Positions 1 through 49,636 of a stretch of 49,636 nt of DNA are shown here, in pieces; positions within the stretch are counted from its first letter, which is position 1, and the number at the start of each line of letters is the position of its first letter. Source of the stretch: an uncultured Bacteroidales bacterium (lineage in GTDB: Bacteria > Bacteroidota > Bacteroidia > Bacteroidales > UBA932); the NCBI GenBank assembly GCA_944323445.1, contig CALUSM010000020.1, positions 1 to 49,636 on the forward strand, written 5' to 3'. The notes under the pieces are model-generated. The model saw nothing but the letters and a program-made list of their open reading frames with translations, made no database searches and was not told the origin of the DNA. A program made the translations under genes and the position numbers.

Positions 1-129
1 GGGTGGATTACACCGGATCAGCTCCGTGAGACAGCCAGGCCCATGATTAAGAACCAGTACGGACAGTATCTGCTGCGTATCGCGGACGAGATGGAGCAGA
101 GGGAGGCCAGGAAACATCAAAGTAAATAA
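1..129 (+). CDS. rmlA: RmlA, glucose-1-phosphate thymidylyltransferase, 3' end only
   Basis: Only the last 42 codons are inside the window, read in frame 1 and ending TAA at 127-129. The visible tail contains GWITPDQL followed by [13 protein letters not shown]. This matches the C-terminal helix region of RmlA/RfbA, where a KxxYGQYLL-type segment is typical. RmlA couples glucose-1-phosphate and dTTP to dTDP-glucose in the cytoplasm. The next gene, rmlB, starts 11 bases downstream and uses that product, which supports the call. The catalytic nucleotidyltransferase core lies upstream of the window and cannot be inspected. Confidence 0.85.
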
Positions 130-140
130 TTGTCTATTCA

Positions 141-1253
141 ATGGAATACAAACGCAATATACTGATAACCGGCGGCGCCGGCTTCATCGGAAGTCACGTC
201 GTCCGCCTTTTCGTGAACAAATATCCGGAGTACCGGATAGTGAACCTGGACAAGCTGACCTACGCGGGCAACCTGGCCAACCTCAGGGACATCGAGCATG
301 CCCCTAACTACGTGTTCGTGCGCGCCGACATCTGCGACTTCGGGACGGTCTGCGGCGTCTTCGAGAAATACGGCATCGACGGCGTGATCCACCTGGCTGC
401 CGAGAGCCACGTGGACCGCTCCATCAAGGACCCGTTCACCTTCGCGAGGACCAATGTCCTTGGCACCCTGTCGATGCTTCAGGCGGCCAAGCATTACTGG
501 AACGGCGGGTGGGAGGGCAAGCTGTTCTACCACATCTCGACGGACGAGGTGTACGGTGCCCTGGAACTGACCCATCCCGAGGGTGTTCACTCTGACGTCA
601 GCGCCCACGAGGTGTACGGTGACGAGTTCTTCCGTGAGACGACCCGGTACAGCCCCCACAGCCCTTACAGCGCGTCGAAGGCCTCCTCGGACCACTTCGT
701 GCGTGCCTTCCACGACACCTACGGCATGCCGACTATAGTTACGAACTGCTCTAACAACTACGGTCCGTACCAGTTCCCGGAGAAGCTGATACCTCTTTTC
801 ATCAACAATATCCGGCACCGCAGGCCGTTACCTGTGTACGGCAAGGGCGAGAACGTGCGCGACTGGCTTTACGTGGAGGACCACGCGAGGGCCATCGACC
901 TCATTTTCCACGAGGGGAAGGTGGCCGATACGTACAACATCGGCGGTTTCAACGAGTGGAAGAACATCGACCTGATAAAGGTCATCATCAAGACCGTGGA
1001 CCGTATCCTGGGCAACCCGGAGGGATATTCGGAGAGCCTGATAACCTACGTTACGGACCGTGCGGGCCACGACCTGCGCTACGCGATAGACGCCACGAAA
1101 CTTCACCGCGAGCTGGGCTGGAGCCCGAGCCTCCAGTTCGAGGAGGGCATCGACCGGACGGTGCGCTGGTACCTTGAGAACCAGGCGTGGATGGACAGCA
1201 TCACCTCCGGAGAGTACGAGAAGTACTACGAGGACATGTATGGCAATAGATAA
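141..1253 (+). CDS. rmlB: dTDP-glucose 4,6-dehydratase RmlB
   Basis: A 370-residue short-chain dehydrogenase/reductase-type enzyme that converts dTDP-glucose to dTDP-4-keto-6-deoxyglucose. Seen: the NAD-binding glycine motif GGAGFIGSH near residue 10, the HLAAESHVDRS segment, HISTDEVYG with the Asp-Glu pair that drives dehydration, and the YSASK catalytic Tyr/Lys pair. Length is normal for the family. It follows rmlA by 11 bases and precedes a flippase by 8 bases, so all are probably one transcript. No rmlC or rmlD follows. The 4-keto product may instead feed the aminotransferase at 2718, giving an amino-dideoxy sugar rather than rhamnose; this is inference, because the upstream part of the locus is not visible. 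Confidence 0.96.
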   Translation: MEYKRNILITGGAGFIGSHVVRLFVNKYPEYRIVNLDKLTYAGNLANLRDIEHAPNYVFVRADICDFGTVCGVFEKYGIDGVIHLAAESHVDRSIKDPFTFARTNVLGTLSMLQAAKHYWNGGWEGKLFYHISTDEVYGALELTHPEGVHSDVSAHEVYGDEFFRETTRYSPHSPYSASKASSDHFVRAFHDTYGMPTIVTNCSNNYGPYQFPEKLIPLFINNIRHRRPLPVYGKGENVRDWLYVEDHARAIDLIFHEGKVADTYNIGGFNEWKNIDLIKVIIKTVDRILGNPEGYSESLITYVTDRAGHDLRYAIDATKLHRELGWSPSLQFEEGIDRTVRWYLENQAWMDSITSGEYEKYYEDMYGNR

Positions 1254-1261
1254 AACCAGCA

Positions 1262-2713
1262 GTGGCGGAATCGCTTAAGAAAAAGACAGTCCGCGGTACC
1301 TTCTGGAGTGCCGTGGACAGCGTGTCGAGCCAGGGTGTGACCTTCCTAGTGGGCCTTGTTCTGGCGCGTCTGCTGACCCCGCATGAGTACGGCCTGATAG
1401 GCTATATCATGATCCTGGTTGCGGTGTTCAACAGCATCGTGGACAGCGGCTTCTCGAACGCCCTGATCCGCAAGAAGGACGCCGGCGAGACGGACTACAG
1501 CACTGCGTTCATCTTCAACCTGGCAGTGAGCCTGGTGATGGTGGCGTCGATGATACTGGTGGCCGGCCCTTTCAGCAGGTTCTTCAAGGAACCCCAGCTG
1601 GTGCCGCTGGTGCGCGTGATGTCCGTGATCGTACTCATCAATGCGCTGGCACTGATACAGAGGACGCGCCTGGTCAAGAACGTGGACTTCAAGACGCAGA
1701 CAAAAGCCTCCCTGACCTCTTCGATAACCAGCGGTGCCGTCGGTCTGGCTATGGCCTTCGGCGGCCTGGGCGTATGGAGCCTGGTGGGGCAGCAGATATC
1801 CAGGCAGCTGGTTAACACCGTCTGCCTGTGGATACTAAACAGGTGGAAGCCCTCGTGGCAGTTCTCGCGGTCATCGTTCAGGGAACTGTTCGGATTCGGC
1901 TGGAAGCTTCTGGTGTCTGGCCTTATCGACACGGTGTGGAAGGAGATCTACCAGCTTGTGATAGGCAAGTGCTACTCCACGTCTACCCTGGGGCAGTATA
2001 CGCGCGGCAAGCAGTTCTCTGACATCTTCTCGTCGAACATGACCTCGATAGTGCAGCGGGTGAGCTATCCGGTTCTTAGTTCCATTCAGGATGAGAAGGG
2101 TCGGATGAAGGCGGGTTACCGCAAGATTATCCGGACCACGATGCTGGCATCATTCGTACTGCTGTTCGGCCTGTCCGCAGTGTCGGAGTCGCTGCTGACG
2201 GTGCTCATTGGCCCCCAGTGGAAGGAGGCCGCCCATTATCTTCAGATAATCTGCTTCGCGGCGTCGCTGTATCCTCTCCATGCCATCAACCTGAACATGC
2301 TTCAGGTGCAGGGGAGGTCAGACCTGTTCCTGAAACTGGAGATAGTGAAGAAGATCATCGCCGTCGGACCACTGTTGCTTGGAATCTTCCTGAACATCGA
2401 CTGGATGCTGTGGGGCTCGTTGGTTACAGGCATCATAGCGTACTGGCTCAACTCCAGATACTCGGGAAAACTTATCGGCTACTCCATGTGGGCACAGATA
2501 AAGGACATCCTCCCATCTTTCGGCGTAGCCGCCGTAATGTGCGCCTGTGTCTTCGCGCTTACTCTGCTTGACATGCCGCCTGTATGGATGCTCCTCATCC
2601 AGCTGTGTATAGGCGCAGTTATAGTAATCGGCCTCAGCGAGGCTTTCCGCCTGCCTGAATACATTGAAATCAAGGATACCGTATTCGGAATCCTCAGAAG
2701 AAACAAGAAATAA
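1262..2713 (+). CDS. Wzx-type polysaccharide flippase (MOP superfamily, WzxC-like)
   Basis: A 483-residue integral membrane protein that would flip undecaprenyl-linked repeat units across the inner membrane. The N-terminus (KKKTVRGTFWSAVDSVSSQG, then LVLARLLTPHEYGLIGY) is typical of the PST/WzxC flippase family. Multiple hydrophobic segments follow to the C-terminus, with a charged RKxDAGETDYSTAF cytoplasmic stretch near residue 70. The start is GTG at 1262; no ATG lies between the rmlB stop (1253) and the conserved N-terminus. The stop at 2713 is 4 bases before the aminotransferase ATG, so translation is probably coupled. Substrate specificity cannot be read from the sequence. Confidence 0.9.
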   Translation: MAESLKKKTVRGTFWSAVDSVSSQGVTFLVGLVLARLLTPHEYGLIGYIMILVAVFNSIVDSGFSNALIRKKDAGETDYSTAFIFNLAVSLVMVASMILVAGPFSRFFKEPQLVPLVRVMSVIVLINALALIQRTRLVKNVDFKTQTKASLTSSITSGAVGLAMAFGGLGVWSLVGQQISRQLVNTVCLWILNRWKPSWQFSRSSFRELFGFGWKLLVSGLIDTVWKEIYQLVIGKCYSTSTLGQYTRGKQFSDIFSSNMTSIVQRVSYPVLSSIQDEKGRMKAGYRKIIRTTMLASFVLLFGLSAVSESLLTVLIGPQWKEAAHYLQIICFAASLYPLHAINLNMLQVQGRSDLFLKLEIVKKIIAVGPLLLGIFLNIDWMLWGSLVTGIIAYWLNSRYSGKLIGYSMWAQIKDILPSFGVAAVMCACVFALTLLDMPPVWMLLIQLCIGAVIVIGLSEAFRLPEYIEIKDTVFGILRRNKK

Positions 2714-2717
2714 AACG

Positions 2718-3827
2718 ATGGACAACACTCAGATAACCGTCACGTCCCCGCTCCTTCCAGACCTGGACGAACTCGACGCGTACATCAGGGACATATGGTC
2801 CCGCAAGTGGATTACCAACAACGGCTTTTATCACAAGGAACTGGAGAAAGCTCTGTGTGAGTATCTAAAAGTTCCATACGTCAGCCTTTTTACCAACGGA
2901 ACCCTGCCTCTGATGACAGCCCTCCAGGCCCTGCGCATCACGGGCGAGGTCATAACCACGCCTTTCAGCTTCGTTGCGACAACCCACTCTCTTTGGTGGA
3001 ACGGCATCAAGCCGGTGTTCGTGGACATCGACCCGTCTAACTGCGGCATCAACCCGGACTGCATCGAGGCTGCGATAACTCCGCGGACCACGGCCATCAT
3101 GCCTGTTCATTGCTATGGCAAGCCGTGTGATACGAAGCGAATACAGAACATAGCCGACAAGTACGGCCTGAAGGTTATCTATGACGCGGCCCACGCCTTT
3201 GGCGTGGAGGTGGACGGCGAGGGCATCCTTAACGCGGGCGACATGTCCACGCTCAGCTTCCACGCGACGAAGGTGTACAACACGATAGAGGGCGGCGCTC
3301 TGGTGACACACGATGCGAAGACCAAGCAGCGCATAGACTACCTCAAGAACTTCGGCTTTGCCGGTGAGGTCACAGTCGTTGCTCCCGGCATCAACGGGAA
3401 GATGGACGAGGTTCGTTCTGCCGTGGGTCTTATCAACCTCAAACATGTTGATGAGGCCATCGATGCAAGACACAAGGTGGCCATCGCATACCGCGAGGGA
3501 CTTAAAGATATTCCCGGCATCTCGTACTTCGAGGACATGCCGGGCGTTCGTCACAATTACTCGTACTTCCCGATCTTCGTGGACTCGGAGCAGTACGGCA
3601 TGACCAGGGATGAGCTGTACGAAAAGTTGAAGTCAAGAAATATCTACGGCCGCAGATACTTCTATCCATTGATCAGCGAATTCTCGACGTATAGAGGCCT
3701 GGAGTCCGCGACTAGGGAGAACCTCCCTGTCGCCCACCGCATAGCGGAGCAGGTCATCTGCCTTCCGATGCATCATCAGCTGACCGTGGAGGATGTGGAA
3801 AGGGTGCTGGACGCAGTCCGTGTCTGA
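2718..3827 (+). CDS. DegT/DnrJ/EryC1/StrS-family sugar-nucleotide aminotransferase
   Basis: A 369-residue PLP-dependent aminotransferase. Seen: TNGTLPLMTALQAL (PLP phosphate site), TPFSFVATTHSL, the DAAHAFGV aspartate that contacts the PLP nitrogen, and LSFHATKVYNTIEGG containing the Schiff-base lysine. The ATG at 2718 is chosen because it directly follows the flippase stop and gives the family-typical N-terminus. An upstream TTG at 2664 would overlap the flippase by 50 bases and adds unrelated residues. Resemblance to VioA/FdtB-type enzymes, together with rmlA and rmlB, suggests it aminates a dTDP-keto-6-deoxyhexose. Regiochemistry (C3 or C4) is not decided by what can be seen. Confidence 0.9.
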   Translation: MDNTQITVTSPLLPDLDELDAYIRDIWSRKWITNNGFYHKELEKALCEYLKVPYVSLFTNGTLPLMTALQALRITGEVITTPFSFVATTHSLWWNGIKPVFVDIDPSNCGINPDCIEAAITPRTTAIMPVHCYGKPCDTKRIQNIADKYGLKVIYDAAHAFGVEVDGEGILNAGDMSTLSFHATKVYNTIEGGALVTHDAKTKQRIDYLKNFGFAGEVTVVAPGINGKMDEVRSAVGLINLKHVDEAIDARHKVAIAYREGLKDIPGISYFEDMPGVRHNYSYFPIFVDSEQYGMTRDELYEKLKSRNIYGRRYFYPLISEFSTYRGLESATRENLPVAHRIAEQVICLPMHHQLTVEDVERVLDAVRV

Positions 3828-3870
3828 AAAGTTTTTACGGAAGTGGTTTTTTAGTTTCATTGAAAGTTAA

Positions 3871-3878
3871 TAACTTTG
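3871..3878 (+). promoter_or_regulatory. Putative promoter -7 element for the toxin-antitoxin pair
   Basis: TAACTTTG is an exact match to the Bacteroidota -7 consensus TAnnTTTG. It lies 15 bases upstream of the ATG at 3894. About 20 bases further upstream there is only a T-run rather than a clear TTTG. Its position supports the ATG at 3894 over a TTG at 3876, which lies inside the element. Confidence 0.4.
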
Positions 3879-3893
3879 CAAAAACTGAAAGAT

Positions 3894-4286
3894 ATGGAAA
3901 AGCGGCAGCATGTAGAAGATAGGAGTATCAGCACGGGCCTTGTAAACGAGTCTGAGGTTACGTATGCCCGCCAGAGCAGGAGGTCAAGGATAGGGAAGGA
4001 CGTTTTGCAGCCTGGCGTCACCGACCACACCAAGGAGAAGGCAGCCGCTTGGAGGAGGCAGATAGATGAGTTTATCGCGGAGAGAAACCGGATACACGAA
4101 ACAGGAGATATTGCAGCCCGGAAAGACTGGGCACGGCGTATGGAGGCTTTCATGAGGGAAGAAAACACCATGGAGCGCCGGTTGGAGAGAATAGACTGGT
4201 CTTTGGAGCAGATCCGTAGAGGAGAGTATATGACGGCCGAGGAGGCCGACGAGGCGGTGAGGAGGGCTCTGCCATGGCTGAGGTGA
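3894..4286 (+). CDS. Small charged protein, probable antitoxin of a RelE/ParE-type pair
   Basis: A 130-residue, highly charged, probably helical protein with no family I recognise. Its N-terminal half is low in hydrophobics (SRRSRIGKDVLQPGVTD). The C-terminal half is Arg/Glu-rich and likely coiled-coil (ARRMEAFMREENTMERRL). The role is inferred from position: its last 13 bases overlap the start of a recognisable RelE/ParE-like toxin, the usual arrangement for type II modules. No clear DNA-binding fold (ribbon-helix-helix, HTH, Phd/YefM) is visible, so it could instead be an unrelated helper. The ATG at 3894 is preferred because a promoter element ends at 3878. Confidence 0.5.
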   Translation: MEKRQHVEDRSISTGLVNESEVTYARQSRRSRIGKDVLQPGVTDHTKEKAAAWRRQIDEFIAERNRIHETGDIAARKDWARRMEAFMREENTMERRLERIDWSLEQIRRGEYMTAEEADEAVRRALPWLR

Positions 4287-4618
4287 TATGGTCGGATAAT
4301 GCAACAAGATTGCGTATCTCCACTTTGGAATACGGTGCTGACACATTCGGGCAAAAATTAGCAGAGAAACTGGACATCGCTTTTAAAACGTACAGTGGAC
4401 TGCTGTCCTCGCATCCGCTTCTCGGGCACCGCGAGTCTCTGCTCAGACACAGGACTGACTACATATTCCGAAGCATACTCGTGCACAGAAACTATAAACT
4501 GATATACGTTCTGGAACCAGAAGACATAGAGACTGCGGAGAGAGTCCTGATAATAGACATCTGGGACACCCGCATGGATCCGGACTTCCTTGCTGCAAGG
4601 ATACCTGCGGTAAAGTAA
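4274..4618 (+). CDS. RelE/ParE-family toxin
   Basis: A 114-residue protein with the RelE/ParE toxin pattern. The N-terminus has a WSDNATRLRISTLEYG helix, followed by LAEKLDIAFKTY and an LLSSHPLLGHRE loop. The C-terminal beta sheet reads YIFRSILVHRNYKLIY and ends ERVLIIDIWDTRMDPDFLA. The Ile-Asp-x-Trp-Asp-Thr-Arg segment is characteristic of Bacteroidales members of this family. Such toxins either cleave ribosome-bound mRNA (RelE) or poison gyrase (ParE); which applies here cannot be told. It overlaps the upstream presumed antitoxin by 13 bases. It sits between polysaccharide genes next to decayed gene fragments, suggesting an acquired module. Confidence 0.75.
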   Translation: MAEVIWSDNATRLRISTLEYGADTFGQKLAEKLDIAFKTYSGLLSSHPLLGHRESLLRHRTDYIFRSILVHRNYKLIYVLEPEDIETAERVLIIDIWDTRMDPDFLAARIPAVK

Positions 4619-4645
4619 ATATCATTCTAAAATCTAAATTCTATT

Positions 4646-4750
4646 ATGCCCCGGCGCAAGCTTATGCTGCTGGGCGGGCTGCGTTACTTGCTGCCCGTCA
4701 GAATGTCTCTGGCATCTCGGTGTTCGCGGATAGACCTATATATTATGTGA
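4646..4750 (+). pseudogene. Possible 5' remnant of an ATP-grasp family gene
   Basis: An ATG at 4646 opens an 18-codon stretch reading KLMLLGGLRYLLPV. This resembles the first strand and loop of ATP-grasp (carbamoyl-phosphate-synthase-like) proteins common in Bacteroides polysaccharide loci. After the Val codon at 4697-4699 the resemblance ends and the frame stops at TGA 4748-4750. The family's expected continuation (an IEAAHKLG-type helix) is absent. I read it as the stub of a gene whose body was deleted, leaving the glycosyltransferase fragment behind it. The similarity is short and recalled rather than computed, so it may be chance. Confidence 0.35.
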
Positions 4751-4758
4751 TTATGTAG

Positions 4759-5436
4759 AATCAAAATAGGTTTAAGAATCGTGAAAAGTTACATATTATT
4801 CCTAATTTTGTAGATACTGAATTATATCATTCTGGTATTTCTTCAGATATACTTGATAGCAAGATCTTCCATAAATCAAACAGCATTAAGTTATTATATG
4901 CAGGAAATATAGGTTTTGCCCAAGATTGGGAAACATTGATATGCCTTGTAAAGAAATGTAAAAATCTGAATATTGAATTTTTTGTTATTGGCGAAGGTGT
5001 TAAAAAGATTGAATTAGAAGAGTATAAAGAATTATTGAGTCTTGATAAACTTCATATCATTCCGTACCAACCTCGAAACATGATGCCGGCAATACTCGCA
5101 TATTCAGATATACAGTTCATATTTATGAACCGTGAGATGGAAATGCAGGGATTTCCTTCTAAGGTATATACCATAATGGCATGTGGACGTCCCCTTCTCG
5201 TATCATCAGGTGTAGGGACACCTATTGTCAATTTTCTGTCTTCATTAAATTGTGCGCAATTGATAACCGATTATGATATTGAGGTGAAGACGGATAAAAT
5301 GGTAGAGTGGTTAAGTCATGTGACAAAGGTAGAACTGCTACGAATGGGGAAATTAGGCGAAGAAATTATCAAGCAGTATTACTCGAAAGAAATAGTAACT
5401 AAACAATATATTGATTTAATCGATAGTTTGTTATGA
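4759..5436 (+). pseudogene. 5'-truncated GT4-family glycosyltransferase (WbuB-like C-terminal domain)
   Basis: The frame is open from 4759 (after TAG 4756-4758) to TGA 5434-5436, about 225 codons. It begins inside the interdomain linker of a GT-B glycosyltransferase: LHIIPNFVDTELYH, then LLYAGNIGFAQDWETL (first strand and helix of the C-terminal Rossmann domain), then FPSKVYTIMACGRPLLVSS in the nucleotide-sugar site. The N-terminal acceptor-binding domain of roughly 170 residues is missing, and only about 140 bases separate it from the toxin gene. No credible ATG opens the frame. The stretch is strikingly AT-rich beside GC-rich neighbours. The stop overlaps the next gene's ATG (ATGA at 5433-5436), so it was once part of a working operon with the epimerase. 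Confidence 0.8.
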
Positions 5437-6374
5437 ACATACTTATCACCGGCATCCACGGCTTCGTCGGCACCAGCTTGGTGAAGGCCCTGGCCCCGAA
5501 ACACACAATCTACGGAGTTGATATCATCGCGCCTGAGAAGGAGGGAGTGGTGCGGACATATTCGTGGGAGGAGCTGGACAGGGGGGAGGTGTCCGTGGCG
5601 GATGTGGTCATCCATCTGGCGGGGAAGGCGCACGATACTAAGAACGAGGCGAAGGCGGAGGTGTATTTTAAGGTCAATACTGGATTGACGGAAAAGATAT
5701 TCGACTGGTTCAAGCGGTCGGGAAGCGGGAAGTTCGTGTTTTTCAGTACGGCGAAGGCGGCGGCAGACAGGGTGGACGGGGTGCTGACGGAGGACGTGGA
5801 GCCGGCACCGGTCGGGCCGTACGGGGAGAGCAAGATAGCGGCTGAGAAGTACATTCTGAGCGGTGTGGACGGGCTGAAGGAGGGGCAGCTGTATTATATC
5901 CTGCGGCCCTGCATGATCCACGGACCTGGAAACAAGGGCAACCTCAATCTGCTTTACAGTGTGGTGTCTAAGGGTATACCCTGGCCGCTGGGGGCATTTG
6001 ACAACAGGAGGACATTCACGTCAATCGACAACCTGTCGTTTATAATAGAGTCTCTGATTGAGAAGGATATCCCATCCGGCATCTATAACATCGGGGATGA
6101 TGTTCCGGTGTCCACTAACGAGTTGATAGAGATCATCTGCCGCACTCTCGGAAAGAAGCCGCATATCTGGCATCTGAGCAGGGGGCTGATGACTTTCTGC
6201 GCGAAGATGGGAACGGTGCTGCATCTGCCTCTTAACGAGGAACGTCTCCGCAAACTGACGGAGAACTATGTGTCGTCGAATGAGAAGATTAAGCGGGCTG
6301 TCGGTGTGGAGCGGCTGCCGGTGGATGCCCGTGACGGCATAAGGAAAACTATTGAGTCTTTTGTGGAACGTTAG
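5433..6374 (+). CDS. NAD-dependent sugar-nucleotide epimerase/reductase (WbpV-like)
   Basis: A 313-residue extended short-chain dehydrogenase. Seen: MNILITGIHGFVGTSL (a G-x-x-G-x-x-G variant of the nucleotide-binding loop), VVIHLAGKAHDT, FFSTAKA carrying the catalytic Ser/Thr region, and YGESKIAAEKY with the catalytic Tyr and Lys. Proteins of this type sit next to WbpL-like transferases in Pseudomonas and Bacteroides O-antigen loci, where they reduce or epimerise a UDP-N-acetyl-hexosamine derivative for the first sugar of the repeat. Here that partner is at 7662, separated by an inverted ATPase gene. The ATG overlaps the stop of the truncated glycosyltransferase. The 3' end overlaps the convergent ATPase by 4 bases. 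Confidence 0.85.
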   Translation: MNILITGIHGFVGTSLVKALAPKHTIYGVDIIAPEKEGVVRTYSWEELDRGEVSVADVVIHLAGKAHDTKNEAKAEVYFKVNTGLTEKIFDWFKRSGSGKFVFFSTAKAAADRVDGVLTEDVEPAPVGPYGESKIAAEKYILSGVDGLKEGQLYYILRPCMIHGPGNKGNLNLLYSVVSKGIPWPLGAFDNRRTFTSIDNLSFIIESLIEKDIPSGIYNIGDDVPVSTNELIEIICRTLGKKPHIWHLSRGLMTFCAKMGTVLHLPLNEERLRKLTENYVSSNEKIKRAVGVERLPVDARDGIRKTIESFVER

Positions 6375-7579
6375 AATTCCATCAGGAACTTTCGTACCGG
6401 CACGATGCGTATGCCCTCGTAAGAGACACCTGTGCATGGATCTCCGGTGACTATTATCTTTGGATAGTTGTCTTTTATTTTCAGCAGATTTCCTGCTTCT
6501 CTCCGTGCGGTTTCCTCATCATCGATACGCAGTGATACCTGAATGTAGGTGAGTTCGTGGTCTTTCTCGCAGATGAAGTCTATTTCCTGAGCGCCTGCAT
6601 ATCCGACACGGACTTTGTAGTTGCGGTACAGCAGATGGTTGAATACAAGGTTTTCCAGCAGCTTGGCTCTGTCTGAAATCCGGTATCCAACGATGGTGTT
6701 GCGGATACCTAAGTTTTCAAAATAGAACTTCCATCCTATCTCGAAGATGCGTTTCCCGACTAGATCATACCGCTCTACCCTGTGAATCAGAAATGCGTTG
6801 CAGAGATATTCCGTATAGTTCTGAATCTGATTGACCGAGATGTTGGTGTGCTGGGATTTCAGATAATCACTGATGCTCTTGGCAGAGAACAGGCTGCCGG
6901 TATTGTCTGCTAGAAATCGGACAAGACGTTCGAGGAAGTCACTGCTCCGCAGATTGTACCTGCTCACTACATCGCGGAACACAATGGTGGAGTATACGCT
7001 CTTCAGGTATTCATCGACTATGTCATCCTCGAGCTGTAGGTTGACAAGATAGGGCAGTCCGCCGTATCTGATATATTTCTGCAGACTGACATCGCTGTCG
7101 TCAAGTCTGTGAAATTCCAGAAACTCTGAGTAGGAAAGACTGTATACGTCAAAAGCTACATGCCTTCCACTCAGATAAGTAGCCAGCTCGCCGGAGAGCA
7201 TCCTGGCATTGCTGCCGGTCAGGTAAATGTCGTTCATGGGAGACAACAGCAGTGAGCGGACAGCCTTCTCGAATTGAGAAACTTCCTGAATCCCGTCTAT
7301 GAAGATGTAATTGTACCCACCGTCACACAGGTGTGAAGAAATATAATCGTGAAGGTCCTCGGCAGTACGTATACCGCTGAAAGCAAAGTCCTCCATATTG
7401 ACGTAGATAATACTCGCGTCGGGTTCCTCCTGCCGGATATGTCTTATCAGTTGAAAAAGCAGAAAGCTCTTTCCTACACGTCTCTGCCCTGTCAGGACTT
7501 TGGCTATGCCTTTCCTGATAAAAGGCTTGATCCGTTCGATATAGCCTTTTCTGTCGATGAGTGAGGAAGGTAATTCCAT
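6371..7579 (-). CDS. AAA_14/DUF4143 family ATPase with altered Walker B
   Basis: A 402-residue cytoplasmic ATPase of the Bacteroidota-abundant AAA_14 plus DUF4143 type. Seen: LTGQRRVGKSFLLFQL (Walker A, near residue 30), YIFIDGIQEV (Walker B, near residue 93), LTGSNARML (sensor 1), LSYSEFLEF, and the C-terminal nuclease-like half with QEIDFICE and TYIQVSL. The family normally reads DEIQ at Walker B; here the codon at 7292-7294 is GGG, giving DGIQ, so the catalytic glutamate is lost. The function of the family is poorly known. The gene is inverted inside the polysaccharide locus, with its own promoter and upstream repeats, so it looks like an insertion. Start ATG is at 7577-7579. Confidence 0.88.
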   Translation of the reverse strand: MELPSSLIDRKGYIERIKPFIRKGIAKVLTGQRRVGKSFLLFQLIRHIRQEEPDASIIYVNMEDFAFSGIRTAEDLHDYISSHLCDGGYNYIFIDGIQEVSQFEKAVRSLLLSPMNDIYLTGSNARMLSGELATYLSGRHVAFDVYSLSYSEFLEFHRLDDSDVSLQKYIRYGGLPYLVNLQLEDDIVDEYLKSVYSTIVFRDVVSRYNLRSSDFLERLVRFLADNTGSLFSAKSISDYLKSQHTNISVNQIQNYTEYLCNAFLIHRVERYDLVGKRIFEIGWKFYFENLGIRNTIVGYRISDRAKLLENLVFNHLLYRNYKVRVGYAGAQEIDFICEKDHELTYIQVSLRIDDEETARREAGNLLKIKDNYPKIIVTGDPCTGVSYEGIRIVPVRKFLMEF

Positions 7580-7599
7580 ACGATGCTTTTAGTTATAGG

Positions 7600-7657
7600 T
7601 AAAACTTTTGGCAAATATAGCAAATATTTTAAGTATATTTAAAACTTTCGCAAAATA
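7600..7657. repeat. Pair of imperfect direct repeats upstream of the inverted ATPase
   Basis: TAAAACTTTTGGCAAATAT (7600-7618) and TAAAACTTTCGCAAAATA (7640-7657) are near copies 40 bases apart, sharing a TAAAACTTT core followed by GCAAA. The stretch is very AT-rich. The first copy contains the ATPase promoter element. They could be operator half-sites or remnants of an insertion duplication. Confidence 0.5.
7612..7619 (-). promoter_or_regulatory. Putative promoter -7 element for the ATPase gene
   Basis: On the minus strand this reads TATATTTG, an exact match to TAnnTTTG. It lies about 32 bases upstream of the ATPase ATG at 7579. No clear TTTG is found 20 bases further upstream. Confidence 0.45.
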
Positions 7658-7661
7658 AGCT

Positions 7662-8648
7662 ATGACCTGTTGGATAACGTACCCCTCTGTCCTTGCTCTG
7701 CTCGTGGTGGCGGAGCTTTTTTATTTCAGGGTGGCGGACAAGCTGAACATCATCGACAAACCCAATCTAAGAAGCTCTCACACCCATATCACGCTGAGGG
7801 GCGGGGGAATTATCTTTCTCGTGGGTGCGTGGCTGTACGCCGCGTTCTTCGGGCTGCACTACCCGTGGTTCATGGCGGGGCTGACGGCGATATGCGCGGT
7901 GAGCTTTGCGGATGACGTGCATTCTGTGCCGAACGTGTGGCGGCTCCTGGTGCAGTTCGCGTCGATGCTGCTGATGTTCGTGGATCTTGGTTTCATCAGC
8001 GTAGAGCTTTGGTGGGCTGTCGTTCCTGCCCTGATAGTCTGCGTGGGCATCATCAACGCGTACAACTTCATGGACGGGATCAACGGCATCACGGGGGCGT
8101 ATTCTCTGGCGGTGCTCATCCCTCTGGCGGTGCTCAATCACCGCTATGGTTTCGTCGACCCGTCTCTGCTCTATGTTACGGGCCTGTCGGTTCTGGTGTT
8201 CTGTTTCTTCAATTTCCGCAGGCGTGCCCGGTGCTTTGCCGGAGACGTGGGCTCTGTGGGCATAGCCTTCATCATCCTCTTTGCCCTGGGCCGGCTCATA
8301 GCCGCCACGGGCGATATCCAGTACCTCCTGCTTCTCGGGGTCTACGGCGTGGACACCGTGCTGACCATCATGCACCGCATCCTGCTGCACGAGCACCTTG
8401 GCGAGGCTCACCGCAAGCACGCCTATCAGCTGATGGCCAACGAGCTGCATATCCCGCACACTGCGGTGTCGGCCCTCTACTTTGCCCTGCAGCTGGCCGT
8501 CTCCGCAGGCCTGATTGCCGTTCCCGAGGCGCTTCAGTGGCCCTACACTGCCGCGGTGCTGTTCCTTCTGGCTCTAGCATACCTGTTGTTCATGAAAAAA
8601 TACTACCACCTGCACGCCGAATACCTGGCTGCGCAGGGACAGAAATAG
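7662..8648 (+). CDS. WbpL/WecA-like polyprenyl-phosphate sugar-1-phosphate transferase
   Basis: A 328-residue polytopic membrane enzyme of the MraY/WecA family that starts O-antigen or capsule repeats by moving a HexNAc-1-phosphate from a UDP-sugar to undecaprenyl phosphate. Seen: FADDVHSVP (the Asp-Asp motif), NAYNFMDGINGITG (the highly conserved Asn/Asp motif), FAGDVGSVG, and HRKHAYQ near the C-terminal cytoplasmic loop. The arrangement fits WbpL rather than MraY, which ends in an HHH motif. It is followed after 7 bases by wbuC. Together with the epimerase at 5433 it forms the usual terminal block of such loci, here split by the inverted ATPase gene. Confidence 0.92.
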   Translation: MTCWITYPSVLALLVVAELFYFRVADKLNIIDKPNLRSSHTHITLRGGGIIFLVGAWLYAAFFGLHYPWFMAGLTAICAVSFADDVHSVPNVWRLLVQFASMLLMFVDLGFISVELWWAVVPALIVCVGIINAYNFMDGINGITGAYSLAVLIPLAVLNHRYGFVDPSLLYVTGLSVLVFCFFNFRRRARCFAGDVGSVGIAFIILFALGRLIAATGDIQYLLLLGVYGVDTVLTIMHRILLHEHLGEAHRKHAYQLMANELHIPHTAVSALYFALQLAVSAGLIAVPEALQWPYTAAVLFLLALAYLLFMKKYYHLHAEYLAAQGQK

Positions 8649-8655
8649 CAACGAC

Positions 8656-9045
8656 ATGATACTCGACGACACCCTACTGGACGGCCTCGAAGCGAAGGCA
8701 GTTCAGAGTCCCAGGCTGAGGATGAACCTCAACCTCCATGACTCACTTGAAGCTCCGGCCCAGCGCCTGTTGAACGCATTGGAGCCCGGTACCGCGATTC
8801 CTATCCACCGCCACCGTCACACGTCCGAGACCTACGTTCTGCTGCGCGGGCGTATGTTCGTGGTCTTCTACGACAGCATGGGCGGCGCCATCGAACGTTT
8901 CCTTCTGGATCCGAGTGCCGGAAAATACGGCATCCACATCCCGGCAGGCCAGTGGCATGCGGTCGAGGTCATCGAGCCCTCGGTCATACTGGAGGTCAAG
9001 GACGGTCCTTATATGCCTATCCGGCCGGAGGACACACTGGACTGA
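8656..9045 (+). CDS. wbuC: WbuC-family cupin metalloprotein
   Basis: A 129-residue single-domain cupin. Seen: the metal-binding pattern PIHRHRHTSETYVLLRG (His-x-His with a Glu) and, in the second cupin motif, HIPAGQWHAVEV. The N-terminus RMNLNLHDSLEAPAQRLLNAL is characteristic of WbuC. The family is found at the ends of O-antigen loci; its exact role is not established. It lies 7 bases after the WbpL-like gene and is the last gene before a strong terminator. The start ATG at 8656 is the first in frame and fits the family N-terminus. Confidence 0.88.
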   Translation: MILDDTLLDGLEAKAVQSPRLRMNLNLHDSLEAPAQRLLNALEPGTAIPIHRHRHTSETYVLLRGRMFVVFYDSMGGAIERFLLDPSAGKYGIHIPAGQWHAVEVIEPSVILEVKDGPYMPIRPEDTLD

Positions 9046-9070
9046 AATTTGTACGGCTGCCTTTTTCTAG

Positions 9071-9111
9071 AAAAAAGTTCCGATGTCGAATAACGGCATC
9101 GGAACTTTTTT
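9071..9111. terminator. Rho-independent terminator, bidirectional
   Basis: A 9-bp perfect stem GTTCCGATG (9077-9085) / CATCGGAAC (9097-9105) with an 11-base loop is flanked by six A on the left (9071-9076) and six T on the right (9106-9111). It can therefore end both the plus-strand polysaccharide operon and the convergent lipoprotein transcript. Confidence 0.92.
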
Positions 9112-9134
9112 ATGTGTGATGGAATCCGGGTGGG

Positions 9135-9938
9135 TTAGAGGAGCTGGCCGCGTGCGGTTGCGATAGCACCTTTCAGCTCGAGGAGCTGGTCGCGGAGCTC
9201 GGCTACGTTGGTGGCATTGATTACCTCAAGAGGCTCCAGGATTGTGTGGATATTCTGCATCTCGGGATGATAGGGAACGAGGGACATGACGCACTCGTGA
9301 ACGAGGATGAAGCGGTAGGAAATCTCGGATGCTGTCTTGTCATCGAAGCAGGGGATGAATTTGTCAATGTTCTGGGTGATGATGTAGAGCTGCTCTACAG
9401 TACCGGCCATAATTGACTCCCAGAAAAGGTTGAGGGTGCCTGCCTTTACGGACTCATCGTAGAATTTCATGATTCTGGGTGCGAGCGGATCCTGAGACTT
9501 CCCGTCAGTGCTGGCATTGAGGGCAGGATTGTTGATGTCCACGAGCAGTTTGGCTATGGCTTTCTTATAGTCATCGACGGGCATGCCGTAGAGATTGGCT
9601 ATGGCCATGTCGCAGCTGAGTATGCTGAGGGCCCTGTATTTCTCAGTGAGGGTGATGGCCTCGTCAGCCTTGGATGCGGGCATGAGATAGGAGGGTTTGT
9701 TCCTTTTCTCCTTGTCGGTCAGAGTCAGCTCGCCATTCTGGATATCGACGATTACGGGAGTAGACAGACGTCCCAGCTCGCTTACCAGGGAGTCGAGCTT
9801 GATTTTGAGGTCTTCCTTGATGTACTGCTCTTCTATGTCTGCAGTTTTTGTCTCGGATTTTTTCTTGTTCTGGTTGTTGCCACAGGCGCAGAGAAGCACC
9901 AGTGAAGCGGTCATCAATACGATAGAGATTTTTTTCAT
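9135..9938 (-). CDS. Bacteroidales lipoprotein of unknown function
   Basis: A 267-residue predicted lipoprotein. The N-terminus MKKISIVLMTASLVLLCACG carries a lipoprotein signal with the modified Cys most likely at residue 19, followed by an Asn/Lys/Ser-rich tether. The mature part is helical and lacks motifs I recognise. Phrases such as EKYRALSILSCDMAIANLYGMP and YRFILVHECVMSLVPYHPEMQ suggest an all-helical fold. It has its own well-formed promoter, so it need not be cotranscribed with the ABC transporter that ends 71 bases upstream, though a functional link is possible. It ends next to the shared terminator. Confidence 0.85.
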   Translation of the reverse strand: MKKISIVLMTASLVLLCACGNNQNKKKSETKTADIEEQYIKEDLKIKLDSLVSELGRLSTPVIVDIQNGELTLTDKEKRNKPSYLMPASKADEAITLTEKYRALSILSCDMAIANLYGMPVDDYKKAIAKLLVDINNPALNASTDGKSQDPLAPRIMKFYDESVKAGTLNLFWESIMAGTVEQLYIITQNIDKFIPCFDDKTASEISYRFILVHECVMSLVPYHPEMQNIHTILEPLEVINATNVAELRDQLLELKGAIATARGQLL

Positions 9939-9978
9939 CGTGTTTAATATTATTTATTAAGTATATCCAAAATCGTTA

Positions 9979-10009
9979 CAAAGGTAATGTATCTCATGAA
10001 AAAACGCAA
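9979..10009 (-). promoter_or_regulatory. Promoter for the lipoprotein gene
   Basis: Minus strand: TTG (complement of 10007-10009), 20 bases, then TACCTTTG (complement of 9979-9986), matching the Bacteroidota -33/-7 architecture with exact -7 consensus. The ATG at 9938 lies about 40 bases downstream of the -7 element. The -33 element touches the end of the ABC transporter gene. Confidence 0.65.
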
Positions 10010-12925
10010 CTAATTTCCGCGTTTTCTTATAAATCGTCCGGGGATGTCGAGGAACAGCAGTGCGCCGGCGGTAATGCACATCAGTATCAGTATTCCCACA
10101 TTGTAGGCTAAGGTGCTGAATTTTATCTTGCCTATTATTTTCGTGGAACTGTAGAAGGGAGCTCTTCCGTTTCTCGACGGAGGGTCTAGCCACACTTGTC
10201 CGGCCCGGGGTACGATAATTCCGTCGATGACTGCGCAGAGCTCCTCAGAGGCTGAATTGACTACCAGGGTCTCCAGGAATTCATTGCAGTTGTCCCTGTG
10301 CAGTTTCAGAAGCGCCTCCCGTCCGTGCTCATTGCTGTAGTCCGTGAGCACGCGGTCGACAGCCAGAGTGGCGCGGGAACCGATGGTATTCAGAGTGTCT
10401 TCAACGTAGGTGAGCCAGCTGCGGGCATGCTCCCGGGCCGTAGAGTCGAATACTCCCGGGTACAGCTCGTCCATGCGGCCGTAGGGCCTGATGCCGAACC
10501 GCTCCCAGAGTACCGGCATCCCCCGGCGGACGACCTCCAGGTCAGCACTGTCGGCTGTCTCCAGCCTGGTGTCCAGCTCGCCGATGTGCACGGCGCGGTA
10601 GTACTGGGTCTGGTACTTGACCTTGTCGTTCCCGAAGATGTCCCGCTCGAAGTCATTGTAGGCGAATGAACTGACGGCCAGCGCCTCGAAGGCCCACCGG
10701 GAGGGTATCACGTCCCCGATGACGGGTACATTGCCTGTGGTGGAGCGTGGTGTGAGGTCCTCGAACTTGACTACCAGGCCGCAGAGCAGTATCTGAGGTA
10801 TGAGCAGCAGGGGAATGGTGATGTATATCGAGACTATCGAGCTGAGGGATTGGGAGAGGATGAGGCCGGTGAGGTTGGCCAGCACGGCCGAGAGGAAGAG
10901 AATCAGCCACCAGAACCAGAAACCGAAGCTTACTCCCATGGCCGTGTTTCCGACCAGGATGAAGAGCAGGGTCTGGAGCAGGGATACACCTCCCAGGTAC
11001 AATATCTTGGACCAGAGGTAGGAGGAGCGGGACAGGCGCAGGAACTTCTCACGCTTGAGCAGGGCCCTGTCCTTGAAGATCTCCTCGGCGCTGACGCTCA
11101 TGCCGGCGAAGATGGCAACGATGACAGCCATGAAGATATAGGATACGAAATTCTTGTTGTCCATCACCGTATAGCCTGTCTCCGGGGCGTACCGGGTCAG
11201 CAGGGCCACAATCAGGGCTAGCAGCGGAGTCTCCAGAAGGGTGATGAGCAGGTACTGGGTGTCGGGCAGTTTGGTCCGCAGGTTCCTCTGCAGGAAAATC
11301 AGCAGCTGCCGTATCTTCGACGGGCGTCTCTGCTCGGTCTCCGGTATGTCCCTCTGCTCCACGGGGGCGCTGCTGTCGGTCCGCTCGAGGTACATCTTGT
11401 GCCATTCCTGGGGCGAGACTTTGCGGCTGTCGGTGATTTTTCCGCTGTCGTCCAGTGCTTTCTCATCGATGATGTTGAGAATGATCTCAGGGTTGACATT
11501 GCCGCAGAGGGAGCAGGTGCTGACTTCGGCGTCGGCATAGTTGGCGGCCCGCTTGAAGTAGGTGACGGCCTCGATGGGATTGCCGTCGTAAACCGGGTAG
11601 CCGCCCTTGTCCAGGAGCCACAGCCGGTCGAAGAGTTTGAATATGTCGGAGGAGGGCTGATGGATGTTGACCATTATCAGCCGGCCCTTGTATGTCTGTT
11701 CCTTCAGCAGGTTGACAACTTTCTCGGAGTCGGAGGAGGACAGGCCGGAGGTGGGCTCGTCGAGGAAGAGGACAGCCGGCTCGCGGATGAGCTCCAGGGC
11801 GATGTTGAGACGCTTGCGCTGTCCGCCGGAGATGTATTTGTGGATGGGCGAGCCGACTTTCAGGTGCTTGGTGCCTTCGAGTCCGAGGTCCCTGAGGATG
11901 GAGCTGACCTTTGCGGAGATATCCTCTGAGCTCAGGTCCGCGAAGCAGAGGCGGGCGGTGAACATCAGGTTCTCGTAGACGGTCAGTTCTTCAATCAGCA
12001 GGTCATCCTGAGGCACGAAGCCGATCAGGTCCTTGACCCTCGGGTCGGAGATGTCGTAGCCGTTGAGAGTTACGGTGCCGCTGTCGGGACGGATGGTACC
12101 GTTGAGCAGGGACAGGAGAGTGGACTTTCCGGTGCCGCTGCCGCCCATGACGGCCACCAGCTGACCGCTCCGGAGGTCGAAGGTGAGGTCGTGCATTCCG
12201 TTGTCGCTTCCCGGAAAGCGGAAATTGATGTTCCTGCCTGAGAGGACTATCTCGTGCTTCTCCTTTCCGGTGTCGTACAGTGCGGAGATATTGCTGTAGT
12301 AGAGCGGTGCCATGTGCCTGCTTTTGAGTACTCCGCTCTGCTGCCACACGAGGAATGTCCCGGGGAGGACGGGAATGTCGTTCATCAGCACGGTGTCTGT
12401 ACCGTTGTAGCTGAAGAGTATCTTATTGTATTTCTCCAGATTGATCAGCCGCAGCTCTCCGTCCAGCCCCTCACGGGTGAGGGTGAGTACGTGTGTGTCG
12501 GTCTTTCCGGAGACATAGCATACGAAATCTGCGAAGATCTCTCCTCCCACTTCGAAAAGATCGGCTACCTTGCGGAATATCTGAAGATTCTCCTCCGTGA
12601 TGTTCTTCCCTTCCAGCGTGCCGGGAGTGGGGTCGCAGAACTCCATGAGACGCAGCAGCATCAGAGTCTGGTCCTCGCGGGAGATCCTGTGCTTGATGTT
12701 GGAGCAGATGCCCTCGATGATGCTGTCCTTGTCCAGCTCAGGGGACACATCGTAGAAGTCCCGCAGGTCGGAGTACAGCGATAGGTAATCATCCAGCTTG
12801 CGGACTCCGAAGTGCTTGCTCAGGTAGTTGGTAAGCAGCTGGCGGGAGCGTTTTCTGTCCGTGCCGTTGACTGCGCCGAAGAGGGCGAAGAGGTTGAGAA
12901 GGCCTGAGAGGAGGATGTCGTTCAT
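10010..12925 (-). CDS. ABCG-like ABC transporter, ATPase and permease in one chain, with TerB-like N-terminus
   Basis: A 971-residue protein. Residues 1-140 resemble a TerB-like helical domain (LLNLFALFGAVNGTDRKR). A beta-rich stretch (about 145-235) follows. The ATPase occupies about 225-460: Walker A GGSGTGKST at 261-269, Q-loop VPQDD, signature SGGQRKR at 366-372, Walker B LFLDEPTSGL, and IHQPSS. A CSLCGN Cys pair is at 471-474. Transmembrane helices run about 555-720, then a roughly 200-residue extracytoplasmic loop (about 720-935) and a last helix. ATPase before permease in one chain is the ABCG order. Cargo is unknown. ATG 12925 is chosen because a GTG at 12946 would start inside the upstream terminator hairpin. 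Confidence 0.88.
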   Translation of the reverse strand: MNDILLSGLLNLFALFGAVNGTDRKRSRQLLTNYLSKHFGVRKLDDYLSLYSDLRDFYDVSPELDKDSIIEGICSNIKHRISREDQTLMLLRLMEFCDPTPGTLEGKNITEENLQIFRKVADLFEVGGEIFADFVCYVSGKTDTHVLTLTREGLDGELRLINLEKYNKILFSYNGTDTVLMNDIPVLPGTFLVWQQSGVLKSRHMAPLYYSNISALYDTGKEKHEIVLSGRNINFRFPGSDNGMHDLTFDLRSGQLVAVMGGSGTGKSTLLSLLNGTIRPDSGTVTLNGYDISDPRVKDLIGFVPQDDLLIEELTVYENLMFTARLCFADLSSEDISAKVSSILRDLGLEGTKHLKVGSPIHKYISGGQRKRLNIALELIREPAVLFLDEPTSGLSSSDSEKVVNLLKEQTYKGRLIMVNIHQPSSDIFKLFDRLWLLDKGGYPVYDGNPIEAVTYFKRAANYADAEVSTCSLCGNVNPEIILNIIDEKALDDSGKITDSRKVSPQEWHKMYLERTDSSAPVEQRDIPETEQRRPSKIRQLLIFLQRNLRTKLPDTQYLLITLLETPLLALIVALLTRYAPETGYTVMDNKNFVSYIFMAVIVAIFAGMSVSAEEIFKDRALLKREKFLRLSRSSYLWSKILYLGGVSLLQTLLFILVGNTAMGVSFGFWFWWLILFLSAVLANLTGLILSQSLSSIVSIYITIPLLLIPQILLCGLVVKFEDLTPRSTTGNVPVIGDVIPSRWAFEALAVSSFAYNDFERDIFGNDKVKYQTQYYRAVHIGELDTRLETADSADLEVVRRGMPVLWERFGIRPYGRMDELYPGVFDSTAREHARSWLTYVEDTLNTIGSRATLAVDRVLTDYSNEHGREALLKLHRDNCNEFLETLVVNSASEELCAVIDGIIVPRAGQVWLDPPSRNGRAPFYSSTKIIGKIKFSTLAYNVGILILMCITAGALLFLDIPGRFIRKRGN

Positions 12926-12938
12926 AGGTTTTGAATTT

Positions 12939-12983
12939 AAAAACACCCGAAATGCTGAGCGGTCCGGCGTTTCGGGTGTTTTG
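12939..12983 (-). terminator. Rho-independent terminator of gcvP
   Basis: Arms at about 12940-12955 and 12967-12982 (core ACACCCGAAATGC / GCGTTTCGGGTGT) pair over about 16 bp with one G-T wobble and an 11-base loop. On the minus strand the hairpin is followed by a run of T. It lies between gcvP and the ABC transporter ATG and separates their transcripts. Confidence 0.88.
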
Positions 12984-12998
12984 ATTGAAGGGACTCTG

Positions 12999-15821
12999 TT
13001 ATTTGGCTACAGGTACCAGGTTGCGGTCACCGTAGCCGTTGTCCACCCTGGCGCATGCGGGCCAGAACTTGTTGTCGCGGATCCACTCGAGGGGATAGGC
13101 GGCCTCCTCGCGGGAGTAGGGATGGCTCCAGGAGTCGGAGCATACCTCCTCGGCGGTGTGGGGTGCCATCTTCACGACGTTGTCGTTCTTGTCGGCCTTG
13201 CCTTCCTTGATGGCCTCGCACTCTCTCTTGATGCTGATCATGGCGTCCACGAAGCGGTCGAGTTCCTCGAGGGACTCGCTCTCGGTGGGCTCCACCATCA
13301 GGGTCTCGTGTACGGGGAAGGAGAGGGTAGGAGCATGGAATCCGTAGTCCATCAGACGCTTGGCGATGTCGGTGGCGTCCACTCCGTAGTCAGCCTTGAA
13401 GTTCTGCAGGTCTACGATGCACTCGTGGGCCACACGTCCGGTGACTCCGGTGTAGTAGATGTTGAACTCCTTGGACAGGCGGGAAGCCAGGTAGTTGGCA
13501 TTGACGATAGCCATCTCGGTAGCCTTGCGCAGTCCGTCGGGACCGAGCAGCTTGATGTAGGCGTGGGTGATGGGGGCGAGCAGGGGGCTGCCGTAGGGAG
13601 CCGATGCCACTGCAGTCACGTCATGACCGCCGCACTGAGGCATTACGGGATGTCCGGGTACATAGGGCGAGAGGTGGGCTGCCACGCAGATGGCTCCTAC
13701 GCCGGGACCGCCGCCGCCGTGAGGCATTGCGAAGGTCTTGTGCAGGTTGAGGTGGCATACGTCGGCGCCGATGAAGCCGGGGTTGGTGATGCCGACCTGG
13801 CCGTTCATATTTGCTCCGTCCATGTAGACCTGACCGCCGTTCTCGTGGATGATGTTGCAGATCTCGCGGATCTTGACCTCGAATACTCCGTGGGTCGAAG
13901 GATAGGTGATCATGATGCCGGCCAGGCTGTCCCTGTTGGCCTCGGCCTTCTGGCGCAGCTCGTCCACGTTGATGTTGCCGTGCTCGTCGCAGCCGACCAG
14001 GACGATGTTGAATCCGGCCATGGCGGCGCTGGCAGGGTTGGTTCCGTGAGCGGAGGTAGGGATGACGACGGTGTTGCGCGCGCCCTGGCCCTGGGCCTCG
14101 AGATAGCGGCGGATGGTCATCAGGCCGGCGTACTCGCCTGCGGCGCCGGAGTTGGGCTGCAGGGAGCAGCGGTCAAATCCGGTGATGACGCAGAGGTCAT
14201 GCTCCAGCTCGGAGAGTATCTGGTTGTAGCCCTCGGTCTGCCATGTGGGTGCGAAGGGATGCACGTCGGTGAGCTCGCTCCAGCTCAGGGGCAGCATCTC
14301 GGCCGCGGCGTTGAGCTTCATGGTGCAGGAACCCAGAGGTATCATGGAGTGGGTCAGGGAGATGTCCTTGCGCTCGAGTTTCTTGATGTAGCGCATCATC
14401 TCGGTCTCCGAGTGGTACTTGTTGAAGATGCTCTCGGTGAGGATGGCGCTCTCCCTCTTCATGGGCACGGGATATTCGGTGCCGCGGGCGCACTCGGCCT
14501 TGACTCCGAAGATCTCGGCGATCTTCACGGCCTCAGCGCAGTCGGAGAGCTCGTCGAAGGAGATCTGTACGGTCTGATCATCGGGATAGTAGAAGTTGAA
14601 GCCTGCGGCCTCGGCCTTCTCGCGGATCTCGCCGGCGTTGACTCCGAGCACGCGGATAGTGTCGAAGAAGTCCTCGTTGGCGAGCTTATAGCCACCCTTG
14701 CTGAGCAGGGCTGCCATAGCATGGGCGTAGTTGAAGGCGTTCATGGCTATCTCGCGGATACCCTCGGGTCCGTGGTATGCGGCGTACATGCCGGACATCA
14801 CTGCCATCAGGGCTGTGGCGGTGCAGATGTTCGAGGTGGCCTTCTCTCTCTTGATGTGCTGCTCGCGGGTCTGGAGGGCAAGGCGGAAGGCAGGTTTGCC
14901 GAGACGGTCGATGGAGAGACCGATGATACGGCCGGGAATATTTCTCTTATACTGGTCGCGGGTGGCTATCCAGCCTGCTGTAGGTCCGCCGTAACCCATG
15001 CCGAGTCCGAATCTCTGGGCAGTTCCGACAGCTACGTCGGCTCCCCATGCGGCGGGCTCCTTCATGACTGCCAGTGCGAGGATGTCGCAGTGGGCGGCCA
15101 CGAGCATGCCGGCCTTGTGGGCTGCGTCGCAGAATGCGGTGTAGTCGCGTACCTCGCCGTCAGCTGCGGGATACTGGAGCAGCGCTCCGTAGCATTCGGG
15201 GTCGAAACCGGCTGCGAGGACTTCCTTCCAGTCGCCTACAGTTACTTTTATTCCCAGACCCTTGGCCCTGGTCTCGATGACCGAGAGCACCTGGGGGAAG
15301 ATGTTCCTGTCCACGAAGAAGGTGTTCTTTCCGGCCTTTACGGCGTCGCGGGGACGGAGCTCGTGGATCATCCTCATGGCCTCACCGGCTGCAGTGGCGT
15401 CGTCCAGCATGGAGCAGTTCGACATGGGGAAGCCGGTCAGGGAGGAGATCATGGTCTGGAAGTTGATGAGAGCCTCCAGACGGCCCTGGGATATCTCGGC
15501 CTGATAGGGAGTGTAGGAGGTGTACCACGAGGGGTTCTCGAAGATGTTGCGGGAGATTACGGGCAGCGAGGCGGTGCCGTAGAAGCCCAGACCGATCATC
15601 GAGCGGAAGTTGCGGTTCTTCGAGGCAATCTCCTTGAGACGTGCCAGATAGGCGTGTTCGGATACGTGCTCATCCAGCTTGAGAGGCTCGCTGAGCAGGA
15701 TATCCGAGGGGATGGTCTGCTTGATGAGCTCGTCTATGGAGCTGACTCCGATGACATCCAGCATCTGCTTGATCTGGGACTGTCTCGGACCGTTGTGTCT
15801 GTCTACAAAATTGAGTGGCAT
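12999..15821 (-). CDS. gcvP: Glycine dehydrogenase (decarboxylating), P protein
   Basis: A 940-residue homodimer-type P protein of the glycine cleavage system. It decarboxylates glycine and passes the aminomethyl group to lipoyl GcvH. Seen: N-terminal RHNGPRQSQIKQML, the first half ending around GTEYPVPMKRES, and the second half with the PLP-lysine motif NLHKTFAMPHGGGGPGVG and HGTNPASAAMAGF. Length is normal for fused P proteins. It has its own promoter element in the rodA 3' region and its own terminator. gcvH and gcvT are not in the window, so the other subunits are encoded elsewhere. Confidence 0.97.
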   Translation of the reverse strand: MPLNFVDRHNGPRQSQIKQMLDVIGVSSIDELIKQTIPSDILLSEPLKLDEHVSEHAYLARLKEIASKNRNFRSMIGLGFYGTASLPVISRNIFENPSWYTSYTPYQAEISQGRLEALINFQTMISSLTGFPMSNCSMLDDATAAGEAMRMIHELRPRDAVKAGKNTFFVDRNIFPQVLSVIETRAKGLGIKVTVGDWKEVLAAGFDPECYGALLQYPAADGEVRDYTAFCDAAHKAGMLVAAHCDILALAVMKEPAAWGADVAVGTAQRFGLGMGYGGPTAGWIATRDQYKRNIPGRIIGLSIDRLGKPAFRLALQTREQHIKREKATSNICTATALMAVMSGMYAAYHGPEGIREIAMNAFNYAHAMAALLSKGGYKLANEDFFDTIRVLGVNAGEIREKAEAAGFNFYYPDDQTVQISFDELSDCAEAVKIAEIFGVKAECARGTEYPVPMKRESAILTESIFNKYHSETEMMRYIKKLERKDISLTHSMIPLGSCTMKLNAAAEMLPLSWSELTDVHPFAPTWQTEGYNQILSELEHDLCVITGFDRCSLQPNSGAAGEYAGLMTIRRYLEAQGQGARNTVVIPTSAHGTNPASAAMAGFNIVLVGCDEHGNINVDELRQKAEANRDSLAGIMITYPSTHGVFEVKIREICNIIHENGGQVYMDGANMNGQVGITNPGFIGADVCHLNLHKTFAMPHGGGGPGVGAICVAAHLSPYVPGHPVMPQCGGHDVTAVASAPYGSPLLAPITHAYIKLLGPDGLRKATEMAIVNANYLASRLSKEFNIYYTGVTGRVAHECIVDLQNFKADYGVDATDIAKRLMDYGFHAPTLSFPVHETLMVEPTESESLEELDRFVDAMISIKRECEAIKEGKADKNDNVVKMAPHTAEEVCSDSWSHPYSREEAAYPLEWIRDNKFWPACARVDNGYGDRNLVPVAK

Positions 15822-15865
15822 AGTCAGTGTTTTTTATGAATTAGAATAAATTTTCTTACAAACTT

Positions 15866-15873
15866 CAAATGTA
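15866..15873 (-). promoter_or_regulatory. Putative promoter -7 element for gcvP
   Basis: The minus strand reads TACATTTG, an exact TAnnTTTG match, 44 bases upstream of the gcvP ATG at 15821 and just beyond the rodA stop. No convincing -33 TTTG is seen at the usual 20-base distance. Confidence 0.45.
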
Positions 15874-15878
15874 GTAAA

Positions 15879-17309
15879 TTATTTCCATCTTTCGAGGTCA
15901 AATCGCAGATGAATGAAGAGCAGAATCGTGAACGTTAGGAAGGATGACCCTCCGTAGCTTATCAGCGGCAGCGGAATACCGACCACGGGCATGATGCCTA
16001 TTGTCATTCCGATGTTGACGAACACGTGCATGAACAGTATGGACGCCACGCAGTAGCTGTATACCCTGGCTCCTTTTTCCTTCTGTCTCTCGGCTGATGC
16101 TGTTATCCGCAGTAAGATAATCAGGTACAGGGCCAGTACGATGATGCAGCCCACGAATCCCCATTCTTCCCCTATGGTGCAGAAGATGAAGTCCGTACTC
16201 TGTTCCGGTACGAAGTTGAACTTGGTCTGGGTACCTTCCAGGAAACCTTTGCCGGTGAGTCCGCCGGAGCCGATGGCGATTTTGGACTGGTTGACGTTGT
16301 ATCCGGCTCCCATCAGGTCCTGGGATATGCCCAGGAGGTTCTCTATCCTGTCCCGGTGATGTGGCTTGAGGACATTGTGGAAGATGAAGTCCACGGAGAA
16401 TATGAGCACCAGGGATGCGACGAAGGGGATGACATACATGGTCCAGCCGCGGATTTTGTTCCTGACGTTGTAGATTATGAACCATACGAGGAAAGGTGCG
16501 GTGAGTATGAGCAGCCAGTATTCGGCGTCCAGCCGGTTGAATCCGGAGACGAACTCTGTTTCCAGCAGTCTGGGCAGGAACGACGCTGCGGTGATGAAGG
16601 CTGCGTAGATAAGAAATGTCCGTACCGGCATCCTGGAGGCCAGCGTGCGCAGCAGTCCCACGGCTCCTATGGCGGTGAGGATGGATACGGAGGGTGAGAA
16701 TTTAAGGGTGACCAGAAACAGGAGAATGGCGAATCCGACGTATCCCAGGAATTTGCCGGGCAGTCCCTCCCTGTAGAGCATGAATGCCAGCGAGCAGTAT
16801 ACCAGTATCGTTCCTACGTCCGGCTCAAGGGCGATAAGTCCCACAGGGACAATGAGGATGGCCGCAACCTTGAAGAAGTCCGCAGTCCGGGACAGCTTGA
16901 ATCCGTAGGAGCCCATGACTCTGGACAGGCAGAGGGCAGTGGCTGTCTTGGAGAATTCCGATGGCTGTACGGCGAATCCGCCGGGCAGGCTGAGCCATGA
17001 CTTCGAGCCGTTGACCTCGTGGCCGAAAACCAGCACGGCCGCCAGCAGGACTAGGGACAGTATGTACAGCGGCCAGGCGATGGTCTTGTAGAATCTGGTG
17101 CTCAGGAACAGTACGAGCACTGCGGCGACTGCGGCGACGCCTATCCATACCAGCTGGTTGCCGCTGCGCGAGGCCAGCGAGAATATGCCTGCGGCCTCCT
17201 CGCTGTATGTGGACGCATAGATGTTGAGCCAGCCGAAGGCGGCCAGCAGGATGTAGCATCCGATCAGGATCCAGTCCAAGTGTCTGTATGTGCTTCTGGA
17301 AGGGCTCAT
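15879..17309 (-). CDS. rodA: RodA, SEDS-family peptidoglycan glycosyltransferase
   Basis: A 476-residue polytopic inner-membrane protein of the SEDS family. It polymerises lipid II glycan strands in the elongation complex with PBP2. Seen: LDWILIGCYILLAAFGWLNIYAS at the N-terminus, NGSKSWLSLPGGFAVQPSEFSK (the classic SEDS loop), IGSGGLTGKGFLEGTQTKFNFVPEQSTDFIF, and the C-terminal GIPLPLISYGGSSFL. Its start codon overlaps the stop of mrdA by one base (TGATG), implying translational coupling. It is about 100 residues longer than E. coli RodA because of an extra membrane insert in the middle, which is usual in Bacteroidota. Confidence 0.96.
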   Translation of the reverse strand: MSPSRSTYRHLDWILIGCYILLAAFGWLNIYASTYSEEAAGIFSLASRSGNQLVWIGVAAVAAVLVLFLSTRFYKTIAWPLYILSLVLLAAVLVFGHEVNGSKSWLSLPGGFAVQPSEFSKTATALCLSRVMGSYGFKLSRTADFFKVAAILIVPVGLIALEPDVGTILVYCSLAFMLYREGLPGKFLGYVGFAILLFLVTLKFSPSVSILTAIGAVGLLRTLASRMPVRTFLIYAAFITAASFLPRLLETEFVSGFNRLDAEYWLLILTAPFLVWFIIYNVRNKIRGWTMYVIPFVASLVLIFSVDFIFHNVLKPHHRDRIENLLGISQDLMGAGYNVNQSKIAIGSGGLTGKGFLEGTQTKFNFVPEQSTDFIFCTIGEEWGFVGCIIVLALYLIILLRITASAERQKEKGARVYSYCVASILFMHVFVNIGMTIGIMPVVGIPLPLISYGGSSFLTFTILLFIHLRFDLERWK

Positions 17310-19183
17310 CAGTCATCGTCTTTAGGGGGTACGTAATCGGGGCTTGCGGGGACCTTGTGCAGCAGATTGGCGTCCAGCATCCTCTGCTCCAGATATTTCC
17401 TGCCAGAAGAAATCTCTCTGTGCAGATATTTCTCTACCATCAGGGATGCTACCGGAGCCGCCCATGTGGCTCCGAATCCGGCATTCTCGATGTATACGGC
17501 TATGGCTATCCTGGGATTCTCCCTCGGGGCGAAGCATACGAACACGGCGTGCTCGTCTCCGTGCGGGTTCTCAGCGGTGCCCGTCTTGCCGCAGACGTCC
17601 AGTCCGGGGACAGCCGCGATTCTTGCGGTGGCTCCTTGCCCGGCCGGTGCGTTGACGGCCATGTACATGCCCTGTATCACTTTTTCAAAATGGGCGGTGT
17701 CCACCATTGTGTAGTGCTTCTCGCTGTACTTGGCGTCCGTGGAGTCGCTGCCGTGCTCGCGGACGATATGGGGGATGCGGTACCATCCGCGGTTGGCTAT
17801 GGTGGCGGCCAGATTGGCCAGATGGAGGGGTGTGCAGCCCAGCTCTCCCTGGCCTATGGAGAGCGAGATGACAGACAGCGCTTTCCATCCTCCTTTTCCG
17901 TAGACTTTGTCGTATGTACTGGAGTTGGGGACAAATCCAGCAGTCTCTGAGGGAAAATCGGACCCCAGTCTGGTGCCGAAACCGAAGCTGCGGACGTATT
18001 CGGACCAACGGTCCATAGCCTTTGCCTCGGATCCATAGACAGGATTCTCGAGTATGTCGCGGAAGAGATAGCAGAAGTAGGAGTTGCAGGATGCCATGAT
18101 GGCCTCGGTGAAGTCGACCGGGGATTTGTGGGCGTGACATCCTACGTGAATGCCTCTGGCAGTAAATCCGTTGTGGCACGGGAACTCCGTGCTTGTGCTC
18201 ACTACCCCCTCCTGGAGTCCTATGAGGGCGTTGACCAGCTTGAATACCGAGCCGGGAGGCTGGGGGGACATCACTGCCCTGTTGAACATGGGAGTGAAGG
18301 GGTCCGAGGCTATGCGGCTGTAGTGTTTGTTTATTTCGCCCAATACGGACACGTCTATGCCGGGGGAGGATATCATGGAGAGAATCTCACCGGTGGACGG
18401 CTCTATGGCTATGACCGAACCCACCTTGTTGCGCATCAGCTCCTCTCCGTAGTTCTGCAGTTCGGCGTCTATGGTTGAGACCACGTCCTGTCCCGCTACG
18501 GCAGGCCTGTCGAAGGCTCCGTCCCTGTAGGAGGACTGTATTCTGTTGCTCGCGTCCCGGAGGTAGATGCTGTAGCCTTTCTCTCCGCGCAGCATGGGTT
18601 CGCATGTTTCCTCCAGTCCCGTGCGTCCGGTGTAGTCGCCGGGAGCATAGTCAGGATGTCTTTCCAGGAAAGCAGGGTCGACCTCCGTGACGTAGCCCAG
18701 CAGATTGCCTCCCGCGTTGTAGGGGTACATGCGGGTGGTGCGCGGTACTCCCCTGAATTCGGGGAACTTGTGGGCTGCCTCTATAAACCGGCTGTACTGC
18801 TCCTGGGATATCTGGCTGGCGAAAGTCACCGTGCGGTATCCGATGCGTGAGCGGTACATGCGGTATTCGCGGAATTTCCCGCGTACGTATCCGGTGTCCA
18901 GCTCCAGTATCCGGCACAGGGCCAGCGTGTCGAAGTCCTTGACGTAGCGGGGGGTGACCAGGATGTCGTATGTGTTCTTGTTACCTACCAGCACCTTGCC
19001 GTTGCGGTCCAGGATAAGTCCGCGGGCAGGATACCTTGTCTGGTACAGCAGTGCGTTGTTGTCCGCGCTGACCTTGAAACTGTTGTCCAGCAGCTGGAGA
19101 CGGAAGAGCTGTGCTGCCAGGATCAGGAACGCCGCTGCCAGGCCGGCCATCAGGTACTGGTATCTGTGCTTGCCCGGGTTCAT
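17309..19183 (-). CDS. mrdA: Penicillin-binding protein 2, elongasome transpeptidase
   Basis: A 624-residue class B PBP that cross-links peptidoglycan with RodA during elongation. One N-terminal membrane helix (about 11-30) is followed by the RGLILDRNGKVL dimerisation start. The transpeptidase motifs are SVFK (Ser312/Lys315), SCN (about 365-367) and KTG (about 533-535). The ATG at 19183 gives a normal N-terminus (MNPGKHRYQYLMAG) and overlaps mreD by 4 bases. A longer frame to 19285 would add 34 residues read from mreD coding sequence. It sits between mreD and rodA in the conserved order. Confidence 0.96.
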   Translation of the reverse strand: MNPGKHRYQYLMAGLAAAFLILAAQLFRLQLLDNSFKVSADNNALLYQTRYPARGLILDRNGKVLVGNKNTYDILVTPRYVKDFDTLALCRILELDTGYVRGKFREYRMYRSRIGYRTVTFASQISQEQYSRFIEAAHKFPEFRGVPRTTRMYPYNAGGNLLGYVTEVDPAFLERHPDYAPGDYTGRTGLEETCEPMLRGEKGYSIYLRDASNRIQSSYRDGAFDRPAVAGQDVVSTIDAELQNYGEELMRNKVGSVIAIEPSTGEILSMISSPGIDVSVLGEINKHYSRIASDPFTPMFNRAVMSPQPPGSVFKLVNALIGLQEGVVSTSTEFPCHNGFTARGIHVGCHAHKSPVDFTEAIMASCNSYFCYLFRDILENPVYGSEAKAMDRWSEYVRSFGFGTRLGSDFPSETAGFVPNSSTYDKVYGKGGWKALSVISLSIGQGELGCTPLHLANLAATIANRGWYRIPHIVREHGSDSTDAKYSEKHYTMVDTAHFEKVIQGMYMAVNAPAGQGATARIAAVPGLDVCGKTGTAENPHGDEHAVFVCFAPRENPRIAIAVYIENAGFGATWAAPVASLMVEKYLHREISSGRKYLEQRMLDANLLHKVPASPDYVPPKDDD

Positions 19184-19698
19184 GTGCGCTGCCTCCTTCT
19201 GCCGCTCATGTCGGTACTGATGATGTAGAGGAACGCCATCATCGCCGTGTTGGCGGTGAGCGAGATGCCTTCCCTGGCAAGGCACTGTCCCATGGGACGG
19301 AAGCCGGAGCTGTCCAGGAGGATGTATACCGTCAGGTATATCAGCTCTATGGGAAGCGCGTACAGGATGAAGCTCCTGAGGCCTGCGGTCTCAACGCTCT
19401 GGCGTTTTTCTTTTTCCTTGGGAGCCGTGAGGTTGAAGAGGCTTTTGCGGCAGAGGCCGGCGGCGGTCATGGCTGCGGCGGACATTCCGGGGATGCCGTT
19501 GCCCAGCACATCTACCGTCAGGCCCAGCACGAACCCGACCAGCATTGACGGTACCGCTCCCCATCGCGGCGGCAGCACCAGCAGGATGTACAGGCACAGG
19601 GCCAGGTCTATGTAGACGCTCATGTTGACATAGTTGTCCAGAGCGCCCTGGGCCAGGATCAGCAGCAGGGCAAGGATTATGTAACGTATCGTGCTCAT
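19180..19698 (-). CDS. mreD: Rod shape-determining protein MreD
   Basis: A 172-residue hydrophobic protein with about five membrane helices. Position between mreC and mrdA, with 4-base overlaps on both sides, identifies it as MreD, which divides between MreC and the RodA/PBP2 pair in the inner membrane. Seen: a YIDLALCLYILLVLPPRWGAV segment and a GFVLGLTVDVLGNGIPGMSA loop typical of Bacteroidota MreD. A charged cytoplasmic stretch (APKEKEKRQSVETAG) lies mid-protein. Sequence conservation is low in this family, so context carries much of the call. Confidence 0.92.
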   Translation of the reverse strand: MSTIRYIILALLLILAQGALDNYVNMSVYIDLALCLYILLVLPPRWGAVPSMLVGFVLGLTVDVLGNGIPGMSAAAMTAAGLCRKSLFNLTAPKEKEKRQSVETAGLRSFILYALPIELIYLTVYILLDSSGFRPMGQCLAREGISLTANTAMMAFLYIISTDMSGRRRQRT

Positions 19699-20534
19699 TG
19701 TCCTGCGCCTCCTTCCGCTCTGTCTCCTGTGAGGGACTCCAGTTCGTCGATGTCGGTGCGGGAGACTACGTAGACATGCCTGAGTCTGGTGAATTCCTCG
19801 AAGAGGTTTATCGTGACGTCATAGTTCACGCCGTCCCTGAGTTCCCTTCCCTGAACGGTACCAATGGGAATGCCTGGAGGGTATATCAGGGAATAACCGC
19901 TGGAGACCACCGTGTCTCCCTCCGAGAAGACAGTGTGGACAGGGATGTCTTGCAGGACTGTCTGACGCGGGGTCCTGCCGTTCCACCTGATGACTCCGAA
20001 TGTATTGGATTTCATCAAGGTGGCACTGGCCATGTTGTCTATGTCCAGCATGGATGATACCTTTGAGTATTTTTCTCCGACGCTCTGGATGTATCCGACG
20101 AGGCCCCTGTCAGTGACCACCCCCATGTCTTCCTCCACGCCGTCGCGGGAACCCTTGTTGATGATCAGGACATTGTGCAGGCGGTCGGTGCTGTTGGACA
20201 CCACCAGTGCAGGGATATAGTCGAACAGGGAACTGCCTGCAGGCAGGGAGTCCGGCTCCGAAACGCTGAGGAGGGCCGCGCGGAGTCTGTCATTCTCCCG
20301 CCTCAGCTCCACGTTCTCTTCCGAGAGGCGGCGGTTGACTTTTCCCAGGCTGAAGTATCTGCCCACGTTGCCGGCTCCGGAGGAGAAGGCATTGGTGACT
20401 GCGGATATCGACTTGAGGATGTCGGAGCGCTGCAGCACGCTGTTTCGGGATATGAGCCAAAGGGCAGCCGCCTCCAGGAGCATGAATACGATAAGGTTGA
20501 TCAGATGCAATATGTACCGGTTCCTGCCTTTCAT
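19695..20534 (-). CDS. mreC: Rod shape-determining protein MreC
   Basis: A 279-residue bitopic protein: one N-terminal membrane helix (about 8-26), a coiled coil with LSEENVELRRENDRLRAALLSV (about 70-95), and a periplasmic beta-barrel domain containing INKGSRDGVEEDMGVVTDRGLVG. MreC links MreB in the cytoplasm to PBP2/RodA in the periplasm. It overlaps mreD by 4 bases and lies 26 bases after mreB. Length is normal. Confidence 0.95.
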   Translation of the reverse strand: MKGRNRYILHLINLIVFMLLEAAALWLISRNSVLQRSDILKSISAVTNAFSSGAGNVGRYFSLGKVNRRLSEENVELRRENDRLRAALLSVSEPDSLPAGSSLFDYIPALVVSNSTDRLHNVLIINKGSRDGVEEDMGVVTDRGLVGYIQSVGEKYSKVSSMLDIDNMASATLMKSNTFGVIRWNGRTPRQTVLQDIPVHTVFSEGDTVVSSGYSLIYPPGIPIGTVQGRELRDGVNYDVTINLFEEFTRLRHVYVVSRTDIDELESLTGDRAEGGAGQ

Positions 20535-20560
20535 CTTATGGACGGGTCGCTGCGGGCTTA

Positions 20561-21580
20561 CTACCGCATGAGGAACGGATACTGGGACGGATTCCTCAGG
20601 GCGATGCTGGTGCCTCTGGCCACTGCCCTCAGCGGATCCTCGCCTACGTGGAACGGAATGTTGATCTTGTCGTAGAGTCTCTTGTCAAGGCCTCTGAGCA
20701 GGGCTCCTCCTCCAGTGAGGAAGATACCTTTTTGGACGATGTCCTGATACAGCTCGGGAGGGGTCTGCTCCAGTACCTGCAGTACCGCGGCCTCTATCTT
20801 CGCCACGGACTTGTCCAGGCAGTGGGCCACTTCCTGGCTGGTGACGGCTATCTCTACAGGATGGGCCGTCATCAGGTTGGGGCCTCGGACGATGAACGGT
20901 TCGGGCGGATTCTCCAGGTCGGGAATTGCGGCTCCAATGCGTATCTTTATCTCTTCAGAAGTGATCTCGCCCACCTTGATGTTGTGCTGCTGGCGCATGT
21001 ACTGCTGGATGTCGGAGGTGAATACGTCTCCGGCCACCCTTATCGACTGGCTGGTGACGATGCCGCCCAGGGAGATGACGGCTATTTCGGATGTGCCGCC
21101 TCCTATGTCCACCACCATGTTGCCGGCAGGCGCAGTGACGTCAAGCCCTATGCCCATGGCTGCAGCCATAGGCTCGAATATCATGTATATGTCTCTGGCT
21201 CCGGCATGCTCGGCCGAGTCGCGGACCGCTCTGATCTCCACCTCGGTGCTGCCTTTGGGGATGCAGATCACCATCTTGAGGTTGGGGGTGAAGAACGAGC
21301 GCTTGTAGTTGATCATCTTTACAAAGCCGCGGATCATCTGCTCGGCTGCGTTGAAGTCGGCGATCACTCCGTCGCGCAGGGGGCGGACCGTCTTGATGTT
21401 GGGGTGTGTCTTCTCGTACATCAGCTTGGCCTTCTGCCCTACGGCGATGGCCTTGCCGGTGGTCTGGTCGAACGCTATCACTGAAGGTTCGTCCACTACT
21501 ATCTTGCCGTCCTGGAGAATCACGGTGTTGGCCGTTCCCAGGTCCATTGCCAGCTCCTGTGTCAGAAATGAGAATCCCAT
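20561..21580 (-). CDS. mreB: Rod shape-determining actin homologue MreB
   Basis: A 339-residue actin-fold ATPase that forms membrane-bound filaments and guides side-wall synthesis. Seen: the phosphate 1 motif MDLGTANTVI, an EPSVIAF loop, the phosphate 2 motif MVVDIGGGTSEIAVISLGG, and the adenosine motif GIFLTGGGALLRGLDKRL. A short N-terminal hydrophobic helix (FSFLTQ) may serve as the membrane anchor. It follows purH by 27 bases and leads the mre-mrd-rod block. Confidence 0.97.
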   Translation of the reverse strand: MGFSFLTQELAMDLGTANTVILQDGKIVVDEPSVIAFDQTTGKAIAVGQKAKLMYEKTHPNIKTVRPLRDGVIADFNAAEQMIRGFVKMINYKRSFFTPNLKMVICIPKGSTEVEIRAVRDSAEHAGARDIYMIFEPMAAAMGIGLDVTAPAGNMVVDIGGGTSEIAVISLGGIVTSQSIRVAGDVFTSDIQQYMRQQHNIKVGEITSEEIKIRIGAAIPDLENPPEPFIVRGPNLMTAHPVEIAVTSQEVAHCLDKSVAKIEAAVLQVLEQTPPELYQDIVQKGIFLTGGGALLRGLDKRLYDKINIPFHVGEDPLRAVARGTSIALRNPSQYPFLMR

Positions 21581-21607
21581 GTCTGTTCTGTGCGTTAAAT
21601 GTTGTCG

Positions 21608-23134
21608 TTAATGTTTGAAATGTCTGTGTCCTGTCATCACCATGGCAATGCCGTGGGCATCGCAGTATTCCACGCTGTCGTTGTCGCGGATGGAGCCGCC
21701 CGGATGTATGACGGCCCTGATGCCGGCCTTGTCGGCTATCTCCACGCAGTCGGCGAAGGGGAAGAATGCGTCCGATGCCATGACCGCGCCTTCCAGGTCG
21801 AATCCGAAGCTGCGGGCCTTCTCTATGGCCTGTTTCAGTGCATCGACGCGGGAGGTCTGGCCGATACCGCTGGCCAGCATGCGGCGGCCCTTGGCCAGGA
21901 CGATGGCGTTGGACTTAGAGTGCTTTACTATGATGTTGGCGAAAAGCATGTCGTCAATCTGTTCCTGGGTGGGCTCCGCTTTGGTTACTGTCCTCAGGTC
22001 TGCGGGAGACTCCTTGAAAGTGTCCCTGTCCTGGACCAGAACTCCTCCTAGCATCGAGCGGAACTTGACGGCGGAGGGACGTGCTGAGGCGGTGCGCAGG
22101 ATGATTCTGTTTTTCTTGCCTTCCAGGATGCCAAGGGCCTCCGGCTCATAATCGGGGGCTATGACTACCTCGAAGAATATCTTGTGCATCTGCTCTGCGG
22201 TGGCCTTGTCTATCGGCCGGTTGGATACGATGATGCCGCCGAAGGCCGATACGGGGTCTGATGCCAGGGCTGCTTCCCATGCCTCCAGTACTGTGTCGGC
22301 AGTGGCGCAGCCGCAGGCGTTGTTGTGCTTGATGACGGCTACGGCCGTAGTGTCGAAGTCGGAGATGAGTTCCAGCGCAGCCTCTATGTCCAGCATGTTG
22401 TTGTAGGAGATCTCCTTGCCGTGCAGCTGCTCGGGCAGGGAGTTCTCCGAACCGTAGTACATGGCTTTCTGGTGGGGGTTCTCTCCGTAGCGCAGGTGTG
22501 TGGCGCGGGACTCGCTGGCAGAGAAGGCCGGGATGCCTTCCCTGAGATTGAAATACTGGAAGATATGCGTGTCGTATCCGGAGCTCTTGAGGAAGGCCCT
22601 GGCTGCGAATCTGCGGCGGTCATCAATCGAGGACATGCCTTTCTTCTCCCGCAGCAGCTCCAGTAGGTCGGCGTAGGAGTCCTTGCCTGGGACGATTATC
22701 ACGTCCTTGAAATTTTTGGCGGCGGCGCGGATGAGGGTGATGCCGCCGATGTCGATCTTCTCGATTATCTCCTCTTCGGAAGCTCCTTTGGCCACGTATT
22801 CCTCGAACGGATAGAGGTCGACGATGACCAGATCGATGCCGGGAATGTCATATTTCTCTCTCTCTGCTAGGTCTCCGGTCTCGTCCCTGCGGTACAGGAT
22901 ACCTCCCATCACCTTCGGGTGGAGGGTCTTCACCCGTCCTCCGAAGATTGAGGGATAGCCGGTGACGTCCTCTACCGCTGTAACAGGAATGTTATGGGAT
23001 GTCAGGTACTGCTGGGTACCCCCTGTGGACAGTATCTCCACACCTAGGTTAACCAGCTCGTTTGCAATGTCTAAGATGAGGTTTTTGTCATACACTGAAA
23101 TCAGTGCTCGCTGAATCTTTCGGTCGGTGTTCAT
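21608..23134 (-). CDS. purH: Bifunctional AICAR formyltransferase / IMP cyclohydrolase
   Basis: A 508-residue bifunctional enzyme carrying out the last two steps of IMP synthesis. The N-terminal MGS-like cyclohydrolase domain begins ALISVYDKNLI and contains LSTGGTQQYL, VTGYPSIFGGRVKTLHPKVMGG and NLYPF-like VDLYPFEEY. The C-terminal formyltransferase has LRYGENPHQKAMYY, HNNACGCA and VKHSKSNAIVLAKG, ending MTGHRHFKH. It heads the operon with mreB in the order typical of Bacteroidota. A candidate promoter lies about 50 bases upstream. Confidence 0.97.
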   Translation of the reverse strand: MNTDRKIQRALISVYDKNLILDIANELVNLGVEILSTGGTQQYLTSHNIPVTAVEDVTGYPSIFGGRVKTLHPKVMGGILYRRDETGDLAEREKYDIPGIDLVIVDLYPFEEYVAKGASEEEIIEKIDIGGITLIRAAAKNFKDVIIVPGKDSYADLLELLREKKGMSSIDDRRRFAARAFLKSSGYDTHIFQYFNLREGIPAFSASESRATHLRYGENPHQKAMYYGSENSLPEQLHGKEISYNNMLDIEAALELISDFDTTAVAVIKHNNACGCATADTVLEAWEAALASDPVSAFGGIIVSNRPIDKATAEQMHKIFFEVVIAPDYEPEALGILEGKKNRIILRTASARPSAVKFRSMLGGVLVQDRDTFKESPADLRTVTKAEPTQEQIDDMLFANIIVKHSKSNAIVLAKGRRMLASGIGQTSRVDALKQAIEKARSFGFDLEGAVMASDAFFPFADCVEIADKAGIRAVIHPGGSIRDNDSVEYCDAHGIAMVMTGHRHFKH

Positions 23135-23182
23135 ATCGGGTGAAAAACAATTATGTTATACCTTTTTACGGCGTTCCGGCCA

Positions 23183-23190
23183 CAAAAATA
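23183..23190 (-). promoter_or_regulatory. Putative promoter -7 element for purH and the mre block
   Basis: The minus strand reads TATTTTTG, matching TAnnTTTG, 48 bases upstream of the purH ATG, in an AT-rich divergent intergenic stretch (23135-23244). There is no clear -33 TTTG. Confidence 0.38.
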
Positions 23191-23212
23191 GTAATAAATA
23201 ATATATAAATTG

Positions 23213-23220
23213 TACATTTG
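23213..23220 (+). promoter_or_regulatory. Putative promoter -7 element for ispD
   Basis: TACATTTG is an exact TAnnTTTG match 24 bases upstream of the ATG at 23245. It overlaps a possible TTG start at 23218, which would then not be transcribed as coding sequence; this decides the start in favour of the ATG. Confidence 0.48.
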
Positions 23221-23244
23221 GAAAAAATATTTGAAACCCATACG

Positions 23245-23952
23245 ATGCGCGAAAGATATGTCATTATTCCGGCTGGAGGGACCGGTTCAAGGATGGGCTC
23301 CGAAGTACCCAAACAGATGCTTCCTCTCTGCGGCAAGCCTGTCCTCCGTCACAGCATAGAACTGTTTCTGGGCCATCCTTTTAAAGTCAATGTGATAGTC
23401 TCTATAAACGCCTCCATCAGGGAACATTGGCTGGAGTACTGCAGGAAGAATGATTTTGTGTTTCCCAGTATCCTCGTCACCGGAGGATTCACGCGCTTCC
23501 ATTCGGTGCGCAGGGCCCTGAAGTATCTTCCCGACGGGGCGCTTGTTGCGGTTCACGACGGAGTGCGTCCTCTGCTGCGGAGGGAGGACGTGGCGGCGCT
23601 CTACGGTGAGGCGGAGGAATATCCGGCCGTGGTTCCGGTGATACCGGTGGCGGACTCGGTGAGGGAGGTGGTGGAGACCGCCGGTCCGGACGGGGAGCCG
23701 GTGGTATCGTCACGGGTAGTGGACAGGACTCCGCTGAGACTGGTGCAGACGCCTCAGGTTTTCCATACGGAAGTGCTTAAAAAAGCCTACAGTGCGGCAT
23801 ATTCACCTGAGTTTACGGACGATGCCTCGGTTGTGGAAAAAAGCGGCGTACCCCTGCGTTTCCATCAGGGAAGCCGCCTCAACATCAAGCTGACAACTCC
23901 GGAGGACATGGCTCTGGCCAGGGCTGTCATGGAAGCCGGGCTTCTCAGATGA
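23245..23952 (+). CDS. ispD: 2-C-methyl-D-erythritol 4-phosphate cytidylyltransferase
   Basis: A 235-residue cytidylyltransferase of the MEP isoprenoid pathway. Seen: PAGGTGSRMGSEVPKQML (the CTP-binding loop with the conserved Arg and Lys), VAVHDGVRPLL (metal and ribose contacts), RTPLRLVQTPQVF, and TDDASVVEKSG with LTTPEDMALA at the C-terminus. Length and motif order are normal for IspD. It is transcribed alone on the plus strand and overlaps the convergent STAS gene by 8 bases at the 3' end. No ispF is adjacent. Confidence 0.95.
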   Translation: MRERYVIIPAGGTGSRMGSEVPKQMLPLCGKPVLRHSIELFLGHPFKVNVIVSINASIREHWLEYCRKNDFVFPSILVTGGFTRFHSVRRALKYLPDGALVAVHDGVRPLLRREDVAALYGEAEEYPAVVPVIPVADSVREVVETAGPDGEPVVSSRVVDRTPLRLVQTPQVFHTEVLKKAYSAAYSPEFTDDASVVEKSGVPLRFHQGSRLNIKLTTPEDMALARAVMEAGLLR

Positions 23953-24247
23953 TGGTCATAATGCGCGAGAATCCCGTCATGTTGAAGATATCCTTGATCT
24001 GATCCCTCATGTTGAGGATGACGAGTTTTCCGCCCCGGGCATTGACGCTTTTCTGAAGCGTGAGAAAGAGCCTGAGTCCTGAGCTGCTGATGTATTCCAG
24101 CTCGGAGCAGTCGATTTCTATGTCAGGATTTCCTCCTTCCAGCAGCGGTGCCATTTTCTTTTCGAACACATCGGAGTTGGTTGTGTCCAGGCGGCCGGTC
24201 ACCGTGGCCCGCATTTTCCCATTTTCAGTGGTGATTTTCAGGTCCAT
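23945..24247 (-). CDS. STAS-domain anti-anti-sigma factor-like protein
   Basis: A 100-residue single STAS domain of the SpoIIAA/RsbV type. Seen: GRLDTTNSDVFEKKM, then IDCSELEYISSSGLRLFL, in which Ser56 aligns with the phosphorylated serine of SpoIIAA. In known systems the unphosphorylated form binds an RsbW/SpoIIAB kinase and frees its partner. The gene starts 4 bases after the stop of the SpoIIE phosphatase gene, whose product carries both the phosphatase that would dephosphorylate it and an RsbW-like domain that could phosphorylate it. That pairing is inference from adjacency. The final output of the switch is not identifiable in the window. Confidence 0.9.
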   Translation of the reverse strand: MDLKITTENGKMRATVTGRLDTTNSDVFEKKMAPLLEGGNPDIEIDCSELEYISSSGLRLFLTLQKSVNARGGKLVILNMRDQIKDIFNMTGFSRIMTII

Positions 24248-24251
24248 ATCG

Positions 24252-26588
24252 TTAAATGTGTTTTGTTAGTTTCAGTATATTCTCATTTCCTTTGCGCTCG
24301 TATTCCACCCGGTCCATAATCTGTTTTACAAGGAATATGCCCAGGCCGCCTATTCCGCGTTCCTCGGCGCTGAGGGTCACGTCGGCATCGCTCTTTGCCA
24401 GTGGATTGAATGGTATTCCGCGGTCGTATACGGTGTAGGTTATATCATTGCGGTGCCTGGTGAACTTGACGGTTATGCGGTGTCCCGTCTCGCCCTTGGG
24501 GTAGGCATAGAATATGACGTTGGACACGGCTTCCTCCAGGGCGAGGTTGATGCTCATTGTGAGGGCCTGGTCCGCGCCGGCCATGCCGCATGTCTGCTCT
24601 ACGAAAGCGCTGAGCTTTTTCAACTCGCAGACTTGGTTGTCGATGCTGAGGATTCTGGTGTCACTGCTGTCCATGGTGTCGCTTCCTGTGTATTTAATTG
24701 CGAGTATGGTCATGTCATCGCTCTGTGCCGCTTTGCCGACGTGCCGCTCCACGTCGGAGTAGATGCCGGAAACAATGTCGGAGGTGTTCTTGCCTTTCTG
24801 GGTGGCGACGGAGGCCATGAGGCGCTCCTCTCCGTAGAGTTCCCTGCTTGTGTTTTCGGCCTCTGTCAGTCCGTCGGTATAGAGGACGAGGGTGGAACCG
24901 GCCGGCAGCTGGAAATCCCCGTCGCTGTATGCGAAGTCGTGGAAGAATCCAATGGGCAGATTGGGCTCCGGGCTGAGCTTGGTTACGGTCCCGTCGGGCG
25001 AGAGGATTATCGGCGGGTTGTGTCCTGCGTTGCAGTAGGTTATGTGCCCGTTGCGCAGGTCCAGTATTCCTGTGAAGAAAGTGACGAACATGTTGGCGTC
25101 ATTGGTCTCGGAGATGGCCGCGTTGATGGCCGAGACTATTGCCCCGGGGTCGTCCGTGGTGGCGGATATCGAGCGGAAATGGCTGCGGGTGACGGCCATC
25201 AGCAGGGATGCCGGCACGCCTTTCCCGGACACGTCTCCTATGGCGAAGAACAGCCGTCCGTCTTGTATGAAGAAGTCGTACAGGTCTCCGCCTATTTCCC
25301 TGGCGGGGTTGAGGATAGCGTAGATGTCCACATCGTCCCGTTCAGGGAATGGAGGAAATATCTTGGGTACCATGCCCATCTGTATCTCCCTTGCTATGTT
25401 CAGTTCGCTCTCGATGCGCTCCTTGGCGGCGGTGGTGCGCTGCAGCCGTTCCAGATAGGAGGACAGGGAATACTGCATTGCAGAGAATGATCTGCACAGG
25501 CGTCCGACCTCGTCATTTCCGGACAAGGGCGGCAGGGAAGAGTAGAAGTCTCCCTCGGCTATCTTGTCGGCGGCACCTGCCAGCAGGGTCAGGGGACGGG
25601 TGGCTTTGCGGATGGTCATGCCGATGACCAGCGTAAGGATAATGACGGTCACCACCGCTATAACGGCCATCGTCCTTGATATCCGGTACACCCCGGAGAA
25701 GATGTCGCTTTCAGGACAGACAGTGGCTATGCTCCAGCCGTTGGATTTAACGGGGGTGAAAAATATCATGGACGGTTCCCCGTCGAGGGTTATTTTCTCC
25801 ATGCCGGTCTCTCCGTTGATCATTCTCTGTCCGGTCTTCTCAAGTGAGCTGTTGCCGGTGAGAACGGCCTGGGTGAAAATGGTCTCGTTGATTATGAATT
25901 CAGGGTCAGGGTGTACGATGTAGTTGGCGGCCTTGCCTAGCAGGAAGTTGTAGGAATGCTCATAGAGCTTGATGCTGTCTATCGTGCGGGTAATCCAGTC
26001 TGTCTCCAAGCTGGCGCATAAAGCTCCGATGAAACGGCCGTCCTTGTCTTTCAGAGGAATGGAGTAAGAGCACAGGGACAGCTTTTCCCAGACCCGGTCT
26101 ATGTAGGGGTCTGTCCAGTAGCTTTGTCCCGTGCAGCGCGGTATCACATACCAGTCGTAGTAGATGTAATCGTAAAAATCCTTGTGGATTATGAATGATT
26201 TCACTGAGTCTTCAGTCCTGATGGCGTAGGCGGTGAACCGTGGCATGTCCCGGTACAGGTATGGTTCGAGGGATACGGCTATGTCCGTCAGATGGGGAGT
26301 GTTGGTCAGGATACTGCTGATGAGGCTGAGGAACTCGGTTGTGTCACTGTTGTTCATTGCCAGTTTTTCGGCTATGGGCGCAGAGTTCTCCATTGTGACG
26401 GACACAGGGTCCAGAACGTTCTCCATCTCCAGTTTAAGAGCCTTGATCTGGCTGTATGCGTTGGTGACGGCTTCTTTCTGCACCAGGCTGTAGCTGAGTC
26501 TGTATACTGTCAGTGCGGTGACAATGAACAGAAGAGCCGTCAGCAGGATGACGTATATACTGATTTTATTTGCAAATGACTTCAGCAT
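24252..26588 (-). CDS. Membrane sensor: dCache-HAMP-SpoIIE phosphatase with fused RsbW-like kinase domain
   Basis: A 778-residue protein. A membrane helix (about 10-30) is followed by a periplasmic double-Cache sensor (about 40-295, with YDWYVIP...SYWTDPYID typical of dCache), a second helix (about 305-325), a HAMP domain (about 326-380), and a short coiled linker. A PP2C/SpoIIE phosphatase follows (about 400-635: GGDLYD with metal Asp435, GDVSGKG, TDG, and DD at 624-625). Last is a GHKL ATPase of the RsbW type (about 645-778: EEAVSN N-box, DRGIPFNP, GIGGLGI). Catalytic residues of both enzymes are present. It sits 5 bases after an orphan substrate-binding protein gene and 4 bases before the STAS gene, suggesting a ligand-controlled partner switch. 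Confidence 0.93.
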   Translation of the reverse strand: MLKSFANKISIYVILLTALLFIVTALTVYRLSYSLVQKEAVTNAYSQIKALKLEMENVLDPVSVTMENSAPIAEKLAMNNSDTTEFLSLISSILTNTPHLTDIAVSLEPYLYRDMPRFTAYAIRTEDSVKSFIIHKDFYDYIYYDWYVIPRCTGQSYWTDPYIDRVWEKLSLCSYSIPLKDKDGRFIGALCASLETDWITRTIDSIKLYEHSYNFLLGKAANYIVHPDPEFIINETIFTQAVLTGNSSLEKTGQRMINGETGMEKITLDGEPSMIFFTPVKSNGWSIATVCPESDIFSGVYRISRTMAVIAVVTVIILTLVIGMTIRKATRPLTLLAGAADKIAEGDFYSSLPPLSGNDEVGRLCRSFSAMQYSLSSYLERLQRTTAAKERIESELNIAREIQMGMVPKIFPPFPERDDVDIYAILNPAREIGGDLYDFFIQDGRLFFAIGDVSGKGVPASLLMAVTRSHFRSISATTDDPGAIVSAINAAISETNDANMFVTFFTGILDLRNGHITYCNAGHNPPIILSPDGTVTKLSPEPNLPIGFFHDFAYSDGDFQLPAGSTLVLYTDGLTEAENTSRELYGEERLMASVATQKGKNTSDIVSGIYSDVERHVGKAAQSDDMTILAIKYTGSDTMDSSDTRILSIDNQVCELKKLSAFVEQTCGMAGADQALTMSINLALEEAVSNVIFYAYPKGETGHRITVKFTRHRNDITYTVYDRGIPFNPLAKSDADVTLSAEERGIGGLGIFLVKQIMDRVEYERKGNENILKLTKHI

Positions 26589-26593
26589 GCTGT

Positions 26594-27559
26594 TTATTTC
26601 CGTTCTTTGACGAAATCTCCGTATTCAATGGGTGAGAGGATGAAGTTGTTGTCCAGAAACACCTTGACTGTAAAGTCAAACTGGGATTTGTCGAGACTGT
26701 AGGATACATCTCCGCTGCTGTTCTCCTGCAGTTTCAGGACAGTGCGCAGCATGAATTCCTGGTTGGCCCTGCTGGTATTTATTCCTGCCTGCCGTATCTG
26801 TTGTGTTATTGTTGCAACGGTCGACCTGAAATTCTTAGGATCACGGACCCACTCCCACCCCCGGATTGTGGCCTGTACGAAACGGTCCACTACGTCCTTA
26901 TGTGCGGCATAGAATTCCTCTGTAGTGTATAGTCCGTCCTCGGGGATGTCATAGCCTTCGTCCCGGAGATAGATAAGATTGTCTTCGGTGAGTTCTATAC
27001 CGGCCATCCTGATCTGGAAGTATTCGTTGTACTCCATCGCCAGCATGGCGTCCACGGCCCCTTCTACGAACGGATATATGTTGGAGAGGATGGAGACCCA
27101 CTCCAGATTGAGTCCGTTGTTGGTGGCAAAGCACATGGCTGCTTCAGAGAATCCGTTGGACCACCGTCCGATACGTTTCCCGTCGAGTTCATGTATGTTT
27201 TTTATAGGAGTCCTGGATATGATCATGCCGGCACTTGTCTGCGAAGTCTGGAGGATATTGACAAGAGGAGTGCCTAGATCCCTGGCTATCAGGGCATCCC
27301 CCAGCATTGACGTGATGATGTCGGCATTGCCTTCCTTTATGGCGTCGGTGCTGGATACGGATTCCTGGTCGTAGATCAGCGTCATGTCTATGCCGGCCTC
27401 GTCGTAGAAGCCGAGGTTGTGGGCCATGATGATACCGGCAAACTGGCACTGGGGCAGCCACTGGATCATGAGGACAACCGAGTCTTTCTGTGCATGTGCA
27501 GGATTCATGGACACATACAGCAGGACTACAGTCATAAGTATAAGACGTAATATTTTCAT
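26594..27559 (-). CDS. Orphan periplasmic substrate-binding protein, NMT1/THI5-like
   Basis: A 321-residue exported protein. The start ATG at 27559 gives a clean signal peptide (MKILRLILMTVVLLYVSMNP, then AHA before the likely cleavage). The mature part matches the NMT1/THI5-like (ThiY, SsuA) periplasmic-binding fold: VVLMIQWLPQCQFAGIIMAHNLGFY, then EAGIDMTLIYDQES, DIITSMLGDALIARD and LDGKRIGRWS. Such proteins bind small molecules such as pyrimidine precursors or sulfonates for an ABC importer. No permease or ATPase of that type is nearby. Instead the next gene, 5 bases on, is a dCache sensor phosphatase, so a sensory role is plausible. The ligand is unknown. A longer frame to 27793 lies in prmC coding sequence and is rejected. 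Confidence 0.87.
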   Translation of the reverse strand: MKILRLILMTVVLLYVSMNPAHAQKDSVVLMIQWLPQCQFAGIIMAHNLGFYDEAGIDMTLIYDQESVSSTDAIKEGNADIITSMLGDALIARDLGTPLVNILQTSQTSAGMIISRTPIKNIHELDGKRIGRWSNGFSEAAMCFATNNGLNLEWVSILSNIYPFVEGAVDAMLAMEYNEYFQIRMAGIELTEDNLIYLRDEGYDIPEDGLYTTEEFYAAHKDVVDRFVQATIRGWEWVRDPKNFRSTVATITQQIRQAGINTSRANQEFMLRTVLKLQENSSGDVSYSLDKSQFDFTVKVFLDNNFILSPIEYGDFVKERK

Positions 27560-27569
27560 GCCTGTAGCT

Positions 27570-28481
27570 TTAAAACCATTTTGTAAAAGCCGCGAATCTG
27601 GGTTTGCCGTGGAAGTCCTCCAGTATCTCCACATCGCTGAATCCACGGCTCTCGAACAGTTCCCGGACCTGATGTCCGTATGCCTCGTTGATCTCGAAGA
27701 AGCATTTTCCTCCCATCTTGACCAAGGCTTCAGCCCATCCTGCCAGGGCCTTGTAGAAACGCAGGGGGTCGCTGTCCGGCACGAACAGCGCATCTTCCGG
27801 CTCGTAGTTCAGCACGTTCGGGGCCATGAAGTCTTTCTCGGACTCACATACATAGGGGGGATTGGATATCAGGATGTCCATTTCCTCGATGTTGGGAAGG
27901 TCCGTGCCGTCTTTCTCTCCGGGAGGTCCTTCCAGTATGTCGGCATGGAAAAATACAGGAGGGTCCGGTACCGGCTGGCGGCAGGATTCGTCCAGGTAGA
28001 TTTTCTGGCTGCGGGCTGTTTCGAGGGCAGCCTCGTCAACATCGAAAGCGAATACCTCCGCAGTGGGAAATGCTGCTGCCAGAGTCCATGCTATGCAGCC
28101 GGAACCGGTCCCGGCATCGAGTATGCGCAGTCCGCGTGTCTCTCCGGAGCTTCTCAGGGCAGAAATGGCCAATCGGCACATCTGGGCTGTCTCGGGCCGG
28201 GGAATGAGGACTGATTCATTGACGCGGAAAGTGTGCCCCTCGAAGTTCTCCTCACCTATGACGTACTGGACAGGCCTGTCTGCGGCCAGCTCGTCGAGGG
28301 CATTCTGTATCCGTACCAGCTCCGGTTTGGGGATGATGACACCAGGCTCGACAGAATACTCGTACGGGGACAGTCCCAGGAAGTGTGAGAGTATGCGGAT
28401 GGAGATCGCCTTGGCCTCACCAGGCGAGTACTGCAGGGCAAGGCTGTCGGTGGCTTTGGTTACGAATTCTTTCCGCGTCAT
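27570..28481 (-). CDS. prmC: Release factor glutamine methyltransferase PrmC
   Basis: A 303-residue SAM-dependent methyltransferase that methylates the GGQ glutamine of peptide chain release factors. Seen: an N-terminal helical domain, RPVQYVIGEENFEGHTFRV, VLIPRPETA, the SAM-binding ILDAGTGSGCIAWTLA, and the glutamine-binding NPPYV motif. Length is slightly above the family average. It lies 3 bases after ddl and 10 bases before the substrate-binding protein gene, inside a continuous minus-strand run. Confidence 0.95.
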   Translation of the reverse strand: MTRKEFVTKATDSLALQYSPGEAKAISIRILSHFLGLSPYEYSVEPGVIIPKPELVRIQNALDELAADRPVQYVIGEENFEGHTFRVNESVLIPRPETAQMCRLAISALRSSGETRGLRILDAGTGSGCIAWTLAAAFPTAEVFAFDVDEAALETARSQKIYLDESCRQPVPDPPVFFHADILEGPPGEKDGTDLPNIEEMDILISNPPYVCESEKDFMAPNVLNYEPEDALFVPDSDPLRFYKALAGWAEALVKMGGKCFFEINEAYGHQVRELFESRGFSDVEILEDFHGKPRFAAFTKWF

Positions 28482-28484
28482 AGG

Positions 28485-29495
28485 CTATTCCTCCCGGTTG
28501 CGGTCTATGATGTCTGTCAGGAAGTCTTCCATGGTCATGCCGGCCTGCCGTACCATCTGGGGTACCAGGCTGGCCTCAGTCATGCCGGGATTGGGATTGA
28601 GTTCCAGAAAATAGGGCTTTCCGTCCACTCCAAGGATGAAGTCCATGCGTACCAGACCGGAGCATCCCAGACGCCGGAATATCCTGACTGCCTCGTCCTG
28701 AATCCTGACCCGCTCGGCCTCTGGCAGGGGGGCAGGGCAGACCTCGCTGCTGGCTCCCTCGTATTTGGCTTCGTAGTCAAAGAATTCTCTCCGTGGAATG
28801 ATTTCTATGAGGGGCAGGGCGCGCGGGCCGTCTCCGCAGTCGTAGACCCCGCAGTCGATCTCCCGGCCGAATACGGACTTCTCGACAATTACCGTGTCGC
28901 TCTCCCTGAATGCTTTCTCCAGGGCGGCGTCCAGCTCTTCGGGGCTGTGTATTTTCGAGACACCGAAACTGGAGCCTCCGCCGCAGGGCTTGACGAAGGC
29001 GGGCAGCCCCACGGCTCCGGTCACCTGGCAGGGGTCATACGGGTCGTCCCGGCGGAGCATGATGTCACCGGCCATGCAGACCCCGCTGTCCCTCAGGTAT
29101 GACTTGCAGGCGTATTTGTCAAAAGAGATTGCGGCGCACAGGGAGGAGCATCCCACGTAACTGATGCCCAGCATGTCGAAGTACGCCTGGAGGCGGCCGT
29201 TCTCCCCGGGGTCTCCGTGGATGATAATGAAGACTTTGTCGAACGATATTCTTTCCCCTCCTTCGGGAGTGAATGAGAAGTCATTGCGGTCTATGGGGTA
29301 TTTCCGTTCCTCTTTCCCGTCCGGGGACGGGAGGACTGCCCACCATCCTCCACGGGTAAGAAGCACCTCGTAGACGGTGCGTCCGGCGTTGTGGAGCCAG
29401 CCGGCCACGCTCTTGCCGCTTTTGACGGAAATTTCCAGCTCTGAGGAGTAGCCTCCGTATACTACTGCCAGCACTTGATCTCGATTAGATTTCAT
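28485..29495 (-). CDS. ddl: D-alanine--D-alanine ligase
   Basis: A 336-residue ATP-grasp ligase making the D-Ala-D-Ala dipeptide of peptidoglycan precursors. Seen: VVYGGYSSELEISVKSG (N-terminal substrate loop), IHGDPGENGRLQAYFDMLGI, PAFVKPCGGGSSFGVSKI (ATP loop), FGREIDCGVYD, and C-terminal FLELNPNPGMTEASLVPQM with the Mg-binding Glu and Asn. The ATG at 29495 gives the family N-terminus (MKSNRDQVLAVVYGG) and lies 19 bases after the PBP1A stop. A longer frame to 29555 overlaps PBP1A and is not credible. Confidence 0.95.
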   Translation of the reverse strand: MKSNRDQVLAVVYGGYSSELEISVKSGKSVAGWLHNAGRTVYEVLLTRGGWWAVLPSPDGKEERKYPIDRNDFSFTPEGGERISFDKVFIIIHGDPGENGRLQAYFDMLGISYVGCSSLCAAISFDKYACKSYLRDSGVCMAGDIMLRRDDPYDPCQVTGAVGLPAFVKPCGGGSSFGVSKIHSPEELDAALEKAFRESDTVIVEKSVFGREIDCGVYDCGDGPRALPLIEIIPRREFFDYEAKYEGASSEVCPAPLPEAERVRIQDEAVRIFRRLGCSGLVRMDFILGVDGKPYFLELNPNPGMTEASLVPQMVRQAGMTMEDFLTDIIDRNREE

Positions 29496-29514
29496 AGTAT
29501 TGTTATTTTGCGGT

Positions 29515-31872
29515 TTACATATTGAAGAATGAGTTCTCGTCCTCGCCGGTGTCATTCAGCGTGTCGTTGTCACTGCCGTCGCACTCAGTGTCGAAATGGA
29601 TTCCTGGAGGGGCGATGAATCGGTCTTCCGCCGAGATTCCGAGTGTGCCGTCATTCATGACTTTCTGCATGAAGAGTCCCCAGATGGGGAGGGCGGTGTT
29701 GGCTCCCTGTCCCTGTGACATGCTCTCGAAATGCACTTGACGGTCCTCGGCGCCTACCCAGACTCCCGCTGTCAGGCCTGGCGTGTAGCCAATGAACCAT
29801 CCGTCGGACTTGTCGTTGGTGGTGCCGGTCTTGCCGGCCACCGGACCTTCCAGACCGTAGCGCCAGCGCAGGCGTGCTCCGGAGCCTTCATTGACCACGC
29901 CTTCCATGAGATTGACCATGAGGTAGGCGGTGGCCTCGCTTACCGCTTCCCTCTTTCTGGGGCTGAATGTGCCCAGCACATTTCCCTCGCTGTCCTCAAT
30001 GCGGGTGACCATCATGGGGTCTATGTGTACACCGCGGCTGGGGTAGGTGTTGTAGGCTCCGACCATCTCCATCAGCGTGATATCGGCCGGTCCGAGGCAG
30101 AGGGAGGGGTAGGGCGCCAGGTAGGATGTGATGCCCAGCTTACGGCACATCTCGACCATGGCGGTGGGACCGAACTGGCGCATCAGGTAGGCGGAGATAT
30201 TGTTGCTGCTCCGTGTCAGTCCCCACTTGAGGGTGACTTCCTTTCCTATGTATTCCAGACGGTCCTCGCTTTCGGGTGTCCAGGTCGTGTCGGCCAGGAC
30301 GAAGGTCTGGGGCACGTTGAGAACCTTGTCGCAGGGGTAGTAGCCTTCCTGCATGGCCAGGGTATAGAGGAACGGCTTGATGGTCGAGCCTACCTGTCGC
30401 TTGCCCTGACGGGCGTTGTCGTATTTGAAATACCGGTAGTCGGGGCCTCCGATGTAGGCCTTGATATGGCCTGTGGAGGGTTCCATGGCTATGAACGAGG
30501 CTCTCAGGAAAGATTTGTACCAGCGTATGGAGTCATCGGGTGTCATGACCGTATCGATGTACCCTGGTGCTTTCCAGGAGAATACCCTCATCTCGGTCTT
30601 CTCCTTGAAAGACCGGTCGATCTCTTTCTCTCCTGCTCCTCTGCTGCGCATGTTGCGGTAGCGGTCGCTCCATTTGCGGGCCTGGGACATGAGCGTCTGT
30701 GTCAGTTCGGCGGGGACCTCCTTGGCGAAAGGACGGTCGGGATTGTCGGCGAGGTCCTCGAAGAACGCCGGCTGCAGGTCTGTGCTCAGGTGCTGCACCA
30801 CAGCCTCCTCGGCATAGCGCTGCATGACAGTGTTGATGGTGGTGTAGATGGTCAGGCCGTCCTTGTCCAGGCTGTACGGGGTGCCGTCAGGCTTGAAGTT
30901 CTTGTTGAGCCATCCGAACAGGGGATCGTTCTCCCACAGATCCAGGTCGGCTCTGTAGTCCTCCACGAAATAGTAGTTGCTACTGACAGGTTCCGACGCG
31001 CTCATGTACTTGCGGAGCATGTCCCTGAAATAGGGTGCCAGGCTGGTGTTGTGGTCCTGCTGCCGGTAGTCCAGGACTATTGGGAGAGCAGTGAGGGAGT
31101 CGGCGTCGGCCTGGGTAATGAACCCGTACTTGCTCATCTGGCTGATCACGTGGTTGCGCCGGGCGATGGATTTGTCGTAGTTGAGCACTGGGTTGAACCT
31201 GGTGGGCTTGTTGACGGCGCCCACCAGGACCGCGCTTTCCTGAAGGTTGAGCCCGATGGGCTCTTTATTAAAAAAGGTGTTGGCGGCTGCCTTGATGCCG
31301 TAGGCGTTGCTGCCGAAGAAGATGGCGTTCATGTACATGGCCATAATCTCGTTCTTGGTGTAGTTGCGCTCGAGCTTTACTGCCGTAATCCATTCCTTGA
31401 ACTTGCTTACAACCAGTCTGAAAGCAGCTTCTCCGGGGAATTTGCCCGTGGCCTCCTCCCTGGGAAAGAGGGTCTTGGCCAGCTGCTGTGTGATGGTGCT
31501 GCCTCCGCCACCGGAGCGTGCGTTGCCCAGGATGATGGTCTTCACTCCGACTCTGGCCAGACTGCGGAAGTCTATGCCGCAGTGCTTGTAGAACCGTACG
31601 TCCTCAGTGGCGACGGCTGCCGATACGATATAGGGAGAGAGCTCATTGTATCCTACGTGGGTGCGGTTCTCGATGTGGTATGTCCCGAGCAGCTTTCCGT
31701 CTTCGGAAATGAGTTCTGTGGCCAGGTAGGTCTTCGGATTCTCCAGCTCCTCGAACGATGGTATCTCCGCGAAGATACCCACTCCGGCAATGAACAGCAG
31801 CAGAACTCCTATGGGAATGAAAACCACGCACCAGACGGCGATTATCAGTCTTCTCTTGGTTTTTTCTTTCAT
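29515..31872 (-). CDS. mrcA: Class A penicillin-binding protein (PBP1A-like)
   Basis: A 785-residue bifunctional peptidoglycan synthase anchored by an N-terminal helix (about 8-34). The GT51 glycosyltransferase domain shows VATEDVRFYKHCGID with the catalytic Glu, GGGGSTITQQLAKTLF, and KNEIMAMYMNAIFFGSNAYGI. The transpeptidase domain shows GSTIKPFLYTLAMQ (Ser/Lys), a SSN motif within LTRSSNNISAYL, and GKTGTTNDKSDGWF. It begins the minus-strand run with ddl and prmC and is divergent from topA. A weak -7-like element (TAACTTCG on the minus strand, 31894-31901) is the only promoter hint. Confidence 0.95.
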   Translation of the reverse strand: MKEKTKRRLIIAVWCVVFIPIGVLLLFIAGVGIFAEIPSFEELENPKTYLATELISEDGKLLGTYHIENRTHVGYNELSPYIVSAAVATEDVRFYKHCGIDFRSLARVGVKTIILGNARSGGGGSTITQQLAKTLFPREEATGKFPGEAAFRLVVSKFKEWITAVKLERNYTKNEIMAMYMNAIFFGSNAYGIKAAANTFFNKEPIGLNLQESAVLVGAVNKPTRFNPVLNYDKSIARRNHVISQMSKYGFITQADADSLTALPIVLDYRQQDHNTSLAPYFRDMLRKYMSASEPVSSNYYFVEDYRADLDLWENDPLFGWLNKNFKPDGTPYSLDKDGLTIYTTINTVMQRYAEEAVVQHLSTDLQPAFFEDLADNPDRPFAKEVPAELTQTLMSQARKWSDRYRNMRSRGAGEKEIDRSFKEKTEMRVFSWKAPGYIDTVMTPDDSIRWYKSFLRASFIAMEPSTGHIKAYIGGPDYRYFKYDNARQGKRQVGSTIKPFLYTLAMQEGYYPCDKVLNVPQTFVLADTTWTPESEDRLEYIGKEVTLKWGLTRSSNNISAYLMRQFGPTAMVEMCRKLGITSYLAPYPSLCLGPADITLMEMVGAYNTYPSRGVHIDPMMVTRIEDSEGNVLGTFSPRKREAVSEATAYLMVNLMEGVVNEGSGARLRWRYGLEGPVAGKTGTTNDKSDGWFIGYTPGLTAGVWVGAEDRQVHFESMSQGQGANTALPIWGLFMQKVMNDGTLGISAEDRFIAPPGIHFDTECDGSDNDTLNDTGEDENSFFNM

Positions 31873-31908
31873 TTTTTGTCAAATAAATTCGTGCGAAGTT
31901 AGAAAATT

Positions 31909-31941
31909 TTTGGTTTTTCTCTCACTTTATCCTTTACTTTG
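31909..31941 (+). promoter_or_regulatory. Putative topA promoter
   Basis: TTTG at 31909-31912, 21 bases, then TTACTTTG at 31934-31941, which differs from TAnnTTTG only at its second base. The topA ATG at 31962 lies 20 bases downstream of the -7 element. The spacing fits the Bacteroidota pattern approximately. Confidence 0.4.
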
Positions 31942-31961
31942 CACGTTCATTTAACGGAGAT

Positions 31962-34286
31962 ATGGTAGAGAACTTAGTAATCGTAGAGTCGCCGGCAAAG
32001 GCGAAGACCATCGAAAAGATATTGGGAAAGGACTATACAGTGCGCTCAAGCTTCGGTCACATCCGGGATCTTGCCAAGAAGAATCTGGGAATAGACATTG
32101 AGCACGGTTTCATTCCGCAGTACGAGATATCCCCCGACAAGAAAAAAGTAGTGGCGGAGCTTAAGGCCGCTTCTGACGAGGCTGCCGTGGTCTGGCTGGC
32201 TTCCGATGAGGACCGCGAGGGAGAGGCCATTGCATGGCATCTGAGGGAAACTCTCGGCCTCGAGCCGGTTAAGACCCGCCGTATTGTGTTCCACGAGATT
32301 ACCAAAGACGCGATACTCCATGCCATCCAGACACCAAGGGACGTGGATATGAACCTGGTCATGGCCCAGCAGGCCCGCAGGGTCCTGGACCGGCTCGTGG
32401 GATTTGAACTCTCGCCTATTCTCTGGAAGAAGATAAAGCCGTCTCTCTCGGCCGGCCGCGTGCAGTCGGTGGCCCTCCGTCTGGTGGTGGAGCGCGAGAG
32501 GGAGATAGCCGGGTTTGCTGCCAGGCCGTATTTCCGTGTGGAAGGAGTATTCATACCCGGGAACGGAGGAAGCCGTACCCATGTCACCGGCGTGCTCAGC
32601 CGCAGGTTCGACACCAGGGAGGAGGCGGCCGCTTTCCTGGACAGGTGCCGTGACTGTGTCTTCACCGTCGGTTCCGTGGACAGGAAGGAAGTGCCCAGAT
32701 GTCCCGCGCCTCCGTTCACCACATCCTCTCTGCAGCAGGAGGCGGCACGCAAGTGCGGATTTTCCGTAAGCCAGACTATGTCCATAGCCCAGCATCTGTA
32801 CGAGTCGGGATTCATCACCTATATGCGTACCGACTCCACGACCCTCTCCAAGCTGGCCATAGGTGCGGCGAAGGCCTGGATAACTGACAATTTCGGCCCG
32901 GAATACCACAAGGCCCGCCAGTACAAGACGGGTGTCAAAGGCGCTCAGGAGGCCCACGAGGCCATACGTCCGACTTACATCGCCAATACCGACATTCCCG
33001 GCACGGCCGCCGAGAAGAAGCTCTACAATCTCATCTGGAAACGTACCGTGGCCTCGCAGATGGCTGACGCCCGTCTGGAGAAGACCGATGTGACAGTTGT
33101 CGGAGACCGGATTCAGGAGCATTTTGACGTGACCGGATCCACCGTGCTCTTCGACGGATTTCTGAAAGTCTACATTGAGTCCACCGATGACGATACCCAG
33201 GGCAGCGAGGAGGAGAAGATACTGCCTCCCATGCATCCCGGGGACGTGATGCTCCGCGACAGCATCACTGCGTCAGAGAAATACACCTCCCATCCTCCCC
33301 GCTATTCGGAGGCATCCCTGGTCAAGAAAATGGAAGAGCTGGGCATAGGACGTCCTTCGACCTACGCTCCCACCATCTCCACCCTGCATCAGAGAGGTTA
33401 TATCGTCCGTCAGGACAGGAAAGGGGAGGAAAGGACAGTTACCGTGCTGACTCTCAGAGGTGACACGGTTACTGAGACAGGAAAGAAAGAGACCTCCGGT
33501 TCCGAGAAGGGACGTCTCTGTCCGGAGGACATCGGGGTGCTGGTTACCGATTTCCTCGAGCAGACATTCCCGGCCATTATGGACTACGGGTTTACGGCGA
33601 AAGTCGAGACCGCCTTTGACCGCGTGGCTGCGGGCAAGTATGTATGGAACAAGATACTGGCTGATTTTTACAAGCCTTTCCATGCTCGTGTGGAGGAGAC
33701 TATGAAGGAGAGTGCCCCGATGAAGTCCCGCAAGGTCCTGGGCACCGATCCGGCTACGGGCAAGACCGTCATCGCACGGATGGGACGTTATGGTTCGGTG
33801 GTGCAGATAGGAGAGGATGACGACCCTGACAAGCGTATCACCGGGCTCGAGAAGGGCCAGCTGATAGAGTCAGTCACTCTGGAGGACGCGCTCAGGCTGT
33901 TCGTGCTGCCGCGTACCCTGGGAGAGTATAGGGGACAGCCCGTAATCTGCTCCAAGGGCAAGTACGGCCCGTATGTCAGGTACGGCTCCATGTATGTGTC
34001 ACTCAAGCGCGGTCAGGATCCGTACACGATTGTCCTGGATGCTGCCGTCAAGCTCATCGAGGACCACGAGGCGAGTCAGAAGAACAAGGACATCAAGTCA
34101 TTCCCAGAAGCGGACATAGCTGTGCTGAACGGCCGTTTCGGCCCGTATATCAAGCATGCCGGAACCAACTACAGGATTCCCCGCGGGACGGATCCGGCTT
34201 CCCTGACTGAGGAACAGTGCCGGGAGATAATAGCCTCCTCAGAGGAAAATAAGAAACCTGTCAGGAAGTCGGCATCAAGGAAGTAA
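31962..34286 (+). CDS. topA: DNA topoisomerase I (type IA)
   Basis: A 774-residue enzyme that relaxes negative supercoils by single-strand passage. Seen: the Toprim start NLVIVESPAKAKTIEKILG, WLASDEDREGEAIAWHL (metal-binding acidic triad), QQARRVLDRLVGF, LSAGRVQSVALRLVVERE, the active-site region GFITYMRTDST with the nucleophilic Tyr, and IGRPSTYAPTISTL. The C-terminus has repeated Toprim-C-type modules (GRYGSVVQIG, GKYGPYVRYG, GRFGPYIKHAGTNYRIPRG) instead of zinc ribbons, as is common in Bacteroidota. The Lrp gene starts 9 bases downstream. Confidence 0.97.
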   Translation: MVENLVIVESPAKAKTIEKILGKDYTVRSSFGHIRDLAKKNLGIDIEHGFIPQYEISPDKKKVVAELKAASDEAAVVWLASDEDREGEAIAWHLRETLGLEPVKTRRIVFHEITKDAILHAIQTPRDVDMNLVMAQQARRVLDRLVGFELSPILWKKIKPSLSAGRVQSVALRLVVEREREIAGFAARPYFRVEGVFIPGNGGSRTHVTGVLSRRFDTREEAAAFLDRCRDCVFTVGSVDRKEVPRCPAPPFTTSSLQQEAARKCGFSVSQTMSIAQHLYESGFITYMRTDSTTLSKLAIGAAKAWITDNFGPEYHKARQYKTGVKGAQEAHEAIRPTYIANTDIPGTAAEKKLYNLIWKRTVASQMADARLEKTDVTVVGDRIQEHFDVTGSTVLFDGFLKVYIESTDDDTQGSEEEKILPPMHPGDVMLRDSITASEKYTSHPPRYSEASLVKKMEELGIGRPSTYAPTISTLHQRGYIVRQDRKGEERTVTVLTLRGDTVTETGKKETSGSEKGRLCPEDIGVLVTDFLEQTFPAIMDYGFTAKVETAFDRVAAGKYVWNKILADFYKPFHARVEETMKESAPMKSRKVLGTDPATGKTVIARMGRYGSVVQIGEDDDPDKRITGLEKGQLIESVTLEDALRLFVLPRTLGEYRGQPVICSKGKYGPYVRYGSMYVSLKRGQDPYTIVLDAAVKLIEDHEASQKNKDIKSFPEADIAVLNGRFGPYIKHAGTNYRIPRGTDPASLTEEQCREIIASSEENKKPVRKSASRK

Positions 34287-34295
34287 TGAGAAATT

Positions 34296-34781
34296 ATGAA
34301 TACAAAATATCAGCTTGACAGGATAGATCAGCGGATACTGTCCTTCTTAGTCAAAAATGCCAGAATGCCGTTTCTGGAGATAGCCCGTGAGTGCGGAGTG
34401 TCCGGTGCGGCTATTCATCAGAGAGTGAAGAAGATGGAGAACATGGGTATCATCACCGGTTCCCGTCTTCTCGTTAAGCCGCAGGCCTTGGGACTGTTTG
34501 TGTGCGCTTTTGTCGGAGTCTCCCTCTCGGAGACCAGCAAGTACAACGAGGTGATACAGAATCTTAAGAAGATACCCGAAGTGGTGGAATGTCATTTCGT
34601 CACAGGCAAACATGCCCTGCTGGTCAAGATGTACTGTACTGACCACGACCACCTGATGAGGATTCTGGTCCACACTATCCAGAATATCCCCTATATTGCC
34701 AGTACGGACACCATGATATCCCTCGACCAGGCTATCGAGCGTCAGGTGTGGGTTGATGACGTGCCGGTCAAGGAAGTCTGA
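34296..34781 (+). CDS. Lrp/AsnC-family transcriptional regulator
   Basis: A 161-residue regulator. The N-terminal winged HTH shows LDRIDQRILSFLVKNARMPFLEIARECGVSGAAIHQRVKKME. The C-terminal RAM domain shows VVECHFVTGKHALLVKMYC and a DTMISLDQAIER strand near the end. Proteins of this family usually sense amino acids and form dimers to octamers. It probably shares the topA transcript. Its last 14 bases overlap the 3' end of the convergent serine hydrolase gene. The target genes cannot be inferred. Confidence 0.93.
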   Translation: MNTKYQLDRIDQRILSFLVKNARMPFLEIARECGVSGAAIHQRVKKMENMGIITGSRLLVKPQALGLFVCAFVGVSLSETSKYNEVIQNLKKIPEVVECHFVTGKHALLVKMYCTDHDHLMRILVHTIQNIPYIASTDTMISLDQAIERQVWVDDVPVKEV

Positions 34782-36486
34782 TCCAGGGGCCGAAGTTCTC
34801 GTTGTAGTTGAAGTCTATCTCGAAATCCACGGGCTCCGTGTCTCCTTCTGTGTAGTTGTGGAAGAATACGGGAAAGGTGTGTCCGTCTGAGCGGAGCCAG
34901 AATTCGTTGCCCCTGTGGTGGTCCAGTCTGTGTGTCCATCCGTAGCGCCCTATCGTCAGATACAGTCTGCCGTCCTTCAGTGTCACCTCGGCGTCCCCGA
35001 ACGGAGCCGGTTTGGAGTAATGTCCTGTCAGCCGGCTGAAGTCCGGTGTCACGCTGCTGCGCTCTATGGTGCAGGGCACGGCGCGCCGGCCCGGTTTCTT
35101 CTTGTCCGCAAACCACTGTTCAAGCCCTTCTGTACTCCAGTCCCTGAGAGAGTCTCCCGGCAGATAGAGGTCGATGATCCTCCGCATGAGTCCGAGGCGG
35201 GCGTATTCCGAGACTTCCGAGTTGCACAGCAGGGCAAATCCCAGGTCCAGCTCCGGTACAAATCCGCAGACACCCGTGAATCCCCATGTGGTGCCGGTGT
35301 GGTAGATGACCCTGTATCTTTCGTTCTGCTCGATATACCAGCAGTATCCGTAGTCCCTGGTCATGGTGCTGTCCTGCCTGACCCTCACCGCGCCGGTATG
35401 CAGGAAGTCCATCTGCTCCCGTGACAGTAGCCTTACCGTGTCCATGTAGGGATAGGAGCGGAACTCTCCCAGGGCCATCGTGCCCATGTCCGGGAAATAT
35501 TCCGTAAAGGCAGTGGAATCCAAGGGGAAAGAACTCTTTTTGTGTGAGTCCTCAGGACGGACCAGACGTGTTGTCAGGCCTCTGTCCAGGTGGAATCTCA
35601 CCCACCGTGCCATGTCCTCGGCAGTGGAGCTGATGCTGCCGGCAGGGCCTATGACGTCGACCCAGTGCAGGGCTCTCTCCTCCCCGTAGAGCGGTGTGAC
35701 GTAGATGGAGCCGCGGCCTCCGCTCCGGCTTCTGGAGTAACCGAAATAGTGGGCTACGGATGCTTTCTTTCCAGCTTCAATATATCCTTCGCTGCCTGCC
35801 ACGGAGGAACTCATTCCCAGTGGAATGAAAATCCGTTCCCGAATATTGTCCTCCCAGCTGCGTCCGGTCACAGTCTCAATGATGCGGGCGGCGACGATGA
35901 AGGTGATGTTGTTGTATGCGAATTTTTCGCGGAAGGGGTAGATTGGCTCGATGTAGCGGAACATCCGGTAGATGTCGTCCCGGTCATATCCCAGGTTGGC
36001 GATGTAGGTGCCGGCCTGGGCTACCAGCCCTGTGGAGTGGGTGAGCAGGTCGTGCACCTGCATCACGGCCTCCACGCTGTCATCCGCCCAGTCGAAGTCG
36101 GGCAGGATATTCCTGACCGTGTCGTCCCAGTTCAGCAATCCATCGTCCACCAGCGAGGCTATGACCGTGGCGGTGAAGGCCTTGGTCATTGAGCCTATAT
36201 GGAACAGGGTAGAGTCGGTGACGGCCGCCTGCTGCCCGTTCTTCTCTACACTGAGTCCTTTTTCCCTGACTCCGAAGCCTCCGGAGAACACAACGGTGTC
36301 TCCTTGGATTACCGCCAGGGACATTCCGGGAATTTTCCACTGTGTCCTGACTTGTTCGGCGTAGGCGGCTATCCCGGCCGGGATGTTCCTGGCGCAGCTG
36401 TCACCGGCGGCACTGAGGACGGGAGGGAACAGTGCGTGGAGCAGTATTGCAATTGTGCATGAGATGATGGCGGACAGTTTTTGCAT
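34768..36486 (-). CDS. Exported serine hydrolase, class C beta-lactamase/PBP4* fold
   Basis: A 572-residue protein with an N-terminal signal peptide (MQKLSAIISCTIAILLHALF, cleavage near VLSAAG). The catalytic domain shows IPGMSLAVIQGDTVVFSGGFG, then HIGSMTKAFTATVIASLV with the Ser-x-x-Lys motif, a YNNITF Tyr-x-Asn motif, and a late YHTGTTWGFTG in the HxG position. A C-terminal beta domain (DUF3471-like, about 460-572) is typical of these hydrolases. Substrates may be D-amino-acid peptides or esters; being beta-lactamase-like does not imply resistance. It follows radA by 21 bases. The family is diverse, so the call is kept at fold level. Confidence 0.9.
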   Translation of the reverse strand: MQKLSAIISCTIAILLHALFPPVLSAAGDSCARNIPAGIAAYAEQVRTQWKIPGMSLAVIQGDTVVFSGGFGVREKGLSVEKNGQQAAVTDSTLFHIGSMTKAFTATVIASLVDDGLLNWDDTVRNILPDFDWADDSVEAVMQVHDLLTHSTGLVAQAGTYIANLGYDRDDIYRMFRYIEPIYPFREKFAYNNITFIVAARIIETVTGRSWEDNIRERIFIPLGMSSSVAGSEGYIEAGKKASVAHYFGYSRSRSGGRGSIYVTPLYGEERALHWVDVIGPAGSISSTAEDMARWVRFHLDRGLTTRLVRPEDSHKKSSFPLDSTAFTEYFPDMGTMALGEFRSYPYMDTVRLLSREQMDFLHTGAVRVRQDSTMTRDYGYCWYIEQNERYRVIYHTGTTWGFTGVCGFVPELDLGFALLCNSEVSEYARLGLMRRIIDLYLPGDSLRDWSTEGLEQWFADKKKPGRRAVPCTIERSSVTPDFSRLTGHYSKPAPFGDAEVTLKDGRLYLTIGRYGWTHRLDHHRGNEFWLRSDGHTFPVFFHNYTEGDTEPVDFEIDFNYNENFGPWIRLP

Positions 36487-36507
36487 GGCTGGAAGGATTG
36501 GATGCGG

Positions 36508-37911
36508 TCAGTCTTTGAACAACCGGCGGCAGAGTGCTCCGATATCCTGTATCTCCACCACTTCTATGCCGGTGGAGGGGATGTTGCGGCGCATGTCGCC
36601 GGACAGGTTGTAGGATGAGATGTATATTGAGCGGTATCCCAGGCGGGCAGCCTCGGATATGCGGGCCTCGATGCGGCCTACCGGACGGATTTCTCCGCTC
36701 AGGCCGACTTCAGCGGCGAAGCAGGTGCCAGTGCTCACGGGCAGGTCGAAGTTGGACGAGAGTATGGAAGTTACCACGGCCAGGTCGCAGGCGGTGTCAC
36801 CGACCCTCATTCCTCCGGCTACGTTGAGGAATACGTCCTTGGCCGATAGCTTGAAGCCCGCGCGTTTCTCCAGTACGGCCAGCAGCATGTTGAGCCTGCG
36901 CACGTCGTAGCCGGTGGCCGAGCGCTGGGGCATGCCGTATGCGGCTGTGGACACCAGGGCCTGAATCTCTATGAGAAACGGTCTGGATCCGTCCACCATG
37001 CTGCCTACAGCCACTCCGCTCAGGGATTCCTGATGCATGGGAGTGAGGATTTCCGACGGGTTCTCGACTTCTCTCAGACCGGAGCCTGTCATCTCGAATA
37101 TGGCTATTTCGGCCGTGGATCCGAAACGGTTCTTGATGCTGCGCAGAATGCGGTGCGAGTGGCGTGTGTCTCCCTCGAACTGCAGGACAACGTCGACGAT
37201 GTGCTCCAGGACCTTGGGGCCTGCTATAGCGCCGTCCTTGGTGATGTGGCCTATGAGGATGACCGGAATGCCGCTTTCCTTCGCAAAGCGAAGCAGAGCC
37301 GCCGCGCATTCCCGGACCTGGGTGACCGACGAGGCGGCGGAATCTATGCTCTCGGAGTATACAGTCTGTATCGAGTCTACCACCAGCAGGTCGGGATGCA
37401 GCTCCCTCGCGCAGCGGATGATATTCTCCACGACTGTCTCTCCCAATATGGTACAGCCTTCCTCGCTATCGTCCTTTCCGGGACGCAGGAGCCTCATGGA
37501 TCTGAGCTTGATCTGTCTGGGAGACTCTTCTCCGGAGACATACAGGGTGCGCAGGCCCTTGCTGCGGAGGGGAATCTGCAGGGCAAGGGTGGACTTTCCT
37601 ATTCCAGGCTCTCCTCCCAGGAGGATCATCGAGCCGGGGACGATGCCGCCCCCAAGGATTCTCTCCACCTCCTTGTTGCCTATCAGGATCCGGCTGTCCC
37701 GCTCCACCGAGATGTCTTTCAGGGGTACGGGATTGGATTCGGCAAGTCCCACCAGGGTGCGGGAAGGTCTCTTTCCTGAGCCCTTCCCGTCCGTGGCGGG
37801 AGCTTCTTTAAAGGTGTTCCACTCTCCGCATACGGGACACCGGCCCATCCATTTGGATGCCTCGTTGCCGCAGGCGGTGCAGTACCAGGCTGTCTTCGCT
37901 CTGGAAGTCAT
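36508..37911 (-). CDS. radA: DNA repair protein RadA
   Basis: A 467-residue RecA-like ATPase that helps process recombination intermediates. Seen: an N-terminal four-Cys zinc finger (WYCTACGNEASKWMGRCPVC), Walker A LGGEPGIGKSTLAL, the LLVVDSIQTVYS Walker B, the RadA-specific IKNRFGST motif, and a C-terminal Lon-like domain with GGMRVGDTACDLAVV and AEVGLSGEIRPVGRIE. Length is normal. It lies 13 bases after a lipoprotein gene and before the serine hydrolase on the minus strand. Confidence 0.96.
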   Translation of the reverse strand: MTSRAKTAWYCTACGNEASKWMGRCPVCGEWNTFKEAPATDGKGSGKRPSRTLVGLAESNPVPLKDISVERDSRILIGNKEVERILGGGIVPGSMILLGGEPGIGKSTLALQIPLRSKGLRTLYVSGEESPRQIKLRSMRLLRPGKDDSEEGCTILGETVVENIIRCARELHPDLLVVDSIQTVYSESIDSAASSVTQVRECAAALLRFAKESGIPVILIGHITKDGAIAGPKVLEHIVDVVLQFEGDTRHSHRILRSIKNRFGSTAEIAIFEMTGSGLREVENPSEILTPMHQESLSGVAVGSMVDGSRPFLIEIQALVSTAAYGMPQRSATGYDVRRLNMLLAVLEKRAGFKLSAKDVFLNVAGGMRVGDTACDLAVVTSILSSNFDLPVSTGTCFAAEVGLSGEIRPVGRIEARISEAARLGYRSIYISSYNLSGDMRRNIPSTGIEVVEIQDIGALCRRLFKD

Positions 37912-37924
37912 GGCTGTCGGCCGC

Positions 37925-39028
37925 CTATCCGGCGTATGGTATGAATCCTATAGTCGCGGAGTACTGTGCACGGCCGTCGGTGAGGGCGTCTATGACGCTT
38001 ATGATGAGGTCTTTGGCAGCGGGCAGATTGTCAGCGGTGATGATGCTGTCGAGGCCATTCATGACCAGGAATTCGGAAACGTCCTCATACTCCAGGTCCG
38101 CTATCAGGCTCTTGATGATCTTGACAGGCTCCGAAAGCATGTCCAGGTAAGGCTCCGTGATGGTCTGGTCGGCTGTCAGGCTGAGGTTGCCTCCTGTGAG
38201 GGCGTAGGAGAGCCGGATATCCATGCTCTGGGGGTTCTCAAGCAGAGATGTGAATCCGAAAAGATCCAGGATGTCCATCACCTCGGGATTCTCCCGTATG
38301 GCGTTCAGCAGTTCGGCGGCAATTGACTCACGCAGGTAGATGCCGAAGATATTGTCCCCGGGTATCGCATAGTATGCCAGCATGTGTCCGGTGTCATAGG
38401 AGCCCATGGCGTCCCCGCTCTGGATGTATCCGTCCCGGGTCAGTTCCAGGTAACTCTGGCTCAGCGACTCATCGTCCGCAATGGCCTGATTGACCATGGT
38501 GTTGAGCATCATTACGATGGTCTCCATTGGAATCACGGTGCCAGGAATGATGCTGCTGAGGTCTATGACCTCAAGGTCAGGATGGTAGAATGCCAGTTCC
38601 GCGCTGCTGAGAGTCCATCTGCCTGCCAGGCCCTCGACCGTAATCTCTTCGGATATCGTTATGGATGCGATCGTACCGTCGGCAGTGACGCCCTCTATGC
38701 TTATGGTGCGGTCCTCCGAGCTTGCCTGTCCGGAGAATCCTGCTCCTGCCGCTGTCTTTGTCCCGGTTTCGGAGACCGTTCCAGGAACAGTTACCTCATC
38801 CTGTCCGTTGATGAAGTTGACGAGGGTAATCTCACAGCCGTCTCCCTCAGTAAGTGTCAGGGTGATGCTGGCGTTTTCATAATCCTCTATGGCTACTGTC
38901 TGGCCGTTGACGGTGATGACAGTGCTGTTGTCTACTTTGTAGCTGCCTTCGTAGACACTGTAATCCGTGCTTTCGTTGCAGGACAGAAGCAGCAGTGATG
39001 CAGCTGCTGCGATGATGTACTTTCTCAT
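37925..39028 (-). CDS. Lipoprotein of unknown function, paralogue of the next gene (copy 1)
   Basis: A 367-residue predicted lipoprotein. The start ATG at 39028 gives MRKYIIAAAASLLLLSC, with the acylated Cys at 17. The mature protein starts with a beta-rich domain (EGSYKVDNSTVITVNGQTV), has a GRWTLSSAE junction around residue 135, and ends with a mixed domain (LSYALTGGNLSLTADQT, then KSLIADLEYEDV). The same landmarks occur in the upstream neighbour at 39052. It resembles DUF4925-type Bacteroidales lipoproteins, but this is recalled and not tested. It has no catalytic motif that I can see. It is 23 bases downstream of its paralogue and 13 upstream of radA. A frame reaching 39667 lies in the neighbour's coding sequence and is rejected. 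Confidence 0.82.
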   Translation of the reverse strand: MRKYIIAAAASLLLLSCNESTDYSVYEGSYKVDNSTVITVNGQTVAIEDYENASITLTLTEGDGCEITLVNFINGQDEVTVPGTVSETGTKTAAGAGFSGQASSEDRTISIEGVTADGTIASITISEEITVEGLAGRWTLSSAELAFYHPDLEVIDLSSIIPGTVIPMETIVMMLNTMVNQAIADDESLSQSYLELTRDGYIQSGDAMGSYDTGHMLAYYAIPGDNIFGIYLRESIAAELLNAIRENPEVMDILDLFGFTSLLENPQSMDIRLSYALTGGNLSLTADQTITEPYLDMLSEPVKIIKSLIADLEYEDVSEFLVMNGLDSIITADNLPAAKDLIISVIDALTDGRAQYSATIGFIPYAG

Positions 39029-39051
39029 GTCTTTTCTTTTGATTGGATTTT

Positions 39052-40083
39052 TTATTTCGTTTTCAGTATTATTTCTATGCTGTATTCCGTTTCCGGCATG
39101 CCCAGGACGGCTGCAAGCATGGATGCGGTGGTACGGAACCGGTCGAATTCCTCCTCTGTCATCCCGCCCAGCGGACTGCCGGCCTCCACATAGTCCCGGT
39201 ATGTCAGGTCCTGGACAGCGGAGACCAGAAGCTCCGTCAGCGGCGCGGATGCGTCCTGGTCGGCGCGCAGTGTCAGTAACTCCCCGGAGACCGAGTATGC
39301 CAGGGCGAAGTCCAGGGGGGATACGGGCAGGCCGATGCCTTCTGTTATGGTGCGTCTCAGGTAGATGTGTACACGGGAGGCGTCCGGCTCCGGCCAGTAC
39401 TGGATCACGTCGTGCAGGACAGGCTCCAGTCCGGGAGAGATCTCCCCTTTCCAGGATATGCCGATGTAGCCCGTGCGGCCCATATCTATGCCGTCCAGAT
39501 CCTCCAGCATCGGGGTGATGCTGCTGCGGATGAGGACGTTGAGCATGGTCAGGGCTGAATCCAGGGGAAGAGTCTCTCCATCTCCAAGCGGAATGTCCTG
39601 AATGAGAGGGTTGGAGAAATCCACGCTGACAAGGGCCAACCCGTCTTCTCCATAGGCCGGTTCCCACCTGCCGGTGACCGGGGACTGATACATGTCGGTT
39701 ATGCTGAGAGACATGTTTCCGTCCCTGACAGAACCGGAGAGAGAGATTTCCCGGTCATTGGCAGAGTATGGACCGGAGGTCGTGAAAGTGTATTTCCCCC
39801 TGCTTTCCCTAAAAGTCGAGGCAGTGACTGTGAGCCTGTCGAATCCGAGAAGGAGACTGTCTGTCTCCACTGTTACGTTCTCGTCATCCATCGCACTGAG
39901 CGTCACGGAACTGCCGGGCCAGTCTACAATGTTGACAATGACTCCGTTGATCTGTACGCTCTGTGCGCTGAGGGTGTATTCGCCCTCAATGGCAGCGGCC
40001 GGACTGCTCTGACAGCCTGTCAGCAGCGGCAGCGCCGTCAGCACAGGGAGCAGGAATGAAAGTATGTTTCTGAATGTGTGCAT
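39052..40083 (-). CDS. Lipoprotein of unknown function, paralogue of the previous gene (copy 2)
   Basis: A 343-residue predicted lipoprotein with a signal ending PLLTGCQSS (Cys about 24). Its layout repeats that of the 37925 gene: EGEYTLSAQSVQINGVIV near the start, GRWEPAYGEDG in the middle, and LAYSVSGELLTLRADQD with VQDLTYRDYV near the end. Identity looks low, so the duplication is old. It lies 4 bases after the symporter gene and 23 bases before its paralogue, so both are likely cotranscribed with it. The role is unknown; surface or periplasmic location is likely. Confidence 0.82.
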   Translation of the reverse strand: MHTFRNILSFLLPVLTALPLLTGCQSSPAAAIEGEYTLSAQSVQINGVIVNIVDWPGSSVTLSAMDDENVTVETDSLLLGFDRLTVTASTFRESRGKYTFTTSGPYSANDREISLSGSVRDGNMSLSITDMYQSPVTGRWEPAYGEDGLALVSVDFSNPLIQDIPLGDGETLPLDSALTMLNVLIRSSITPMLEDLDGIDMGRTGYIGISWKGEISPGLEPVLHDVIQYWPEPDASRVHIYLRRTITEGIGLPVSPLDFALAYSVSGELLTLRADQDASAPLTELLVSAVQDLTYRDYVEAGSPLGGMTEEEFDRFRTTASMLAAVLGMPETEYSIEIILKTK

Positions 40084-40087
40084 GTCT

Positions 40088-41344
40088 TCAAACTGTGAGT
40101 TTCTCGCCTTCCGACCTGGCTATGATGACTGCTCCGCAGAGGTCGCCGTAGACATTGAGACAGGTGCGCGGCATCTCACAGACCTGCTGTACCGCAAGAA
40201 TTATACCAACACCCTCCAGAGGCAGCCCGACGGCGTTGAACACTACTGTCATCATGACGATTCCGGCCATAGGTATGCCGGCTGAGCCTACAGCTGCCAG
40301 AAGGGATGTGAGGACTACTGTAATCTGCTGGCTGACAGTAAGGTCTATGCCGTAAAGCTGTGCTATGAACAAGGCAGAGACGCACTCGAAGAGGGCCGTT
40401 CCGTTCATGTTGACGGTACTGCCCAGCGAGAGGGTAAGGCCGGCCAGCTTCTCGGATACGCCGCAGCCCTGGGTGTATCGTATGGACAGGGGCAGTGTGG
40501 CGTTGGAGGAGCAGGTGGTGAAGGCCGTCAGCAGGGGGGTGGATACCCGGCGCATGTGCCTGTAGGGATTGATGCGGGCCAGGACCCGGACCGTACCGGG
40601 CAGTATCAGACCTCCGTGAATCAGGCAGCCGGCCCATACGGTGATGACGAAGAGGCCGAGCCCCTTGACTATCCCGGTCAGGGCGTCGGGGTCTCCGGCC
40701 TGAGCGCCTATCATGCAGGCCATTACGGAGAATATGCCTATGGGGGTGAGCTTGATGATGGCCATAGTGACCTTCATTATAAGCTCGTACACGGCCGTGA
40801 AGAAATCCAACAGGACTGTGTAGTGCTTCTTCTCGAGCTTGGTGGAGAAGATGCCCAGGAGCACCATGAAGAAGATGATGGGCAGGATATTTCCGTCGGC
40901 CATGGCGGCGAAGATATTGGAGGGCACTATGCCTGTAAGCTGGTCAATCATGTGCACGTCCTGGGCGGCAATGTCCCCGGCGTTGCCGGAGAGCACCACG
41001 TCTCGGCCCGTACCCGGCTTGATGATGCTGACAAGACCCAGTCCGATGACAACGGCCGTCAGGGTGGTCAGCAGATAGTAGGTGAGTGTCTTGCCAAGGA
41101 CCCGCCCCAGGTTGCCTCCCGCCATGCCGGCCACTCCGATGAATATCGAGGAGGCTATCAGCGGGATGACTATCATGTTCAGGGCGTTGAGGAACAGGTC
41201 CCCGATCCATTCTATGTACTGTGTCCAATGCGGCAGGAATATGCCGTACACGGCTCCCAGCGCTATGCCCGTGAGTATCTGCCAGTGCAGGGCCGGACCC
41301 CGCCGCCGTCCTTTCCCGCCCGTTCCGCTGTCCGCAGCGCTCAT
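40088..41344 (-). CDS. DAACS-family cation-coupled dicarboxylate/amino-acid symporter, atypical site
   Basis: A 418-residue inner-membrane transporter of the GltP/DctA (SLC1-like) family. Seen: NALNMIVIPLIASSIFIGVAG, the HP1 loop TTCSSNATLP, LGSTVNMNGTAL in TM7, AAVGSAGIPMAG in HP2, and EMPRTCLNVYGDL in TM8. Compared with the archaeal GltPh (from memory), the TM7 NMDGT Asp is Asn, and the TM8 Asp before M-x-R-T is Glu. The Arg (GltPh R397) and the last Asp (D405) are kept. Acidic substrates are therefore likely, but cation coupling and amino-group recognition may differ. It overlaps the stop of malQ by 4 bases. Confidence 0.9.
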   Translation of the reverse strand: MSAADSGTGGKGRRRGPALHWQILTGIALGAVYGIFLPHWTQYIEWIGDLFLNALNMIVIPLIASSIFIGVAGMAGGNLGRVLGKTLTYYLLTTLTAVVIGLGLVSIIKPGTGRDVVLSGNAGDIAAQDVHMIDQLTGIVPSNIFAAMADGNILPIIFFMVLLGIFSTKLEKKHYTVLLDFFTAVYELIMKVTMAIIKLTPIGIFSVMACMIGAQAGDPDALTGIVKGLGLFVITVWAGCLIHGGLILPGTVRVLARINPYRHMRRVSTPLLTAFTTCSSNATLPLSIRYTQGCGVSEKLAGLTLSLGSTVNMNGTALFECVSALFIAQLYGIDLTVSQQITVVLTSLLAAVGSAGIPMAGIVMMTVVFNAVGLPLEGVGIILAVQQVCEMPRTCLNVYGDLCGAVIIARSEGEKLTV

Positions 41345-44007
41345 CTTCTGGACAAGTCGCGGAGCCGGGACGTGAGCTCCTGGTTGTCCATCAGGCTTTC
41401 CAGTGTCAGGTGCATGCGGTATCTCCAGTAGTACCTGGGGATAGACGGAACGTTGATGCGTTCCGAGGCCGGATCCTGCGCCCTCGTGCTTCCGTCAACT
41501 GACAGCCAGTCCTGCAGGGGAAGGACGGTCAGCATGGACGTGGAGCCGGTGTGCATGCGTATGATTTTCTCGCAGAGCCATGGCTCGCAGAAGTAAGGAG
41601 GCTCTCCTTCTTCATGGAGCATCGTATGCCAGAATGCGGCGGACGCGCTCCTGTCCTCCTCCCACCACTGTCTGAGAGTGCTGGTGTCGTGGGTGCCGGT
41701 GGTGCAGACGCTCATGTAGGGATACCGGGCAGGATCTCCGAAAGGCTCCCTGGGATTCTTGGACATGCGGAATATCTCAAGCGACAGTATCTTCAGGTCA
41801 CTGATGACACCGGGTACGCAGTCAGGAATCATGCCCAGGTCCTCGGCGCAGGTGAGCATGTTGGTGGCGGCTGTCAGCTCCGGCAGCTTGCGCAGGGCGG
41901 ATTCCCGCCAGAAATCGTTGTGCCTCTTGTAGAAGAAGTGGTCGTAGAGACGGTTGTAGGCCTCTTTCTGGTCTTCCGGCAAGTCTCTGTATGAATAGGT
42001 GTACTGAGAGGATATCCTGGGGTGGAAGAGTCCGGGTCTGCGGGGATCCTCCAGGAAGAGCACTTCTGCGACAAGGGCCTGCAGTCCGTCCTTGACATCA
42101 TCCTGCTCCGGTCCGAAGTGCTGTTCTATCTTTTGCTGGGTGTCGAATTCTTTCTTGAGCGTAAACACATCGTACTGGTTGCTGTCCAGGTATCCGGCCA
42201 TCACCTCCTCCGTTCTGTCCCCGAACATCTCCTTCAGTTGCCAGTAGCGGATGTAGGGAGTGGCGTGGCGTGCGAAGTCAAACTGGAAACCCCATCTGCA
42301 GATTTCCTCGTAGCTCATCGGCAGGGCAGGGGAAAAATGCCCCATCAGCCCCTTGGTCTGCTCCTGCGGTATTTCCCATATCCGGAAGAATCCAAGCACG
42401 TGGTCTATCCTGTAGGCGTCGAAATACTCGGACATGTGGCGGAAGCGCTCCTTCCACCAGCGGTAGCCGTCGGCGGCCATCCTGTCCCAGTCATAGGTGG
42501 GGAATCCCCAGTTCTGGCCGTCGGCCGCGAAGTCGTCTGGCGGGGCTCCGGCCTGGGAGTCCATGTGGAAGAGCTCCGGGGAGGCCCAGGCGTCCGCGCT
42601 GTTGCGGGTGATGCCTATGGGGATGTCTCCCTTCAGGGCAATGCCCAGCGAATGGAGATACTGCACCGCGTCCAGCAGCTGCCTGTGCAGGTGGTACTGG
42701 GTGAAGATGTGGAAGGATATCTCGGGATAGAGGGGACTGTCCTCCGAATTGACGCGTGCGAGCAGCTCCGTGGTGCAGCGGGAGTCTTCTCCCCAGCGGG
42801 AGAAATCGGCGGTGCCGTGGCTGTCCCTCAGGGCGCAGAAGGCGCAGTAGGGCAGGAGCCAGGACCTGTTGCTGCGGTAGAATGAGAGGAACTTCGGTTC
42901 GGCGAAGGTATCCTCCTTATAGGTTCCGAACTGTATTCTGAGGTATTTGTTCTTCATGGCCAGCACCTTCTCATAGTCGATGGCCGGCAGGGCGTCCAGG
43001 GCCTTCCGCTCGCGGCTGTAGGCGGAGCGCTGCCCGGGGTTCTTCAGAGGACCTATGGCCGTGATGTTGATGAATATCGGATGCAGGGCCATGACGGTGA
43101 TGCCTCCGTAGGGGTAGGAGTCGGTCCAGGTGCCGGTGGAGGTGGTGTCGTTGACCGGCAGGATCTGTATCACATTCTGCCCTATAGAGCGAATCCAGTC
43201 TCCCAGGACCTTGAGGTCGGTGAAGTCACCGATGCCGCAGCTGTTCTGCGTCCTGAGGGCGAACACAGGTACGGCGGTGCCGGAGAAGCGGGGCCTGCCC
43301 AGATGGAAGGACGCCTGGGAGTATTCCACGGACCAGGTCTGATGGGGGGTGATGTCGCCGGGCAGCTCCAGGATACGGTTGTTCCTGTCCTCCCAGATGA
43401 TGCTGCCGTCAGAGGTATTGCGCTTGATGAACTTGAATTCCAGTCTCCGGCTCAGTTTCTCCGCGGGCAGGTGGACTGTCCAGCGGGAGCCGTGCACGGG
43501 GGTCATCTCCATTGCCCTGGCGGGATCCCATCCTCCCAGCACGGGGGAGTCTCCGCAGATGGCCAGGACACAGTCCTGCTCTACTGCCGGAGCCGTTACC
43601 CTGATGATGACCTCGCGGGAGTGGAGGTGGGTCTGGGTGGATTTGCGCTGAGCATGGGAGAAGAATATCTCGGAGAAGGGGGCAGTGAGGAAGGGGGCCT
43701 CCGCCGAATTGCCCTGCCACTCATCGTTGAGGAAGAGCTCCCGGGACGCGCTGTTCAGGCCCAGGACCCTTTCAGAGCCTGCCTCGTAGAAGGTGGAGCC
43801 GTTCTCTGACTTGACGAAGTATTTGTAAGACAGGACCCTTTCCTCGAGGTCCGTTATCTTGATGTCGGTTTTCCAGAAATCTCCTGGGGTGTAGTTCATG
43901 GGTACGGCCTTGGCCGGGTCACCGCCTCCGAGCTCGGGCACGGACCCCGAAATGTAGAGGTTCTGCCCCCAGGCGGTGCGGAAGTTGATGGAAAAATGAA
44001 TAATCAT
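41341..44007 (-). CDS. malQ: 4-alpha-glucanotransferase (GH77) with two N-terminal CBM20 domains
   Basis: An 888-residue cytoplasmic disproportionating enzyme of the DPE2-like type. Two starch-binding CBM20-like modules (about 1-110 and 125-235: LYISGSVPELGGGDPAKAVPM and VLAICGDSPVLGGWDPARAM) precede the GH77 barrel. Barrel motifs are FALRTQNSCGIGDFTDL, the nucleophile region FDAYRIDHVLGFFRIWEIP, CAEDLGMIPDCV with the acid/base Glu, and GTHDTSTLRQWWEED. It transfers glucans between maltodextrins and releases glucose. There is no signal peptide. A promoter element lies just upstream. It probably handles sugars imported by the MFS and SusC proteins at the right end; that link is inference. Confidence 0.96.
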   Translation of the reverse strand: MIIHFSINFRTAWGQNLYISGSVPELGGGDPAKAVPMNYTPGDFWKTDIKITDLEERVLSYKYFVKSENGSTFYEAGSERVLGLNSASRELFLNDEWQGNSAEAPFLTAPFSEIFFSHAQRKSTQTHLHSREVIIRVTAPAVEQDCVLAICGDSPVLGGWDPARAMEMTPVHGSRWTVHLPAEKLSRRLEFKFIKRNTSDGSIIWEDRNNRILELPGDITPHQTWSVEYSQASFHLGRPRFSGTAVPVFALRTQNSCGIGDFTDLKVLGDWIRSIGQNVIQILPVNDTTSTGTWTDSYPYGGITVMALHPIFINITAIGPLKNPGQRSAYSRERKALDALPAIDYEKVLAMKNKYLRIQFGTYKEDTFAEPKFLSFYRSNRSWLLPYCAFCALRDSHGTADFSRWGEDSRCTTELLARVNSEDSPLYPEISFHIFTQYHLHRQLLDAVQYLHSLGIALKGDIPIGITRNSADAWASPELFHMDSQAGAPPDDFAADGQNWGFPTYDWDRMAADGYRWWKERFRHMSEYFDAYRIDHVLGFFRIWEIPQEQTKGLMGHFSPALPMSYEEICRWGFQFDFARHATPYIRYWQLKEMFGDRTEEVMAGYLDSNQYDVFTLKKEFDTQQKIEQHFGPEQDDVKDGLQALVAEVLFLEDPRRPGLFHPRISSQYTYSYRDLPEDQKEAYNRLYDHFFYKRHNDFWRESALRKLPELTAATNMLTCAEDLGMIPDCVPGVISDLKILSLEIFRMSKNPREPFGDPARYPYMSVCTTGTHDTSTLRQWWEEDRSASAAFWHTMLHEEGEPPYFCEPWLCEKIIRMHTGSTSMLTVLPLQDWLSVDGSTRAQDPASERINVPSIPRYYWRYRMHLTLESLMDNQELTSRLRDLSRR

Positions 44008-44018
44008 CGTTCAGAATT

Positions 44019-44050
44019 TTTGCAAATGTATGGAAAAATCGTTAATTTTA
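44019..44050 (+). promoter_or_regulatory. Putative promoter for the small membrane protein and LytS-type kinase
   Basis: TTTG at 44019-44022, 20 bases, then TAATTTTA at 44043-44050, one mismatch from TAnnTTTG. It overlaps the malQ promoter on the other strand. If used, transcription would begin after the ATG at 44030, which favours the ATG at 44069 as start of the next gene. Confidence 0.35.
44023..44030 (-). promoter_or_regulatory. Putative promoter -7 element for malQ and downstream genes
   Basis: The minus strand reads TACATTTG, an exact TAnnTTTG match, 15 bases upstream of the malQ ATG at 44007. The -33 position 20 bases upstream reads CTG, one base off TTG. Confidence 0.48.
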
Positions 44051-44068
44051 CAGAAATATCATGTGACT

Positions 44069-44470
44069 ATGAAGCGGTTTTTCTCAAGAACGGGCGATGC
44101 AAGGAGCGACGTGCTCAGGGCCAATATCATAGTTCTGATTTTCGTTCTCGCCCACGCGGTCATTTGTCTGGCACTTCACGACACCAAGATAGGTGACGGC
44201 ATCTTCCTCACCTGCCTGACCATAGGCATGGTCTTCACTCTTATCAAGTTCTACAGGGCCTCTTTCGATGTCTTCCTGGGACTGGCCTTCCTCTCGTGCT
44301 TTGCCGGTTTCTACATCGGGACCGAGGGAGCCGGGCTGTTGGAAAAGTGGGTGCCTTCCTGGGGCGTGTGGATCAATGTCATAGTCACGATGGTCACCAC
44401 CGGACTTCTGGGGCTGGTGATCGTCCTCTTAGTACGCAGGGACTGGCATGTCGGAGGAAAGCAGCAATAG
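44069..44470 (+). CDS. Small inner-membrane protein upstream of a LytS-type kinase
   Basis: A 133-residue protein with about four predicted membrane helices: ANIIVLIFVLAHAVICLAL, FLTCLTIGMVFTLIKFY, FLGLAFLSCFAGFYIG, and VWINVIVTMVTTGLLGLVIVLL, ending VRRDWHVGGKQQ. I do not recognise the family. Its last 23 bases overlap the kinase gene, so translation is probably coupled and it may be a sensory partner. Start choice: the ATG at 44030 would add 13 residues but lies within the presumed promoter; the ATG at 44069 leaves a positive N-terminus (MKRFFSRTGDARSDV) before the first helix. Confidence 0.75.
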   Translation: MKRFFSRTGDARSDVLRANIIVLIFVLAHAVICLALHDTKIGDGIFLTCLTIGMVFTLIKFYRASFDVFLGLAFLSCFAGFYIGTEGAGLLEKWVPSWGVWINVIVTMVTTGLLGLVIVLLVRRDWHVGGKQQ

Positions 44471-45512
44471 GGGAGGGCGCAGCCAGGTCTCGACCGTCGA
44501 CCTGATGGTCATCATCATCATTGTCCTGTTCGCAAGGATACTGATCGAGAGGGCCATGCCTCTGTTCTACGAGAGTTTCGGCCTGTATTTCGGAGATTTC
44601 CTCTTTCAGACGCTGTCCAACTATTCCCTGACCTTCGGGGCCATCCTGGGAGACATCCTCATCGTCGTGCTGCTGGTGCGCCTCTTCCCGTACGGAAGCG
44701 GCAGGACCATAGTCCGGTCGCTGGTAGAGGTGGGCGCCATCGCCATGATGGCCTTCCTGACCTCCCTGCTGATCCGGATATGGCAGTACCCGCAGGTAGT
44801 GGACGGAAGTAAGTTCTTCAGCCGGCTCTTTCTTTTCACATACGTGAGCAACCTGGTGTTCAACGCCGTCGCGATACTCATCACCGACCTTATTTTCTAT
44901 TACCGCTGGACGAACCGGAAGGCTGTCGCCGCGGAGGCCGAGCAGCGGGCCAAGGCCAACTACCAGTACCAGCTGCTCAAGAGCGAGACCAACCCTCATT
45001 TTCTCTTCAACTGCCTGACAGTCCTGCAGTACCTGATACATGAGGACGCCGACAGGGCCAGTGATTATGCGGGGAAACTGGCGGGAGTGTACCGCTATTT
45101 CCTGAAGTTGGAGAAGCATACTCTGGTGATGCTGGAGGAGGAGCTGGAGTTCGTGAGCAAGTACTGCGACCTGCTGCGGGAGAGGTTCGGGGAGAGTTTC
45201 GTCACTGAGATAGACATTCCGGACAAGTATCACGGCGCCAGGATCATTCCCTGCACCCTGCAGGTGATGGTGGAAAATGCCGTCAAGCACAACGTGGTCA
45301 ACTCTTCAAGTGCCCTGCACATCTCCATAGGGATAGGAATGCGTCATATCGTTGTCCGCAACAACCTCAATCCCAAGAAAACTGAGCCGGGCGTCTCCAC
45401 CGGCACCGGCCTGCAGAACATCAGCCGTCAGTACGAGATACTCTTCAACCGCAGGGTGGTGACCGAAAAGACGGACTCGGAATTCATCGTGCGCATTCCT
45501 CTTATCCAGTAG
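44448..45512 (+). CDS. LytS/YehU-type sensor histidine kinase
   Basis: A 354-residue membrane kinase. Four or so N-terminal helices span residues about 17-150. A coiled linker (RKAVAAEAEQRAKANYQYQLLKSE) follows. The His_kinase domain with the phospho-acceptor motif TNPHFLFNCL comes next, and then a GHKL ATPase with LQVMVENAVKHN and STGTGLQNISRQY. Such kinases phosphorylate LytTR-type regulators, one of which is encoded by the convergent gene 6 bases away. The signal is unknown and there is no extracytoplasmic sensor domain of any size. It overlaps the small membrane protein gene by 23 bases. Confidence 0.93.
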   Translation: MSEESSNRGGRSQVSTVDLMVIIIIVLFARILIERAMPLFYESFGLYFGDFLFQTLSNYSLTFGAILGDILIVVLLVRLFPYGSGRTIVRSLVEVGAIAMMAFLTSLLIRIWQYPQVVDGSKFFSRLFLFTYVSNLVFNAVAILITDLIFYYRWTNRKAVAAEAEQRAKANYQYQLLKSETNPHFLFNCLTVLQYLIHEDADRASDYAGKLAGVYRYFLKLEKHTLVMLEEELEFVSKYCDLLRERFGESFVTEIDIPDKYHGARIIPCTLQVMVENAVKHNVVNSSSALHISIGIGMRHIVVRNNLNPKKTEPGVSTGTGLQNISRQYEILFNRRVVTEKTDSEFIVRIPLIQ

Positions 45513-45518
45513 CCCGGC

Positions 45519-46268
45519 CTACGCGCCCTCGAGCCATTCCATGAAGGACTGGACGCGGTCGCGGGGGACGATCACCGGCTCGATGTTCTTCGGGGAGAGG
45601 GTGACCTTCAGCCTGGAATTGAAATATTTCGAGATAGTGTAGATGGAGGAGAGCCCCACCAGGCATTTTCTGGATATCTTGTAGAATCTGGCCGGGTCCA
45701 CCTCGTTCTCTATGGCAGTCAGCGAATCGTCGGTCATGTACTGCTTGCCGTCGCGGGTGACCAGCCAGGTGGACTTCTCGTTGGAGTAGAAATAGGCTAT
45801 GTCGTTTACGTCAATAACCAGTATCTGGCTTCCTAACTTGATGGTAAAGTGGTGCTTATGGACGGGCTTCGCGTAGGCGGTTACATCGGGCGCGGTTTTC
45901 GGCGCGGCAGTTACCCCGCATAACTGCATGCACCGGTCTACCGATTCCCTGAAGGCACCGTCCTCTATCGGCTTCATAAGGTAGTCGATGCACTTGTTCC
46001 GGAATGCGTCCAGAGCGTAGTCCGGGTAGGCTGTGGTGATTATGACCGGACAGGTGATGTCCACCTGCCGGAATATCTCGAAACTGCTGCCGTCAGAGAG
46101 TTCCACGTCCATGAATATAAGGTCCGGAGTCTGATGCTTGAGAAAGTTGACAGCCGTGTCCACGGAGTCAAGTATCCCCATGATGGTGAAGTCGGGGAAG
46201 TATCGTCCCAGGAGTCTGATAAGTATCTGCTGGGCGGGTATCTCGTCTTCTATTATCAGGACTTTCAT
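45519..46268 (-). CDS. LytTR-family response regulator
   Basis: A 249-residue regulator: REC domain (1-120) with the acidic IIEDE cluster, phospho-acceptor Asp in LIFMDVEL, switch Thr in ITTAYPDYALDAF, and YLMKP Lys, then a LytTR DNA-binding domain (about 145-245) with DVNDIAYFYSNEKSTWLVTRDGKQY and KISRKCLVGLSSI. It is the obvious partner of the convergent kinase gene. The ATG at 46268 starts MKVLIIEDE; 13 extra residues upstream to 46307 lie in the promoter and are rejected. The promoter is so close that the transcript would have almost no leader. Confidence 0.93.
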   Translation of the reverse strand: MKVLIIEDEIPAQQILIRLLGRYFPDFTIMGILDSVDTAVNFLKHQTPDLIFMDVELSDGSSFEIFRQVDITCPVIITTAYPDYALDAFRNKCIDYLMKPIEDGAFRESVDRCMQLCGVTAAPKTAPDVTAYAKPVHKHHFTIKLGSQILVIDVNDIAYFYSNEKSTWLVTRDGKQYMTDDSLTAIENEVDPARFYKISRKCLVGLSSIYTISKYFNSRLKVTLSPKNIEPVIVPRDRVQSFMEWLEGA

Positions 46269-46276
46269 AGCGGATG

Positions 46277-46307
46277 CAAAGTTAAGAAAGATGACGGATA
46301 TTTCCAA
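46277..46307 (-). promoter_or_regulatory. Promoter for the LytTR regulator gene
   Basis: Minus strand: TTG (complement of 46305-46307), 20 bases, TAACTTTG (complement of 46277-46284), a near-perfect Bacteroidota -33/-7 pair. Only 8 bases separate the -7 element from the ATG at 46268. Confidence 0.62.
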
Positions 46308-46333
46308 TTTGTTAAAAAAATGTTACAATTCGT

Positions 46334-46348
46334 CGTGGATTTCCCACG
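46334..46348. repeat. Short inverted repeat in the divergent intergenic region
   Basis: CGTGG (46334-46338) and CCACG (46344-46348) form a 5-bp palindrome with a 5-base spacer between the divergent LytTR and MFS promoters. It could be a regulator site but is short enough to be chance. Confidence 0.25.
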
Positions 46349-46388
46349 GTCCGTCGGAAACTATAATGTTTAAAAGGTGTGGAAAGTC

Positions 46389-46396
46389 TAATTTTG
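46389..46396 (+). promoter_or_regulatory. Putative promoter -7 element for the MFS-susC unit
   Basis: TAATTTTG is an exact TAnnTTTG match 32 bases upstream of the MFS ATG at 46429. The -33 position 20 bases upstream reads ATG, one base from TTG. Confidence 0.5.
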
Positions 46397-46428
46397 ACCC
46401 TGCTTATTAAACCGCATACAGACTCTCT

Positions 46429-47760
46429 ATGGAAAAGAAGAGAATGACATTCATACAGATTTTCAACATGAGTTTCGGGTTTCTCGGGATTCAGTTCGGC
46501 CTGGCATTGCAGAATGCCAATGTCAGCCGGATCCTGCAGTCATTCGGAGCTGATGTGGCCCATCTGTCGTATTTCTGGCTGGCCGCGCCCCTCACGGGTA
46601 TGATCGTCCAGCCCATCATAGGGCATTACAGCGACCGCACCTGGTGCCGGCTCGGCAGGAGACGTCCCTACTTCCTGACCGGAGCCATCCTGGCCTCCCT
46701 GATGCTGTTCCTGATGCCCAACTCTCCCTCCCTCGCCGGCTTCCTCTCCCCTCTGCTGATAGGAGCCGGTATCCTCATGATTATGGATGCCTCCATCAAT
46801 GTAGCCATGGAGCCTTTCCGGGCTCTTGTAGCCGACAAGCTGCCCTCTGAACAGCGGACACTCGGTTTCTCGATGCAGACATCCCTCATCGGTGTCGGCG
46901 CTGTCGTCGGCGCTGTCCTTCCTTATGTACTGACCAACTGGTTCGGAATGTCCAACACCCCCGCCGAAGTCGGAGGAGTGGCGCCTAACGTGCGCACGGC
47001 CTTCTATATCGGTGCCGCTGTCCTGCTGCTCTGCGTGCTGTGGACGGTCATCAGCACTTCCGAATATCCTCCTGAGCCGGGAGAGAAAAAGCAGAAAGAC
47101 GGAGGTTTCCTGGAGATATTCAAGGACTTCGGCCGTATGCCCAGGACTATGGTACAGCTTGGCGTAGTTCAGTTCTTCTCCTGGTTCGCCCTCTTCTCGA
47201 TGTGGGTGTACATGACCCCCGCCGTAGCCGAGCACTGCTACAACACCGTGGACCGCACTTCGGTCGAGTTCGGCAATGCCGGTGACTGGGTCGGCGTCCT
47301 GCAGGGTATATATAATGGTGTGGCCGCAGTCTACGCCTTCCTCCTGCCCTGGATAGCCTCCAGGATAGGCCGCAAGGCCACCCATTCCGTCTCCCTGCTG
47401 ATGGGTGCCCTCGGTTTCGCCTCCTTCTTCATCTTCAAGAACCCGAACCTGCTGATCATATCCATGATAGGAGTCGGCATCGCCTGGGGCAGCATCCTGG
47501 CCATGCCTTACTCTATCCTCGCCGGCTCGCTGCCTCCCGCCAAGATGGGAGTCTTCATGGGTATCTTCAACTTCTTCATCACTATACCGCAGGTATGCAA
47601 CGGCCTCCTGGGAGGCTTCATGGTTAACCATGTGTACGGCGGTCACACTATCTACGCCATGGTGTTCTCGGGCCTGTGCCTCCTGATAGCGGCGGTCTCC
47701 GTCATCTTCGTGGAGGACAAGGACGACCCGGTGCAGCTGCGGCTTTTCCGTAAGAAATAA
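46429..47760 (+). CDS. MFS sugar permease, SLC45/GPH-like (probable maltose or glucoside transporter)
   Basis: A 443-residue, twelve-helix permease. The loop between helices 2 and 3 reads GHYSDRTWCRLGRRRPYFLTG, the pattern typical of SLC45 and bacterial maltose/sucrose MFS proteins. Other segments are GIQFGLALQNANVSRILQSFGA at the start and GIAWGSILAMPYSILAGSLPP late in the protein. It would import disaccharides across the inner membrane with a cation. It is followed after 41 bases by susC, and malQ is 2.4 kb away across the two-component genes, supporting maltose or maltodextrin as substrate. Substrate remains inference. Confidence 0.87.
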   Translation: MEKKRMTFIQIFNMSFGFLGIQFGLALQNANVSRILQSFGADVAHLSYFWLAAPLTGMIVQPIIGHYSDRTWCRLGRRRPYFLTGAILASLMLFLMPNSPSLAGFLSPLLIGAGILMIMDASINVAMEPFRALVADKLPSEQRTLGFSMQTSLIGVGAVVGAVLPYVLTNWFGMSNTPAEVGGVAPNVRTAFYIGAAVLLLCVLWTVISTSEYPPEPGEKKQKDGGFLEIFKDFGRMPRTMVQLGVVQFFSWFALFSMWVYMTPAVAEHCYNTVDRTSVEFGNAGDWVGVLQGIYNGVAAVYAFLLPWIASRIGRKATHSVSLLMGALGFASFFIFKNPNLLIISMIGVGIAWGSILAMPYSILAGSLPPAKMGVFMGIFNFFITIPQVCNGLLGGFMVNHVYGGHTIYAMVFSGLCLLIAAVSVIFVEDKDDPVQLRLFRKK

Positions 47761-47801
47761 CAACTAACTATTTTTAAGTACAATCAATTAATATTTAACG
47801 T

Positions 47802-49636
47802 ATGAAAAGATTGATGACAGCGTTGATCTCGATTACACTCCTCTCGCTGACGAGCGCCTGGGCACAGTACACTGTGAAAGGCCAGATCGTCGATGCGGTA
47901 GGACCGGTAATCGGAGCTGCGGTCCTCGAACAGGGGACTCTCAATGGTACGGAATCAGACATGGACGGTAACTTTACTCTTACCGTTTCCTCTGCTTCCT
48001 CGATGATCGAAATCTCGCTCATCGGTTACAAGACACTCGTATTCCAGGCCGACCAGGTGCCTCCCATCATCACCCTCGAGGATGACACGGAGATGCTCGA
48101 AGAGGTAGTGGTCATCGGTTACGGTACGGTCAAGAAGGAAGACCTGACCGGATCGGTGGCGACTGTCCGCGCCGACCAGCTCAACAAGGGTGCCGTGACT
48201 TCGCCCGCCGAGATGCTGAAAGGTAAGTCTGCCGGTGTCGTTATCACCGAAGGTGACGGTGCCCCCGGTTCCGGATCCACCATCCGTATCCGCGGCGGTT
48301 CGTCCCTGAACGCCGAGAACTCCCCTCTGATCGTGATCGACGGTCTGCCTATCACCAACGAGGGGATCAGCGGAGTCGCTGACCAGCTCTCCTCCATCAA
48401 CCCGAGCGATATCGAGACTTTCACTGTCCTCAAGGACGCCTCTGCGACCGCCATCTACGGTTCGCGTGCATCCAACGGTGTGATCATCATCACCACCAAG
48501 AAGGGCAGCAAGTACGACTCGGCCATACCTCACGTAAGTGCCGACTATACTCTCTCCATCTCCCAGAACGCCAAATATCTGGATGTGATGACAGGTGACG
48601 AGCTGAGGGCTGCGATGCTGGCCTATACCGGCAGCGAGACATCTGAGGGATACCTCGCGCTCGGTGACGCCAACACCGACTGGCAGAGAGCCATCTATCA
48701 GCTCGGCATGAGCCATGAGGCCAATGTCAGCCTCTCCGGCAACTTCAAGTTCGGCGAGGCCGGCTACATGCCCTACCGCGTGTCCGGAGGATACCTCAAT
48801 GAGAAAGGTACCCTGAAGACCGGCAGCATGGAGAGAGGAACGGTATCCCTGAACCTCAATCCTACTTTCTTCGACGACCATCTGACCATCTCCCTCAACG
48901 GAAAGGGAATGTTCCAGAACAACCGTTTCGCCAACACCGGAGCCATCTCCGCAGCCATCGAGTACGACCCTACCCAGCCTGTATACAGCGAGGATCACGG
49001 TCTGGACGGATACTGGATGTGGGGCAATGTGATGCCTGACGGCACCTTCGAGCCGAACACCCAGGCCACCATCAACCCTCTGGCCGCTCTCATGCAGCGC
49101 AATGACGTGTCCAAGGCTTCCCGTTTCATCGGCAACGCCCAGTTCGACTATAAGATCCACGGTTTCGAGGACCTGAGGCTGAACCTCAACCTCGGTATGG
49201 ACTACTCCCACTCCAACGGTACTGTGACCGTGCCCTACGGCGCCGAGCAGTCCTATCACAACCAGACCCAGGCCGGCCGCGGTCTCTACAACCCCTACGA
49301 CCAGACCAAGCGCGACATGACCCTCGAGGCTTACGCGGACTACTCCAAGGAGATAAACAAGCACAGCTTCGGAGTGATGGCCGGTTATTCCTGGCAGCAT
49401 TTCTACACTGAGAGCAACAGCCAGTCTCTTACCCAGCCGGATCCTGTAGCAGGCAGCCAGGCCACTCTCTCAGAGTTCCACAACAAGAGCGAGTACTTCC
49501 TCGTCTCCTTCTTCGGCCGCGCCAACTACAACTACGACAACCGCTACATGGTGACAGCCACAGTCCGCTGGGACGGTACCTCCCGCTTCACCAACAACAA
49601 GTGGGGCTTCTTCCCCTCCGTCGCCCTCGGATGGAA
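47802..49636 (+). CDS. SusC/RagA-family TonB-dependent outer-membrane receptor, 3' end beyond window
   Basis: Open from ATG 47802 to the window edge (611 codons). A signal peptide (MKRLMTALISITLLSLTSAWA) is followed by a carboxypeptidase-like regulatory domain (about 24-95, VKGQIVDAVGPVIGAAV, then DGNFTLTV), the SusC signature with the TonB-box region EEVVVIGYGTVKKEDLTGSV, the plug domain (RIRGGSSLNAENSPLIVIDGLP, VLKDASATAIYGSRASNGV), and the start of the beta barrel. SusC proteins import glycans captured by a SusD partner, expected just downstream. The 41-base leader is AT-rich and lies directly behind the MFS gene. Full SusC proteins have about 1000 residues, so roughly 60 percent is present. 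Confidence 0.95.
   Translation, partial: MKRLMTALISITLLSLTSAWAQYTVKGQIVDAVGPVIGAAVLEQGTLNGTESDMDGNFTLTVSSASSMIEISLIGYKTLVFQADQVPPIITLEDDTEMLEEVVVIGYGTVKKEDLTGSVATVRADQLNKGAVTSPAEMLKGKSAGVVITEGDGAPGSGSTIRIRGGSSLNAENSPLIVIDGLPITNEGISGVADQLSSINPSDIETFTVLKDASATAIYGSRASNGVIIITTKKGSKYDSAIPHVSADYTLSISQNAKYLDVMTGDELRAAMLAYTGSETSEGYLALGDANTDWQRAIYQLGMSHEANVSLSGNFKFGEAGYMPYRVSGGYLNEKGTLKTGSMERGTVSLNLNPTFFDDHLTISLNGKGMFQNNRFANTGAISAAIEYDPTQPVYSEDHGLDGYWMWGNVMPDGTFEPNTQATINPLAALMQRNDVSKASRFIGNAQFDYKIHGFEDLRLNLNLGMDYSHSNGTVTVPYGAEQSYHNQTQAGRGLYNPYDQTKRDMTLEAYADYSKEINKHSFGVMAGYSWQHFYTESNSQSLTQPDPVAGSQATLSEFHNKSEYFLVSFFGRANYNYDNRYMVTATVRWDGTSRFTNNKWGFFPSVALGW

Follow-up and report, generated by a model that had tools for sequence, protein, structure and literature searches.

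We have identified, within a window of 49,636 nucleotides (contig C20) from an uncultured Bacteroidales genome (2.29 Mb in 59 contigs, 88.9% complete), a compact three-gene unit encoding an exported substrate-binding protein (SBP), a membrane sensor that carries both a phosphatase and a kinase domain, and a STAS protein. This unit represents a conserved sensory module, undescribed as far as our search extended, and the input mechanism proposed below is likely. On balance we favor the view that the SBP is a co-receptor of the sensor, much as in LuxPQ or NspS-MbaA, and that it drives the STAS switch, i.e. a partner switch gated by a periplasmic binding protein. The association of the three genes is more than chance, as judged from its conservation in the genus and across the phylum rather than from a computed chance rate.

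Organization of the three-gene unit

The genes are read on the minus strand in the order SBP, sensor and STAS, with intergenic gaps of 5 and 4 bases; the coordinates and spacing given in the earlier note are exact. The unit and its borders are as follows.

27570..28481, minus strand: prmC, left border of the cassette (Pfam PrmC_N; next to ispD in the six congeners that lack the cassette)
26594..27559, minus strand: SBP, exported NMT1/THI5-like protein of 321 aa, with its ATG at 27559 (Pfam PF09084)
24252..26588, minus strand: membrane sensor dCache-HAMP-SpoIIE-HATPase_c_2, 778 aa (Pfam; hydropathy)
25689..26483, minus strand: periplasmic dCache of the sensor, approximately aa 36-300 (Pfam MCP-like_PDC_1 and dCache_1; relatives via profile search)
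25473..25616, minus strand: HAMP linker of the sensor, aa 325-372 (Pfam PF00672)
24690..25262, minus strand: SpoIIE-type PPM phosphatase of the sensor, Pfam aa 443-633 (Pfam PF07228; conserved Asp)
24261..24626, minus strand: RsbW-like HATPase_c_2 kinase domain of the sensor, aa 655-776 (Pfam PF13581; motif counts)
23945..24247, minus strand: STAS-only protein of 100 aa, putative RsbV/SpoIIAA-like phospho-switch (Pfam PF01740; NCBIfam ant_ant_sig)
24083..24085, minus strand: codon of STAS Ser55, predicted phosphorylation site (aligned with SpoIIAA Ser58 of 1th8_B)
23218..23952, plus strand: ispD, convergent right border of the cassette (Pfam IspD; synteny)

Upstream of the SBP, the directon continues with no clear break through prmC (10-base gap), ddl (3-base gap) and pbp1A (overlap of 41 bases), so the transcript may exceed the three genes. 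A promoter and terminator scan of positions 23500-32100 yielded sites no more numerous than in shuffled sequence.

Domains, catalytic motifs and the phosphorylation site

The protein assignments made earlier, namely an exported NMT1/THI5-like SBP, a dCache-SpoIIE-RsbW membrane sensor and a STAS protein, were all confirmed by Pfam and hydropathy. The SBP matched NMT1 (PF09084) with an E of 4e-33 (115.6 bits vs. a cut-off of 20.5) and displayed the N-terminal hydrophobic stretch expected of an export signal (aa 1-19, by hydropathy); its closest match among named records, at 75% identity, comes from Candidatus Coprenecus merdigallinarum. In Pfam, the periplasmic domain of the sensor was recognized by MCP-like_PDC_1 (2e-15) and dCache_1 (3e-11, with a score of 43.6 bits that is slightly under the curated cut-off of 45), and the remainder of the protein by HAMP (1e-10), SpoIIE (8e-56) and HATPase_c_2 (9e-24, 84.3 bits vs. 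a cut-off of 27.4). Hydropathy revealed two hydrophobic stretches in the sensor (aa 9-27 and aa 308-326), and the dCache should therefore be outside the membrane.

The metal-binding aspartic acid residues of a SpoIIE/RsbU-type PPM phosphatase are intact in the sensor, comprising D435 (just N-terminal of the Pfam SpoIIE stretch), D452, D572, D624 and D625, each of them kept in 75/75 sequences. The N, G1 and G2 boxes of an RsbW/SpoIIAB-type kinase are likewise intact (N-box E686 and N690, D722, G747, G748 and G750) and nearly invariant among relatives. With both motif sets in place, the earlier proposal that one sensor could both add and remove the phosphate stands as a prediction at the level of motifs.

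The STAS protein (PF01740, 2e-18 in Pfam; ant_ant_sig, 7.5e-21 in NCBIfam) is the sole PF01740 match in the 88.9%-complete genome of the window. Ser54, Ser55 and Gly57 are each found in 48/48 STAS proteins, and Ser56 in 38/48. By a hand count on the printed alignment with SpoIIAA (1th8_B), Ser55 corresponds to Ser58 and Ser54 to Asp57, Ser58 being the phosphorylation site of SpoIIAA according to the cited part of PMC11418112. The protein thus combines the STAS fold with a serine at the SpoIIAA Ser58 position, as expected of an RsbV/SpoIIAA-like switch. From this alignment and its invariance, Ser55 is likely the phospho-serine, and the earlier placement of the phosphate on Ser56 was off by one. 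AlphaFold2 models of the SBP and the sensor, built on three-row alignments (window, L004 and L005), were poor (mean pLDDT 45 and 47, respectively), and for this reason they were not taken into a fold search and no conclusion is built on them.

The three genes come and go together within the genus

The genus set comprised 11 listed congeners, including the window's genome, with a threshold of E 0.001 for the SBP and the sensor. Both proteins were present in 5/11 (the window's genome, G075, G109, G120 and G141), and all five of these cassette-bearing congeners displayed the gene order prmC-SBP-sensor-STAS-ispD. The other six had neither protein at this threshold, with G098 giving only a weak match in the HAMP region; here prmC and the convergent ispD are immediate neighbours, and the three genes are absent. 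The flanks pbp1A-ddl-prmC and ispD-purH-mreB are otherwise kept among congeners, as far as contigs reach (the L164 contig ends near ispD, with purH and mreB beyond reach, and ispD of L036 lies at a contig end). With all three genes in five congeners and none in six, the cassette consists of exactly three genes, gained or lost together and free of a permease.

Linkage of the SBP to dCache sensors across the phylum

Relatives of the SBP were sought in the family, order and phylum, yielding 34, 52 and 57 places, respectively, with the window included each time. We took the neighbourhoods of all 33 others in the first set, 40 in the second (G010 was already in) and 19 in the third; the 10 left out of the second set have frames of 544-883 aa resembling NMT1-kinase fusions, and the 37 left out of the third comprise 5 strong, 11 mostly long-frame and 21 weak matches. 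Altogether, we covered 92 of 139 distinct places, the window not counted, with a bias toward stronger matches.

A dCache gene adjoins the SBP gene in 82 of these 92 neighbourhoods, 81 by script and one (L053) by inspection, an early start codon having led the script to call the latter non-adjacent. The gap between the two genes is 40 bases or less, or the genes overlap, in 79/81 scripted loci, with long overlaps being partly a product of the earliest-start rule. In 5/92 loci, NMT1 and a histidine kinase are joined in one protein, indicating that this fold has been put to signaling use, and no dCache neighbour was found in another 5/92, namely the standalone SBPs of L063, L068, L126 and L149 plus L104, which lies at a contig edge. 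This adjacency, together with the appearance and loss of the three genes as a block, supports assigning the SBP to the sensor instead of a transporter; at the level of linkage, it behaves as do the binding proteins of SBP-activated membrane receptors such as LuxPQ and NspS-MbaA.

The outputs of the 81 dCache genes are SpoIIE in 44, SpoIIE plus an RsbW-like domain in 14, a histidine kinase in 17, dCache alone in 5 and a chemoreceptor in one (L133), and 16 of the 17 histidine-kinase loci also carry a receiver-SpoIIE gene. The pairing of SBP with dCache persists across many families, whereas the output domain changes. Among the dCache-alone loci, L111 is truncated at its contig end and L113 stops 12 bases short of one; L142, L146 and L147 look genuine. 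A same-strand STAS gene follows within 8 kb in 44/82 loci; 35/82 have none despite at least 1.5 kb of contig following, and 3/82 are near a contig end. Conservation of the three-gene order in relatives, as anticipated earlier, is thus borne out for the SBP-dCache pair and, in the genus, for the entire block, but for the nearby STAS gene in only about half of the loci.

The SBP and dCache trees largely agree, with the SpoIIE output of L122 nested in the kinase clade of both. Pairwise distances of SBP and dCache correlated at 0.90 (n = 81), the highest of 1000 permutations reaching 0.10. For the 59 loci in which SpoIIE could be compared as well, the correlations were 0.91 for SBP-dCache, 0.78 for SBP-SpoIIE and 0.75 for dCache-SpoIIE, with partial correlations of 0.79 for SBP-dCache given SpoIIE vs. 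0.36 for SBP-SpoIIE given dCache; as these are simple identity distances and neighbouring genes share species history, the values are suggestive, short of proof. That a separate SBP gene appears to track dCache more closely than does the SpoIIE domain of the same polypeptide is nonetheless suggestive of a functional link, without which it would be hard to explain.

As a control, we analyzed 20 sensor loci picked because they have no adjacent SBP match (SBP in 0/20), which together with the second sensor of L058 provided 22 SBP-free dCaches. Fifteen of these form two groups separate from the dCaches linked to an SBP in a midpoint-rooted tree with some weak supports, and seven nest among or beside SBP-linked dCaches (L080; L071, L075, L078 and L079; L069; the second sensor of L058), implying that some close relatives operate without an SBP. 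By their position in the tree, these seven look like local losses or duplications.

The dCache pocket and the ligand

The canonical pocket of the dCache domain is kept in most relatives (W146 in 79/81, Y147 in 75/81, Y162 in 75/81 and Asp193 in 73/81), and position 193 is Ser in the window's genus as well as in L097 and L098. Such a pocket, along with the 20 loci where related dCache-SpoIIE sensors occur without any SBP, would suit a dCache that senses a small ligand of its own, while the co-transcribed SBP had a parallel role, such as scavenging that compound or buffering it. We consider this explanation unlikely: Ser has replaced the pocket Asp in the window's genus, SBP distances follow those of dCache more closely than dCache and SpoIIE distances agree within one polypeptide, and the pairing of SBP with dCache outlasts changes in output.

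The amino-acid motif of dCache_1AA domains includes R126 and D173 in PctA, according to the cited part of PMC10104139. With equivalences set by spacing and by the pattern around the WY pair rather than by structure, the motif Arg corresponds to position 144, where it is found in 0/81 dCaches and where the window's sensor has Tyr, and the motif Asp to position 193; with Ser at the latter position in addition, assignment as a dCache_1AA amino-acid sensor was rejected. The absence of the Arg and the replacement of Asp by Ser in the genus mean that docking of the SBP on the dCache fits at least as well as a hand-over of ligand, and the earlier model, in which the SBP delivers its ligand to dCache, loses ground to that extent. 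A correlated change between the SBP pocket and the dCache Asp-to-Ser position was also considered and dropped, as 3 of the 8 sequences without the Asp keep the usual SBP residues.

ABC transporters in the window's genome and in relatives

NMT1 proteins usually serve ABC importers, and permease genes do occur downstream in some related loci, two points in favor of an SBP that is an ordinary part of an importer whose permease is encoded elsewhere, with the sensor merely regulating uptake. Several findings render this explanation highly improbable: 1) the 88.9%-complete genome of the window contains a single NMT1 match, the SBP itself, and only two BPD_transp_1 matches, which are PstA and PstC above NCBIfam cut-offs, beside PstB and PhoU, so that a BPD_transp_1 profile search of this genome found no NMT1-type permease; 2) the four other cassette-bearing congeners have two BPD_transp_1 matches each among the matches listed, in a survey of 50 of the genomes with SBP neighbourhoods that gives lower bounds (at least two); 3) the permeases of relatives belong to other classes and come with their own SBPs. 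A cognate permease and ATPase, whether nearby or in the genome, were thus not seen for this SBP in the window's genome.

ABC permease genes were found downstream, on the same strand and within 8 kb, in 18/82 loci, using profiles seeded in the analysis (Pfam confirmed a permease in L040, L046, L047, L095 and L100). Permeases of the polar-amino-acid type are fused or adjacent to SBP_bac_3 domains in L040, L046, L047, L049 and L108 and in the distant relatives L135, L138-L141, L143-L145 and L150; those of the branched-chain type occur with ABC_sub_bind proteins in L095, L100, L105 and L118. As all 18 loci bring their own SBPs and other permease classes, they leave the NMT1 protein unexplained. 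The earlier statement that no ABC permease accompanies the binding protein therefore holds for the window's genome but not for these relatives; as to whether the binding protein consistently lies beside ABC permeases elsewhere, the 82 loci give a mixed picture.

Proposed mechanism and relation to known systems

Building on the observed domain content and linkage, we propose for the SBP as co-receptor a chain of events in which the contact, the ligand, the direction of the effect and the target are all putative: 1) the SBP, empty or loaded, would dock on the dCache; 2) docking would be relayed via the HAMP linker, shifting the balance between phosphatase and kinase; 3) the STAS protein would as a result be phosphorylated or dephosphorylated on Ser55; 4) unphosphorylated STAS would bind a target with an RsbW-like or other STAS-binding surface.

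LuxP-LuxQ comprises an AI-2 SBP and a histidine kinase with a double-PDC periplasmic domain, switching between kinase and phosphatase. The window's unit resembles it in having a dedicated SBP paired with a double-PDC sensor domain and possible kinase/phosphatase switching, and differs in that the output of LuxPQ is a phosphorelay and its SBP is of another class; the histidine-kinase variants among relatives (e.g. L052 and L118) are closer to LuxP-LuxQ in logic than are the SpoIIE forms. NspS is an SBP of a family other than the NMT1 type, and we know of no transport role for it. In the NspS-MbaA system, as described in the cited parts of PMC5646818 and PMC8967002, this periplasmic polyamine SBP acts with a membrane c-di-GMP signaling protein, and the likeness thus extends to a periplasmic binding protein working with a membrane signaling protein; unlike NspS-MbaA, with its c-di-GMP turnover, the window's sensor would add or remove a phosphate on a serine of STAS.

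The same three biochemical domains are found in RsbU/RsbW/RsbV and SpoIIE/SpoIIAB/SpoIIAA, and Ser55 takes the place of SpoIIAA Ser58, but in the window's unit the phosphatase and kinase are fused in a membrane protein that has an SBP as its likely input. The best PDB match of the sensor is Rv1364c (4e-17), in which a SpoIIE phosphatase likewise precedes an RsbW-like domain on a single chain and which is, to our knowledge, not a dCache-SBP system. In NCBIfam, the best match is the SiaA model (4e-23, far under its cut-off). SiaA has HAMP and SpoIIE-type domains with the kinase SiaB being separate, and no SBP is known to us for SiaABCD. SiaABCD of Pseudomonas aeruginosa is reported to oppose a sensor phosphatase and a kinase on a small switch protein with the diguanylate cyclase SiaD as target, and the phosphorylation is on threonine (PMC7647112). 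The window's unit shares this opposition on a small switch protein, and the target of SiaABCD is a non-sigma one; in contrast to SiaABCD, with its threonine site and its SiaD target, the window's unit has an SBP, a fused kinase and a predicted Ser site.

A survey of binding-protein-activated receptors names, in its cited part, chemoreceptors, sensor kinases, c-di-GMP enzymes and Ser/Thr kinases, with phosphatases absent from that list (PMC9602780). Our full-text search, judged on titles and abstract openings and covering few subscription journals, found no description of a SpoIIE-type sensor that takes its input from an SBP. If true, the co-receptor reading would add a receptor class found in many Bacteroidota, explain NMT1 proteins that annotation would label as ABC transporter parts, and supply compact three-gene units for rebuilding SBP-to-STAS signaling in vitro.

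Candidate targets of the STAS protein

Since the domain set matches RsbU-RsbW-RsbV logic, a classical partner switch might be envisaged, with STAS releasing a sigma factor bound by the RsbW domain. We deem this improbable: the kinase domain is part of a membrane-anchored sensor, an unusual setting for an anti-sigma factor, and the annotated part of the neighbours contains no sigma gene but recurrent ABC importers, cyclases and GNAT fusions. Rather, the genes that follow in relatives suggest non-sigma targets, namely ABC importers, class III cyclases and RsbW-acetyltransferase fusions; the window's cassette itself has no ABC importer, cyclase or acetyltransferase genes.

Several relatives have an ABC ATPase with an extra C-terminal domain of ~115 aa. 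Pfam recognized no domain in the C-terminal pieces of L139 and L040, the two that were scanned alone, and a profile comparison of eight of these ATPase C-terminal domains with ten RsbW-like domains gave a probability of 97.7% and an E of 1.4e-12. A STAS gene is also present in 7 of these 8 ATPase loci (not L138). The ATP-binding boxes of the C-terminal domain look degraded by eye, suggesting that it may be a docking domain and not a kinase, and we surmise from the sequences that this degenerate RsbW-like domain may be a target of STAS. There is precedent in MlaB-MlaF for a STAS protein regulating an ABC ATPase. Class III cyclase-like proteins are encoded downstream in 6/82 loci by profile (L101, L107, L109, L110, L112 and L117), of which L101, L109 and L112 were confirmed by Pfam. 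RsbW-acetyltransferase fusions follow in 3/82 (L110, L114 and L115), with Pfam naming the acetyltransferase in L114 and, weakly, in L115.

As a tentative extension, for which we claim no more than a fair-sized minority chance, these systems may represent Bacteroidota-wide receptors in which an NMT1-type SBP gates Ser/Thr phosphorylation of STAS, and STAS would act directly on effectors and not on sigma factors, among them amino-acid ABC importers (with the degenerate RsbW-like C-terminus of the ATPase as docking site), class III cyclases and acetyltransferases. If this effector reading is true, a partner switch would control membrane transport post-translationally.

Elsewhere in the window's genome, another HATPase_c_2 protein that passes the cut-off (C23) is encoded ~3.5 kb from a NuoF-like gene, and a SpoIIE-like protein with no NCBIfam name (C53) lies beside a gene that by eye looks to be of hydrogenase type; both were set aside. 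A third HATPase_c_2 match (C22) is weak. The sensor may share its STAS protein with a receiver-SpoIIE protein (C6).

A receiver-SpoIIE protein, and sensors without a binding protein

At L082, L084, L085 and L086, a separate group of sensors, dCache-SpoIIE-RsbW proteins are accompanied by a STAS gene and lack the NMT1/THI5-like substrate-binding protein (SBP), with RelA/SpoT-, HD_4- and APH-like genes adjoining the sensor in all four loci as judged by profiles (Pfam was run on some cluster members). These neighbors raise the possibility that (p)ppGpp is linked to partner switching. At L071, L075, L078 and L079, a DAGK/YegS-type lipid-kinase-like protein is fused to an RsbW-like domain (based on Pfam for L075 and on profiles for the other three); in each of the four, RelA/SpoT- and HD_4-like genes precede the fusion gene and a dCache-SpoIIE sensor without SBP lies immediately 3' of it.

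L075:7095-8399 (local coordinates, as for all loci here), RsbW-like domain fused to DAGK/YegS-type protein

Elsewhere in the window's genome, on contig C6, a receiver-SpoIIE protein follows two histidine-kinase-like genes recognized by eye; no STAS or RsbW gene was recognized among its neighbors, and the window's STAS protein might be its target.

L157:5400-8559, two histidine-kinase-like genes, then the receiver-SpoIIE gene

Domain fusions and other partners of the SBP

A degenerate RsbW-like HATPase domain forms the C-terminal end of amino-acid-type ABC ATPases at eight loci (L138, L143, L047, L049, L040 and the three below), seven of which also contain a STAS gene; profile comparison matched this tail to RsbW-like domains (97.7%, E 1.4e-12).

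L046:2080-3162, ABC ATPase with RsbW-like tail
L139:12201-13292, the same
L140:11854-12951, the same

STAS is likewise found in fusions, with the form labelled STASx found repeatedly next to ABC_sub_bind proteins.

L065:1473-2687, STAS fused to APH
L124:10814-13120, STAS fused to TCAD9
L095:1639-2889, STASx, STAS with a nameless domain of ~300 aa

In L127-L131, histidine kinase and NMT1 domains reside within a single protein, together with a receiver domain in three; these fusions are an SBP sensor condensed into one protein. At one other locus, the SBP gene overlaps that of a chemoreceptor.

L133:6930-9952, SBP and overlapping dCache-HAMP chemoreceptor (MCPsignal)

At L142, L146 and L147, a membrane-anchored dCache protein without output domain adjoins the SBP, with the same-strand neighbors in L146 comprising Band_7, an ABC_membrane/ABC_tran protein, an MFS transporter and a TonB-dependent receptor.
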